64,000 nucleotides of DNA from contig CP136063.1 in assembly GCA_032622095.1 (NCBI GenBank), positions 283,271,426 to 283,335,425 on the forward strand, in the 5' to 3' direction. This document shows, piece by piece, positions 1 to 64,000 of this stretch. A program made the position numbers and the translations under genes. Below the pieces are notes generated by a model, which ran no database searches, was not told where the DNA came from, and saw only the letters and a list, made by a program, of their open reading frames with translations. This DNA is from Siphonodentalium dalli (lineage: Eukaryota; Mollusca; Scaphopoda; Gadilida; Siphonodentaliidae). How positions within the stretch are numbered: the stretch's first letter is position 1; each line of letters begins with the position of its first letter.

Positions 1-430
1 TCCACATTGGCATTGTGTGCAATAAATCATACGTATCTGTATTAATTACATGTAAGTATATCTCCTGTCCACATTGGCATTGTGTGCAATAAATCATACG
101 TATCTGTATTAATTACATGTAAGTATATCTCCTGTCCACATTGGCATTGTGTGCAATAAATCATACGTATCTGTATTAATTACATGTAAGTATATCTTCT
201 GTCCACATTGGCATTGTGTGCAATAAATCATACGTATCTGTATTAATTACATGTAAGTATATCTCCTGTCCACATTGGCATTGTGTGCAATAAATCATAC
301 GTATCTGTATTAATTACATGTAAGTATATCTCCTGTCCACATTGGCATTGTGTGCAATAAATCATACGTATCTGTATTAATTACATGTAAGTATATCTCC
401 TGTCCACATTGGCATTGTGTGCAATAAATC
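1..430. repeat. 67-bp tandem repeat array, about 6.4 copies
   Basis: Units start at 1, 68, 135, 202, 269, 336 and 403 with TCCACATTGGCATTGTGTGC. They are almost identical; one visible change is TCTTCTG for TCTCCTG in the third unit. The array runs off the left edge. Its last unit passes into GAGATCGATCATG, part of the composite repeat described below. Single or diverged versions of the same module occur at about 7,890-7,960, 20,930-21,030 and 22,250-22,560, so the array is a local expansion of one piece of that dispersed unit. No coding potential is evident. Confidence 0.95.
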
Positions 431-765
431 GAGATCGATCATGTTTAGGGATAATTCTTTTAGATGTTTGAGTTCACACGATATACCAATTTTGGCATGA
501 ACTTTTATGTGGCGCCCCCTACATGGTGTTACTCCTTCGTGAAGTTTCATTTCAAGCTTTTAAACAAACATCGGTTTCTTGCCCACAAATGGTTACAACA
601 TTCATCATTTCCAAATCAACAAGATGCTATCGATAACTCTATTCTCTAATCAAATGGCGACACATTGGGTTATTGCTCTTGCTACGACCGCCGCCGCTTG
701 ATCAGATGCATTGCACAACACCACACTGTCAGTATATAAGCTAAATTAACAGGTATGTTTATCGG
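431..765 (+). repeat. Composite repeat, B module with TATA-like box
   Basis: This stretch matches 7,085-7,380, 19,440-19,750 and 21,020-21,340 in the same order: a TTGTTTTAGATGTTTG-like start, a TTCATTTCAA segment, ATCGATAACTCTA, GGCGACACATTGGGTTATTG, GCATTGCACAACACCAC, then CAGTATATAAGCTAAATTAACAGG. The TATATAAG box lies about 30-35 bp before the tRNA-like module that starts at 766. The open frame at 464-649 has no recognisable protein and is not shared by the other copies. Confidence 0.75.
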
Positions 766-925
766 GTGAGCCGTAGCCAGGTGGTCTATACCTCGGCGCC
801 AAATGATTGGCGCCAGTTCAATTCACATGAGCCTGAAGCATCTGATGTTCTCCGTCTCCGTCAGTCCTCGGGCTGGCGGGGTTGGGGGTCCATCTGGCTA
901 ATTCGACACTCACCTTTTGATTGTC
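766..925 (+). ncRNA. tRNA-like (SINE-like) module, copy 1
   Basis: Starts GTGAGCCGTAGCCAGGTGG, where TAGCCAGGTGG differs from the pol III box A consensus at about one position. About 45 bp later CAGTTCAATTC resembles box B. The module ends in CTCACCTTTTG, a possible pol III T-run stop. It can form GGCGCC/GGCGCC and GC-rich stems. Other copies lie at 5,372, 6,102, 7,389 (cut short), 18,962, 19,759 and 21,349, and inverted at 25,440-25,592. It is better conserved than its surroundings. It could be a tRNA-derived SINE or a small RNA gene; transcription is inferred only. Confidence 0.5.
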
Positions 926-1026
926 AAATTATTATAGTTTTATTCTTTTGTTTTACCAAATCCATTTCAAATTTTTATTTTGTTTTAGTTATGTTATTTC
1001 CACGTTCAGAGCCGTATGCCTCAGTT
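926..1026 (+). repeat. AT-rich D module of the composite repeat
   Basis: TTGTCAAATTATTATA through TTATGTTATTTCCAC leads into the minisatellite. The same sequence lies at 5,525-5,638 before the second, shorter 30-bp array, so both arrays sit at the same place in the repeat unit. A shortened relative follows the module at 19,912. Confidence 0.8.
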
Positions 1027-2212
1027 GGAATGGCGTTCATGTTTTGCGATAAGATCGCCCCGGCTGTTTGGCTTGATGGAATGGCGTTCATGTGTTGCGA
1101 TAGGTTCGCCCCGGCTGTTTGGCTTGATGGAATGGCGTTCATGTGTTGCGATAAGATCGCCCCGGCTGTTTGGCTTGATGGAATTGCGTTCATGTGTTGC
1201 GATACGATTGCCCCGACTGTCTGGCTTGATGGAATGGCGTTCATGTGTTGCAATAAGATCGCCCCGACTGTTTGGTTAGATGGAATGGCGTTCATGTTTT
1301 TGCGATAAGATCGCCCTGGCTGTTTGGTTTGATGGAATGGCGTTCATGGCTGTTTGGTTTGATGGAATGGCGTTTATGGCTGTTTGGTTTGATGGAATGG
1401 CGTTCATGTGTTGCGATAAGATCGCCCTGGCTGTTTGGTTTGATGTAATGGCGTTCATGGCTGTTGGTTTGGTGGAATGGCGTTCATGTGTTGCGATAAG
1501 ATCGCCTGGCTGTTTGGTTTGATGGAATGGCGTTCTTGTTTTGCGATAAGATCGCCATGGCGGTTTGGTTTGATGGAATGGCGTTCATGTTTTGCGATAA
1601 GATCGCCCTGGCTGATTGGTTTGATGGAATGGCGTTCATGGCTGTTTGGTTTGATGGAATGGCGTTCATGGCTGTTTGGTTTGATGGAATGGCGTTCATG
1701 GCTGTTTGGTTTGATGGAATGGCGTTCATGTGTTGCGATAAGATCGCCCTGGCTGTTTGGTTTGATGGAATGGCGTTCATGTTTTGCGATAAGATCGCCC
1801 TGGCGGTTTGGTTTGATGGAATGGCGTTCATGTTTTGCGATAAGATCGCCCTGGCTGATTGGTTTGATGGAATGGCGTTCATGGCTGTTTGGTTTGATGG
1901 AATGGCGTTCATGGCTGTTTGGTTTGATGGAATGGCGTTCATGACTGTTTGGTTTGATGGAATGGCGTTCATGTGTTGCGATAAGATCGCCCTTGCTGTT
2001 TGGTTTGATGGAATGGCGTTCATGGCTGTTTGGTTTGATGGAATGGCGTTCATGTGTTGCGATAAGATCGCCCTGGCGGTTTGGTTTGATGGAATGGCGT
2101 TCATGTTTTGCGATAAGATCACCCTGGCTGTTTGGTTTGATGGAATGGCGTTCATGGCTGTTTGGTTTGATGGCATGGCGTTCATGGCTGTTTGTTTTGA
2201 TGGAATGGCGAA
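1027..2212. repeat. Modular 30/51-bp minisatellite
   Basis: The core is 30 bp (GGCTGTTTGGTTTGATGGAA plus TGGCGTTCAT). Many units carry an extra 21 bp containing TTGCGATAAGATCGCC, where GCGAT and ATCGC can pair as a small hairpin, giving 51-bp units. The two unit types alternate irregularly. The first five or so units are mostly the 51-bp type with GCTTGATGG; later ones mix 30 and 51. Both lengths are multiples of three, so frames stay open on both strands. These are not genes. Confidence 0.95.
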
Positions 2213-2480
2213 TATTTATGAACTTGCCATATCTTAATATTATAAAAATAATATATGTTTTATGCCATTTCCTCACTTATTTGACACCCTTTATTTACTC
2301 ACTATATATACCGTTCAAACGACTGAATTCCTTTGACACTAATATAGGATTGTATCAACATGTGACGTACATGTGTACCCACAACTTGACCAGACACAAA
2401 TTGACCAGAGTCCAGAAATATGTAAGATAAAGCATTGAAGACACACTGTCATACACACATGTTCGATAGTCGCACACATA
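2213..2480 (+). repeat. Composite repeat, E and F modules
   Basis: GCGAATATTTATGAACTTGCCAT through CACAACTTG matches 5,798-5,980. It is followed by GAGTCCAGAAATAT...GTTCGATAG, which matches 6,001-6,080. In the second copy this leads into a tRNA-like module; here it stops at a run of 12 C (2,481-2,492). Confidence 0.85.
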
Positions 2481-3619
2481 CCCCCCCCCCCCACAAAGAC
2501 CGTAAATATTTAATAAATGGATAAAACGATACACGGGAAAAGCCATCTTCCTGCCATATTTCGTTTAAAAGTGTTTTGTATAACAGACGTTCAAGCAACC
2601 GTGTTAGAGGCAGGATCCGCGCTTGACTGAAATTTACTTTTGCCAAATAATTGCCAATTGCTATCCCTGGTAGTATCATTTTCTAAAACCTTATGTTTCG
2701 ACACTCGCGGTTTGAACGACTTTTGATATCGGTAGAAAAGCAGTTAGTTAATAATTAATTATACTCGCATCTTTATTGTGGTTTATCATACAGCAATAAG
2801 CCAATCACCGAACAATACAGTGGTAGGAGGGTTTCTGCATCAGAAGGGCACATCACAGGAGGGTTAGTAATCCCTCCAACCATCAGTTCTATATAATGCT
2901 ATGATATTAACTGCATATTAATAGAGGTGTCAACTGTCCTTAAACCCTATAAAACACCACTAATATAATTATTACTGTAAGAGTTTCCTGAAATTAATAG
3001 TAATGATTGACCAATACTTTTCAAATTGCTTGAGGAATTGAAAATTGACTTGCCAAAACTTTTGCCAAATGAAAATATGTTTTGCCAAATGTGAATTATT
3101 TTTGCAATTGGCAAGTGGCAGCGCGAACCCTGGTTACAGGTTACTATGATAGTAGCTTTTACTCAGTCAGTTTGCGGAAATAAATAGGAACACATTCAAT
3201 ACAAACTATTTTCTAACGACAGAAGCTCAGGGACGTGGTCAGAGGGTCACCGTCAAAGGGGGGGGGGGTGGCTCCCCTTAAGGGTATGTCCCCCTTACAA
3301 GTCAAACTGCACCAACCATTGTTCTAAATTCAAGGTTGGTGAAAATCCATTTTCACCAACTTGTGGACAATTCAAAACGTGACACCCCTCTAAGGTAACT
3401 GATAGCACATTCAGACCAAATGACAATATACAGACACACAATTTAAATGATGACATATATACACATGCAATACGATTTAACTTGAGAAGGCTCACTTGAA
3501 GTAAGCTCATCCGTCAAAGTGTGAGTATGCCAATCTAATTCCATAAGTGATAACCAACTCATACCGAAGACCGAAAAATAGTTAATGAAACACTATAAAT
3601 ACAAGAAGTTTGAGACAAG

Positions 3620-3660
<41 letters not shown>

Positions 3661-3860
3661 CCATATACATACATATATACTTTTGAAATATATATATATA
3701 CATATATATATATATACATACACACATACATACATACGTATACATATATATATTTGAGATGAGGTGAACTTCTGCACCGATGCTATATGCTAAGGGGTTT
3801 CTTCCGATATTATATATACGTTAATGAGGTATCCGATATGATTATTTTATTTTATTATAG
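2481..3860. other. Anonymous insert with homopolymers and a TA microsatellite
   Basis: A 12-C run at 2,481 and a G run near 3,259 flank unremarkable sequence. A (TA)n/TACATA microsatellite fills about 3,618-3,760 and generates a spurious Tyr/Ile-rich frame. 3,040-3,120 repeats TTTTGCCAAATG three times. Together with the LINE fragment to its right this appears to be material inserted into the composite repeat, because the repeat resumes mid-module at about 4,718. No gene recognised. Confidence 0.5.
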
Positions 3861-4705
3861 AACTTAGTCAGAACATATATAGGACGAAAATAAACCTCAC
3901 ACATCGCTTGAAAAGACGATATTCATCACACAACAATTCAATTTGCATTGGGATACACCCGCCAAGGCAGTACGCAAGGAATGTATCCCAATTCAGGTTG
4001 TCAATAAAGATAAAGGTTTCAATTCCAAATATGTCAATCAGTGAATACCAAAATGTGTTTCGTACCACCTGTGCGAACTCAGATGTACACTCGAGATACC
4101 TAAGAGATTTGAATATGTTTGGTTGCAGCGACTACATTGAGCGTCATTGACGTACGTGGTTTTCGGTAAAATATTGGCCATTTTGATACAAATTGGAAAA
4201 TACTTCTTCGAGAGAGAGCTGCCAAAGTTTCCACATTGACTGATTGTCGGGTTTTACATTGAAGAAGAATGATAGAGAATCGTCTCTTTGATCACTCTGA
4301 CTCACCTCGCGTGAGTAGTGAGCAGAGAGACAATCTCTGACAATTTTCTTCCAAGTGGTCTGAATGGGGAAGGAACCCGTTTCCGTAAAAAATAATGGTA
4401 TAAGTCGAATCTATGGAGAATATCAGCAATATCTTTCAGAAATCCTGTCATTGGGCGACCATATATTCGATTACCATGATAATTGAATATGAATACATCG
4501 AGAGCTGCTCTGCGATTCCGTGGTAAGTTAACCAGTGTTCCAAAAAACAGTAATTTTCTCCGCTGAATTTCGTACTCAATAGGGAGAAGTCCGAGTAGTG
4601 ATAGGGATAATATTGTACTGCTGCGTTTCGGAATGCGCTTTAAATTATTAACACACATGCGGTAAGCGCGTTCTAACGTCGTATACTGCGTATGTGACAA
4701 AACCC
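3860..4705 (-). pseudogene. LINE (non-LTR retrotransposon) 3' fragment
   Basis: The minus-strand frame at 4,302-4,700 reads like the region after the reverse transcriptase domain in CR1/L2/Jockey-type LINEs: a T-L-E-R-A-Y-R-M-C-V segment, then LSLLGLLPIEYEIQRRKLLF. The same strand stays codon-like for about 140 bp below 4,302, then breaks in frame. A further short frame at 3,868-4,068 is probably the last part of the protein. No reverse transcriptase core, endonuclease or clear tail is present, so this is a truncated dead copy. The family assignment rests on motif recognition only. Confidence 0.65.
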
Positions 4706-4717
4706 ACCACGATTCAC

Positions 4718-5371
4718 AACCATCTGAACTTCTCCGTCTACATCAGTTCTCGGGCTGGCGGGGCCGGGGACCCATCTGGCCAACTCGAAACTCACCTTTT
4801 GTTTTCTTTTATTTGTTTTCTACCAAATCAAATTTAGCTACTGAAATGCACCGATGTGCTCTATGAACGATGCAAACAACAAGGTAATTATTATGAAATT
4901 AATTTATGACTCGAGTGATAAACTCATTTTCATTATAATTATACCATGTTTGTTTGTATCGTTCGTAAAACACATGAGTATATTTTTCCAATAATCCATG
5001 GGCCAAATTAATTCATTTTTTGCATATATTCTGTTGAGTATAATAGGAGTTGGTTCCATAATGGTCGTATTTAGTGTACAGCCCCCCGTTAAGTAGTCGA
5101 TAAATCGTCATCACTTTTAAGCAGAATGGTATCGGTAACTTATTATATTCCATTCATAAAATATGATGCTGGTATTTTATGAATGTTATCTTGCCTCTAT
5201 AGTTGGTGTAAATTGTCAAGCAACAGTCTAAGACCGATAACTCTACTCTTGAATGAAATGGCGACACATTGGTGGGTTATTGCCCTTTCTTCGACTGCCA
5301 CCGCTTTATCCGATAGATTGCACAACACCACATTGTCAGTATATAAGCTAAATTAACAGGTATATTATCGG
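4718..5371 (+). repeat. Composite repeat: partial tRNA-like module plus G, A and short B modules
   Basis: The tRNA-like module enters midway at CATCTGAAC and ends CTCACCTTTTG near 4,801. Next come the G module (ACTGAAATGC, CCATGGGCCAAATTAATT, AGGAGTTGGT) and CAGCCCCCCGTTAAGTAGTCG near 5,082. The A module (TAAATCGTCATCACTT, CATTCATAAAATAT) follows, then a shortened B module with the TATATAAG box. The CCCGTTAAGTAGTCG here is an empty-site version of the place where a MITE sits at 20,243. Confidence 0.8.
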
Positions 5372-5524
5372 GTGAGCCGTAGCCAGGTGGTCTATACCTC
5401 GGCGCCAATGATTGGCGCCAGTTCAATTCACATGAGCCTGAAGCATCTGATCTTCCCCGTCTCCGTCAGTCCTCGGGCTGGCGGGGTTGGGGGTCCATCT
5501 GGCTAATTCGACACTCACCTTTTG
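5372..5524 (+). ncRNA. tRNA-like (SINE-like) module, copy 2
   Basis: Near-identical to the copy at 766, with box A-like TAGCCAGGTGG, box B-like CAGTTCAATTC and CTCACCTTTTG at the end. A TATATAAG box lies about 33 bp upstream. One A is missing in the CGCCAATGATTGGCGCC loop relative to copy 1, while the GGCGCC stem is kept. Confidence 0.5.
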
Positions 5525-5638
5525 ATTGTCAAATTATTATAATTTTCTTATTTTGTTTTACAAAATCCCTTTCAGCTTTCAAGATTTTATTTTGTTTTAG
5601 TTATGTTATTTCCACTTTCAGAGTCCGTATGCCTCAGT

Positions 5639-5798
5639 TGGAATGGCGTTCATGACTGTTTGGCTTGATGGAATGGCGTTCATGGCTGTTTGTTTTGATG
5701 GAATGGCGTTCATGGCTGTTTGTTTTGATGGAATGGCGTTCATGGCTGTGTGGCTTGATGGAATGGCGTTCATGGATGTTTATCTTGATGGAATGGCG
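5639..5798. repeat. Second, short 30-bp minisatellite
   Basis: About five 30-bp units without the 21-bp insert, placed between the same flanks as the array at 1,027-2,212. It shows that the 21-bp hairpin insert is not needed for the array, and gives a small-allele paralogue for comparison. The open frames here are repeat artefacts. Confidence 0.9.
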
Positions 5799-6101
5799 AA
5801 TATTTATGAACTTGCCATCTCCTAATATTATAAAATTAATAAATGTTTTATGTTATCTCCTCACTTATTTGACACCCTTTATTTATTCACTATATATACC
5901 GCTCAAAAGACTGAAGATTCCTTTGACGCTAATATAGGATTGTATCAACATGTGACGTATATGTGTACCCACAACTTGCACAAAAATAAAAAAATTTTAA
6001 CCGAGTCCAGAAATATATAAGATAAAGCATTGAAGACACCCTGTCATGCCCATGCACACATGTTCGATAGTGCACACATAATCCACATGCATGTTTATCG
6101 G
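5799..6101 (+). repeat. Composite repeat, E and F modules, second copy
   Basis: Parallels 2,213-2,480 and continues without interruption through GTTCGATAGTGCACACATAA into CATGCATGTTTATCGGGTGA. It therefore shows what the unit at 2,480 probably looked like before insertion. Confidence 0.85.
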
Positions 6102-6248
6102 GTGAGCCGCAGCCAGGTGGTTTATGGCGCCTGGCAGGCGGCCATTTCCATTCACATGAGACTCAAGTATCTGCATTTCCCAGTGTCCGTCAGTCCTCGG
6201 GCTGGCGGGACCGGGCACCCATCGGGCCAACTCGACTCTCACCTTTTG
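6102..6248 (+). ncRNA. tRNA-like module, diverged subfamily (copy 3)
   Basis: Reads GTGAGCCGCAGCCAGGTGG, TTTATGGCGCC, GAGACTCAAGTATCTGC and TCGACTCTCACCTTTTG. The subfamily is shared with 18,962-19,088. Upstream it has ACATGCATGTTTATCGG rather than a TATATAAG box, so the box is tied to one subfamily. Confidence 0.45.
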
Positions 6249-7388
6249 AAACAACAGATATTTCCCCTTTATTTGTTTTCTACAAAATAATATTCAGCTA
6301 CTGAAATGCGCAGATGTACCATATGAACAGAGCGATGCAAACAACATGGTAATTATACAAAAAATAAGTTTATGACTCGAATTATGGCTCAAGTTAATTG
6401 ATTTGTTGCATTCTTTTGAGTATAATTGGAGTTTGTCCCATAATGGGCGGATTTAGTGTACAGCCCCACATTAAGGTTACACTGGTGTAAATGTTTAACA
6501 TAGGCATCAGTGCTAACGTGTTAGCGTAAACTGTTGGCAATATAAATATTGGGTCCAAAATTTTCTTCAAATCTGAAAAATTGACATTTGGGGAAACTTT
6601 TTATGCAAAAACAAAATTCATTTCCGTCTAGCAGGGAACTCGCTTTTAAATCTTGAGTTTTCGTAACTAGTGTGAGATCAGCATAAATACTGTCATATTT
6701 TAGACCACACCAAAAAATTCAAACTTCACTGCAAGGGGTTAATTCCTGTGCCAATGGCTATTTTACCTATGGGAAATCACAGGGAAGAGGTGTGATGATT
6801 GTTTTTATGAAAAAAGCACACAAAGCTATTGACCAATCAGGGCCTAGTATCTATTTTATTCATCCGCTAGATGTCACTCCGAACCATATTTACACCAGTG
6901 TAACATTAAGTAGTCGACACATCGTCATCACTATACTGAATGGTGTCGGTAACTTATTATATTCCATTCATAAAATACTAGGTGTCGGTAACTTATTATA
7001 TTCCATTCATAAAATACTACATGCTTGCGTGATATATGTGACAGCTTGCCACTTCAGTGGGTGCAATACATCGGAGATATATTGGGGTAATTGTTTTAGA
7101 TGTTTGCATTAACACGATATTTTGGGATGGACATGTATTTGCCTCTCCTTCTTTGAGTTTCATTTCAAACTTTACCCAGATTTAAACAAGCAGCGGTAAC
7201 CTGCCCACAAAGGTGTCGAACACTCCTCACCACCAAAAGCAAAAGATTGATATCGATAACTCTAGTATTGAATGAAATGGCGACGCATTGAGTTATTGCT
7301 CTTTCTTCGACTGCCGCCGCTTGATCAGATGCAATGCACAACACCACATTGTCAGTATATAAGCTAAATTAGCAGGTAAGTTTATAGG
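6249..7388 (+). repeat. Composite repeat, G, A and B modules with a private insert
   Basis: The G module (6,255-6,470) is followed by about 420 bp not seen in the other copies (roughly 6,475-6,895). This begins TTACACTGGTGTAAATG and ends ATTTACACCAGTGTAACATTAAG, so it is bounded by inverted TTACACTGGTGTAAAT sequence, probably a small inserted element. The A module follows, with the segment GGTGTCGGTAACTTATTATA duplicated in tandem (about 6,941-7,018), then a B module with TATATAAG near 7,354. Confidence 0.7.
6475..6895. mobile_element. Candidate small TIR element inside a composite repeat copy
   Basis: Bounded by TTACACTGGTGTAAAT and its reverse complement (ATTTACACCAGTGTAA), a 16-bp terminal inverted repeat. 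Paralogous copies of the composite unit (near 5,090 and 7,665) lack this block between CAGCCCC and the A module. The right end is followed by CATTAAGTAGTCG and the left is preceded by CACATTAAGG, so CATTA or TTAA may be the target sequence. No coding capacity. Confidence 0.55.
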
Positions 7389-7490
7389 GTGAGCCGTAGC
7401 CAGGTGGTCTATACATTGGTGCCAAATGATTGGCGCCAGTTCAATTCACATGAGCCTGAAGCATCTGATGTTCCCCGTCTCCGTCAGTCG
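7389..7490 (+). ncRNA. tRNA-like module, 3'-truncated copy 4
   Basis: Keeps the box A-like and box B-like segments but stops at CCGTCAGTCG, then joins directly to the G module. An upstream TATATAAG box and CAGGTAAGTTTATAGGG are present. Confidence 0.45.
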
Positions 7491-8087
7491 CATATGTTTT
7501 TTCTTTCTTTTATTTGTTTTCTACAAAAATGTCGTAATCTCATTTTCAATATAATTACCATTTTTATTTGTATCGTTCATAAAGCACATGAGTATATTTT
7601 TCCAATAATCCATGGGTCAAATTAATAGGAGTTGGTCCCATAATGGTCGTATTTAGTATACAGCCCCCGTTAAGTAGTCGATAAATCGTCATCACTATTC
7701 AGCAGAATGGTATCGGTAACTTATTATATTCCATTCATAAAATATGATGCTGGTATTTTATGAATGTTATCTTGCCTCTATAGTTTGTGTAAATTGTCAA
7801 TAACTATTAACTCCTATTATTTATTGTATCGGTTGGCACCATCAACGTTTGATGTTGCACACTATTATCAGAGGGATATCTTTTTTTAGAAAAATCATGC
7901 ATTCCTGTTGTAATTACATGCAAGTCTACCTATGCAATATATCGAAAATAGATAGGGTTAATTGTTTTAGAAGTTTGAATTATTACTATATTTTTGGATG
8001 GACCTGTATCAGCCGCCCCTACATGGTAATATACTCCTTCGTGAACTTTCATTTCAAACTTTGCCCAGAACACATTATGTACCTATT
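7491..8087 (+). repeat. Composite repeat, G-A-67bp-B modules, interrupted by a LINE
   Basis: Ends in TTTGCCCAGAACACATTATG, where other copies continue TTTGCCCAGATTTAAACAAAC. The break coincides with the tail of the LINE on the minus strand. It contains the empty site CCCCCGTTAAGTAGTCG near 7,664. Confidence 0.8.
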
Positions 8088-8499
8088 TTTTTTTCTTTAA
8101 ACATATTTTATTGTAATATAATATTACAAGAGGGATCTGGGCACAAGTTTTAACAACTTAAATCCGCCCCACTCCCATTAACATTTTAACAAATACAACG
8201 TAGATGACGAACATAACATATATACAGGATGATGTATGGTGTGGTTGTGATTGCTGTCAGTCCTACCCTGCTTTTGAAATTTCATCTGAGGTAGTCAACA
8301 GTTGTAACGCAAAGGAGGATCTCGCCTATATTTGTTAGCGGAGGGGGCATAATTAAAGCGTTTCGTTGATGAAATGTATGAATAAACAAAATGGAAAAGA
8401 ATTTCATTGCGTCGATTCGATTCTGATGATATCCCTGTGAGTAAGGAGGAAATGTTAGATATTATAAATTGGTGGGCTGCAATCTTATTGAAGAGTTCG

Positions 8500-9122
8500 C
8501 ATCTTTCGGTAGCATACAGGGGGCACTCAAAGAAATAATGAAAGGAATCTTCGACTTCGTATCCACATGTGCATTTAGAGGTATCAGAGATAAAATTGTT
8601 TTACATATCTGATTTTAATTCACTACAATAGTTGCGAGTTCTGCAGTGTAAGATGCTTAGTTTTCTTGGACCATTAATAAAGAATTGTGGAGGTTTCGTG
8701 GGCGGGTCAATTAATTTCAAATTCATCTTAAATTCAGGAAGAGTACTTACATTTGTAATAGGCTTTGGTAGTTTATTCCAAGATAACGTACTTTTAGGTA
8801 AATAAGAGTTTCTGAAATGTTCTGTATGCGAATGGTATGAATAGAATTTGTCAGGTTCGCGCATATCATATCGATTACTGGCAACTTGTCTTGATCAGGG
8901 TGGCAACATGAGCGTGAGGTAATTGGGGACTTGGTTGTTTAATATTTTAAACATGGTGTGCAACTCGTGGAGTTCTCGTCGAATTTCAAGCCTTGACCAT
9001 CCTACTTCGTCAAACAAGCGATTTATATCTACGGAACGCGTTAATCCTGTTACTATTCTTGCAGCATCTTTATGTATGTCATCGAACTTTTTTAATAAGT
9101 AATCTGTTGCTGTGCCCCACAC
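8500..9122 (-). pseudogene. LINE ORF2 C-terminal region
   Basis: Two minus-strand frames (8,895-9,122 and 8,601-8,864) carry features usual after the reverse transcriptase thumb: KDAARIVTGLTRS, a segment ending W-S-R-L-E-I-R-R-E-L, and then a YLPKSTLSWNKLP motif. Below 8,601 a C-x-C...H-x4-C motif (CTCGYEVEDSFHYFFEC) can be read near 8,530-8,580. That Cys/His end is common in L2/CR1-like ORF2 proteins and may bind nucleic acid. The frames are separated by breaks, so no single protein is made. Confidence 0.75.
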
Positions 9123-9331
9123 TACATCGGCATAGTCTATAATTGGTAATATATATGCTATGTATATTTTTTCAAGTGGTTTCGGTCTAGGTCGTACTTC
9201 AGTCTTCTTAATTGTGAGAGACGCGATGTTGCTTTGTTTGCTATTGTATTTATATGAGTGTTCCAGTTTAGATTCGATTGTATTTCAAGTCCAAGATGTT
9301 TGTGTGAGTTTGTAAATAATACATTTTCTTT

Positions 9332-10767
9332 TTAGAATTTTAAATTCGGGGTCACGTTGTTATTTGTAAGGGAAAAGGAAATTGCCCTAGTTTTCGTTGG
9401 GTTAAATTTAACTAGCCATTTATTTGCCCAGTCTGCGACTCTTTCAAGGTCATCGTTCATGTTCTTGGTTAGGATATCGATGTCATAATGGGTAGTCATA
9501 AGGCAAGTATCGTCCGCATACATTCTTGTGGTTGCATTAATGTGATCAGGGAGGTCGTTTATGTAAACTAAAAATAGGAAAGGGCCAATAATCTAGCCTT
9601 GAGGGACACCCGCTGGGATAACTTCAAAATTTGAGAAGGAGTTGTTCACTAAGATCCTTTGTTTGCGATTGAACAGATAATCTTTTAGCTATTCTAAGAG
9701 ATTTCCAGAGACTCCATATTGTTCCAATTTATATAGCAGCCCCCTGTGCCATACTCTCTCGAATGCCTTTGATATATCAAAAAATACTGCACATGTATAG
9801 AGGCTGTTGTCGAGACTATGGCACAGGTTGTGATATAGTTCTATTAACTGGTATGTTGTACTATGGCCAGGGAGGAAGCCAGACTGGTGATTATATAACA
9901 AATTATTTTCCGTGAAGTATGTCATAATATGTTGTATGACCACTTTTTCGAAGATTTTGCCTAATGTCGGAAGGAGAGATATTGGACGGTAATTTGCGGA
10001 ATCGGCTGGGTCGCCTTTTTTGAAAATAGGGATGACGTTTGCCTTTTTCCAGGTCATTGGAAACTTACCAAGATCCAATGATGTTTTATAAATTATTAAT
10101 AGGGGGATTGCGATATTTTCGGCAGTAATATGCAACATTTTTGGGCTGATGCTATCGTGACCATACGCCTTATTTAATTTAATGATTTTATAGCGCACAC
10201 GATACTTTGATATGTGATTGGGATTTCGGATAGTATGTTATTGGTTCTACGAGGGAAATAAGGGAGATTTTTGGCATCGTCTTGTATAGTGGCATTAGAA
10301 ATGAATCTTGCGTTGAGACACCTAGCTTTTTCGTAATAATCTGTTGCATATGATTTCCCTTCAATTGATACGTCGCCATTGGGGCTATACAGAGGTGGGG
10401 TATTCGTAGATTTCTGTTTGTTAAGTAGATAATTCATAATATGCCAGAAATCGCGGGGAGTGGGGGTTTCATTTATTTTCTCCTCAAGTTTAGTTTCGAA
10501 TTGAGATGTTGCATACTTGTTCATGTTGTTAACTTTATTTTTAATATCCTTGTATTTTCTCCAAGTGTGCTCTGAATATGGTTTGAGTGCTATTGATCTG
10601 AGTCTATCGCGACGTCGTATTTCTCTCCGTATGTCGAAATTAAACCAGAATTTGTCCTTTGTCCTTATCGTCACTGTCATTTTGGGGATTGATTCTTCCA
10701 TTATTTTAATAAATCTCTCAGTAAATAAGCTTACTGCATCGTTTATGTCATTTACTGGTTGCAGCAA
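9332..10767 (-). pseudogene. LINE ORF2 reverse transcriptase region (broken)
   Basis: The linker (10,174-10,767) leads into the reverse transcriptase (9,689-10,198) with LNKAYGHDSISPKML, a K-K-A-N-V-I-P-I-F-K-K-G-D block, NYRPISLLPTLGKIFE, QSGFLPGHSTTYQL and FFDISKAFERVWH. The palm follows as GVPQG, an in-frame TAG, IIGPFLFLVYINDLPDH and MYADDTCLM (9,497-9,523), which holds the catalytic YADD. The enzyme would copy element RNA at the nick made by the endonuclease. The linker and reverse transcriptase overlap by 25 bp in different frames, which implies a frameshift. With the TAG in the motif usually read GVPQGS, this copy is non-functional. Confidence 0.85.
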
Positions 10768-10860
10768 TTCATGCCATTTGCTCTCATTTATTAAGATATT
10801 CGCTTTCTGAAAATCTGCATTTTTATAGTTCCAGATAGTTCTTGTGAAAGAGGTCGCATG

Positions 10861-11559
10861 CTATTTCATTGATGAAATTGTCGCGTAAACAGCGTAATGA
10901 TCAGACAATTCAAGATTTAGAACGTCAGCGTCCCGGACACTCAAGTTGTTACTCACGATTATAGGATCGAGTAGGGTGCTGGTTCTAGTGGTAACTCTAG
11001 TTGGGGTTTTTATTACGTCCTTAAGTGTATAGAAATCAATAATATTTTTGAGTTTGGAAGTGAGGCATAGTAGATTGGAGTTAAAATCTCCAAGTAGAAT
11101 TATATTTTGGGAGACATCTAGTGCCTGAGATATGGACAAATCTAACAGATCCCAATAGTTCGATCGGCAATTTTGATCTGATCGATACGATAAGCATAGC
11201 AAAATATGTTGTGATTTTGAGACAATGTCAAACCTTAGCATTGAAGAAGTATCGGTTTCTAAATCGTTTCTCCTTTTGAAGACCAGATGAGAGGAGACGT
11301 ATACGCATAGTCCACCGCCGTAGGAATCTCGATCAAGTCGGATAGGGGGACTGAAATTATCAATCTCTAGTCTATCGGAGGGGTAAGAGGGGTCAAGGTG
11401 AGTTTCGGTGAAACACAGGATATCGAAGTCATTTATCATATCGGCTATCTTTTCCAGTTTATGTCTAATGCTCCGTACATTATAATGGAATACTACTGTT
11501 AATGTGTTGCCTTCGTGTACAGTTTTATGGCTTGGGCTGGGCCCTGAGTTGCGGAGCAT
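10861..11559 (-). pseudogene. LINE AP-type endonuclease domain
   Basis: A 232-codon minus-strand frame with the order expected of exonuclease-endonuclease-phosphatase folds: HYNVRSIRHK (metal-site Asn), DILCFTETHLD (catalytic Glu), SYGGGLCVYV, ILLGDFNSNL (GDFN) and ELSDHYAVYA (catalytic SDH). It would nick target DNA for target-primed reverse transcription. The domain is nearly complete, but a stop and frame change follow before the linker at 10,767, so it is cut off from the reverse transcriptase. Confidence 0.85.
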
Positions 11560-11966
11560 AACAAAAGCATTGATATGACCAGAAGAATTAGAGGGAGATT
11601 TATTCTTAATCCTTGAGGCATCTTATACATTCTATGGGTTTTCGTACTTAATGATGAGTGGCGAGTAGAGAGCCTCCCTGAATTGAATATGCCAGTCGTG
11701 ATGCGGTGCTGCAGTTTCGGCGGCACCGGAGCGAGACTGGCGTACATTGGATACAAATATTTAAATATGTCGTGTTGGAGCGGATAGGAGGATGACAGCG
11801 CAAAGTGGAAAATGTGATTGTCGGATATCAGTATCGGCCTATTGTTGATAGAACACATAATGAAAAAAATTGAACAAACATGAGAGAAACATGAGAATAA
11901 TAACTGTACATAATAATGGTGTGAAATATGAGGTGAAGATGTATCAACAACATGTGAAGTATGCAT
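11499..11966 (-). pseudogene. Upstream frame of the LINE, unknown
   Basis: A 155-codon minus-strand frame overlaps the start of the endonuclease frame by about 60 bp in another phase. It has a hydrophobic segment near its C-terminal side (INLPLILLVISMLLLCS) and no zinc knuckle or coiled coil that I can see. It could be a remnant of ORF1, an out-of-frame N-terminal part of ORF2, or chance. I would not assign a function. Confidence 0.35.
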
Positions 11967-12128
11967 AGACCGGGTAGAGTATTTCGTTTTGGAACGGGAA
12001 GGAGAAAGTTATTGTGTCGCTTTGGGTCTCGTATTTTGAAAGATCGAGGCCTATTTGTGCTTCATATGCGGAGCCATTGATATATAAAATGCGATGTACA
12101 GAGGCGGCCGAGTATGGCAGAATACATT

Positions 12129-12134
12129 ATTATG
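12129..12134. repeat. Left 6-bp target-site duplication (ATTATG)
   Basis: ATTATG directly precedes AGTAGTATATATC. The same six bases follow the other end of the palindromic element at 18,201-18,206. Six-base duplications are a recorded trait of Maverick/Polinton integration. Confidence 0.85.
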
Positions 12135-13168
12135 AGTAGTATATATCAAGCTGTGTCACCCCCAAGCGAGGTGGAGCCGTGGAGCCAATGTTTACATAAC
12201 ACGTTGCTTTGTTGTGTTGTTAAAGGGGGTATTTAAATTTAAGGGTAGACAATGGGTTTAAAGGGACAACAATTGAATTTAAATGGATGCTATTGAAATG
12301 TATTTAAAGGGAAAGATAGAATAATGAATCGGGTCATTGAATTTAATGAGTGTGTTGAATGGGTTGTAATTGATAGAGTATACAAGAATGAATCGGGTTA
12401 TTGAAATTATTTCGAGTGATATCGGGTCAGTGATTTATCTAGCGGGCGGTATGACAGATATATAAGAATTTGTTTTGTGCAAAAGCATAGCTAAATTAGA
12501 TAGGATCTTGCATGGGATAACAAATGGATGTAATTGATAGAGTATACAATACGGGCATAATTGGAATGATATGCGGAAGCAACCGATCAGTAATTATTAG
12601 TCAAATGAACGAGTTTTATATATGTTACTATTTGGCAAGATCAGTCCTCATCAGATGATAATGGGTACGAAGCGGACGATGACGAATGAATACAGCGAAA
12701 AAGAAAAAAACTCGGGATTCTTTTGAACCCCCAACTATCAATTAATATTAGTTATATTCCATAATCCCTCTGTTGATTCAGTTGGTTAGGACTCCAAGCA
12801 GATATTTCGTCCCAGATCGAGCAAGTCGTGGGTTCAAACAGAGTGATAGTAGTCGACAAGTTTGAACATAACCTCTGGGCGCCGCATATATCACGTGGTT
12901 TCCGCCACCAAGGTAGAGTTTATCCATATAGCAGAAGGTGACCGTATATGATCGAAAACGGGTATAAATATTATATAGTATAGGTTACGGGTATTCGGGT
13001 AGATGGTTTGACTGCCTAAGCCCTAAACTCCTCAACCTCAGCCATCAGGGTGAGAGGACACGCCGCGGTGTGTTATCACTAATGGAATAGGATCTCGGGG
13101 TGATAAACGATCGCGTTAACCCTATTGTGTATCGCCTATATATGTAATATGAAAGAAAATAGGGGGAG
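12135..13168. other. Left outer arm, non-coding
   Basis: AT-rich, with no supported gene. 12,230-12,420 contains loosely repeated phrases such as ATTGAATTTAA, AATGAATCGGGT and TTGATAGAGTATACAA. It mirrors 17,168-18,200. It also includes the tRNA-like segment at 12,766-12,848. Confidence 0.7.
12766..12848 (+). tRNA. tRNA-like segment in left arm, probably not a functional tRNA
   Basis: TTCAGTTGGTTAGGAC resembles a tRNA D-arm/box A and TCGTGGGTTCAAAC a T-arm/box B, about 50 bp apart. CTCTGT before it and ACAGAG after it can pair as a shortened acceptor stem. The 3' half of the T stem is missing, since AGAG follows where CCCAC is expected, and I cannot identify an anticodon stem. It is best described as tRNA-derived. 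The mirror copy is at 17,492-17,575. Confidence 0.4.
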
Positions 13169-13540
13169 GTGTACTTGGGTGGAGGTTATGCGGATATCGC
13201 AGATAAAAAGATACCGTTGATATATATTGGTACTATAAAAGGAATATATAACGCTGTTATATTACGAACACCAATATTAGATGGAAGAATAAAGACAAAT
13301 AAACAGTATAGTGTATCAACATTTGCTTTATTCGACACCAAGAAAAATAGGTTTATTGCAGTTAATCATCGTCGTCATCTTGCTCAGAGTCTTGAGAGGA
13401 GTCCATCTCTTTATCGTTTTTGTCCTCACTGTTATTTCTCATGTACTCCATTAGGAGGGGTTTATATTTCCTCAAAGAAATCCGAACGGCAGGGAGTATA
13501 TCATAGCTATCATCTAGCATCTTATACACACGATCCATGA
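13169..13540 (+). CDS. Convergent open frame, left arm (uncertain)
   Basis: 123 codons from a GTG, with no ATG at the start and a stop three codons upstream. It converges on the ATPase gene and overlaps its C-terminal extension in antisense. The mirrored frame in the other arm is also open and differs at only a few residues. The first part (VYLGGGYADIADKKIPLIYI) lies outside the antisense overlap and could be the 3' exon of a gene lost from the element. I recognise no family. Chance conservation through the palindrome is as likely. Confidence 0.25.
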   Translation: MYLGGGYADIADKKIPLIYIGTIKGIYNAVILRTPILDGRIKTNKQYSVSTFALFDTKKNRFIAVNHRRHLAQSLERSPSLYRFCPHCYFSCTPLGGVYISSKKSERQGVYHSYHLASYTHDP

Positions 13541-14865
13541 TCTTGATATGAGTTTTCCCACCACTAACTTCAAGTAAATTTTGTATAAATGCAGCGTATA
13601 TGTTTAAGAAACGCCTCTCATACTCGGACGTATCTTCACTTTCGATTTTTCTTCAGCCTCGTCTTCTGTCAATCCTTTCTTCATAAAACGTTCAACTAAT
13701 TCATCTAATTCTGCTTTATTGTCATCTTGGGCCTGTAACCACACCTCTTCGAAATAATCGTTTTCTTTTTCAGTCGGAAGTTTTAATATTAGTCTGTCCT
13801 GGTCAGGAATTAATTCTATTTTATTCGTGTCAGTTTTCTGTTTTTTATTATTCGCCCGTGCATTTTCAATTGATTCTCTTTTCTTCCTATCAGAACACCA
13901 ATTTTTAATGACCCTTTGTACATCATGCTGGGTCTCAAATACGACACCACAATCGTCACAGCTTGGCATGATGTTGTCTTCGCTTTCAGAGTCGTATTCC
14001 TGCTGTGACAATAGCCCAGGGTATGTAGTTTCACTGATGTTATCTTTCTTTTGATGCGTTATCAAAATATGCTTTCTTGTTTTATACTCTACGTTGTCAG
14101 CACATTACTACGCAGTCGCAAATTTTCTGGAGTATTCGTTTTTAAGTCAACTACGAGATAACCAAATGGTTGATTGGTAGCTTCATTGAAATGGGACATA
14201 AAGTGTTGTGTTTTCTCTGGATACATTTGACGAGCTAGAGTCATTACCTGCATTTTATCTATAGGGTTGTTGAATAGAATCACGTAGTGGCAATTTCTCC
14301 GTTGGGTAGGGTCCTTGTTATAGTAGAGCGATTGATTAATCGCAACCACTGATATACCCAAATGGTGACTGCCTTCCGTGAATAATTCAGTAACCCGCGA
14401 ATCCTTGGATGCCGTAGACATAAGGTCATCAAGTACAATCAGACAGTTTTTTCCAGAATGAATGAGGGTGTCCGAATTAGTCGGAAGACCTTGTATAAAC
14501 TGGACAGATGGCGCGACTGTGTCCTTGATTTCATCGTACAATGGCTGCCAGTACTTATAGAACCAAATTATTTTCTCGGGTGAAGGCTGTATAGCCGTTG
14601 AACAATTTTGAAGTATACTCTTAAGCAGGTGTGTTTTGTTGCAAGAAGTGGGTCCCGAAATCCACGCGGTAAATGGATGCCTGAATTTGAAGTCATCCTG
14701 TCGCGCGCCACCACTGCTTTCTCTATAAGGTTGTTGTTGTTGTTGTCGTTGTTGTTGTTGTAGTTGTTGTTGGTGTTGTTGTCGAGAGTGTTTGAACTTT
14801 ATATGCCGTTTTAAACTGTCTGGCCATACATATTCAATTGAACATGTTTCACACTGATGCTTCAT
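13362..14865 (-). pseudogene. Broken left-arm copy of the packaging-type ATPase
   Basis: Mirror of the intact gene at 15,428-16,732, read on the minus strand. The changes inactivate it: the Walker A loop reads GPTSCNKT instead of GPTSCGKT, a TAG follows the SNVLTT segment at about 14,090, and about 36 bp are missing just after it, shifting frame. In the second zinc finger the first His is Val (VQRVIKNWC). The glutamine run is also shorter and one residue is lost before EATNQP. All these occur in one arm only, so the arms have diverged since duplication and gene conversion has not kept them identical. Confidence 0.85.
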
Positions 14866-15125
14866 CCTTGACCGATGTGAGGGCACTGAGTTTTTTTCAG
14901 ATAAAAGAGAGCCTTTTATGACAGGAAGAACAATATCTATTAATCGAGTTTTCAGTTCCAGATTTTGAATCTAGTATGGTGCCGCAGTGTCTTAATTTGA
15001 TCTTGGACGGTGCCGCCGTGTCTGAGTTATACACCACATAATTATTTGCCATGCGAAATGTCTTATGTTTTCCCGCTTAAGTAACATTGTATATACAAAA
15101 TAGACATCTCAATGTAACACATACG

Positions 15126-15164
15126 ATTATTCCATCGTTTTGATTCGCTCGATGATGGAATAAT
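15126..15164. other. Centre of the 6-kb palindrome
   Basis: ATTATTCCATC (15,126-15,136) and GATGGAATAAT (15,154-15,164) are the innermost paired bases around a spacer of about 17 bp (GTTTTGATTCGCTCGAT). The arms 15,060-15,125 and 15,165-15,240 pair almost perfectly. So short a spacer is what a fold-back or template-switch event leaves. Confidence 0.85.
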
Positions 15165-15427
15165 AATAGTATGTGTGACATTGAGATGTCTATTCTGTAT
15201 ATACAATGTTACTTAAGCGGGAAAACATAAGACATTTCGTATGGCAAATAATTATGTGGTGTATAACTCAGACACGGCGGCACCGTTCAAGATCCAATTA
15301 AGACACTGCGGCACCATACTAGATTCAAAATCTGGAACTGAAAACTCGATTAATAGATATTGTTCTTCCTGTCATAAAAGGCTCTCTTTTATCTGGAAAA
15401 GACTCAGTGCCCTCACATCGGTCAAGG

Positions 15428-16732
15428 ATGAAGCATCAGTGTGAAACATGTTCAATTGAATATGTATGGCCAGACAGTTTAAAACGGCATATAAAGTTCA
15501 AACACGCTCGACAACAACACCAACAACAACTACAACAACAACAACGACAACAACAACAACAACAACAACCTTATCGAGAAAGCAGTGGTGGCGCGCGACA
15601 GGATGACTTCAAATTCAGGCATCCATTTACCGCGTGGATTTCGGGACCCACTTCTTGCGGCAAAACACACCTGCTTAAGAGTATACTTCAAAATTGTTCA
15701 ACGACTATACAGCCTTCACCCGAGAAAATAATTTGGTTCTATAAGTACTGGCAGCCATTGTACGATGAAATCAAGGACACAGTCGCGCCATCTGTCCAGT
15801 TTATACAAGGTCTTCCGACTAATTCGGACACCCTCATTCATTCTGGAAAAAACTGTCTGATTGTACTTGATGACCTTATGTCTACGGCATCCAAGGATTC
15901 GCGGGTTACTGAATTATTCACGGAAGGCAGTCACCATTTGGGTATATCAGTGGTTGCGATTAATCAATCGCTCTACTATAACAAGGACCCTACCCAACGG
16001 AGAAATTGCCACTACGTGATTCTATTCAACAACCCTATAGATAAAATGCAGGTAATGACTCTAGCTCGTCAAATGTATCCAGAGAAAACACAACACTTTA
16101 TGTCCCATTTCAATGATGAAGCTACCAATCAACCATTTGGTTATCTCGTAGTTGACTTAAAAACGAATACTCCAGAAAGTTTGCGACTGCGTAGTAATGT
16201 GCTGACAACGAAGAGTATAAAACAAGAAAGCATATTGCCAAATAACAGTAGTGTTGATGAGCCCGTCGAGGTGATAACGCATCAAAAGAAAGATAACATC
16301 AGTGAAACTACATACCCTGGGCTATTGTCACAGCAGGAATACGACTCTGAAAGCGAAGACAACATCATGCCAAGCTGTGACGATTGTGGTGTCGTATTTG
16401 AGACCCAGCATGATGTACAAAGGCACATTAAAAATTGGTGTTCTGATAGGAAGAAAAGAGAATCAATTGAAAATGCACGGGCGAATAATAAAAAACAGAA
16501 AACTGACACGAATAAAATAGAATTAATTCCTGACCAGGACAGACTAATATTAAAACTTCCGACTGAAAAAGAAAACGATTATTTCGAAGAGGTGTGGTTA
16601 CAGGCCCAAGATGACAATAAAGCAGAATTAGATGAATTAGTTGAACGTTTTATGAAGAAAGGATTGACAGAAGACGAGGCTGAAGAAAAATCGAAAGTGA
16701 AGATACGTCCGAGTATGAGAGGCGTTTCTTAA
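15428..16732 (+). CDS. Zinc-finger P-loop ATPase, Maverick/adintovirus packaging type
   Basis: Probably an A32/FtsK-like DNA-packaging ATPase, which in Polintons/adintoviruses is thought to pump genomic DNA into capsids. I chose the ATG at 15,428; an in-frame GTG at 15,407 is further upstream with no ATG before it. About 434 residues. N-terminal C2H2 finger (C-x2-C-x12-H-x4-H), then a glutamine-rich CAA-repeat tract. The ATPase core begins FRHPFTAWISGPTSCGKTHL (Walker A), followed by a GLP-type segment, NCLIVLDDLM (Walker B), LFTEGSHHLGISVVAINQS, LARQMYP and QPFGYLVVDL. A second, C2HC finger (C-x2-C-x12-H-x4-C) precedes a charged C-terminal region. The frame ends early compared with an open continuation in another phase (next entry). 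The family is inferred from motifs and the 6-bp duplication. Confidence 0.75.
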   Translation: MKHQCETCSIEYVWPDSLKRHIKFKHARQQHQQQLQQQQRQQQQQQQPYRESSGGARQDDFKFRHPFTAWISGPTSCGKTHLLKSILQNCSTTIQPSPEKIIWFYKYWQPLYDEIKDTVAPSVQFIQGLPTNSDTLIHSGKNCLIVLDDLMSTASKDSRVTELFTEGSHHLGISVVAINQSLYYNKDPTQRRNCHYVILFNNPIDKMQVMTLARQMYPEKTQHFMSHFNDEATNQPFGYLVVDLKTNTPESLRLRSNVLTTKSIKQESILPNNSSVDEPVEVITHQKKDNISETTYPGLLSQQEYDSESEDNIMPSCDDCGVVFETQHDVQRHIKNWCSDRKKRESIENARANNKKQKTDTNKIELIPDQDRLILKLPTEKENDYFEEVWLQAQDDNKAELDELVERFMKKGLTEDEAEEKSKVKIRPSMRGVS

Positions 16733-16974
16733 ACATATACGCTGCATTTATACAAAATTTACTTGAAGTTAGTGGTGGGAAAACTCATATCAAGATCATG
16801 GATCGTGTGTATAAGATGCTAGATGATAGCTATGATATACTCCCTGCCGTTCGGATTTCTTTGAGGACATATAAACCCCTCCTAATGGAGTACATAAGAA
16901 ATAAAAGTGAGGACAAAAACGATAAAGAGATGGACTCCTCTCAAGACTCTGAGCAAGATGACGACGATGATTAA
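16684..16974 (+). CDS. Out-of-phase C-terminal continuation of the ATPase
   Basis: From 16,684 to the TAA at 16,972-16,974 the phase one base back from the ATPase frame is open for 96 codons and looks coding. It has a hydrophobic/aromatic stretch (NIYAAFIQNLLEV), a basic helix-like part and a strongly acidic end (SEQDDDDD). It overlaps the last 16 codons of the ATPase frame. AATAAA follows at 16,979-16,984, a plausible polyadenylation signal. Either a single-base insertion in the A-run near 16,683-16,689 split a longer gene, or ribosomes shift there. Both arms share the same run of bases, so the break predates the palindrome or is functional. Confidence 0.55.
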   Translation, partial: RKIESEDTSEYERRFLNIYAAFIQNLLEVSGGKTHIKIMDRVYKMLDDSYDILPAVRISLRTYKPLLMEYIRNKSEDKNDKEMDSSQDSEQDDDDD

Positions 16975-17167
16975 CTGCAATAAACCTATTATTCTTGGTG
17001 TCGAATAAAGCAAATGTTGATACACTATACTGTTTATTTGTCTTTATTCTTCCATCTAATATTGGTGTTCGTAATATAACAGCGTTATATATTGCTTTTA
17101 TAGTACCAATATATATCAACGGTATCTTTTTATCTGCGATATCCGCATAACCTCCACCCAAGTACAC
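16796..17167 (-). CDS. Convergent open frame, right arm (uncertain)
   Basis: Mirror of the frame at 13,169-13,540, with only a few residue differences over 123 codons. It starts at a GTG and is preceded closely by a stop. The 16,798-16,974 part is antisense to the ATPase continuation, so openness there may be forced by the other strand. No recognised domain. Confidence 0.25.
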   Translation of the reverse strand: MYLGGGYADIADKKIPLIYIGTIKAIYNAVILRTPILDGRIKTNKQYSVSTFALFDTKNNRFIAVNHRRHLAQSLERSPSLYRFCPHFYFLCTPLGGVYMSSKKSERQGVYHSYHLASYTHDP

Positions 17168-18200
17168 CTCCCCCTATTTTCTTTCATATTACATGTATAG
17201 GCGATACACAATAGGGTTAACGCGATCGTTTATCACCCCGATATCCTATTCCATTAGTGATAACACACGGCGGCGTGTCCTCTCACCCTGATGGCTGAGG
17301 TTGAGGAGTTTAGGGCTTAGGCAGTCAAACCATCTACCCGAATACCCGTAACCTATACTATATAATATTTATACCCGTTTTCGATCATATACGGTCACCT
17401 TCTGCTATATGGATAAACTCTACCTTGGTGGCGGAAACCACGTGATATATGCGGCGCCCAGAAGTTATGTTCAAACTTGTCGACTACTATCACACTGTTT
17501 GAACCCACGACTTGCTCGATCTGGGACGAAATATCTGCTTGGAGTCCTAACCAACTGAATCAACAGAGGGATTATGGAATATAACTAATATTAATTGATA
17601 GTTGGGGGTTCAAAAGAATCCCGAGTTTTTTTCTTTTTCGCTGTATTCATTCGTCATCGTCCGCTTCGTACCCATTATCATCTGATGAGGACTGATCTTG
17701 CCAAATAGTAACATATATAAAACTCGTTCATTTGACTATTAATTACTGATCGGTTGCTTCCGCATATCATTCCAATTATGCCCGTATTGTATACTCTATC
17801 AATTACATCCATTTGTTATCCCATGCAAGATCCTATCTAATTTAGCTATGCTTTTGCACAAAACAAATTCTTATATATCTGTCATACCGCCCGCTAGATA
17901 AATCACTGATCCGATCTCACTCGAAACAATTTCAATAACCCGATTCATTCTGGTATACTCTATCAATTACAACCCATTCAACACACTCATTAAATTCAAT
18001 GACCCGATTCATTCTTCTATCTTTCCCTTTAAATACATTTCAATAGCATCCATTTAAATTCAATTGTTGTCCCTTTAAACCCATTGTCTACCTTTAAATT
18101 TAAATACCCCCTTTAAAAACACAACAAAGCAACGTGTTATGGAAACATTGGCTCCACGGCTCCACCTCGCTTGGGGTGACACAGCTTGATATATACTACT
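17168..18200. other. Right outer arm, non-coding
   Basis: Mirror of 12,135-13,168 with scattered substitutions and small indels. It includes a tRNA-like segment on the minus strand at about 17,492-17,575 and ends CTTGATATATACTACT. No gene supported. Confidence 0.7.
17492..17575 (-). tRNA. tRNA-like segment in right arm
   Basis: Reverse complement of the left-arm segment: GTTTGAACCCACGACTTG and GTCCTAACCAACTGAA on the plus strand. It has the same missing T-stem half, so the defect predates the palindrome. Confidence 0.4.
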
Positions 18201-18206
18201 ATTATG
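18201..18206. repeat. Right 6-bp target-site duplication (ATTATG)
   Basis: Matches 12,129-12,134 exactly. The match does not extend on either side, so the duplication is exactly six bases. Confidence 0.85.
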
Positions 18207-18690
18207 CATAGGCCTACCCGGACTTGTCCGCAAAGCATACGTTAGTTCAGAACGCGAAGATAATTTTTCATGAGCATTCCATTTTGACGAGGCTAGTGTT
18301 TGTTTGTGCTTCTCGGCTCCCGTAGTTTTGTCTACTCGGCTGTCAAATTGGCTGAAAGATTGTACCTATTTCACATTATAGACCGATTATGTGCGTAGTT
18401 GCGCGAGGTTATGTTGAACTAGTAGCAATTTCAGACCAAAATTGTGACTCATTATAGAAAATTATGCTACTGCTTGTCTAATATAATCTAAAATAATTTT
18501 AAAAGGTACGTGGTGTAAAAATATCTAACAAATGTGTGAGTCATGAAAGTTCCAAATGCTGAATATTTTTACAACAGTTCGGGTGGGGAGGGGAGGGATA
18601 TACACCGCAAGCCCCCTGTTGCTCACGTACCTTGTTGATGTTGGTAGGTCCCACGGCGTCAATATTGGTACCTTATTTTATGTCTCTAAA
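18207..18690. other. Anonymous flank right of the palindrome
   Basis: Probably the continuation of the DNA that received the element. About 18,370-18,420 (CACATTATAGACCGATTATG) matches a dispersed repeat also seen at 45,520-45,570 and, inverted, at 36,050-36,110 and 41,165-41,230. No gene seen. Confidence 0.5.
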
Positions 18691-18961
18691 TCAATACAGA
18701 ATGTCAAAGGAATTATTTAAGAAATATGCTGAAATATGTCGCATCGTACTTTATTTTCGTCAAAATCTTTATTTCGTTGCAAAATGTCAACAAATAAATT
18801 AATATTACCAACATTATAGTATTGATATTTCTCTGTTACTGAATAAGCCGACGACATGTTTAGAGTTATTGCTCTTAGATCGATGACCAACAATTGAGTA
18901 GGCGAATTGCACAACACCATGCTCTCAGAATTTAAAATCAATGAACATGCATGTTTATCGG
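18691..18961 (+). repeat. Entry into the right half of the composite repeat array
   Basis: Unique-looking AT-rich sequence turns into GAACATGCATGTTTATCGG, the upstream sequence of the diverged tRNA-like subfamily also present at about 6,088. Confidence 0.5.
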
Positions 18962-19088
18962 GTGAGCCGCAGCCAGGTGGTTTATGGCGCCTGATATAAG
19001 ACTCAAGTATCTGCATTTCCCAGTGTTCGTCAGTCCTCGGGGTGGAGTGGACGGGAACCCATCGGGCCAACTCGACTCTCACCTTTTG
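18962..19088 (+). ncRNA. tRNA-like module, diverged subfamily (copy 5)
   Basis: Close to the copy at 6,102 but lacking about 20 bp after TATGGCGCCTG, so the box B-like region is lost. It ends TCGACTCTCACCTTTTG. Probably a decayed copy. Confidence 0.4.
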
Positions 19089-19758
19089 AAAACAAAGATT
19101 TTTTCCCTTTCTTTATTTGTTTTCTACAAAACCCTATTTAGCTACTGAAATGCGCAGATGTACCATATGAACAGAACGATGCAAACAACATGGTAATTAT
19201 AATAACACAAAATAAGTTTATGACTCGAATTATGGCTCAAATTAATTGATTTGTTGCATTCTTTTGAGTATAATAGGAGTTGGTCCCATAATGGCCGGAT
19301 TTAGTGTGCAGCCCCCCCCCACATTAAGTAATCGACAAATCGCCATCACTACTCAGTAGAATGGCGTCGGTAAATTATATTCCATTCATAAAATACTACA
19401 TGCTTGCATGATATATGTGGCAGCTTACCTCTGCAGTGGGTGCAATAAATCGGAGGTATATAGGGGTAATTGTTTTAGATGTTTGCATTAACACGATATT
19501 CTGGGATGGACATGTATGTGCCGCCCCTTACATGTATGGTGATACTCCTTCTTTGAGTTTCATTCCAAACTGTACCCAGATTTAAACAAACACTCGTCAC
19601 CACCAAAAGCACAAGATTAATATCGATAACTCTAGTATTGAATGAAATGGCGACGCATTGGGTTATTGCCCTTGCTACGACTGTCACCTCTTTATCAGAT
19701 GCATTGCACAACACCACATTGTCAGTATATAAGCTAAATTAACAGGTAAGTTTGTCGG
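19089..19758 (+). repeat. Composite repeat, G, A and B modules
   Basis: ACTGAAATGCGCAGATG, TTAATTGATTTGTTGC, CCCACATTAAGTAATCGACA, CATTCATAAAATACTAC, then the B module with ATCGATAACTCTAG, GCGACGCATTGGG and CAGTATATAAGC at about 19,721. It is collinear with 6,255-7,388 apart from the private insert there. Confidence 0.8.
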
Positions 19759-19912
19759 GTGAGCCGTAGCCAGGTGGTCTATATCTCGGCGCCAAATGAT
19801 TGGCGCCAGTTCAATTCACATGAGCCTGAAGCATCTGATCTTCCCCGTCTCCGTCAGTCCTCGGGCTGGCGGGGTTGGGGGTCCATCTGGCTAATTCGAC
19901 ACTCACCTTTTG
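19759..19912 (+). ncRNA. tRNA-like module, copy 6
   Basis: Full-length, nearly identical to copy 2, with TATATAAG about 33 bp upstream, box A-like TAGCCAGGTGG, the GGCGCC hairpin, box B-like CAGTTCAATTC and CTCACCTTTTG. Confidence 0.5.
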
Positions 19913-20242
19913 ATTGTCAAATTATTATATTTTCTTATTTTGTTTTACAATATCCCTTTCAACTTTCAACAAAATCCCTTTCAACCCATCTGGCCAACTT
20001 GAAACTCACCTTTTGAAACCACATATTATCGCATATGTTTTTTGTTTTCTTTTATTTGTTTCTACAAAAAAGTCGTAAACTCATTTTCAATATAATTACC
20101 ATTTTTATTTGTATCGTTCATAAAGCACATGAGTATATTTATCCAATAATCCATGGGTCAAATTAATTAATTTGTTGCATATATTCTGTTGAGTATAATA
20201 GGAGTTGGTCCCATAATGGCCGGATTTAGTGTACGGCCCCCG
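19913..20242 (+). repeat. Composite repeat, short D piece and G module
   Basis: A shortened D module without any 30-bp array, a second partial tRNA-like tail (CAACTTGAAACTCACC), then the G module to GTACGGCCCCCG, where the MITE is inserted. Confidence 0.8.
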
Positions 20243-20743
20243 TTAAAGGTACGGTTGGCCTTGGCGGTGGGTATCTTGTGAAAATATTTCCACCCGTCAA
20301 AAACCGCCACAAACAGAAAGAACATCAAAATGTAGACAGACTTTGTCCGTATATAAATAAGAAATATCACATAAACAGTATGTTATTCTCATATGTTTAA
20401 CCATTGTTATGTAAACAAAAGCATAAAAAGTAACTTTTCTGGTGTTTGTTTATATTATGATGGTAAGCATAAAGCGCGTTCTTTGTTGGTGAATTCCTTA
20501 TATGGAACTACTAAAGAGCGTTTATGCTATTTGTGTGTGATTAGCCAGTAGCAATGTGCTGTCCTCTGTAACCCAATCAGACTCTTGCTTAGGTAAAATA
20601 TAGTAGGTATTTATGATAACATGCTGTTTACGCGATGGTCATGGTATATATGAACGAAACTGTATGCGTTTTAATTTTTTATGTTTACGGTGTTTGGAAC
20701 AAATATTAATATTTTCGACAATTAAGGCCTCGCGTGCCTTTAA
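20243..20743. mobile_element. TTAA-flanked MITE (piggyBac type), copy 1
   Basis: TTAA at 20,243-20,246 and 20,740-20,743 flanks AGGTACGGTTGGCCTTGG...CGCGTGCCT, so the ends are AGGTACG/AGGCACG. The same unit lacks the insert at 5,082 and 7,664 (CCCGTTAAGTAGTCG), which gives an exact empty site with a single TTAA. Close relatives are at 46,010-46,501 and 53,382-53,901. The small open frames inside are not conserved. Confidence 0.9.
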
Positions 20744-21348
20744 GTAGTCGACAAATCGTCATCACTACTCACCAGAATGGTATCGGTAGCTTATTAAATT
20801 CCATTCATAAAATACTATGCTGGTAGTTTATGAATGTTATCTTGCCTCTATAGTTGGTGTAAATGGTCAATAACTCCTATTATTTATTGTATCGGTTGGC
20901 ACATCAACATTTGATGTTGCATACTATTATCAGAGGGATATCTTTTTAGAAAAATCATACATTCCTGTTGTTATTATATGCAAGTACACCTGACCATATT
21001 GGCATTGTGCAATAGATCGAAATACATAGGGCTAATTGTTTTAGAAGTTTGAATTATTACGATATTTTTGGGTGGACCTGTATGACCTGCCACTACATGG
21101 TAATACCCTTTCGTTAACTTTCATTTCAAACTTTGCCCAGAATAAAAAAAAATGGTTTCTGGCGCCCAAAGGTGTCGAACACTCTTCACTGCCAAAGCAA
21201 CAGTCTAAGATCGATAACTCTACTCTTGAATGAAATGGTGACACATTGGCGGTTATTGCTCTTTCTTCGACTTCCACCGCTTGTTCAGATGCATTGCACA
21301 ACACCACACTGTCAGTATATAAGCTAAATTAACAGGTATGTTTATCGG
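20744..21348 (+). repeat. Composite repeat, A, 67-bp and B modules
   Basis: Collinear with 7,680-8,087 and 431-765: GTAGTCGACAAATCGTC, TATCGGTTGGCAC, CAGAGGGATATCTTTTT, one 67-bp-like module, then the full B module and TATATAAG at 21,316-21,323. Confidence 0.85.
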
Positions 21349-21502
21349 GTGAGCCGTAGCCAGGTGGTCTATACCTTGGTGCCAAATGATTGGCGTCAGT
21401 TCAATTCACATGAGCCTGAAGCATCTGATCTTCCCCGTCTCCGCCAGTCCTCGGGCTGGCGGAGTTGGGGGTCCATCTGGCTAATTCGACACTCACCTTT
21501 TG
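21349..21502 (+). ncRNA. tRNA-like module, copy 7
   Basis: Full-length copy. GGCGTCAG replaces GGCGCCAG in one stem strand and GCCAGTCC replaces GTCAGTCC. It ends the visible composite array; the sequence after CTCACCTTTTG is unrelated. Confidence 0.5.
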
Positions 21503-21589
21503 GGTCATGCCTTAATCGGTCGTCAACTTTATTTTACCAATATTCAACAGAAAGGTGTGGGTAACTTATGTTATGCCACTCATTACGCG

Positions 21590-22100
21590 CGCCGCGTGTA
21601 TACTAATGTACAAATTCTTTTTCCGCCTGAGCGCTGGAGTTTACGCTCGGGGTTTTATTTATAGAAAAATGGAATTTTGGGACGGATTTAAAAGTCGAAC
21701 TACGCGACCAGGAGGCCGAGTTCGGTAAAAGGTGTAGTTTGGGAATTTCAATTTCGCTTATTGTCCTTTACATTATTATGTCAATAATGCTGATGTTTGG
21801 TTTGTGACAAGCTATGTCAATTACAAATAACAGAAATGAAAAAAGATAATTTGTAAGTCTTATATTTCAACTTTTATAGACATTTTTCGTTCTGCAGCCC
21901 ACTGAGGGTTGTGGTCAGAGACGGCCGAGTCGGTCACCGGTTCGTTAATTAGGTGCTGGTTGTTATTGTTATTGTAACGGAATTCTGAGCTGTTCAATCG
22001 CGAAACCAATATATTTTATATTCTATAATTACAATCATGGGTATATAATATATGATCTTGGGCGCGTTACCATTTCTGACATTGGTTTTCTTGTAAAATA
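21590..22100 (+). repeat. Dispersed repeat R1, copy 1
   Basis: Shares GGGACGGATTTAAAAGTC, AAAAGGTGTAGTTTGGGAA, TATTTTATATTCTATAATTA and GATCTTGGGCGCGTTACC with 36,270-36,580, and with 53,990-54,430 in inverted orientation. A shorter relative is near 59,370-59,420. Probably an inactive transposon family; no protein recognised. Confidence 0.75.
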
Positions 22101-22249
22101 CTGTGCTTGTATGTTATGTATGGCACATCTTGCCCCTTGTACTCTTGTGCGTGTGTGTAAATTGTCAATAGCTCATAGCATATAATTATCGTGGCGTATC
22201 CGTTGGCAGCAACACCGTTTGGTGTACCACAATATTACCAGAGGGCTCT

Positions 22250-22600
22250 CTTATTAGCCAAACATAAAAAACATGCAAGTATACGGTATACCTGCCCACA
22301 TTTGAATTGTGAAATAAATCGTTTTAGCCAAATCATACGTACATGTAGCAATTACATGCAGGTATACCTGTCCACATTGGCATAGTGCTATATATTTTTA
22401 GCAAAATCATACGTACCTGACGTGTAGCAATTACATTCAATAATAACTGCCCACATTGGTGTCGTGCAAAAATCTTTTAGCAAAATCATAGATACGTGTA
22501 GCAATTACATGCAAGTATACCTGCCAACATTGACAACGTGCAATGAATTGAAGATATGTATGGATAATTGTTTTAGAAGTTTTAATTCACACGATATATT
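22250..22600. repeat. Diverged tandem copies of the 67-bp module
   Basis: Three to four units of roughly 90-100 bp, each with AAATCATACGTA-like, GTAGCAATTACATGCA and CTGCCCACATTGG segments. These are older relatives of the array at 1-430. The sequence then continues AGTTTTAATTCACACGATAT as in the B module. Confidence 0.75.
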
Positions 22601-23735
22601 AATGTTATGATGTACCTGCATGCCCCAATTACGCCTGCATGGAGCTTCATAAACTCCACACAACGCCGTCTACGTTATCACTACGATATATCACTGCCAC
22701 AAGGATGGCAATTTGCGGACCGATACATCTATTTTTTACATAATCGTCCGAACTATATTTAGTCACCTATTTTCTTATTTTGACCACCAACAGTTTGCAA
22801 TAATGGTAATTCTTTCAGTATTGATAAGAAAAATATGAACTGAGCCAGACATAGACAATTTTAATCCTAAAACATAAGAACTAAGAACACGTAAGAAATT
22901 TTTACCAAATGTCCTTATGGCAGTGTTATCTCAGAGGAGCGATGGGAGATAACTCTGCCTGGAGTTTGGGAGCTTCATTCAAACTGTGCCCATAATTAAA
23001 CAAATGGTGGTTCATTGCCCAAAGGGGTCGAACACTGGTCATCGCTACATCCGGTCATATCATACCAAATACAGATTAGTGGAGTAATTTCCATTCGGAC
23101 TTAGAATCAGCATAAAACAATCATGGCAGCTGATTGGTTAATAATACATGGATGCAAAGTGCACGAAAACATGCACAACCGTGTTTCACGACGAGAAACA
23201 GCATTGTGAAAACTGTATTGTGAGGAAATACGTTGACAACGTTTGGGCACAATCTCGTGTATCAAAAACGACGTTCTTTAATTGTTGATACATGCGCAGG
23301 AGCAACGCGTTCCTGCGAATTAAGACCAGCGCGATTTGTTAACACTGCATGAGGCCTATGTAAATGATTTGGTTTTATTGTAGCCGCTAACAGACTATGG
23401 TTTACTGTATTCTTGAATAAACTGACGACACAGCTAAAGATGTATTCTGGGTTCCAGACCTTTTACTTACGAACCCTATTTTCCTTTTTAGTTAGATTCT
23501 ATTCTATAAAATAACATATTTGGAAGTGCTATAAGTATGAAGTGCTATAAGTATGAAGTGCTATAAGTATGACGCTATTTTGTCCGATATTGCATTTTTA
23601 ATGAATTTATTTCATACAAATTTGATGTTTTAGAGGGACCCTAACAAATCATTCTGTTAATTTTTCAACAACAAAATATTATTATTCGGTATGTATTGGC
23701 CTTGTTTGCATGTCATATTTTGTTTTCAAAATTGT
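22600..23735. other. Anonymous intergenic stretch
   Basis: Part of a degraded B module is visible at 22,970-23,050. Short triplicate GAAGTGCTATAAGTAT occurs at 23,524-23,570. No gene recognised. Confidence 0.5.
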
Positions 23736-24220
23736 TTAACCCTTTCAGTGCCGGTCCGATTTTTGTATCAACCCATATACCCTGTGCCAATGCAATCTCT
23801 TATATATGCGAGTCGACCATAGGTCGCCTCGCATATATAAGAGAATGCATTGGCCTAACAATTTTTCATCATTTGTTATTATGTTTTATAATTTTTTATA
23901 ATTTTAATATTTTTTTCTTATATTCTTTAACAGACTTGTTTTGTAGGTTTAGTGTCAGGGAATCTTACGTTTTTTATGGGCATCAAACTTATTACTATGA
24001 ATACTTGGTGATAGTTTTGAGTTATAACATGCCCCTAATGTTTTATCCAGTTTGTTTTAAAATTTGCTATAGCATGCTTGAGCATACCAAAATATTCAAC
24101 CCAAAACAAAATTAAAAATAAAAACAAAATTGAATTTTTTGTTTTTTAATTTTTGAGGGCCGATTTTACAGACCGTAAATTAGGGCCGATGAGATCGGCC
24201 CCTGGCACTGAAAGGGATAA
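23736..24220. mobile_element. piggyBac-type MITE with CCCTTTCAGTGCC end
   Basis: Left TTAA (23,736-23,739) then CCCTTTCAGTGCCGG. The right end is GGCACTGAAAGGG followed by ATAA (24,217-24,220), one change from TTAA. A 67-bp hairpin (23,787-23,853) lies near the left end. The 139-codon frame inside crosses the hairpin and is not a recognisable protein. Confidence 0.75.
23787..23853. repeat. 67-bp hairpin module (copy H1)
   Basis: CCAATGCAATCTCTTATATA pairs with its near-complement ending in GCATTGG around TATGCGAGTCGACCATAGG. It is preceded by CCCTGTG. Copies occur singly or in inverted pairs through the window (27,494; 27,781; 28,293; 28,429; 49,270; 49,361; 51,959; 52,334; 58,884). Confidence 0.9.
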
Positions 24221-25439
24221 CAGAACAGAGCAGTAAACAATATTTTTATGTTGTTGTTGTTGTAACTGGAGGTTTAATTATATATATGACGTCGATGTTC
24301 GTGAGTTTTCAAACCACATCTATCAAGACTTAGTGGCTAATAATACATGGCATACATGCGTAATATAATCCATGTTTGAGCATTCACTATAGATCGCTTT
24401 ACAATACCGATTCCGCACTTCCGCGCAGAGGTCATGGAAATAAGAAGGTGTCGGAATCGCTACATTTCCGTTTAAGGTTTGGTCGGCGTGAATAAAACGT
24501 CCGGAAATTTCCGTCTCGCTGTAGCTCACACCATTGGAATCGATAGTCAAAATATGTTCGCGAATATCAAGGTTGTATTACTCTATCAGTGTCAAATTAA
24601 AAGAGAAGTCGATTTTATACGAACAAATACTGTCGGTGATGATGGTCGATACGGCAAACAATCCCAGGATGTCTTGCGGATCACAAAAGACTAAGAAGAA
24701 ACGAATTCTACCAGACGATAATATATATGTAGATTCTGACACATATCCCTCAAATTCTCGATCTAATTCACGGTCCAACACGGGTAACCAACCCACTTGT
24801 GGTCCTGGTCCGTATATACCATCCGAGAGTGTAAAATAACGATCGATTTTGAGCGGTCAATTCGGAATGTAGTTTTTCACAATAAGTTTTTTTCTTCTGC
24901 TGATGGACACGAAATACATCTGGCGCTATCACTTTGCGGAAACTGGATGTTTCAAAACTGTCAAATGTTCAGACTCTTATAATAAATGACATCTTTGATT
25001 GGATGGAGACCCACGTCATATCACATATCCCATGTTATGTATCGATGGGCCCAACCTAATGGGAAAACTATCTTTCCTACCGTTTAACTGTATATCTTCG
25101 TGACCATACAAGCAGAACAACGTTATGGAGGTGCGGATAGAGATTTCGGAATTTTATGCTGATTATTCCTCCACAAAGAACAACAAACATGGTCATCAAT
25201 GACCACGATTGTCGGTAGAACATTCATGTATGGTCCGCTAAACGGTTAAATGTAAATGTCACGAATGTTAATATCAATATCCCATAATAACTTATAATGT
25301 TGACACATGTATATTAGATGTTTCACCTTCCCGCCCACTGCAGTTGGACAGTTTATCCGCAAGGTATTAGAAATTAGAATGGTTGTTTAAGTGTGGAAGG
25401 AAATGTATGGTAATGAAGCTTGTGCAATTTTCCGCCCCA
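24221..25439. other. Anonymous stretch with weak open frames
   Basis: Overlapping frames of 60-100 codons on both strands (24,323-24,982) have no motif I recognise and no consistent strand preference. A decayed host exon or virus-like fragment cannot be excluded. Confidence 0.35.
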
Positions 25440-25592
25440 AAAAGGGGAGTTTCGAGTTGGCCAGATGGACCCCAGCCCCGCCAGACCGAGGACTGATGGA
25501 GACGGAGAAGTTCAGATGCTTGACTCTCATGTGAATTGAGCTGACTCAGATAATTGGCGTCAAGGTATAGGCCACCTGGCTACGGCTTACCC
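25440..25592 (-). ncRNA. tRNA-like module, solitary inverted copy 8
   Basis: Reverse complement of the module: AGTTTCGAGTTGGCCAGATG...GCCACCTGGCTACGGCTTA. It stands outside the composite array, without B or G modules, so the module can move or persist on its own, as a SINE would. It ends where the element at 25,590 begins. Confidence 0.55.
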
Positions 25593-27078
25593 TTGGAACA
25601 AACGTCGCACTACCGACGAATCGAATTAAATTATTTGAATTAGATTCGTCGGTAGTGCGACGTTTGTTGCAAATAAATGCAAGTAGACGCACTGCCGACG
25701 AAGAATGTGTGTGGTCAACACGAATTTAATTGCTGATGCGTCTGAGATCCGTGTTTGAAACAAACGTCGCATCACCGTCGACTCGAATTTAATTAGGAGA
25801 CATACAAACGAGCTGCATATGATATGATAATGAGGGAATTCCAATTGAAACTGGAAAACACCAACGAGCATGACGTAATTTGGTGGTATTTGAATTCGAG
25901 TCGACGAACGTGCGACGTTTGTTTCAAATTAAATGCGAGTAGACGCACTAAATAAATATTTATTCCGTTTGGATATACACGATATACTGTGCATGGACGT
26001 GTGCAAATTTAACATCAACGATGGGTTGAAATTGTTCTTGTAATTTGATTTTCCAGCAATGAATTATTGGGGAATTTGTTGTTTTTAGACCAACATTTGC
26101 ATATTTTCCTACTTTTGGTCCAACATTTTGACTGAAATGGCCTGTGTCCTGGTCCCTAATGACCCCGTGGCCAGCCAAAAAAACTGCTAATAATTTTCCT
26201 ATGCTTCTGTTCAAAATTATGAACTTAAATGGTCATCAGTTGAAAATTGTCCAACCTTCGTGGGGGTGTCAGGTTGGAAATTGTCAGCACTTGGAAAGCT
26301 TGAGGCCAGTCTAATGCTATATAGGTTTTTGCGGATTTCATGTTCAAAGTTTTCTCCCACTGTGCCAAACTATGATCGGATTTTCAGGTTCAGATTTCTG
26401 ATTTTTCTTCTACTGGTAGAACCATGGTCCGCCCAGTGCACGATCACAAGTCTACTGATCCATTCAGAATAGGCTGTTATCCAGGCATGTGAAGGAACAG
26501 CCAAGAGGGTGTAAATTGAATTACGCAAATGTATTAGCCCCCCACCCAACCGAGACCCCAATAGCCGTACGTCCCTGTCCGCCATGGTTATTTTACCACG
26601 TGGTTTTAGTTAGGCATACTGACGCAATATATAGTGATATAGCGCGTTGACCTCAACTTGTTATTAAATTGTTAAAACGGTACAACGTTTTCGTATAAAA
26701 ATAAACTGGACCTGATTTCTTTCAGACAAGTTCAAAGCAAAAAACCACCTAAAGAATCATGTCCGACCCAAAACATGTATAAAATACATTAAACCAATAA
26801 TTTCCACTCCTCAGAATAGTAACATGAATTTCGTCGCTTGGAAGTCAAAGGCCACATTTTCTCACTAAATTTAACGTTTTAGAATTGATATAAAACTTCC
26901 TATTTTAGCCGTTTTGACGAAAACCCTTATGAACGCTTTATGCCATTTTAAGAAATCATTTAGATTCGTCTTGAATTAAATGCGACGTTTGTTTCAACAG
27001 ACGAATTATGAATAAAACTCGAGTCTAATTCTAATTGAATTAGATTCGTCGGTAGTGCGACGTTTGTTCCAAGGGTTA
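25587..27078. mobile_element. TTA-flanked TIR element, 1,486 bp, non-autonomous
   Basis: TTA (25,587-25,589) and TTA (27,076-27,078) flank perfect inverted ends CCCTTGGAACAAACGTCGCA. A 3-bp TTA/TWA duplication is typical of PIF/Harbinger elements, so that superfamily is the likely source. Subterminal copies of the CGACGTTTGTT motif recur at 25,655, 25,760, 25,915 and 26,985, probably transposase binding repeats. No transposase frame is visible. Confidence 0.75.
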
Positions 27079-27438
27079 CTCAATAATTATTCGTGATGCG
27101 GACGGGACCGCAAAAAACCCGGCTCAGTACCGGTCCACGGCTGTACCGGACTACCACTCCATGGCCGGTCCAGTGCGAGCTGGACGGATACGGTCCGGTC
27201 CACCAGACCATATGTGTGTATGTGACTGTGTTTTCTGATGTCGTGACTTGGGATTCCGTCAGGTTTCAGATGCTGCCAAATGTAAATTTTGACAAATTTC
27301 CAATACAAGTTACCGTCACCTTCGGTATTGACACTAAGAGTCTAAGACTGTTCATTGTTAATTCTGTTTCTGTAAGGATACATCACAGTCTGATAAACAT
27401 TTCAAGACCAATGAGTCAATGGCCCATCATTGTCGGAA

Positions 27439-27902
27439 ATATGTGACCCGCCATATCAAATCCAGTCGGAAGTCGGGATTTTTTTACCCTGTGCCAATAC
27501 ATTCTCTTATATATGCGAGTCGACCATAGGTCGCCTCGCATATATAAGAGAATGCATTGGCCTAACAATTTTTTACAATTTTAATAATTTTTCCTTGTAT
27601 TCTTTAACAATTTTATAATTTCACCCACACATAACCCCAGACAAACATGAGCAGACGACACTCTTCTATATGCTTCTATATATGTGTGGGGCTCCCTGCA
27701 GGGTAATGGATGTTTTTTATTTTATGTCCTAAAAATTTTAAGAAACATTTATTTAAATAAAATGATACAAAATTGTTAGGCCAATGCATTCTCTTATATA
27801 TGCGAGGCGACCTATGGTTGACTCGCATATATAAGAGAATGCATTGGCACAGGGTAAAAAAATCCCGACTTCCGACTGGATTTGATATGGCGGGTCACAT
27901 AT
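27439..27902. mobile_element. Foldback MITE, GTGACCCGCCATATCAAA family, copy 1
   Basis: Inverted ends of about 55 bp start ATATGTGACCCGCCATATC and run to GGGATTTTTTTACC. Inside them sit two inverted hairpin modules (27,494-27,560 and 27,781-27,847). A related element at 41,457-41,878 has the same kind of ends but no hairpin modules, so the hairpins were a later insertion. Confidence 0.8.
27494..27847. mobile_element. Double-hairpin element, pair H2/H3
   Basis: Two 67-bp hairpins (27,494-27,560 and 27,781-27,847) in opposite orientation flank an AT-rich core with AACAATTTT. Outer borders are CCCTGTG and CACAGGG. The terminal inverted repeats are themselves palindromes. Confidence 0.8.
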
Positions 27903-28138
27903 GTCAAACACGTTATTATGTTTCCTATCAGGGTCATGTTACGTAACGGCCTGGAAATTATGTTCAAACTCGCCACTGGGGCGGTTCGGTTGAATATAAA
28001 TTCCAGGCCGGGAGAATGAAACCATGTACCCTAGCATGAAACATATACGTATACTCTTCAAATAGTCAATCTTGCTCTCGAGAATGTTGTCTCGAAAAGC
28101 TATGTGCATCTTTAACGGCAACAATGGTAAATTATCTC

Positions 28139-28526
28139 TTAACCCTTTGCCCAACAAAACGGCCAAAACCGGCCAAATAAAGCTTCAACAGCCTAAAATA
28201 TCTTCGGTCTGTCTCAATAGAACCATACAAATATGGATATCATTGGAACCGGCTCCTTGACCACATTGTCATAGTTACAGTTATGCCCTGTGCCAATGCA
28301 TTCTCTTATATATGCGAGTCGACCATAGGTCGCCTCGCATATATAAGACAATGCATTGGCCTAAAAAAACACTTTTTACCATTTTTTCTTACATTCTTTA
28401 ACAATTTTATAATTTTTAATGTGTTAAGCCAATGCATTCTCTAATATATGCGAGGCGACCTTTGGTCGACTCGCATATATAAGAGAATGCATTGGCACAG
28501 GGCCCTTCTGTTGGGTAAAGGGTTAA
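28139..28526. mobile_element. piggyBac-type MITE with CCCTTTGCCCAACA end
   Basis: TTAA (28,139-28,142), CCCTTTGCCCAACA, then at the right TGTTGGGTAAAGGG and TTAA (28,523-28,526). It contains double-hairpin pair H4/H5 (28,293-28,359 and 28,429-28,495), with CCCTGTG and CACAGGG borders. Confidence 0.85.
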
Positions 28527-28944
28527 CGTTTATATTCAAAGTATGTACTGGGTTATTGCAGTTTGATATAGTAAACTTAATTTTCCCTGTTTATTATGAA
28601 CACTTTGCTAACAGGGTAATTGATTCACATGTAAATGGACAGTATACCACTTTTGACCGGTCCAGGCAAAGGTTCCTGACCAGAGTGTCCTGGACCGGAC
28701 CGGACCGGACTGAACCACCTAGTCAGTGGACACTACGACCTTGGGGTTCCGTCGCATCACTAATTGATATAACTGTACATTTAACCCAATAAATTAATAC
28801 CGAAATATTTACATAAATGATGTACTTCGAATTTTGTTTTTGTTGGAATTGCACCTATACTTTCAGATTTCAGCTCACGAGAGTTTTAATAGTCTGTTAA
28901 CATCGTTTAGTTGGGTTATGATTATTATCACTTTAGTTTAAGTT

Positions 28945-29100
28945 AGGGGTGTTTACCGCACTGGTGCTGGTTTGGGTTAGGGATGTGTACAGCAAGAGGG
29001 GTGTGTACCGCACTGGAGCTGGTTTGGTTTAGGGGTGTTTCCCGCACTGGTGCTGGTTTGGGTAAGGGGTGTGTACCGCATTGGTTTGAGTTAGAGATTA
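28945..29100. repeat. Short G/T-rich minisatellite
   Basis: Four to five imperfect units built on GGGGTGTGTACCGCACTGG and TGCTGGTTTGGGTTAGG. Irregular period. Confidence 0.8.
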
Positions 29101-29239
29101 CGTGATAATCTTTAACCCAAACTCCACAGAACGGCGCCTCTCTTTTTATGTGTATACTTGACAAACTGTGTAATCCATATGTGTTCCTTGTCCAAATGAG
29201 GAACATCGTCGTCAGTAAAGTAACAACGAAACCCATTTA

Positions 29240-32200
29240 AACCTTTCTATACTAAAGCATATTAATGAGTACTTATCCCATTAGGAAATGTTCAGATAAT
29301 AAGTGTATCCCTTTCTATACTAAAGCATATTAATGAGTACTTATTCCATGAGGAAATGTTCAGATAATAAGTGTATCGCTTTCTATACTAAAGCATATTG
29401 ATGAGTACTTATTCCACGAGGAAATGTTCACATAATAAGTGTATCCCTTTCTATACTAAAGCATATTGATGAGTACTTATCCCATTTGAAATGTTCAGAT
29501 AATAAGTGTATCCCTTTCTATACTAAAGCATATTGATGAGTACATATCCCATGAGAAAATGTTCAGATAATAAGTGTATCTCTTTATATACTAAAGCATA
29601 TTAATGAGTACTTATCCCATTTGAAATTTTCAGATAATAAGTGTATCCCTTTCTATACTAAAGCATATTAATGAGTACTTATCCCACGAGGAAATATTCA
29701 GATAATAAGTGTATCCCTTTCTATACTAAAGCATATTGATGAGTACTTATCCATGAGGAAATGTTCAGATAATAAGTGTATCCCTTTCTATACTAAAGCA
29801 TATTAATGAGTACTTATCCCATGAGGAAATCTTGAGATAATAAGTGTATCCCTTTCTATACTAAAGCATATTGATGAGTACTTATTCAATGAGGAAATGA
29901 TCAGATAATAAGTGTATCCCTTTCTATACTAAAGCATATTGATGAGTACTTATCCCATTTGAAATGTTCAGATAATAAGTGTATCCCTTTCTATACTAAA
30001 GCATACTAATGAGTACTTATCCCATTTGAAATGTTCAGATAATAAGTGTATCCCTTTCTATACTAAAGCATATTAATGAGTACTTATCCCATGAGGAAAT
30101 GTTCAGATAATAAGTGTATTCCTTTCTATACTAAAGCATATTAATGAGTACTTATTCCATGAGGAAATGTTCAGATAATAAGTGTATCCCTTTCTATACT
30201 AAAGCATATTAATGAGTACTTATCCCATGAGGAAATGTTCAGATAATAAGTGTATTCCTTTCTAATCTAAAGCATATTAATGAGTACTTATCCCATGAGG
30301 AAATGTTCAGATAATAAGTGTATCCCTTTATATACTAAAGCATATTAATGAGTACTTATCCCATGAGGAAATGTTCAGATAATAGGTGTATCCCTTTCCA
30401 AACTAAAGCATATTGATGAGTACTTATTCAATGAGGAAATGTTCAGATAATAAGTGTATCCCTTTCTATACTAAAGCATATTGATGAGTACTTATCCCAT
30501 TTGAAATGTTCAGATAATAAGTGTATCCCTTTCTATACTAAAGCATATTAATGAGTACTTATCCCATTTGAAATGTTCAGATAATAAGTGTATCCCTTTC
30601 AATACTAAAGCATATTAATGAGTACTTATCCCATGAGGAAATGTTCAGATAATAAGTGTATTCCTTTCTATACTAAAGCATATTAATGAGTACTTTTCCC
30701 ATTTGAAATGTTCAGATAATAAGTGTATCCGTTTCTATACTAAAGCATATCAATGAGTACTTATCCCATGAGGAAATGTTCCGATAATAAGTGTATCCCT
30801 TTCTATACTAAAGCATATTAATGAGTACTTATCCCATGAGGAAATGTTCAAATATTAAGTGTATCCCTTTCTATACTAAAGCATATTAATGAGTACTTAT
30901 TCCATAAGGAAATGTTCAGATAATAAGTGTATCCCTTTCTAATCTAAAGCATATTAATGAGTACTTATCCCATGAGGAAATGTTCAGATAATAAGTGTAT
31001 CCCTTTATATACTAAAGCATATTAATGAGTACTTATCCCATTTGAAATGTTCAGATAATAAGTGTAGCCCTTTCTATACTAAAGCATATTAATGAGTACT
31101 TATCCCACGAGGAAATATTCAGATAATAAGTGTATCCCTTTCTACACTAAAGCATATTGATGAGTACTTATTCCATGAGGAATTGTTCAGATAATAAGTG
31201 TATCCCTTTCTATACTAAAGCATATTGATGAGTACTTATCCCATGAGGAAATGTTCAGATAATAAGTATATCCCTTTATATACTAAAGCATATTAATGAG
31301 TACTTATCCCATTTGAAATGTTCATATAATAAGTGTATCCCTTTCTATACTAAAGCATATTAATGAGTACTTATCCCATGAGGAAATGTTCAGATAATAA
31401 GTGTATCCCTTTCTATACTAAAGCATATTAATGAGTACTTATCACACGAGGAAATGTTCAGATAATAAGTGTATCCCTTTCTATACTAAAGCATATTGAT
31501 GAGTACTTATTCAATGAGGAAATGTTCAGATAATAATTATATCCCTTTCTATACTAAAGCATATTAATGAGTACTTATCCCGTTTGAAATGTTCAGATAA
31601 TAAGTGTATCCCTTTCTATTCTAAAGAATATTAATGAGTACTTATCCCATGAGGAAATGTTCAGATAATAAGTGTATCTCTTTCTATACTAAAGCATATT
31701 AATGAGTACTTATCCCAATAGGAAATGTTCAGATAATAAGTGAATCCCTTTCTATACTAAAGCATATTGATGAGTACCTATCCCATGAGGAAATGTTCAG
31801 ATAATAAGTGTATCCCTTTATATACTAAAGCATATTAATGAGTACTTATCCCATGAGGTAATGTTCAGATAATAAGTGGATCCCTTTCTATACTAAAGCA
31901 TAGTAATGAGTACTTATCCAATACGAAATGTTCAGATAATAAGTGGATCCCTTTCTATACTAAAGCATAGTAATGAGTACTTATCCAATACGAAATGTTC
32001 AGATAATAAGTGTATCCGTTTCTATACTAAAGCATATTGATGAGTACCTATCCCATGAGGAAATGTTCATATAATAAGTGTATCCCTTTCTATACTAAAG
32101 CATATTAATGAGTACTTATTTCATGAGGAAATGTTCAGATAATAAGTGTACCCCTTTCTATACTAAAGCATATTAATGAGTACTTATCCCATGAGGAAAT

Positions 32201-32637
32201 GTTCAGATAATAAGTGTATCCCTTTCTATACTAAAGCATATTAATGAGTACTTATTCCATGAGGAAATGTTCAGATAATAAGTGTACCCCTTTCTATACT
32301 AAAGCATATTAATGAGTACTTATTCCATGAGGAAATGTTCAGATAATAAGTGTACCCCTTTCTATACTAAAGCATATTAATGAGTACTTATCCCATTTGC
32401 AATGTTCAGATAATAAGTTTATCCCTTTCTATACTAAAGCATATTGATGAGTACTTATTCCGTGAGGAAATGTTCAGATAATAAGTGTATCCCTTTCTAT
32501 ACTAAAGCATATTGATGAGTACCTATCCCATGAGGAAATGTTCATATAATAAGTGTATCCCTTTCTATACTAAAGCATATTAATGAGTACTTATTTCATG
32601 AGGAAATGTTCAGATAATAAGTGTACCCCTTTCCATT
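29240..32637. repeat. 68-bp satellite, about 50 copies
   Basis: The monomer starts CCTTTCTATACTAAAGCATA, continues TTAATGAGTACTTATCCC, then either ATGAGGAAATG (68 bp) or ATTTGAAATG (67 bp), and ends TTCAGATAATAAGTGTATC. The two forms and small variants (GTACCCC, CCAATACG) are interspersed, and blocks such as GTGTACCCC cluster near the right end, suggesting local duplication of multi-unit blocks. Single relatives occur at 51,530-51,600 and about 45,065-45,135, inside MITE-like sequence. Confidence 0.97.
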
Positions 32638-32639
32638 CG

Positions 32640-34950
32640 GCACCAATACACATCATTGATTGAAATCAATGTTTTTTGTGTGTATGAGTAGCCAATCACG
32701 ATTCAAAATGCTAAGATGGCTACCAAAATGGCCACCGAAAATTGTCGAAATTTAAGTTCTGCTCAGAGGAAAGCCGAAACAACACTTCGGTTGTGAGCTA
32801 ACGATGACAGATCTATTAAACATGTTGCCAATAATCTACAACCACAATCAGTTCATCCCGTAATGTTCCAACTAAGCAGTATCTACTGCAGGATCCACTT
32901 ATTACGAGGGACTATCTGGAAATTAATTAAAAAGAAATTAAATTGCTACGAATCTGGATTATTTGAAAACACAGTGTCAATATTTCTACTTATAACGACT
33001 ATTCGGAACATCAAATATATGGGCATCGGTGGTCTAGTCCGGAAGCATCACGCTATAATGGGTTTTCCAGTGATGGCGAAAGTGAAAAGGACAGGAGGGA
33101 AAGCGAATAATCTGGGGTTTACTTAATCGGTGGGCAAGTTGGTTATCGGAGCAGAGGAGTTTCAAAGTAAAATTATTTTCTTCAATATCAAGAGGAAAAA
33201 TGAAAATTCGCACGTACATTGTATACCCTTCACCCTCCATGTGACAATTCCGTGTCATGCGATTATGGGTATATACATGTGGATAGAAACATTCTAGTAA
33301 ATATATAGACGCACTGATATCTTCTACACATTTAGTGAATTTCATCAATTATATGTAGACACAATGTGCTGGGTCTGATCCGTAGGCGTAAAGGTATCAA
33401 CCATTTAGCTTGATGAACTGGTATTTCAAGGTTGTCATTGGATAGAAATGCCACATTGACATGGTGATTAACAACATGTTTGTCTAAGAAATGTGAACAA
33501 TGAACATGTTATTTTCCGGATGCTAGACAATCAAACTGCCACATAAGGCGTTCATCCATGCCCATCAGAGCACGAAATATGTGCAAATTAATGACACGAA
33601 AACTATTTCATGCGGACGACGTACTCTAGACCTACACCCAACGTCGTTTCCTATTAACTTTTATTGTTTGTACGGACGGTTTCGAGGTTTGAAAATCCCG
33701 CTTGTCCAAGAAAACCTCCATATACTTACGGAGTCGATGTGTAAACAATGTATGGGGATAGTTTCTTCATACATATATGTATTTGACACACGTATTTTCT
33801 AGAACATACGAGATCACCATTTACCGGAGAGTTGATATATGGGAAGAGATCAGAGTAAAACTTCTTTTCTTACATGTCGAAATGGGGAATCCATGGGCTA
33901 CATTTAGTTCCAGCTTGAAACTTGAAAATGATGGCCGAGACCGAATAGTTAATATTTCGTCGCATCAGTGCTATAATGTAACCCACATTTTCAACTTTCC
34001 GAGAAAATGAAGGTTGAAGTTTTTAGACAACATTTCTCCTAATGTTGACAAAGCATGACGTATTGTTGTATTTATCCCAATGAAAACTGACATTAGCTGT
34101 TCATTGAACCACATATTGTTTTCTGTTTACTCCCTCGTTTTCTTTTAAAAAGCAATAGCTTGTTTGGAGATATGACATTTTGCGTATGCCAGCGACGATT
34201 CGTTTCCGTGCTATACTGAAGTTGTGCTAATAAATGCAGATTAAGCTAAATATGGTGGCAATCGCATGTGTCTATGAACTAAAAAGTGCCTATTCTACAC
34301 TATGAAAATTCACACATGTGCATCATCATACAAAAATGTGTGGAACAATCACAAAATTTAAATCACCAAATGATCACGTGACTAACATGGAGATACTACC
34401 TTATAGCACACATTTTAGAATTCACAAACACAAAACACAAGTCAAATGGACAACTTGAAGCGTCCGATTGGCTACTGTTGGACATACGACCTCATAGCAC
34501 GAATAATTGTAAAGATCGCTGGAGATATGACATTTGCTTCACTGGTTTGGGCGAATATTTGTCATCCAATGCAAAGACAGATTGGCTCATCGGATTGGAT
34601 TTTTTCTCACGATTCGAATGGTATCAAATACTCATTTCCCGCCATAATGGAGTTACGACATTATAGCACTGATGCGTCGAGATTTTGTTAACCCGCGGGA
34701 AGCCACCAAAAGATTGAAAATAAACAGTTTTGATGTATATGAGCCACTTACATGTATATTAGCTAAATATCAACTGCATCCACCACTCACAACTTCCATT
34801 ATATGATAAGCTGGGCAGAGTCTACCATTTTCGTTTTGGAAGCCATATTAGATAAAATTTATTGTTTCTTTTGGTCTATTTGAGATGGAATGTTCACAAA
34901 TCAAATTATTTTGTAGACAAGGTCTGCTCATCCCTAAATATCAAATGTGA
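32640..34950. other. Anonymous stretch, no gene recognised
   Basis: Open frames of 60-104 codons on both strands carry no motif I recognise. 32,700-32,750 has AAGATGGCTACCAAAATGG, similar to the CCATTTTGGC motifs further right. Confidence 0.4.
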
Positions 34951-36050
34951 CCAGAACCCCAAAGTCGATTTTGGTTAAATTTCATACCGCATTCGTTATA
35001 ACTTATTAGTGAAGGACCGGAGTAAACTATGATCTAATCGATTAGACATGTCATTGCTGGAATGATCAGTTGACACGGTCATTGAAAGAATATACCCATT
35101 GTTTCCCAGTTCAGAGAGCAACAAGTGATAAACAGAGGTGATAGAAAATAGTATTTGTCACATCGGGTGGCCATTTTGGCAGCCATTTTTTGTACTGATT
35201 TTTAAGTTTTTACATAGAGCTAGCATAATGGCATCATAAATAGGTATACATTCTTATTTATTTAGTCAATTTTATTCATCAACCACTACTTATAATGCGT
35301 TGAATGACACTGTGATCAATATCCGCCATTTTCCATATTTTGACCGCCATTTTGGCAGCCATTTTGAGACAAAGCGCCAATTATGGTTTCATTGAATTGG
35401 AGTATTCATAGATATTGGTATGCCCAACTTACATTGTACAGTTCTGTCCATTTCTTGTTGATACATGACTGTAATCACAATGGCGATTTTTGTGGAATTT
35501 TATACCGCGTTCTGTAAAATCGAATTTTTGAGGGTGTAGATGAGTCTGGGACCCCACTTATGGTATCTTTCATTGCTCCAATGCTGAATTAACATGAATA
35601 AGCCTAATCAAAGTCGCCAGTCTGAACATTATCAAACAACAGGAATTGATCTTTAAGATATTAGGCAAAAACTTCAAATGTTCGAGTTTAGGCCGCCATT
35701 TTGGCGGCCATCTGGGACGAGGGGTTCCATTTTTGCCAAAAACAGGTGTCACAATATTTTACCTTTGCAAAAATGTATACATTTGTATACATATGACAAC
35801 ATTTGTTCTCACTATAATCGAATTAATCTCAGCCAGAGTATCTTTTGAATAATGGCAGCCATGTTGGACGCCATCTTGGATCCTGAATTTTGCCCAAAGC
35901 GGATTTTAGCGGATTTTGGATATGTTATACACGAGATTCTCCCGCGTCGAATGACAACAAAACCGCTTCTTTACCAATTTCTTATGGGTCTAACCCTCCG
36001 ACGACCACACTGTATAGGCAACAGAAAGCACTGGAGAATGCAATATATCC
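34950..36050. repeat. Dispersed CCATTTTGGCAGCCATTTT repeats
   Basis: GGCCATTTTGGCAGCCATTT and close relatives occur near 35,169, 35,347, 35,693 and 35,855. Neighbouring phrases also recur (TTTATACCGCGTTCTG near 35,500, TTTCATACCGCATTCG near 34,980). The spacing suggests an old tandem unit of roughly 170-180 bp or its multiples. The Trp/Pro-rich frames here follow from the repeat. Confidence 0.5.
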
Positions 36051-36260
36051 TCGCGCAAATACGCACATAATCGACCTATAACATGAATGTGAAATAGCTA
36101 CATAATGTGATTATTTGGTTCTGAAATAAGCAGATAATGGACTGATATCTGTTAATTCATTTTATGGCGCGGGCAACAATGAAAACACATGATAAAGTGT
36201 GAACCTGCAAAGTAATGAGTTGGCTTATTTGTGTCATTGTCTGCATATATTATTTGGCGC
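36050..36260 (+). repeat. Dispersed repeat R2, copy 1
   Basis: AATACGCACATAATCGACC, AATAAGCAGATAATGGAC and TCATTTTATGGCGCGGGC are shared with 41,165-41,345, and with 45,360-45,580 in inverted orientation. A partial copy is near 18,370. Probably a MITE family. Confidence 0.7.
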
Positions 36261-36269
36261 TCCGCGTGT

Positions 36270-36580
36270 ATAATGTTTCGCTGATTATTGGTATACATGG
36301 GCCATGGGTGTTTTATTTTTAGAAATGGGAAATTTTTGGGACGGATTAAAAGTCCGTTAAAAGGTGTAGTTGGGAATTCTGATGAGATGCATGAGAAACC
36401 TTCAGTGATAAGCCGTATATAGTTGTTGTAATAATTTGAAGGATTAGATGTTTTAACGGAATTATGTGTTAGTCATTAGTGAAACTAATATATTTTAGAT
36501 TCTATAATTACAATCATGGGTATATAATATATGATCTTGAGCGCGTTACCATTTCTGACATTGGTTTTCTTGTAAGCAGA
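36270..36580 (+). repeat. Dispersed repeat R1, copy 2
   Basis: Shortened relative of 21,590-22,100, with an internal deletion. It ends CATTGGTTTTCTTGTAA as the first copy does. Confidence 0.75.
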
Positions 36581-36599
36581 TAATGTGCGGATTTTCGGG

Positions 36600-37500
36600 A
36601 GTACAGGCAGGGGGGGGGCGGAAAAAACTGCGGGACACAACGTACCGGGGGTGGGGGGGGGGGTACCTAGGCGTAAAATTTACACGTAAATATTTTCCTT
36701 ATTCATTTAGGGGGGGGGGGGTGTCGGGAAAAATTTGCATGTAATTTTTTTCCAAATATGTATTTTCAGACTCACAACTTCAATTTTCTCTCATTTTATA
36801 AAATATGGATTAACCTTAATATCCAAATCATATATACAAGAGTAGTACAATCCACCTAAAACAATTTTGGATAACCACTGTCTTGGTTTACATGTGATAT
36901 TGACCCCATTAACCCTCTTAATAATGCCGACTATGTCAGTGTCTACCAGTCGAATGCAGAATTCTACCCTGCGATCGCTTATCTGGCAAATTTTTACTGC
37001 AGAACTATCCCATGTATTAAACAATTTCTCCTCCAATGGTATCAGAAAACAGTTATATGCTGGTATCTCACTCATCTCATTTGCATCTTTTTCAAAGTCG
37101 AGGTAATGACTATAGTTGTCATTTTTTAAAGTGCATACAAAGCGTTGCGATCACCAATATACATGTTTGTACATGTCATGACATCAAAAGGTACAAATCT
37201 GCGTTCTACTGGTAGACAATGACCATTTTAGTCATAATAATCTAAACTAAGTTACCAAGCACCTTCTCGTGAATTGTATGCTCCGGTGTTTTTTTCGGTT
37301 TCCGGTTAAACCGAGTTGTTGTCCGCCTGGGGTAGATTTGATTTTTCTGGGGGGGGGGGGGGGGGCAATGGTCAGTGGAAAAATCTGCAGTTTTTGCTGT
37401 TTTTGGGGGGGGGGGGGGGGTACCCAAACCGAATAAAACATTTTTTTCCACCCTGTGTCTTCAGTTTTTTTCCGGTCCCCCCCCCCTCGGAACAGGCTGG
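36600..37500. other. G-tract-rich stretch
   Basis: Runs of 8-16 G occur at about 36,611, 36,650, 36,711, 37,351 and 37,407, and a C run at 37,479. They could form G-quadruplexes, and they generate proline/glycine-rich false frames. Similar tracts occur at 61,553, 62,268, 63,066 and 63,766. Confidence 0.8.
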
Positions 37501-38200
37501 AAAATAATACCCACATGCTGCCGGTTGTGGCTATCTGTGTGGGGATAGGCCGTGTTATCCACTTGTCAACTGTACGTTTTAGAGAACTAACTCTTTTAAT
37601 ACGAACACCAATCGTTTTACTTCCACGTTATAGTGTAAGTGTTGGTGCCGATACACTGATTGGTATCATTGATGGATGTTCAGAAAATAAGTAATAGTAG
37701 TAACATATTTATTGTGCCATAAATATACAATTAGTTGGTATATTCAATGTGTGACGAAACTATAAATGTGAAATGGCAACAGGGAATTGGAATACAATTT
37801 ATGCAGCAAACAATGATGATCCTCTCCCCGTGTTGAATTGCTCTCAGGAAAAGATAGCAACGCGACGGTAGTATTGATCACAAATGGATACTATGTTTAA
37901 AGTGACGGTAGTATTGATAAGAAAGGGATACTAGGTTTGAATGGTTAAAGATGTAGTCATGGTTTCAGAAATTAAGTTCGGCTGTTTTGTTAAATGTTTT
38001 GCCTGAGGATACCTATACATGATCGACTGAGTCACCAGCATGGGGAGAACACTATCAACATGTCGCAGGTTATGTCTATTTTTGAAAGCTATTGCCCTTA
38101 TATAAATCAATAAACTTCAGCGAAAAGCAATCTCTGTGTGAGATATGCGGGGCAATGTGGTTGTCAAATACCTGGATTTTTTGACAAACACTAATCATTT
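37500..38200. other. Anonymous stretch, no gene recognised
   Basis: ACGGTAGTATTGAT occurs twice (37,863 and 37,905). The 79-codon frame at 37,455-37,694 starts in homopolymer sequence and has no known motif. Confidence 0.4.
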
Positions 38201-38345
38201 TTACCTCCAGTGAATAGTGTTTTTGTCGGTCGAACACCAATCATTTTACCCCCAGTGGATAATGTTTTTTACCCCCAGTGAATAATGTTTTTTACCCCCA
38301 GTGAACAATGTTTTTTACCCGCAGTGAATAATGTTTTTGTCGGTG
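38200..38345. repeat. 23-bp minisatellite
   Basis: Four to five units of ACCCCCAGTGAATAATGTTT, each followed by three T, bordered on both sides by GTTTTTGTCGGT. Confidence 0.9.
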
Positions 38346-38426
38346 CCAATGCACTGATTTTCAAGTTCTGCTGATGAACGATTGAGAGTCCCTAATGTTG
38401 CTGATACGAACAAATGAACGACAGTG

Positions 38427-39762
38427 TCCCTAATTCGTTTCTATTTATCTAAACAAAAACCAGATATTTAGCCACTAATTCGTCTTCTATTTATCTAAAC
38501 AAAATCCATATATTTAGCCCCTAATTCGTCTTCTATTTATCTAAACAAAAACCATCCATTTAGCCCCTAATTCGACTTCTATTTATCTAAACAAAAACCA
38601 TACATTTAGCCCCTAATTTGTCTTCTATTTATATAAACAAAATCCATACATTTAGCCCCTAATTCGTCTTCTATTTATCTAAACAAAAACCATACATTTA
38701 GCCACTAATTCGTCTTCTATTTATCTAAACAAAAACCATACATTTAGCCCCTAATTCGTCTTCTATTTATCTAAACAAAAACCATACATTTAGCCACTAA
38801 TTCGTCTTCTATTTATCTAAACAAAAACCATACATTTAGCCCCTAATTCGACTTCTATTTATCTAAACAAAAACCATACATTTAGCCCCTAATTTGTCTT
38901 CTATTTATATAAACAAAATCCATACATTTAGCCCCTAATTCGTCTTCTATTTATCTAAACAAAAACCATACATTTAGCCACTAATTCGTCTTCTATTTAT
39001 CTAAACAAAAACCATACATTTAGCCCCTAATTCGTCTTCTATTTATCTAAACAAAATCCATACATTTAGCCCCTAATTCGTCTTCTATTTATCTAAACAA
39101 AATCCATACATTTAGCCCCTAATTCGTCTTCTATTTATCTAAACAAAATCCATACATTTAGCCCCTAATTCGACTTCTATTTATCTAAACAAAATCCATA
39201 CATTTAGCCCATAATTCGTCTTCTATTTATCTAAACAAAAACCATACATTTAGCCCCTAATTCGTCTTCTATTTATCTAAACAAAATCCATACATTTAGC
39301 CCCTAATTCGACTTCTATTTATCTAAACAAAAACCATACATTTAGCCCATAATTCGTCTTCTATTTATCTAAACAAAATCCATACATTTAGCCCCTAATT
39401 CGTCTTCTATTTATCTAAACAAAATCCATACATTTAGCCCCTAATTCGACTTCTATTTATCTAAACAAAATCCATACATTTAGCCCATAATTCGTCTTCT
39501 ATTTATCTAAACAAAAACCATACATTTAGCCCCTAATTCGTCTTCTATTTATCTAAACAAAATCCATACATTTAGCCCCTAATTCGACTTCTATTTATCT
39601 AAACAAAAACCATACATTTAGCCCATAATTCGTCTTCTATTTATCTAAACAAAAACCATACATTTAGCCCCTAATTCGTCTTCTATTTATCTAAACAAAA
39701 TCCATACATTTAGCCCCTAATTCGTCTTCTATTTATCTAAACAAAATCCATACATTTAGCCT
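38427..39762. repeat. 46-bp satellite, about 29 copies
   Basis: The unit is CTAATTCGTCTTCTATTTAT, CTAAACAAAAACCATACATT, TAGCCC. It varies at a few linked sites: CGTCTTC or CGACTTC, AAAACC or AAATCC, and CCCC, CCAC or CCAT. The order of variants repeats over several units (for example 39,150-39,300 and 39,450-39,640), so blocks of several units were duplicated. No unique spacers. Confidence 0.97.
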
Positions 39763-39769
39763 GTCATTT

Positions 39770-41160
39770 GTAAAAAAAAAAAGGGAAATTGCCCATATAC
39801 TGGAATTTGTGTACATTTTATTTAAAAAATAAATTTGGCTAGACAAAGCAATACCGTCGGTGATTATGATATAATATGTTGAATTTTAGAGTGGTAGAGT
39901 ATTCAGTGCATTACCGTTGTCACTAAAATAAAATAAAATACATGATCATGGTCCATAATTTGCAGACATCACACACTGTTACTATGGCAACACCATTTTG
40001 AGGCAACTAAGCGATAAGAAGCTTATCAACATGTGTTTCCAATATCTCAAGTATATGGGCTTTAATGACAAAATTTGTTGCCTGAAATCGCTAAAACATT
40101 TACGAAACTCATGTTTTACAAACGACAGGCTACTAAAACACGAACAATAGACCGTTCCAACGTTTACCGTTTGGACTGAATGGGAGAATACATTCAGTAG
40201 CCAAAGGGTTAATTAATTCCGTGATGTCTGTTATGAAGCAGCATTGATTGGCAGTCGATGGTAGACGTATCAGTCTTATTGTCTATGATACCGACCGAGG
40301 CCACTTCAAACCGACCAGTCAATGCAAAGGATTTTATGCGAAAACCAATTAAACCTAGTCATTCTGGATTAAGGAGTATCCAATAATGTCGAGAGATCAC
40401 CCGTTAATCCCCGAAGACCCGTCTATTGACCCGCGCGTAGTCTATAAAATTTTTGTTCTGTGTCTGGTAGATAAGAGCAGTCAGAAAAAATCGAAGTGTT
40501 CCTCCGTGCTCAAAGGATGCACACTGCCATCGTAGCCACCTTTCATGTAGATTTCAAACATAAATGTTCGGACGTGATTGATCATTTATACACCCTAACT
40601 TGATTGCATACCTTGTATTGTATATCATAATTATGGGCAACTTAACCAAATCATTGCTGCCGTGCATTTGACACTGGAAAGCAAATGGAGAAGCTTCAAG
40701 TTCGATCCCGGACATCCCCAAAAAAGCAGTTATATAGAGGTTATATAGAGGTTATATAGATAATGCATGAAAGTCTTGCCGTTGAATATGCCAAAATGGT
40801 GGCCAAAGGGGAGGAATGGGCTCATGGAATATTCCTCCTCGATAACCACTATTTTGGCATAGTATAGTCAACAAAAAACACTGATGTCACGAAATGTGTG
40901 TGTCTGATTTCGTCACATTTATATTTACTGCGAATTTTGGAAATCAGTCTCAGAGTGTACACTTTTCGCCAATCTTTAGCTGATGGAGTACGACCATGTT
41001 GCTAATGACAACTAATATAATCATTTATTGATGGCAGGGGAGTACGACCATTGTTGTTAATGACAACTAAATTAAATATCATCGTTTAATGATTTTTCCT
41101 GTAGCATTTTAGAAGCTATACATAGTTAATTTTCAATGTAAAACGGAAAAGGAAGTTATA
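39770..41160. other. Anonymous stretch with a MITE end
   Basis: GGGAGAATACATTCAGTAGC followed by CAAAGGGTTAA (40,186-40,212) is the right end of a TTAA-type MITE also seen at 51,770-51,799; its left end is not found nearby. 40,985-41,090 has two copies of a GGAGTACGACCAT unit of about 55 bp. 40,735-40,760 repeats GGTTATATAGA. No gene. Confidence 0.5.
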
Positions 41161-41164
41161 TTTT

Positions 41165-41400
41165 CAACATATCCTCGCGAAAATATGTTCATAATAAACC
41201 TATAATATTCACATAGGTTCATATTTATTTATTTGATTATGAAATAAGCCCATGGTGGACTCATATCGATTATTCCGTTTCATGGCGCGGGCCGCAGTGA
41301 AAACATATTTTAAAGAGCATACATCTGGTAAGTCATTAGTTGATTATTCGTGCTATTGTGTTAATGAACTTATAATAAAACACTCTCATTTCAGTTCGTT
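41165..41400 (+). repeat. Dispersed repeat R2, copy 2
   Basis: AACATATCCTCGCGAAAATA through TTTCATGGCGCGGGCCGCAG, parallel to 36,050-36,260. Confidence 0.7.
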
Positions 41401-41456
41401 ATGAATTCACAATGAGACGACATGTACGCTGACTATGACCTAAAACAAACCCTACT

Positions 41457-41878
41457 ATAAGTGACCCGTCATATCAAAACTAGTCGTAAGTCGAAAAATA
41501 TTTTATTTGAGTTACGTGCTGCATGTTATAGAGTGTGACAAGAGCTTTACATAGGTCGCACACGTAATGTGTTGTTGCGGTCCAAAGTTATAGGATTTTG
41601 AATGTCAGCATAAACCGATTCCAGAGATAACCAGAGATAATCGCATTTAAGGACAAACAAATTAGCTAAATTCTTAATAAATATACATCACTATATGTCC
41701 AAATTACAAAAGCACTTTAATAGACAAAAACTTCACTTTATGCTACTTTATATAGACAGAGTATAATTATATACAAATGTGTCCCCAAAAATATCACATT
41801 TTTTTTTATTTTTTTTATGTATTAACTCAGTATTAGAAATTCTGACTTACGACTGGTTTTGATATGACGGCTCACATA
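41457..41878. mobile_element. Foldback MITE, GTGACCCGYCATATCAAA family, copy 2
   Basis: Inverted ends GTGACCCGTCATATCAAAAC plus TAGTCGTAAGTC at left and right, with a few mismatches (right GTGAGCC). The AT-rich core is unlike that of the copy at 27,439 and has no hairpin modules. Confidence 0.75.
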
Positions 41879-42141
41879 AGGCCATAACGTGCTGATTTTC
41901 AAGAGAATAGGCTGTACCTTTCACTCAACAATTAGGACTGCCCACTGACCAAACTAAACGGACAAAAACTATTTAAATGCATGTATATTGGATACCAAGA
42001 TTGGCCACAAGATCGTTAAAATTCACCAATATACGTCTTATGATATACTATAGTGAAACACGTAATACCGGACAAGGTAGCCCCGAGTCCAGGTGTGAAT
42101 CCTAATTGCGCAGTCGCAGTCCGGTTACTATAAATAGAAAC

Positions 42142-43980
42142 CCAGTGGCCGGATTCGTCATCTCAGGTTTAAACCTGGTCTACATAAACCTCTAGGTTTA
42201 AACCGCCGTGAGTCAGCAAAATCCGTGGTTTAAACCCGCGACAACAGGTCTAAGTGACGCATTCGTCATCTCTGGTTTAAACCTGGTCCAGCCAGACCAG
42301 TGGTTTAGCAGTAGTGTCTCTGTATCGTCGAGATAAATAATCGTACTTTCCTAATGCGGACCGCCTCGTTTTATTGATTGCGAAAATCAATAATTACGAC
42401 AGCGACCATATTTCGATTGGAAATTTATAAGCGAGAAGCACTCAAACCTATAAAGCGTGTGGGGATAAGTTTTTGTCAATTTCGATCTTTTGTTTGCGTT
42501 TTATAAGCTTAAACCGGCAACTAACCCATCTAATTCGGCGGTCCAGCTAAACCAGCTTTACCGAGGCTAAACTTGAGATGACGAATCCGTATTTTCTTCA
42601 TCGCGGTTTAGAATTGTCAAACAATCAATCAAAGGGTGGAGCTGTAAATTATCTCGAGTGAGGGCGTGTCTAAGTGGCGGCTGCCGACTGGTGTTATCAT
42701 GTCACAGTTGATTCATTCGCACGCGAGCTTTGCTCAGATATGGACATGCTCCTTCAGTATGATTTTTACAAATATCTTGTTTGGGTTTTTTTTTACTTGT
42801 GGCAATCACAAATACTGGTGTTTTCTACGAATTCATTTGAATGGTTCAACGTTTTAAGTTTGACACCAAAACGATGCTACTGCATGACCAGATATGCTAT
42901 ACACATAGTTTGCAATCCTAAACTTGTATTGCTATATGAGTCCAATGTGATAACGTATTTTGATGTAGATCATGCCACAAAGATCTACTCTCGCTCCGCC
43001 CATAAATTCCCATAATATTCCACCAGTTCAAAACCTGGGAACTTTTTGATTTTTTGAATGACGGAAAATTTATTACATTGAAAAAAAGCAACGCATGTAA
43101 TATTTCTTTATTAAAAGCTGTGCCTCTATATAGTTGCCCACTTCAAACAGTTCAGATGCTACCTGTGGTGTGTTCACATAAGCACATTGCTTTTACTTGA
43201 CTGACCTCTTGGTCCAGGATTGACTCGATTATGGAGCCTTTATTCAGCATCAGAGGGGCGCGCGGCCCCTTCGTGCGACAGGAGCCTGTGTCGCATTAAC
43301 GCACATTTTGATCATTTGAACATTTTAATTTTAAAACAAATTTAATTAAATTTAAAACAAACAAATACTAATTTAAATTTTATTTATTGTTTCTTGTTAG
43401 ATACAACTCCTTACTCAATTTACCAACACAATTTTTTCCTTTTTTTTAAATTAAATGTTTCTTATTTTTAAATCTGTTTTAGAACAGTTGCAAACAACAG
43501 ACAAACGGACATACTTATATACAGCTCCTATACCCTTTAATATATACAGATATACATGTAAATACACCAAATTTTGTCTTTGCGGGTAAAGCATCTTGCA
43601 GAAAATCAATCACCAACAAAGTGATAAACAGCGCGTGAAGCTCGTGTTGAGAGACACGCCCTTTGTCAGATTGATTTAAACCCACAAAGAGATCGGATTA
43701 ATGGTCCATGAGCGATACTCATATCTCAATGAATAAATCGTGCACGCGTTCGTGTTGATTTATGACATGTCAATAACCATTATATCGGCTTGTCCTTTGG
43801 TCCGATAGGTAAGAGGGTAGTTTGACTGTATGCTCATATCACCAAATCGAGTTGTCAATTAGTTGTTAACTGAACGACAAAAACGCCCCCTTAGACCTGG
43901 TTTGGCTGGACCGCCAATATAGGTTTAAACCAGGTTTAAACTCGGAGGTTTAAACCGGAGATGACGAATCCGGCCAGTGG
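42142..43980. mobile_element. 1,825-bp TIR element with 7-bp target duplication
   Basis: CCAGTGG (42,142-42,148 and 43,974-43,980) flanks inverted ends CCGGATTCGTCATCTC. The ends continue inward as palindromic GGTTTAAACC motifs, which recur at 42,190-42,300, 42,535-42,590 and 43,920-43,965. Duplications of 5 (CAGTG) or 7 bases are both possible readings. The 113-codon frame at 42,674-43,015 has no motif I recognise. Non-autonomous; superfamily not assigned. Confidence 0.8.
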
Positions 43981-44590
43981 GTTGGGTATATTTTACGACG
44001 CGAAGCGGATGGAACTACACCCACCAACTGGGCACTATAACCTCGTAGTTAACGACAGGACATGTTCTATTTCTTATATTTCACCGAACAATTCGAACTT
44101 GTATCATATTACGTAACCTATCAACACGCACCAACTACTGAACTGTTCAAATCCCCCCTTAAGAAGTTAAAAGAAATCATGTACAACTCGTTTCACTGAA
44201 TAAAATATATTGTATGATAAACAGTTTAAACAGTTTAAAAGAAACACAATTGTCCAAATATTGTGTTGAAAGATTGTTCAATAAACCAAAATTCGCAGTA
44301 TTTAGGTTTTGTTTTGAATGCACGAAAACCGGAAACTGTATTACCAGGTGAATTTAACCGAACGTTGCAAGAGGACGCCGTTCCTGTGGAAAACTGTTCA
44401 CAGTAATGTTTTAATTTCATTTGGACACGCCTTAGTAAATTTGTGAACACATATTTTCCCAGCTGTCCAATTATTGTATTCTCTGTATACCATTATTGAT
44501 TTTTTTGAGAATAAACTTTTGACTTTGAATTTGACTATATCTGTTATCGAGATGCCTCTGTTCCTGGCCTTTTGTATGTTAGTTTAGTCT
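43981..44590. other. Anonymous stretch
   Basis: CAGTTTAAACAGTTTAAA at about 44,221 resembles the CTGTTTAAACAGTTTAA flank near 53,360. No gene recognised. Confidence 0.45.
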
Positions 44591-44660
44591 GGTAGTGTGC
44601 TAAATCTAGCACGATACCATACAAGTATGGCGGTGTGCTAAATTAGCACAACAGTACACA
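44590..44660. repeat. Cluster of short palindromes
   Basis: GTGCTAAATCTAGCAC and TGTGCTAAATTAGCACA flank CCATACAAGTATGG. Three adjacent hairpins within 60 bp, similar in style to the array at 60,150. Confidence 0.75.
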
Positions 44661-44899
44661 ATATAGAATACAGCTCTGGACCAATCAGAAGGCGCCATTT
44701 CTGGTTGAGGTGAAATATTCATTGATCGTAAGGCAGTAGGATGCTGTCGGAAATAGTACAGCAGTTTGCAGCCAATCAGAACGCGAGAAAGTCATCGGTT
44801 TCGACAATCAGGTGTGCTTGGCACCCGGTGCTAGCAAAGCTCCTCACGTGTAGGTCCCATGTAAATTCGAATTTATACATTGCAGCGAGTATTTGATAC

Positions 44900-45140
44900 A
44901 TGGTAATGTAACACTTTCTATACTGAATGGATTCTCCCATTCATTTATAAAAGTATACATTGGAATGGTCAATTATTCATTTGGAGGGATGTTAAGGATA
45001 TATGAGCAGACGACAGCTAGACGAAACGACTATACAAGATGCAATATTCATTGGTGGGAATTGATTGTCGAACTTATCATATGAACATTTCCTAAGGGAA
45101 CTACTCGTCAATGAGTATTTAGTATAGGTTAGCATACGTA
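44900..45140. mobile_element. Candidate MITE whose end resembles the 68-bp satellite
   Basis: The left end is CACTTTCTATACTGAATGGATTC. The right end, read in reverse, is GCTAACCTATACTAAATACTC followed by GAGTAG, TAGGAAATGTTCATATGATA. The order of these motifs matches the satellite monomer. The small frames inside are not recognised. Confidence 0.5.
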
Positions 45141-45229
45141 TTTGTTTAATTGGATAAATCGTGGTAAATGACACAAGCACGTTTATATCGACATTAGCTA
45201 TTAATTAGCTAAAAAGCAACATTGGTCTC

Positions 45230-45585
45230 CCGAAATCCCGCACATTATCTGCTTAAAATTTAACTTATTTTAAGTAGATAATCTGCTTAGAATCGCCTCA
45301 TTTTGAATGAGTCGATAATGTTCTGAAAATGAGAGCGTTTTAGTCACATTATCGATTCTGAGTAGATTATGCGCCGACAATGACACAAGTAACCCATCTC
45401 ACGACGTCTCATGTGTACGCTCTTTAACATGTGTTTTGTCTGTGGCCCGCGCCACAAAATGAAATAAAGGGTATGAGTCCATTATCTTCTTATTTCAAAA
45501 TATCAAATAATATTTCACCTATTTCACATTATAGGCTATAGGTCGATTATGTGCGTATTTGTGCAAGGATATGTTGAAGATTTTT
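45230..45585 (-). repeat. Dispersed repeat R2, copy 3 (inverted), with GCAGATAATGTGCGG end
   Basis: CCGCACATTATCTGCTTA at 45,238 is the complement of the phrase at 36,577. 45,430-45,575 matches R2 in reverse (GCCCGCGCCACAAAATGAAA, GGTCGATTATGTGCG). Confidence 0.6.
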
Positions 45586-46005
45586 ACAGGTCGCCGCCTC
45601 CCCCCGCCCCGAGATTCATGTCGTACATGCAGTTGATACAAAAATGGATCAATATGATGACTAGATCAAATAATATACAACACTTCATAATACCAGGCTA
45701 CATCCTTACATATCTCGAATCCTCAACATGACTTTCTGATTCACAAATGTGATTTATTCTGTTAGCTGTATTCAAAATTTTCTCACTAAAACTATCTGAA
45801 AATCTAAAGTTATCGTTTCGTTAAATTGCCAGGCTTATTATGAATCAACGGAAACATAATACTAAGCCGATTCGACATAAAAATCCGATAAATGTACAAT
45901 TAGCACATGAACATACCAGATCCAATCAAATGACCACATAATGGGCGTTCAGAGGAAGTGCATCGTGCTGTTCAGTTCAGCAATCAATGGTAGATCCGTT
46001 CTTTG
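45586..46005. other. Anonymous stretch
   Basis: No gene, repeat unit or element end recognised. Confidence 0.4.
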
Positions 46006-46505
46006 TTAAAGGTACGGTTGGCGTTGGCGGTGGGTATCCTGTGAAAATATTTCCACCCGTCAAAAACCGCCACAAACAGAAAGAACATCAAAATGTAGAG
46101 ACTTTGTCCGCATACAAATAAGAAATATCGCATAAACAGTATGTTATTGTCAAATGTTTGGCCATTGTTATGTAAACAAAAGCATAAAAAGTTACTTGTC
46201 TGGTGTTTGTTTATATTATGATGGTAAACATAAAGAGCGTTCTTTGTTGGTGAATTCCTGATATGGAACTAATAAAGAGCGTTTATGCCATTTGTGTGTG
46301 ATTAGCCAGTAGCATTGTGCTGTCTTCTGTAACACAATCAGGCTCTTCCTTAGGTAAAATATAGTAGGTATTTATGATAACATGCTGTTTACGTGATGGT
46401 CATGGTATATATGAACGAAACTGTATGCGTTTTAATGTTTTTCTGTTTACGGTGATTAGAACAAATATGAATATTTTCGACAACTAAGGCCTCACGTGCC
46501 TTTAA
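46006..46505. mobile_element. TTAA-flanked MITE (piggyBac type), copy 2
   Basis: TTAA at 46,006-46,009 and 46,502-46,505; ends AGGTACGGTTGGCGTTGG and CACGTGCCT. Very similar to the copy at 20,247 along its length. Confidence 0.9.
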
Positions 46506-46873
46506 ACTTCGTATTATTGTTCAGATTGATATGAAGCTTAATTCACTCTCTGTGATGGGACTTCGTGTTTAAAGATTCGGGCGGCGTTCGTTGCAGAAAT
46601 ATTCATATTTGTTCAATTCGCAATCAGAAGGAATATTAAAATATGTATAGTTTTGTTCATATGCCAAACATAATCAGCGCGTAAATAATATATTGTCGTC
46701 AATACCTACGATGGTGTACGTAAACAAGAGCCCGTGCTCGTGTTACAGAAGTGTTGCTTCTGTTTACATAACACAGCACAATTATATTGGTTAATCACAC
46801 ACAAATGATATAAACGCTCTTAATTATTTCCATATCAGGAAAACAGTAACAAATATCGCCCTTTATCACATAA

Positions 46874-48683
46874 CTAGGGGGTTGCCCGTCACAAAATGAC
46901 GGAAATACAAATGTTCTTTGTTATTTTCTAGTGTCCGCGTTCATGGACACATGGAATGGTCATGCTTCTCTTTTTTGTTATACTGGATGCGCGTTGGAAC
47001 ACTTTATTTCACTAAAAACTGTATTTCTACACACCCAGTCCACATATGCGCATGCACATATTGAACGAAACAAAATCAGCATATTATTTAAATATTACTA
47101 TAAACCAACTGAAACATACTCAATTCAGGAGCCTTTATTCGGAAGCTTGCGGCACATTTTGAACGGACCCCCTTTGGAACCTGTATTCAGCATGCCGCCT
47201 AATGATCACACGCCCTGCACTGTGCGGCCCATTTGTATGAAAACTTTATTTCAATAAAACTGTATTTTTACCCCCACCCCATCTCCTCAACCCATGTATA
47301 TGCATGCACGTATGGAAAGCAACAATCAAGATATTTTACTTTATCTATATACTGAAACAGGCTCAATTCGGGAGCCTTGTTTAGCGGGGGATGGGCCTAC
47401 AGCCCTTTCTGCGCTTCGCGCACATTATATGATCTTAAACTGCGTGCGCTTCGCGCACATGCATATAGGAAACTTACAGCACATTTTAAACGGACCCCCG
47501 TTGGAACCTGTATTCAGCATGCATCCTAATGATCACACGCCCTGCACTTCGCGGCCCATTTGTATGAACACTTTATTTCAATAAAACTGTATTTTTACCC
47601 CCACCCCAATCTTCCAAACCCACGTATATTCATGCACATATGGAACGCAACAATCAATATATTTTACTTTATCTATATACTAACTGAAACAGGCTCAATT
47701 CGGAACCTGTATTTAGCGGGGGAGGGGCCTATAACCCCTGTGTGAGCTTCGCGCACATTATATGATCTTTAACAGCGTGCGCTTCGCGCACATTTTCATC
47801 TTTTAAACATTTTTTGTATCAGATTTGCACTCTTGAGAAACCGAAAGATTAAAAGAGCATTAATTAGCGTCGGCAGTAGTGTTTGCACTGCATGTATTAT
47901 TAGTCCCGGCCCGGGAATGTGATTTTTCTAACTGAGTTCCGGCGAATTTACTGAGTTCGCGGTACCCATGCACTGGCGGGAGGCCAGCCTGTGTCCATTC
48001 GCCATCTTCCGAGTATACCGCGGTACTCATTCGATTCCACACTCAATGCACAACTTTCGTATCAAAGACAGCATTCTTTACTTATGTTCAAACCCATCTG
48101 GCAAATTAAAATACCATATTAGCACCCATTCCCAACGACGAACGTTCGATCATTGACTCTGCGTCCCACTACATGTACATCCACCCATTCCCATCGGCGG
48201 TAGAACGTTCGAGTCTTGACTCAACACCCCACTATATACATGCACTTCCGCGACAAAATCAACATTCGTTACCTAAATTCACACTGAACATGAACTGACA
48301 CATTAATTTAGCGCCTATTTCCAACAACGCTTTGGTAGAGCGCATGGAAGTGAAAGCCTACAATAGCAAAGCAAGTGTGGGTTTGCGTGCGACGTCAATG
48401 ACGTCATTTCGACAAACGTCATAAGAAATAGTGTCTATACTTGAGTGCAAATACTGCATTTGGGGACCCTGTTATATCTCAGGTTTGCTTTGACCAATCG
48501 GCGTGAAATTTGGTGAGTCATCTTCTAAGACACAGTATAGGCAATGGTACAAATTTGGGCAACATTGCACGCATGGTTGAACAGTTATAAGCGCGCCAAA
48601 AGCGTGACCGAGTTATACACACACAGACAGATACACACACACACACACACACACACACAGACGACGGGTTTTATATATATAGA
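46874..48683 (-). mobile_element. Non-autonomous Helitron, 1,810 bp
   Basis: On the minus strand it starts TCTATATATATAAAACCCGT and ends CTAG. A 6-bp-stem hairpin (CCGTCA-TTTTG-TGACGG, 46,886-46,902) lies 8 bases before the end. The base before the start is A and the base after the end is T, the usual Helitron A^T target. There is no Rep/helicase gene. Internally it holds three tandem units of about 340 bp and a (CA)n run near 48,622-48,660. The proline-rich frames at 46,931-47,745 come from those units. Confidence 0.8.
47140..47770. repeat. About 340-bp tandem units inside the Helitron
   Basis: GGACCCCCTTTGGAACCTGTA, ATGATCACACGCCCTGCAC, TTTATTTCAATAAAACTGTA and TTTTACCCCCACCCC recur with a period of roughly 340 bp, with a first partial unit near 46,985. 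GCGCTTCGCGCACAT also repeats within units. Confidence 0.85.
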
Positions 48684-48852
48684 TTAACCCACAAAAAAAG
48701 CTTCATAATTATTGGTAAGAGACACGTGTAATATTAGCGCGTGCGATGACGTCACGCCATTATTTATATGACTGGCGATTGCTGACGTTTATGATTGTTG
48801 TTTTCGATGAATACTTCGCGTTGCTTCGCGTTTATTTGATCATGTGATAAAA

Positions 48853-48998
48853 GGTATCTCAAACTCGTTCTATTTTATACGTAATTTATCAACCTCGTCC
48901 ACTAAATTCTATTTGAGCCTCGGTAAACCTCGGCTCAAATCGAATTTAGTGAACTCGGTTGATAAATTCCGTATAAAATAGAAACTCATGTGAGATCC
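48853..48998. repeat. 146-bp hairpin
   Basis: GGTATCTCA...CTATTTTATACG...AATTTATCAACC...CTATTTGAGCC pairs with the reverse complement on the right of CTCGGTAAACCTCGG. It is part of the material inserted in MITE copy 3. Confidence 0.85.
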
Positions 48999-49219
48999 TC
49001 TATTTATGTTTACTATATCCGTATCTAAACAAAAGCCAGGTTCTGTAACGTTTTTTGCTTTTGTTTACAATAACATACTGTTTATGCCATATTTCTGATT
49101 GGTATAAGAACAAGGTCTGTCTATATTTTACTATTCTTTCTGTTTTTTTGCGGTTTTTGACGAGCTGAATATTTTAACAGCATATAGTGGCATACCCACC
49201 GCCAACGCCGCCCGTATCT

Positions 49220-49476
49220 TTAACCCTTCCATGACTGGAGCTTCCTGAATATTTTTCGAAAACCCTATGCCAATGCATTCTATTACATTTGCGAGTCTCG
49301 GGAGTGTCGCATATACAAGAGAATACACTGTCCTAACAACAATTACCTTTACCTTATAAGCCAGTGCCTTCTCTCGTATATGCGAGGCTCACTGCGAGAC
49401 TAGCATATATAAGAGAATGTACTGACACAGGATCTTTAATGCTGCACCAGCGCAGCTCCCGCCATGATTGGGTTAA
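49220..49476. mobile_element. TTAA-flanked MITE abutting MITE copy 3
   Basis: TTAA (49,220-49,223) then CCCTTCCATGACTGGAGC; the right end CATGATTGGG then TTAA (49,473-49,476). It contains diverged double-hairpin pair H8/H9 (49,270-49,331 and 49,361-49,425). Two elements share one TTAA, so one inserted at the border of the other. Confidence 0.8.
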
Positions 49477-51527
49477 GGACATGATGTCACCGTAGACTAT
49501 GGGATAAAAAATGTGCTATGCCGTAGACACCACCATTGCAGTTTGGCCTAGACGAAGAGAAATTGGTTCGAACCCCGACATAGACCGATTTTCAAGTTTT
49601 ATCTGAGTTAAGGCACCGCCTAAGGTGCCATTCCGATAGCAATATGGCCATTTCAATAACGTTATCGTTTATCATTATTTCAGCCAGCACATTAGGTGGT
49701 ACAAAACGAAGGCGTAATGAATACATGTATACATACAAAAAATTCCAACCACTATACGGTAAGCGGAGGCTGTTAAGCAACTGAGTATTCATGTTTTATC
49801 AATGCAACTTATTCTTTATATAGCTAACTAAACTTAACAGCATCGACACACGGTATATAGTTTGACAAATATTTTTAAAAAACACAAGTATGGTGGATGT
49901 TGAAAACATAAATATTATACGTATATAATATCAATAAGAAGTGATTTATTGGGCGTATACACGACGCTAATGTGTATCTCCGTTTACTGCCCTGGAGAAC
50001 ATGCAGATTGTTGACGTTATAATTTTTATAAACTTACATGTTTTCCTCATAGTAGACGGTCGGGATGTGCTCAACAGTAATTTCAGCTGTAATCGCTTTA
50101 CTGCATGTAAATAGGGAATAAGTTATCTCGTTCTGATTTAAAATATGGGCATTCTATCAAATAGTGGAGTTCATCAGCAATAGTGTCACTATGGCATAAT
50201 GAGCATATGCGTTCATTTCTGGGTATATTATTCCATATTCCAGCCTCCATAAAATTTTAAATAACAGATGGACATTTTGTGTTAACGAACATTACGGATC
50301 AAGAACACCTCATAACGAGCCTCAGATATGTGTATTGTGATAACTGTTATGTATACATGCAGTCGCTGAAATTCCACAAAATATAGCCATTGGTGTTAGC
50401 ATGCTGCGAAATAACATCTGCCATAATTATGACCATGTAAACAAAACACTTCTCGATATTATGAAAGCGATCGCAGCATATGTTGATACTCAATACTATT
50501 TATTATTGTTCGCCATTGAGCGGAAAACTTAACTCTAATCGGCGCCTTAGAATATGTGAGTTGATGTAAACTAACACAAAACGGGAATGGAACAAGCTTA
50601 TGAACGTGGTTAGAGACCCAGTATAAGAATGCAGCGAGTGTTGTTTGAAAATAATACCATACTGTGTCATGCGACCGTGAAGCCACGAAAAGGGGGTGGG
50701 TAGAAATGTTTTTTGAGAAGGGTGTGGAGATAACCATGTATAGTTTTGAAAAATGGGGTCAATTTGAGGCACTGTGGGTGGGGAAACGAGGAAACGATGA
50801 AAAAGGTAATATACTAGGATAATTATACTACGAGCATATGTTATACTATTTTTCAAACAAGCTGATATCAAATTTGTGTCCAAACTCACAGTTGTGTGCG
50901 CTAACATTATGACCAAAGTTGTCAGTCGAAGGATTCTCCCAGAAGTATTCCACGAACCTCCGACTGGAAAATTTGGTCAGAATGTTATAGAAAACTACTG
51001 AGTATTTCAGAACAAATAAGGTATCAACTTGTTTTTAAAATAAACTAGCATATGCTCGTAACAGTCGAAGTGCTATGTTTTTTGTCAATTCCTCATATAT
51101 TACGTTATTGTGCGTTTGCACATTTTGAGTGCGTGGTACTCACCAACATCGAAACCACGTGATTTCCCACCGTGTTGATGTCGGTCATAATTGTGGAATG
51201 AAACTGTCACCAGTTAGAAAAGTTCCAACCATATGTCATGTTGGACATTTCTCAATCTAAGTTAACTATACAGACCCACATATAATAAAATAGTGGGCCT
51301 GACTTTCTATTCCAGAACCGCGGGATTCCACGTCAGTAGCGCCTATCAGAACTCACATCACTATTAGCAGCACCAAGATTAAAGTGTCAGATAGAAACAA
51401 TTAACGTAGCCCGAGCGAAGTGACGTACATGTAATGTGGGGGGGGGGGGCCTACATTTAAACTTTCCGAGAAAGGAAAATACTTGAAAACGACGGTATCT
51501 TTATCAGAATGAATCGGACTACTATAT
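49477..51527. other. Anonymous stretch, no gene recognised
   Basis: AT-rich. The frames at 50,459-50,916 overlap on one strand in two phases and carry no known motif. A run of 10 G is at 51,441. A host regulatory or intronic role cannot be judged. Confidence 0.4.
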
Positions 51528-51803
51528 GCTAACCTTTTCTATACTAAATTCTCATTTATGAGTAGTTATATTCCTTGGGACATGTTTAGATAATAAGTTC
51601 AACAAACGAAAATAAGTCGTTTGTTGAACTTCTTACCTAAAATTCCCTACAATAAATATGACTCCTTCTGCACTTTTATTATCTGTCGCCTGCATATTTA
51701 TCACAAACATCCATCCATAATCCATATGAGTAATAGATCATTCCAATGGATACTTTTAACATTCAGTGGGAGAATACATTCAGTATATAAAGGGTTAACA
51801 CAG
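51528..51803. mobile_element. TTAA-type MITE with satellite-like left end
   Basis: Left GCTAACCTTTTCTATACTAA, then TCTCATTTATGAGTAGTTAT and GTTTAGATAATAAG, a one-unit match to the 68-bp satellite. The right end, in reverse, is GTTAACCCTTTATATACTGA, ATGTATTCTCCC. The ends are related to each other but not identical; the left TTAA has become CTAA. Confidence 0.65.
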
Positions 51804-51944
51804 ACTCGATATGTCCTACATGCGGAAATCATGTTAATAATTTGACATTTCAACCAAATGGTGGGGTAAAAATGGAGTCGGAAATTTCAATCTGTACAAA
51901 GCCGTGGCAGCTTGATATTATAGGTTGAACTCCCCTACTGAGAC

Positions 51945-52427
51945 CTTCTAGCGATATGCCAATACATTCTCTTATATATGCGAGTTGCCCATAGGGCGCC
52001 TCGCATATATAAGAGAATGCATTGGCTTAACAAATTTTATATTATTTTTTATAATTGTTAAAAAATGTAAGAACAAATGAAAAAAATGATAAAATTTGTT
52101 ATAGAATGTGAGAATTAATAAAAACAATGATAAAAATTATTAAAGAATGTAAGAAAAAATGATACAAAAAGATAAAATTGTTAAAGAATGGAAGAACAAT
52201 TGATAAAAAATAATAAAATTGTTAAGGAATGTAAGAAAACATTATAAAAAATAATAAAAATTGGTAAAGAATTTTGGAAAAAATGAAAAAAATTGTCACA
52301 GAATGTAAGAAAAAATTATGCAAAATTGTTTGGCCAATGTATTCTCTTATATATGCGCGGCGACCTATGGTCGACTCGCATATATAAGAGAATGCATTTG
52401 GCACAGGGTCTTTAATGCTTCTAGCGA
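51945..52427. mobile_element. Double-hairpin element with 10-bp direct repeats
   Basis: CTTCTAGCGA occurs at 51,945-51,954 and 52,418-52,427, on either side of hairpins H6 (51,959-52,025) and H7 (52,334-52,401). A 9-11 bp duplication would fit Mutator-like elements. The core is made of about 45-bp AT-rich tandem units around ATTGTTAAAGAATGTAAG. Confidence 0.65.
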
Positions 52428-52429
52428 CA

Positions 52430-53375
52430 TTCCTATTTACTGACAAATTGTTACGGGAATTCCTTTTTGTTGAATGAATACAATCTCGGAAAGCAATGTT
52501 ACCTTGGGCGTCCCTGTAAAGCAATGTTACCCTGGGCGTCCCTGTAGTGTCGTTTGATTTCATAGGCAAAGCTTGTCCCTGTCTGGGAACAAAAGAAATG
52601 GAGTGTTCATTAAAAGCAAACATCGATTTGTAAACACGTGGACACAACAAAATATCTACATTAATATGAGAATATGAGTCCCGTCGATCAATTCTTCTAT
52701 TAAAGCTTGCCGCCGTCAAAGCGTGTTGCGATCCCGCTCAAGTTGTTGCATTCCTCACTCTCATAGGACGACAAAGAGTCGGGGCCATTCTGCAAGGCCT
52801 CTTCTCCCATCTAAAGCAAGCTTTGTTTTGTAGCTGTTAAATTACACGAGCTTATGCTAAATCAATGCACTGGCCCGCACTTGCACTCTTTGGACCGGTA
52901 TTCAACTTTAAAACCAAGCCACTAGGCACATTCATTCCCAGCGTTTTACACGGGTATTGATCGACTCAGCATTTGTCTTCACGCTAGAAACTTTTCTCAA
53001 GTGTTTAAAATTAATTTGTGCGTTGCGATGTTCACGTGTCACTAAATAACAAGCATGGGCATTATATTTCTACGAAAAGACCGCAATGGGATTTTGTGGT
53101 GTTAAGACTATATCAGAACCCCCAATCGAATTTAAGTTTTACCGTAACTATAGCAACACGAAATATCTTCGTTTTATAATAGTCTTATAGATTGAATATA
53201 CGCGCATGGAAACGGATTGATATACTCTGAATCGTTTTATAGTACAAAAGTGAAAGAAATATATTTGACACAATACAGTCATACGGCAATGTATTAGCGC
53301 CAAAATGATTATGATACTAATCTGTTTAAACAGTTTAGTAAACGTTTTAAACATATTAACTAAACTGTTTAAACA
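52430..53375. other. Anonymous stretch, no gene recognised
   Basis: Contains AAAGCAATGTTACCTTGGGC and a second copy with CCTGGGC 30 bp apart (52,491-52,550). No gene. Confidence 0.4.
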
Positions 53376-53377
53376 GT

Positions 53378-53905
53378 TTAAAGATACGGGCGGCGTTGGC
53401 AGTTGGTATTCTGTTAAAATATTCAGCTCCGTCAAAAACCGCCATAAACAGAAAGAATAGTCAAATATAGACAAACTTTGTTCTTATACCAATCAGAAAT
53501 ATGACATAAACAGTACGTTATTGTCAAATGTTTTTCCTTTGTTAAGTAAACAAAAGCAAAAAACGTTACAGAACCAGGCTTTTGTTTAGATCCGGATATG
53601 GTAAACATAAAAAGCGTTATTTGTTACTGTTTTCCTGATATGGAAATAATAAAGAGCGTTTATATCATTTGTGTGTGATTAACCAATAGAATTGAACTGC
53701 GTTATGTAAACAGAAGTAAAACTTCTGTAACACGAGCAGGTTCTTGTTTACGTACATCATCGTACATCTTGACGACAATATACTATTTGCGCGCTGATTA
53801 TGATTGGCATATGAACAAAACTATATATATTTTAATATTCATTCCGTTTATGGCGATTTGAACAAATATGAATATTTCTGCAACGAACGCCGCCCGTGCC
53901 TTTAA
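53378..53905. mobile_element. TTAA-flanked MITE (piggyBac type), copy 4
   Basis: TTAA at 53,378-53,381 and 53,902-53,905; ends AGATACGGGCGGCGTTGG and GCCGCCCGTGCCT. It belongs to the same subfamily as the split copy at 46,573. The flanks are rich in GTTTAAACAG. Confidence 0.9.
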
Positions 53906-53989
53906 ACAGTCTAAACTAAACTAAACTATTGTAACAGTTTAACAACCATGCATCCACCGAGAGTCGATCTCTTCCCATTGGGAATTGTG

Positions 53990-54430
53990 TAGACCAACAT
54001 ATACAAGAAAACCATAGTCAGAAATGGTAACGCGCTCAAGATCATATATTATATGCCCATGTTTGTAATTATAGAATATAAAATATATTGGTTTTGCGAA
54101 TGACCAACTCAGAATTCCGTTAAAATATCAATAACAACCAGCACCTAATTAACGAACCGGTCGTCTCCGACCATAATCCTCAGTGGGCTGCAGAACGAAA
54201 AATGTCTATAAAAGTTGAAATATAAGACTTACAAATGATCTTTTTCATTTCTTTTATTTGTAATTGACATAGCTTGTCACAAACCAAAAATCAACATTAT
54301 TGACATAATAATGTAAAGGAAAATAAACTAAATTGAAATGAAATTCCCAACTACACCTTTTACCGGACTCGGCCTCCTGGTCGCGCAGTTCGACTTTTAA
54401 ACCGGAAAAAAAACAATTTATCTATAAATA
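53990..54430 (-). repeat. Dispersed repeat R1, copy 3 (inverted)
   Basis: Reverse complement of 21,650-22,080: GGTAACGCGCTCAAGATC, TATAAAAGTTGAAATATAAG, CCAACTACACCTTTTACCG, CTGGTCGCGCAGTTCGAC. Confidence 0.8.
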
Positions 54431-54493
54431 AAATGCCCATATGACCACAGCCGTCAAAAAATTGGAGAACAGTATACATGCGGTGCGCGCTAA

Positions 54494-54930
54494 CAAAGAC
54501 TGTGTATATTTTGTTCAGATGCTGCTATTGAAGACGAAAACCACCTTCTTTTAGAATGTAGTGCTTACCGCTCACCACGTCTCGAACTCATAAATATTAT
54601 GAAGACACAGTTCCCAGACTTTGAAAATATGACCCGAACCGAACAGCTTGTCAAAATCCTATCCAACAATATTTCAAATACATGCACTTCAATTTGTCAT
54701 ATAATCCGAAGATTATTTTCCGCACGCGATGAGCATCGTATCATAAATCAATGAATAAATATAGACGAGACGATCCTATGCACACTCAGCTTTACTGAGG
54801 TTATATACATCTATATATTAATATAATTTATTATATTGTTCAATGTACAATTATATGTTATGATGTGTGCATACTGTCCTTATAAGGATGTTTGCCAATT
54901 AAACTTATCTTATCTTATCTTGTCTTATAT
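54494..54930 (+). pseudogene. LINE 3' end with Cys/His motif and TTATC tail
   Basis: From about 54,494 to the TGA at 54,752 the frame reads a C-x2-C...H-x4-C motif (CIFCSDAAIEDENHLLLEC), then a helical C-terminal part ending HRIINQ. This is the end of an L2/CR1-like ORF2. About 150 bp of 3' UTR follow, ending CTTATCTTATCTTATCTTG, the short tandem tail typical of such LINEs. It is 5'-truncated and unrelated in detail to the LINE at 8,088. Confidence 0.75.
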
Positions 54931-55650
54931 ATACAATTGAAACACACGCCCTATCCAAAATGTCCACCACCCAGAGGGGTGTATACCTGGAGTTAGACCA
55001 CTAGATTCTATGAGTTTTCAATTTTCAGTTGAGAAGGCCTGGTGTTCAGATCTAAACCCCCCTCCCAACTGGGCCGAACCGTGCATGGTCGGCCCAGTGT
55101 ATCTGCCCCACCCCCTTCCCGGGCCAGTGAACAGTCAAAGATGCAAACACCACGCGAACTTGGTTACGGGTCGAGGAATGACAAGGGTCACCTATTGGCA
55201 ACCCCATGGACGGCCATTTAGAATTAGGGTGTGGTGTGGAATGTTTGTTATAGGGCCACTCAAAAACACCAATTGTTTGGCTGAAATCGGTCAAGGGGCC
55301 GATAAATAACACGGGTGTGTTTTCAATAGCAGCGAATAATGAGAACAAACCCATCAACCCGTTAACGGGAGATTTTGATGGTCCTATATCGACTTTCAAA
55401 TGAGGCAGCATTATCAGGATTTGAAATAAGGATTGGCACCAAACGATAACATACAATGAAGAGGACTTATGATTTCCTTTCCGAACACTAGATACATATT
55501 CTACGAGGCATCTTCTCTCTTCTAAAGCATGTGTGTTTTGTTGCAGTTAAAGCACAATGTACAAAACACCAGTCTAAATCAATGCATCGTCCTAAACTCT
55601 TTGGACCGGTATTCAATTTGAAAACGAGGCCATTGGACAGATTCATTCTC
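54931..55650. other. Anonymous stretch, no gene recognised
   Basis: Frames at 55,010-55,456 occur on both strands and contain no known motif. TGGAGTTAGACC...CTAGAT near 54,988 recurs near 62,040, and GGTCGGCCCAGTG recalls 26,430; these are traces of an old dispersed repeat. Confidence 0.4.
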
Positions 55651-55970
55651 AGTGTGCTGCATGCACTGCCAAAAATAATTTCTTAATAAGATAAAATATC
55701 TTGAAACAAGAAAAACTATTTCCTGAAACAGGAAAATAAATCTTATTTTGGGAAATATACCCCCCAAGTCTGCTACATCAAGAAAATTTAAGAAACTCCC
55801 ACCAGACAAGAGATAGTTTTCTCAAATAAGATAGATTTTAGTCTTGAAACAAGAAACAATTTCCTTAATAAGAAAATGGCTTCAAAAATTAAATATATAT
55901 TTCTTGTTTCAAGATTTTTTTTCTAAGTTAAGAAATACTTAAAGAAAATATTTCTAAACCAAGAATTAAT
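55650..55970. repeat. Self-complementary AT-rich foldback
   Basis: CTTGAAACAAGAAA (55,702 and 55,833) and its complement TTTCTTGTTTCAAG (55,896) occur with several TTCTTAATAAGA and TTTCTTAA motifs. They can fold into a large imperfect hairpin. Probably an old MITE. Confidence 0.6.
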
Positions 55971-56054
55971 TGTTATGTAGAAATTACTGCTGTATTGGAA
56001 TAACTGTAAAAGTCCAACGAGAGCAAAATTGTGATCAAAATTTTATGGTAAACA

Positions 56055-56340
56055 TTGAAAAAGGTCCAACCAGACCAACCTGTTGATTAAATATTCTGAA
56101 AATTCATATTCATACTTAAATATTTGAACTACATGTAATACTACAGCTATAGGATTATATAATTGTTGACAAGTCACTCACTGTAACAGTTTTGTTTACA
56201 TAACATTGGAAAAGGTCCAACCTGTTGATTAAATATTCTGAAAATGTTATTCATAGTTAAATATTTGAACTAATAATACAGCTAGAATTATATATTTGTT
56301 GACAAATCACTGTAACAGTTTTGTTTACATAACAATAGTT
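56055..56340. repeat. Two tandem copies of a 150-bp unit
   Basis: AAAAGGTCCAACC, CTGTTGATTAAATATTCTGA, GTAACAGTTTTGTTTACATA occur at 56,057-56,204 and 56,208-56,332. Confidence 0.85.
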
Positions 56341-56654
56341 TCAACAGATGTAATTTTGTTATTGGCAATCTGCCAGTAAGTGTTTTTATCTATTTCTCAA
56401 TGCTCTTAGGGCATGCTGACCTTTATACAATTTTAATAAAATTTTGTTTGCACAATATAGTGGGTCGCCATTGAGGAGACCTAGAGCTCCCTTGAAATCT
56501 CCAAATGGCGGTTTGCCACACCATCCCGAACTAGACAAACCTCTCTGGTGGCCCCTTGCATTGAACCTATTAATTAAACCGGTACTTCAAGCTGGTATAT
56601 ACCCCTCTTATATAAGGATGGAAGATGCTACCAATTTCAAACCGATGGTATTTA

Positions 56655-58870
56655 TTCAGAGTTGACTCTCTTGTATCATGAAAGCAAGCCCAATGAGGCC
56701 ATGCACCTATTGTATGTTTATAACACACAAAAGACTATATAATAGCAGAATGCTAATATCTCTGATGATACAAACAATAAAATATCCAATTTATCCATAG
56801 TTGAATTTCATTTGGCTATATAGGAAAGCATACAATGTGGCTTTTATGTAGTTTCCACAAAGTATTTTAAGTAAAATATCCATCAAGTGATGTATTCTGC
56901 CTTGTCCTATATATTAAAATGCATGCAATGGTCATGAGAAATGCTTAATTTATTGGTAGAGATGTCCATCTGATAAGAAATACTGACATTTTAGGTTTGA
57001 TACACCATTTCAGCTGGCTTGGCATCTTTTAAATTTGAAACCTAAGGGAATTTATTCAGCTTTGACTCTCTAAATTATGGAAGAAAGCCCAAATGAAGCC
57101 ACTATGTGCATGTTAATAACATGTATAAGGCTATATATCTCAACAGAATATATGTCTGATAAAATGCACAATAAAATATCCATAGTTCAATTGCATTTGG
57201 CTATAGAGGGATGCATACAATATTGCTTTTATGTAGTTTCCACAGACTATTTTAAGTAAAATATCCATCAAATGATGTTTTCTACATAGCCTTGTATATT
57301 AAAATGCATGTAATGACCATGGGAAATGTTTAATTCATTAGTTGATATGTCCATCTGATAAGAAATACTGACATTTGAGGTTTAAAATACCATTTCATGG
57401 GATTATGGGATCATAAATATAAAACTAAGGGAATTTCTTCAGATTTGACTCTCTAAATAATGGAAGAAAGCCCAAATGAAGCCACAATTTGCATGTTAAA
57501 AACATGTATAAGGCTATATCTCAACAGAATACACGTCTCTGATAAAATACACAATAAAATACCCATAGTTTAATTTCATTTGGCTGTAGAGGGATGCATA
57601 CAATATTGCTTTTATGTAGTTTCCACAGACTATTTTAAGTAAAATATCCATCAACTGATGTTTTCTACCTTGGTCTATATATTATAATGCATGCAGTGAC
57701 CATGAGAAATGTTTAATTTATTGGTAGAGATGTCCATCTGATAAGAAATACTGTCATTTGAGGTTTGATACACCATTTCAGCTGGCTTGGCATCTTGTAA
57801 ATTTGAAATAAGGGAATCTCTTCAGGTTTGACTCTCTAAATTATGGAAGCAAGCCCAAATAAAGCCACTATTTGCATGTTTATAACATATATAAGGCTAT
57901 ATCTCAACAGAATGCATGTCTCTAATGAAATAAACAATACAATATCCATAGTTTAATTTCATTTGGCTATACAGGGATGCATACAATATGGCTTTTATGT
58001 AGATTTGACAGACTATTTTAAGTAATATTTCCATCAAATGATGTTTCTACCTTGTCCTGTATATTAAAATGCATGCAATGACCATGAGAAATGTTTAATT
58101 TATTGGTAGACATGTCCATCTGATAAGAAATACTGCCATTTGAGGTTTGATACACCATTTCAGTTGCCTTGGCATCTTACAAATTTGAAATAAGGGAATC
58201 TCTTCAGGTTTGACTCTCTAAATTATGGAAGCAAGCCCAAATGAAGCCACTATTTGCATGTTTATAACATATATAAGGCAATATCTCAACAGAATACATG
58301 TCTCTGGTGAAATAAACAATAAAATATCCATAGTTTAATTTATTTTGGCTACACAGGGGTGCATACAATATGGCTTTTAGGTTGTTTCCACAGACTATTT
58401 TAAGTAAAATATCCATCAAATGATGTTGTCTACCTTGTCCTGTATATTATAATGCATGCAATGACTATGAGAAATGTTTAATTTATTGGTAGAGATGTCC
58501 ATCTGATAAGAAGTACTAATATTTGATGTTTGTGACATCAACTCACAGGGCCAGGCATGCTCCAACTTTCAAACTAAGAGAATTTCCTCACGTTTGACTC
58601 ACTAAATGATGGAAGTTAGCCCAAATGAAGCAACTATTTGCATGTTTATAATGTATAAGGCTATATCTTTGCAGAAGGCATGTCTCTGATAATAAAAATA
58701 ATAACATGTCTATAGTTCATAGTTCAGTTGGTTAGACAGGGTGCATAAAATATGGCTTTAAGTATAGTTTTCACAAACTAGAAATTCTAGAATATCTATA
58801 AAATGATGTAACCTGCCTTGCTGTGTATTAAAAATTCATGCAATAACCTGATAAATGTTCAGTTCATTGG
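56655..58870. repeat. About 382-bp satellite, 5-6 copies
   Basis: TTGACTCTCTAAATTATGGA starts units near 56,663, 57,063, 57,445, 57,828, 58,209 and 58,589. Each includes GGCTATATCTCAACAGAAT, GGGATGCATACAATATGGC, TCCATCTGATAAGAAATACT. The outer units are the most diverged, as expected if unequal exchange homogenises the middle. No coding frame is shared by all units. Confidence 0.93.
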
Positions 58871-58883
58871 CAAGCCTTATAAG

Positions 58884-58955
58884 CCAATGCATTCTTTTAT
58901 ATATGATACGAGGCTTCATTTGGATGACTCACATATATAAGAGAATGCTCTAGCA
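58884..58955. repeat. 67-bp hairpin module, solitary copy H10
   Basis: CCAATGCATTCTTTTATATA with its inverted partner TATATAAGAGAATGC, diverged. It is followed by TTTAATGCTGCACCAGCGC as in the MITE at 49,224, so it is a remnant of that MITE type. Confidence 0.75.
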
Positions 58956-59039
58956 TATGGTCTGTTAAGACTTTAATGCTGCACCAGCGCAATTCCCGCC
59001 ATGGTCATATATATATGGGGGAGGCCCTTTTCACATTTA

Positions 59040-59175
59040 TTATTTATTTACGCTTGAGCGAAAATATTTGCGCTTAAGCACACATATTTGCGCTTAAGCA
59101 AACATATTGCGCTTAAGTTCAAATAACCTCTATCGTTTGGGCTTAAGCGCAAATGTTTATGCCTAAGCGAAAATC
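59040..59175. repeat. GCGCTTAAGC short repeat cluster
   Basis: The palindromic core GCGCTTAAGC, or a close form, recurs about every 20 bp (TATTTGCGCTTAAGCA). A run of about 16 C follows at 59,206. Confidence 0.85.
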
Positions 59176-59221
59176 AAGCGCAAATGAAAAATAATATGCA
59201 TTGACCCCCCCCCCCCCCCCC

Positions 59222-60150
59222 GAATTAATTTTAAATGACACAGGCCAAAACACATCACTCAAGTCTATATAGGCCCATCATCTGAGTAATCCCTAGATAC
59301 CTTTTATGAACATGCAAATTGTATAGATCTGTGTGCAGAACATGTCTCTTTTATAAAATATACTAGATTTCTGGGATGGACGAAAGTCACAACTACACCT
59401 TTTACTGAACTCGGACTCGGACTACAACTTTTATTGTGTCCGCCATTCGGTCACGCCTGTTCTGTGGGTCACGGTCAGCCATTTTGACAAAACACATTTT
59501 TCGAGATCGGAAATGAACAGCTGAACTCCATTTGATCTGATTTTTCAGGTAAGTTAACTGTTGTAAAGTGTTTTCTCTTTACGAAAATGTTGTTACGAGT
59601 GATATACTTAATTGAACGACGATTACACGTGCGTGATTTATTCATATTTTACAAATGAAATGATGGTGAATTTTACTGTCGGTGAAATATGTACGATATT
59701 TTAGAATACGTTCAATCTGCTTGTATTTGTTATGATTTCTCATGTTAAAATAGTAACATCTGATGGACTATGATTATATGGCATTGATCATTCGTATATA
59801 AATGTACCCATCCACAATATTCGCAAAACTGGGAAACTTTGCAAAATCGGTTTTTATTAAATCATATTTTGTGCTTAATTTCTACGATAAATAAAAATAA
59901 AGTATTCCGTAGCCGGCGTGAGTGGCAAATTTTACCCTGCAAAAATCAAATTCTGGCATAAAGCTATGCATAATTGCTCTGTATTATCGGTCGAGATTAA
60001 TATGACAATAGTTGGAAAACAGAAAGGTCACAATTATTGAAAATATAACTTAAAAGGCAATTGTATATAAAGGTACTTCTTCATAGAATAATTTTGAACA
60101 AATGTGAACCTGATAATATTAAAAATAAAATGCCCATTCATTCTAGTTAC
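59222..60150. other. Anonymous stretch
   Basis: 59,370-59,420 has a fragment of repeat R1 (CACCTTTTACTGAACTCGG). Otherwise no gene, and no open frame of note. Confidence 0.4.
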
Positions 60151-60735
60151 GAAGTGGCTAAAGAACGGTATACCGCTCTTTAGTACTGAGGGCTAAAGAA
60201 CGGTATACCGCTCTTTAGTGGTGAGGGCTAAAGAGCGGTACGGATTATAACGTTACACGCAATGCGCAAAATATCTTGGCAACGCACGTGCCGCTCATCC
60301 AACATGGACAGCTCTTTAGCACTGAGGGCTAAAGAACGGCACACCACTCTTTAGCGATGAGAGCTAAAGAGCGATACGGATTATAACGTTATGTGTTGGC
60401 GCAATGCGCAAAATATCTTGGCAACGCACGTGCCGCTCATCCAACCTGGACCGCTCTTTAGCACCGAGGACTAAAGAGCAGTAGGCCTATACCGCTCTTT
60501 AGCACCAAATGCTAAAGAGTGGTATACCGTTCATTAGCGTATCAGGCCCATATAGCTAATGCGTTGTATACCGCTCTTTAGCGTTTGTCACTAAAGAGCA
60601 GTATACCGTTCTTTAGCACCAAACGCTAAAGAGCGGTATACCGTTAATTAGCGTATCAGGTCCATATAGCTAAAGCGTGGTATACCGCTCTTTAGCGTTT
60701 GGTACTAAAGAGCGGTATACCGTTCTTTAGCCACG
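60150..60735. repeat. Array of short perfect palindromes (CTAAAGAGCGGTATACCG type)
   Basis: More than ten half-sites CTAAAGA[G/A]CGGTATACCG in both orientations. Several combine into 26-bp near-perfect palindromes centred on GGTATACC. A 100-bp segment with TACGGATTATAACGTTA, GCAATGCGCAAAATATCTTG and CACGTGCCGCTCATCCAAC occurs twice (about 60,238 and 60,377). GCGTATCAGGCCCATATAGC occurs twice (about 60,537 and 60,650). No coding potential. Confidence 0.9.
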
Positions 60736-60929
60736 GCCTTCTAGTTATTGTGTGGCCAATTCAACACTACATGTAAGTGTACGTTCAGACGACCACGATT
60801 CATTTGTAAGTGGAGGAATCAGGCCCGACAAGATCGTGGATAGTTTGTTCACACAATTGCGATGCGGCATCGTATATGATTATACCGTAGGTTGAACATC
60901 CTGAAGCATGTGATTGACTACACCGGGCA

Positions 60930-61372
60930 TTTTCACCTACAATTTTTATGCACACACCACTGCGAATCTTTCGTCACAAGTGGAGGTATAAACCAAGGAT
61001 ACGCCTCAATTTGGCATCTAAAAATAGTAAAATAAAACAGTGCTTGATATTATTTTTGACCTACGATTTTGATGTGAGCATGCGCAGTCCAATTATCAGT
61101 TATTTCCTACGACGGAAAAGTTTCCACAAGTTTACGATTGAATCGTGGTCATCTGAACGTTCACTAAGTGAATGTTCTGATGATCACGATTCAATCGTAA
61201 GTGGACAGATTTTGTTGTGGGTAGTAACCGATACAGTGATAGTTTTACTGCGCATTGTCGCGAATGATAAAATGTAGTATCAAGCATTTTAGATGCGAAA
61301 TTGTGGCGTATCCTTGGTTACCTCCACTTGTGACTGCATCAGAACTGTGTGTGTATTTAAAAATTGTACAAA
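60930..61372. mobile_element. Foldback MITE of about 440 bp
   Basis: Left end ACAATTTTTATGCACACACC, CACAAGTGGAGGTATAAACC, AAGGATACGCCTCAATTTG; right end the imperfect complement. The centre (61,130-61,207) is a second palindrome, ACGATTGAATCGTGGTCATC, around GAACGTTCACTAAGTGAATG. A relative of the centre (GTTCAGACGACCACGATTCA) lies just outside at 60,783. The 109-codon frame follows from the fold. Confidence 0.75.
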
Positions 61373-62930
61373 GTAAATAAAAAAACATAGGGTAGTTAAT
61401 CACATGGTTAACCGCCGACAATATACTCATATGCAGAGGCGGACTGGCCGATCGGGAGACCGGGAAATTTCCCGGTGGGCCGGAGGCCGGAAAAATTCTG
61501 ATTCCACGTGATTTTCTATCAAGCGAGAATCCGAGGGTTTTTTTTTACGGTTTGGGGGGGGGGGGGGTATATGTGGTTGTCCACAACTTGGGCCACAAAT
61601 GAAACCGACGTGGGCCGCCACATGTGTTGTTTAACCAGCCGTGTATCCAATAAGATGGTACTCTTCTCACATAAATTCATGAGGGCAGAGGCGGACTGCA
61701 TGGCCGATCGGGAGACCGGGAAAATTCCGGACGTGGGCCGCCACATGTGTTGTTTAACCAGCCGAATTGGCTAATCGTAATTTTGACATTAAATGAACTT
61801 GTCGGCATCATATAACACCACGTAAAGACCCCATTAATCTCGAGATTTTAACGGTAACTCCCAAAAAAATTCTTACGCACCCCTCCCCAAATTTACAAGA
61901 AAATAGGAACGCTTCAGTCTAGTTTATTGGATTCGAGATTTTCTTGTATAGTTTTCAAAATGTTCTCACCCCGGGCCGAACAACCATGAACAGCCCGGTG
62001 TGTCCTGGTCTCTTGTCCGTAGCCGTGTGCATTTGTCTGGAGTTAGACCGCTAGATGTTAGATTTTATGCAATTTTTCAGGTAAAAATATCTGAATGGTC
62101 TCATACCGGGAATATATAGAACCATGGTTTATGAATATATATGATATTAGACCAGAGGTGCAAATGGAATTATGCAAAAACATGTATTTGGTCTGCATCT
62201 GATTCAAGGGGGAGGGTGCAAATGGAATTATGCAAAAATATGTATTTGATCTGATTCTGATTCAAGGGGGGGGGGGGGGGGTGCAGTTGGAATTTTCCAA
62301 GGTGGACTGTGGACGCCCCCCCCCCAAAACAGATGGGCCGGTATTATATTAATTTCCCGGGCCATATGTGATGACATCGTAATCGTGTCAACAAACTATC
62401 CATGATTTTGTCAGGCCATGGTCATCTGAATTGCCGAGGACGCTCACATTGTTGGTTGAATGAACTTTACACTTTGTTTATAAATATGTTTGCAAATTAT
62501 AAAAATACATGTATCCATATCACATACATGTATATGCAGCATATTTTTCTTCTTATTACAGAAATGCCAGATTCATTAGCCACGGTCATTGTTATGGAAC
62601 TACAGTACCGTGTAGTTATGATACACCAACAGATATCACACCAAAAGTTGAAAATTAATACAACCACACGGATATCGTTAAATTAACTTATATATGCATG
62701 TATAAGACGAATCACTATCTTGTATTTCCATGCCTGTTTGTGTAATGCCAATCAATGCGGCCTGACAACAGGCGATGGTGGAGTTTAAAAATTGACACCA
62801 TAAACAATGTCGGCAACTTCAAAGTTCATGGTGTGCTACATTTAACCCCCTACTTGTATATACTATTTACAAATTTTCTATCAAGCATTCCCATTGCTTA
62901 TAGAAAGTATAGTTGGAAAAATAGACGAAA
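61373..62930. other. Anonymous stretch with duplicated segments
   Basis: CAGAGGCGGACT...GCCGATCGGGAGACCGGGAAA occurs at 61,435 and 61,685, and GACGTGGGCCGCCACATGTG at 61,609 and 61,731, as a local duplication. The first contains CGGGAAATTTCCCG. G runs at 61,553 and 62,268. TGCAAATGGAATTATGCAAA is repeated at about 62,159 and 62,217. No gene recognised. Confidence 0.5.
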
Positions 62931-62934
62931 ATGG

Positions 62935-64000
62935 CCATATGATCAGGGGGTCGGAAAATATGTTCAGGCATGTATGCTGATTTTTTTCGTTCGACCCTTA
63001 TTGGGACCCACCCACCCCCGCGTCCAAACATCCACCCCCACCATTTTAACAATAAAACAGATTTGCGGGGGGGGGGGGGTGTGTGGGAGATTCACTGTAA
63101 ACAGCTGTATATGAATTTCTGTGAATACTATTTGTCATGGATGTTAACATTGACATGTAAATAGGAACGACTCATTTTGGGGTCATTCAGCAAAAAAACA
63201 TGGCTGCCGGTCACCAGCCGGTGGCCATCTTGGAATTCAAAATTCAATCCATTAGCATGAGCTACAAGCTATACTGTTTGTCTGATCATCATGAAATTTG
63301 TCATTTCTGTTTTATAAATACCGGCATTTCTCTTATTGTAATGAGTTTTATGCCAAACTCATTGCAAAAACAGTCAAACGACTTGCAGGAAAAAAGCATT
63401 TTAGTTGCGGAAAAAAATGTTTGTTGGTCCCATCAAGTTCAACCACCCATCCACCCCGGCATACGTGCCCGGAAATCCCCCCCCTGATATGATGGCCAAT
63501 ATTTTTAAAGAAGTCAATCCGCAGTATAAGTGGTATATACTGGTATGTGTGATATTTGACATGCAGAAGTACTAGTTTGTGCTGCTATCTTCTAGTATAC
63601 ATAATTATGCTTGTATATTATACAGTATAATTTGTTCAATTCCCCAATGATTATGTATAATTGTGTTTACTAGTATATGCATGGAAATAGAGTATTTGTG
63701 AACTCACCTATTCAAGTAAAGATGATAAAATCAAATGTTGTATTGACATTTGGGGTGCCACATTGCCCCCCCCCCCGGAAACAAATTTCAGGCATGTATG
63801 GCATTTTTTCCCTTTCGATCATTTTTTATACCCACCCACCCCCACCGCCAATTTTTTTTCCGTTTTCGGCAGTTTTTTCCGACCATTTTTTTTACACCCA
63901 CCCCCCTTTTAACACTAAAACAGAGATTTGCGGGGGGAAATTCACTGTAAACAGCTGTATATGAATTTCTGTGCATACTATTTATCATGGATGTTAACAT
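62935..64000. repeat. Duplicated unit with G/C tracts, cut by the window edge
   Basis: 62,940-63,158 and 63,760-64,000 are parallel: CAGGCATGTATG, CCCACCCACCCCC, AAAACAGA, TTTGCGGGGGG, TTCACTGTAAACAGCTGTAT, ATGAATTTCTGTG, CATGGATGTTAACAT. The period is about 845 bp. The frames here are mostly homopolymer artefacts. Confidence 0.8.

Follow-up and report, generated by a model that had tools for sequence, protein, structure and literature searches.

Adenoviruses, protein-primed relatives of the Polintons, give rise to palindromic defective genomes in which one viral end is doubled head to head; we know of no integrated, self-perpetuating family of such genomes. In flies, the Foldback (FB) elements are mobile DNA made up mostly of inverted repeat, and differ from the palindromes described below in their ends, in the length of the target duplication and in carrying no Polinton gene. 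To our knowledge, the replication of Polintons has hardly been observed directly so far.

For Mavericks (Polintons), PMC8097293 reports ends of the (AGT)2//(ACT)2 type and, in vertebrates, terminal repeats of 46-1,447 bp. The palindromes found here resemble these elements in their 6-bp target duplications, (AGT)2//(ACT)2 ends and packaging ATPase, but are 6 kb long with one end mirrored, compared with 12.7-24.6 kb for Mavericks (PMC8097293). The snap-back genomes of AAV, as described in PMC8235507, are similarly self-complementary, derived from one end, and symmetric or asymmetric with a loop; the genes of our palindromes face outward, as they do in the AAV 3' form. The AAV molecules are packaged within a parvovirus population, and for them PMC8235507 favours end joining over template switching, a point against the fold-back origin put forward below; the palindromes studied here are integrated, multicopy and of a protein-primed lineage. 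The likeness is an analogy only, and the Pfam matches obtained with five element frames included no parvoviral gene. Among the titles and abstract openings listed by full-text literature searches, which did not extend to subscription papers and preprints, none named a palindromic Polinton.

Anatomy of the palindrome and its ATPase gene

The window, a stretch of 64,000 nucleotides from the scaphopod Siphonodentalium dalli, carries at 12135-18200 a palindrome of 6,066 bp with arms of about 3 kb, which are about 98.8% identical over the full arm alignment. Its features are:

12129-12134, no strand: left target-site duplication ATTATG (read from the sequence)
12135-15137, plus strand: left arm, terminus to centre, starting with AGTAGT (self-alignment and sequence)
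13604-14886, minus strand: left-arm ATPase copy, broken (alignment, Pfam and frames)
15138-15149, no strand: unpaired 12-bp loop (spacer) in the middle of the palindrome, TTTTGATTCGCT (alignment)
15150-18200, minus strand: right arm, centre to terminus, final bases ACTACT (self-alignment and sequence)
15428-16732, plus strand: right-arm packaging ATPase frame, 434 aa, Walker A GPTSCGKT (Pfam, homologues, fold and frames)
18201-18206, no strand: right target-site duplication ATTATG (read from the sequence)

A palindrome with matched ends and ATTATG on both sides had been reported in a preliminary description, and is confirmed by the inverted-arm alignment and the sequence. The span given there (12129-18206) includes, as the outer 6 bp on each side, the target duplication, which does not belong to the element proper. 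A central spacer is present as described, but only 12 bp are unpaired, rather than about 17 bp at 15137-15153; the same spacer was also found at two other loci (L032 and L033).

Inverted segments were detected at 12160-14064/16272-18176 (1,905 nt, 99%) and, with 98% identity each, at 14066-14186/16116-16236, 14183-14782/15517-16116 and 14730-15131/15162-15563. The full arm alignment contains 49 substitutions, 11 in the centre, 1 in the target duplication and the other 37 amounting to about 1.2% of the arm, and gaps of 34, 6, 3 and 1 bp within the arms. When compared with the rest of the window (outside 12001-18300, E <= 1e-3), the left arm matched a single 25-bp stretch.

Each arm carries a packaging ATPase gene of the A32/IVa2 type. 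Pfam matches on 15407-16729 were to Adeno_IVa2 (2e-6) and Pox_A32 (3.5e-5), both above the curated cut-off; of two C2H2 fingers in the right-arm frame, the C-terminal one passed the cut-off and the N-terminal one fell short of it. The structural model (mean pLDDT 75) matched the folds of STIV B204 and of viral A32/IVa2 proteins. The window copy is a decayed member of its family. The 3' part of the right-arm gene is frameshifted, since the continuation seen in L028 lies here in another frame (16684-16974), and an identical 3' frameshift is found in the left arm; the latter is damaged further, with a private 34-bp deletion at 14064 that breaks the frame and a Walker A motif reading GPTSCNKT. In pairs with L016 or L055 the dN/dS of the ATPase ranged from 0.33 to 1.50 (mostly 0.4-0.6), which may be taken as weak evidence of selection. 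A pattern search of IMG/VR for the ATPase gave zero matches.

With the 6-bp duplication, the terminal motif (AGT)2//(ACT)2 and a packaging ATPase all present, the Polinton affinity proposed earlier stands. Protein-primed PolB, integrase, protease and capsid had no Pfam match in the five element frames scanned, and the element is therefore at most a non-autonomous Polinton derivative.

Copies and target duplications in the host genome

A search of the host genome for the element ends gave 40 strong matches at 29 loci, with paired facing matches 4-6 kb apart at 11 of these. All but 8 of the 29 end loci were retrieved. Twenty elements were read from this search; 15 (13 independent) have mirror-image ends and a perfect 6-bp duplication, four retain some of both arms and one is a 0.9-kb stump. 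L017 and L022 were excluded from the independence count, their flanks being shared with L016 and L021, respectively. The flanking hexamers agreed in 12 of 12 independent elements, compared with 0 of 132 cross-element pairings, and the target duplications of these 12 are perfect and each different. This control omitted L015 and L027 (no match) and one-ended loci. L009 and L018 have an extra internal copy of the terminus; the duplication test relied on the outer terminus, and the arms of L018 were compared from the inner one. Because the left arm is otherwise nearly unmatched in the window and the hexamers agree only within elements, a chance palindrome is excluded.

Two further target duplications are GTCATA (L028 together with L024) and GTTGGG (C6:150.37 Mb). 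The 6-bp duplication is absent at L015, whose own flanks are inverted, and at L027. L052 has inverted copies on both sides, and its flanks share 5 of 6 bases as read by eye; for the class B copy L055, a search for the end missed it.

At many sites, palindromes have been inserted in the manner of ordinary Polintons, their termini exact and flanked by 6-bp duplications. The earlier proposal that a one-ended palindrome could still be integrated is supported, and other palindromic copies with different 6-bp duplications, a check suggested there, are present in the genome.

Palindrome centres and concerted change of the arms

A comparison among the interiors of inner-end loci covered 30 loci, 28 of them distinct. 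A second arm of at least 200 bases is present at 18 of the 28 distinct loci and one of 23-80 bases at five; at the remaining five (L035, L038, L043, L053 and L057) none was found within the 1.5 kb read, and these may be truncated, interrupted or parents. Class 1 centres lie near arm position 3040-3058, and class 2 centres, offset by about 28-33 nt, near window positions 14908/14936. Over 2,991 bp, class 3 is a 99.9% palindrome, its centre lying at arm position 2987/2988 with an offset of 1 nt. Class B centres lie beyond arm position 3050, in sequence missing from the other loci; in the class B copy L050 the centre is self-complementary over 270 bp (85.9%). Past the arm, the sequence common to members of subgroup A amounts to just 20-45 bp, found in L035, L037 and L040, and that of subgroup B to about 430 bp. 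One arm is shortened in several copies, and deletions close to the centre, on one side of it, are frequent. The features of a snap-back molecule, one end duplicated about a near-symmetric looped centre, are present, and one junction (class 2) is common to six loci. The centres are found at several depths, and there must have been at least two independent fold-backs; symmetrical trimming of class 1 centres could in principle have produced classes 2 and 3.

The arms changed together between insertions, with one exception. Changes in both arms and in one arm, respectively, numbered 37 and 2 in L025, 11 and 2 in L013, 11 and 1 in L015, 9 and 2 in L016, 9 and 4 in L017, and 6 and 6 in L011, the exception, all in class 2. 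In a tree of arms (1,000 bp per arm, with L019 cut to 705 bp), the two arms grouped as exclusive sisters in every one of the 13 elements; the window pair has no support value because it sits at the root. Six single arms were used in the tree only, among them L024 and L028, which belong to the same element as its two arms. Mean arm divergence was 0.57% within and 3.9% between elements, with overlapping ranges (smallest between elements, 0.50%; largest within, 1.42%), and as small a within-element divergence was obtained in 0 of 10,000 re-pairings. At 16 class 2 sites, in a few clusters, a base is common to both arms of two separate insertions, so the arms were alike before those insertions.

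Origin and multiplication of the palindromes

The palindrome belongs to a mobile family that is present in many copies, has centres of several classes and shows concerted change of the two arms. Fold-back remains the likeliest source, as in the replication accident put forward earlier, but the single accident has to be given up. The palindromes are probably non-autonomous Polintons that arose through snap-back replication. We infer that a linear Polinton was copied by protein priming from its ATPase-side terminus and that the growing strand halted about 2.8-3.5 kb in. The halted strand would fold back by a few bases (priming read by eye) and copy its own strand to the terminus. This would leave a palindromic molecule whose two ends are identical, with a loop no longer than about 30 nt; it is the symmetry that suggests fold-back during replication. 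Such palindromes were integrated as ordinary Polintons are and, as six loci support for one junction class, multiplied as palindromes. The displaced single strand may self-anneal as a hairpin, whereby arm differences would become mismatches and be repaired; alternatively, one arm may be re-copied from the other at this stage. Integrase, polymerase and capsid would be supplied in trans by another Polinton, because the scanned frames contained no recognisable gene for any of them.

The palindromes might instead be internal deletions of a parent with ATPase-containing terminal inverted repeats of about 3 kb. Long terminal repeats are known from Mavericks (46-1,447 bp in vertebrates, according to PMC8097293) and one-sided losses near the centre are frequent in the copies, but random loss would not yield near-symmetric centres (class 2, class 3 and L050) at different depths. 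Moreover, the sequence past arm A in L040 enters an interior missing from the other arm, and none of the 20 end-search elements read had a core, which makes this origin distinctly unlikely. Neither a full-length parent nor a helper carrying these termini turned up in the 20 elements and the 28 inner-end loci, as far as these were read. Gene conversion keeps the arms of Y-chromosome palindromes alike and, acting within the chromosome after insertion and with no mobile hairpin stage, would likewise make arms exclusive sisters. It is a rather unlikely explanation here, as the 16 class 2 sites show arms alike before separate insertions and the window arms retain 37 substitutions and the 34-bp deletion unconverted.

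The clustering of centre positions, in a hairpin-prone region, would also be expected if each palindrome had arisen on its own, through fold-back of an unseen parent at one of a few hot spots, and never transposed as such. Class 2 copies, however, have the same long loop except for a few bases and cluster in the tree, and a single founder accounts for the junction common to six loci more readily than recurrence does; separate origins are accordingly rather unlikely. Palindromes are hard to assemble, but an inversion artefact, considered in the preliminary description, is very improbable given the differing flanks with perfect 6-bp duplications and the private arm differences of 13 independent elements and one more locus.

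Snap-back replication followed by multiplication could, more tentatively, have established a self-perpetuating satellite, in effect a 3-kb one-arm genome in which each cycle, via the hairpin, corrects the second arm against the first or builds it anew from it. The germline would then keep snap-back, defective-interfering-like genomes of animal Polintons as a lineage of their own, perhaps with the ATPase under selection. An integrated snap-back set with datable arms would give physical evidence of strand-displacement, protein-primed copying in the germline, and would show how such a replicon fails and the fate of its failures; arm divergence would offer an LTR-like clock for insertions. The set bears on whether Polintons, like viruses, carry defective-interfering-like satellites.

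An integrase adjacent to L039 was rejected as belonging to a parent: the DNA beyond (L059) reads by eye as another Polinton lineage, with an ATPase-like frame and a AGTAGTATAT motif (by eye), and its profile matches are weak and below the cut-off (rve, E 0.011; Pox_A32, E 0.051). L020 was considered as a possible other end; it has 0.9 kb of terminus followed by long frames that look low-complexity. L043 continues into a reverse-transcriptase frame, as read by eye.

Anatomy of the window element and its ATPase gene

Comparison of the window with itself confirmed the two near-identical halves of the preliminary description: the element is a 6,066-bp palindrome (12135-18200) whose arms are inverted copies from end to end. 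With the centre and the target duplication left out, the arms differ by 37 substitutions and by gaps of 34, 6, 3 and 1 bp. The termini are AGTAGTATATATCAAGC and its complement, and the proposed ATTATG duplication is indeed present on both sides. A short unpaired spacer exists at the centre, but it is smaller than the ~17 bp at 15137-15153 first described. Outside 12001-18300, the left arm had no match in the window (E <= 1e-3) except a 25-bp stretch.

15138-15149, unpaired spacer, 12 bp
15407-16732, + strand, longest frame of the element, matching Adeno_IVa2 and Pox_A32, both above the curated cut-offs

A C2H2 finger C-terminal to the ATPase scored above the Pfam cut-off, and a second, N-terminal one below it. 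The search for homologues returned 362 at E <= 1e-3; among the 120 listed, those named by organism were bivalve proteins, bar one labelled as a Sedimenticola assembly. The AlphaFold2 model (mean pLDDT 75) gave the packaging ATPase B204 of STIV as its top PDB match, and its matches among viral models include A32-type packaging ATPases and adenovirus IVa2. The gene runs outward from the centre in both arms. At the sibling locus L028 the frame continues beyond the point at which the window right-arm frame ends; both window arms carry the same frameshift at that point, and in the left arm 34 bp are also deleted and the Walker A motif is altered. Two more arm frames had no Pfam match above cut-off.

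Copies in the host genome and their centres

The terminal 872 bp of the arm were searched against the host genome (2.23 Gb in 9 contigs), giving at least 42 matches, at least 40 of them long, at no fewer than 29 loci, with facing pairs 4-6 kb apart at 11 or more of these; the counts are lower bounds, since 40 of 153 candidates were scored. The window and 20 other loci were read (21 of the 29 end loci). L024 and L028 are opposite ends of one element, separated by a ~28-kb insertion, and the loci therefore represent 20 elements.

Structure of the 20 elements read
Mirror-image ends and perfect 6-bp duplication (15/20): window element, L009-L014, L016, L017, L018, L019, L021, L022, L025, L024+L028
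Both arms, with an end or the duplication missing (4/20): L015, both ends present, flanks inverted; L023, seen with L033, second arm only ~25 bp; L026, second arm ~100 bp; L027, second arm 310 bp
Stump of 0.9 kb: L020

One arm is shortened in several of the 15; L009 and L024 have one more ACT unit on the right, which was tolerated in reading the duplication. Because L017 and L022 repeat the flanks of L016 and L021, the independent insertions number 13. The single replication accident envisaged earlier thus gives way to a multicopy family, and the other palindromic copies carry different duplications: in 12 elements tested the flanks agreed in 12/12, against 0/132 cross-element pairs. At one more locus (C6:150.37 Mb), GTTGGG lies on each side. 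Palindrome pairs with identical flanks and target duplications lie 0.9-2.2 Mb apart (C5:130.15/132.35 Mb and C4:137.93/138.80 Mb), and are either segmental duplications or unresolved haplotypes.

When the inner end of the arm served as the query, 30 loci were found (28 distinct), and these were read for 1.5 kb on each side. The second arm spans at least 200 bases at 18/28, 23-80 bases at 5/28, and is absent at 5/28. In class 1 the centre is at arm ~3040-3058, and the exact window spacer recurs in L032 and L033. Class 2 centres (L011, L013, L015, L016 with its copy L017, L025 and L026) are found around window 14908/14936 and have a loop of ~28 nt, which shows few-base differences in L011 and L016 and a one-sided cut in L015. 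Class 3 (L056/L058), with its turn at arm 2987/2988, is 99.9% palindromic across 2,991 bp. Class B (L050-L055), whose arms are mostly 83-92% identical to the window arms (short stretches up to 95%), extends ~430 bp further inward; a marker of its inner sequence was found in those 6/30 loci and in 0 of the other 24. The L050 centre is self-complementary across 270 bp. In L052, a 266-bp stretch separates the arms, both sides are inverted nearly to the ends, and 5/6 flank bases match. A single class B copy had its ends seen.

Class B and class 1 centres hold mutually absent sequence, and on this comparison at least two fold-backs must have been independent. Further independent fold-backs probably gave rise to classes 2 and 3, symmetric trimming being a possible source of their centres. 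One-sided deletions beside the centre occur in many copies. Arm A of L040 leads into an interior, beginning ATGGCGCCAAAGAGG, that is absent from the other arm; part of it is present in L035 and L037. The deletions in L014 (L044), L019 (L036) and L040 share a start at arm ~2953, ATGGCAAATAA, with differing end points, and this position is a possible recurrent switch point. The L035 interior (C9:78.50 Mb) contains a tiny second fold-back with ~20-bp arms; it lies ~25 nt past the position of the usual centre, where an inward-directed frame has its first codons.

Concerted change of the arms and origin of the palindromes

A tree built from the terminal 1,000 bp placed arms of the same element as exclusive sisters in 13/13 elements. 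Mean arm divergence was 0.57% within elements and 3.9% between them, with overlapping ranges (within-element maximum 1.42%, between-element minimum 0.50%); none of 10,000 random re-pairings was equally tight. As independent fold-backs also yield sister arms, class 2, with its one common junction, provides the sharper test. Over the stretch common to the two arms, positions where both arms have the same minority base were counted against positions where one arm alone has it: L025 37/2, L013 11/2, L015 11/1, L016 9/2 and L017 9/4, the exception being L011 (6/6). At 16 class 2 sites, in a few clusters, two separate insertions have a base in common in both of their arms; the arms were therefore already alike before those insertions. 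These sites give conflicting groupings, L015 being allied variously with L016, with L013 and with L011, which suggests exchange between lineages close to the ends. In L025 the majority of changes fall within the outer 1 kb, a pattern that exchange of a stretch and later copying onto both arms would leave.

Snap-back replication of a linear genome with protein priming would account most simply for the palindromes. A strand begun at the ATPase-side terminus would fold onto itself via a few bases and copy back to that terminus, which would explain the one-endedness, the near-symmetric short-loop centres, the exact termini suitable for an integrase, and the variable depth. Of the earlier proposal that fold-back made an integrable one-ended palindrome, the one-endedness, exact termini and 6-bp duplications stand; the replication steps we infer. 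That class 2 multiplied as a palindrome and that arms change together suggests a hairpin stage in each cycle, in which the displaced strand would self-anneal with mismatch repair, or an arm would be re-copied. Integrase and polymerase presumably act in trans, being absent from the frames scanned.

Comparable systems include the palindromic defective genomes of adenovirus and the Foldback elements. No palindromic Polinton was named in the titles and abstract openings listed from the literature searched. Vertebrate Mavericks have the end motif and 6-bp duplication seen in the palindrome family, a length of 12.7-24.6 kb and terminal repeats of 46-1,447 bp (PMC8097293). AAV particles are described as holding snap-back genomes from either end, symmetric or looped, for which an origin by end joining is preferred (PMC8235507); end joining is an alternative to snap-back replication here too.

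Other Polinton-like sequences, candidate composite insertions and neighbouring repeats

No autonomous parent was found among the 20 elements and the 28 inner-end loci read in part. An integrase-like frame adjoins L039 (by eye; rve E 0.011, below cut-off). L059 (G000:C8:58873500-58880400) and L039 have ATPase-like and integrase-like frames and the AGTAGTATAT motif, with profile matches below cut-off, and are read as a different Polinton lineage, apparently joined to an arm of the palindrome family. L015 (class 2; G000:C4:173054373-173059384) has 500-bp flanks that are inverted copies, 99.8% identical over flank and arm, and that resemble another ATPase gene near its glutamine repeat (64% DNA identity). 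Insertion of a palindrome in a second Polinton seems to have seeded a larger composite palindrome. The insertion in one arm of L024+L028 runs from 2547 of L028 up to 7443 of L024 (C6:162665294-162693332; about half read) and has inverted ends of ~448 bp, 94.7% identical, beginning GACCGGCCCC.

In the window, a non-LTR retrotransposon remnant with reverse transcriptase and endonuclease matches lies ~575 bp before the palindrome (9689-11559, - strand). Tandem arrays occupy 29242-32633 (68 bp x 50), 38428-39761 (46 bp x 29, coinciding with a GC skew of -0.42 at 38-40 kb) and 56792-58870 (383 bp x 5.4). Those at 1-430 and 22286-22532, with units of 67 bp and 74-79 bp, look alike (...CCACATTGG...ATACGTA...ATTACATG...) and are possibly one dispersed satellite.
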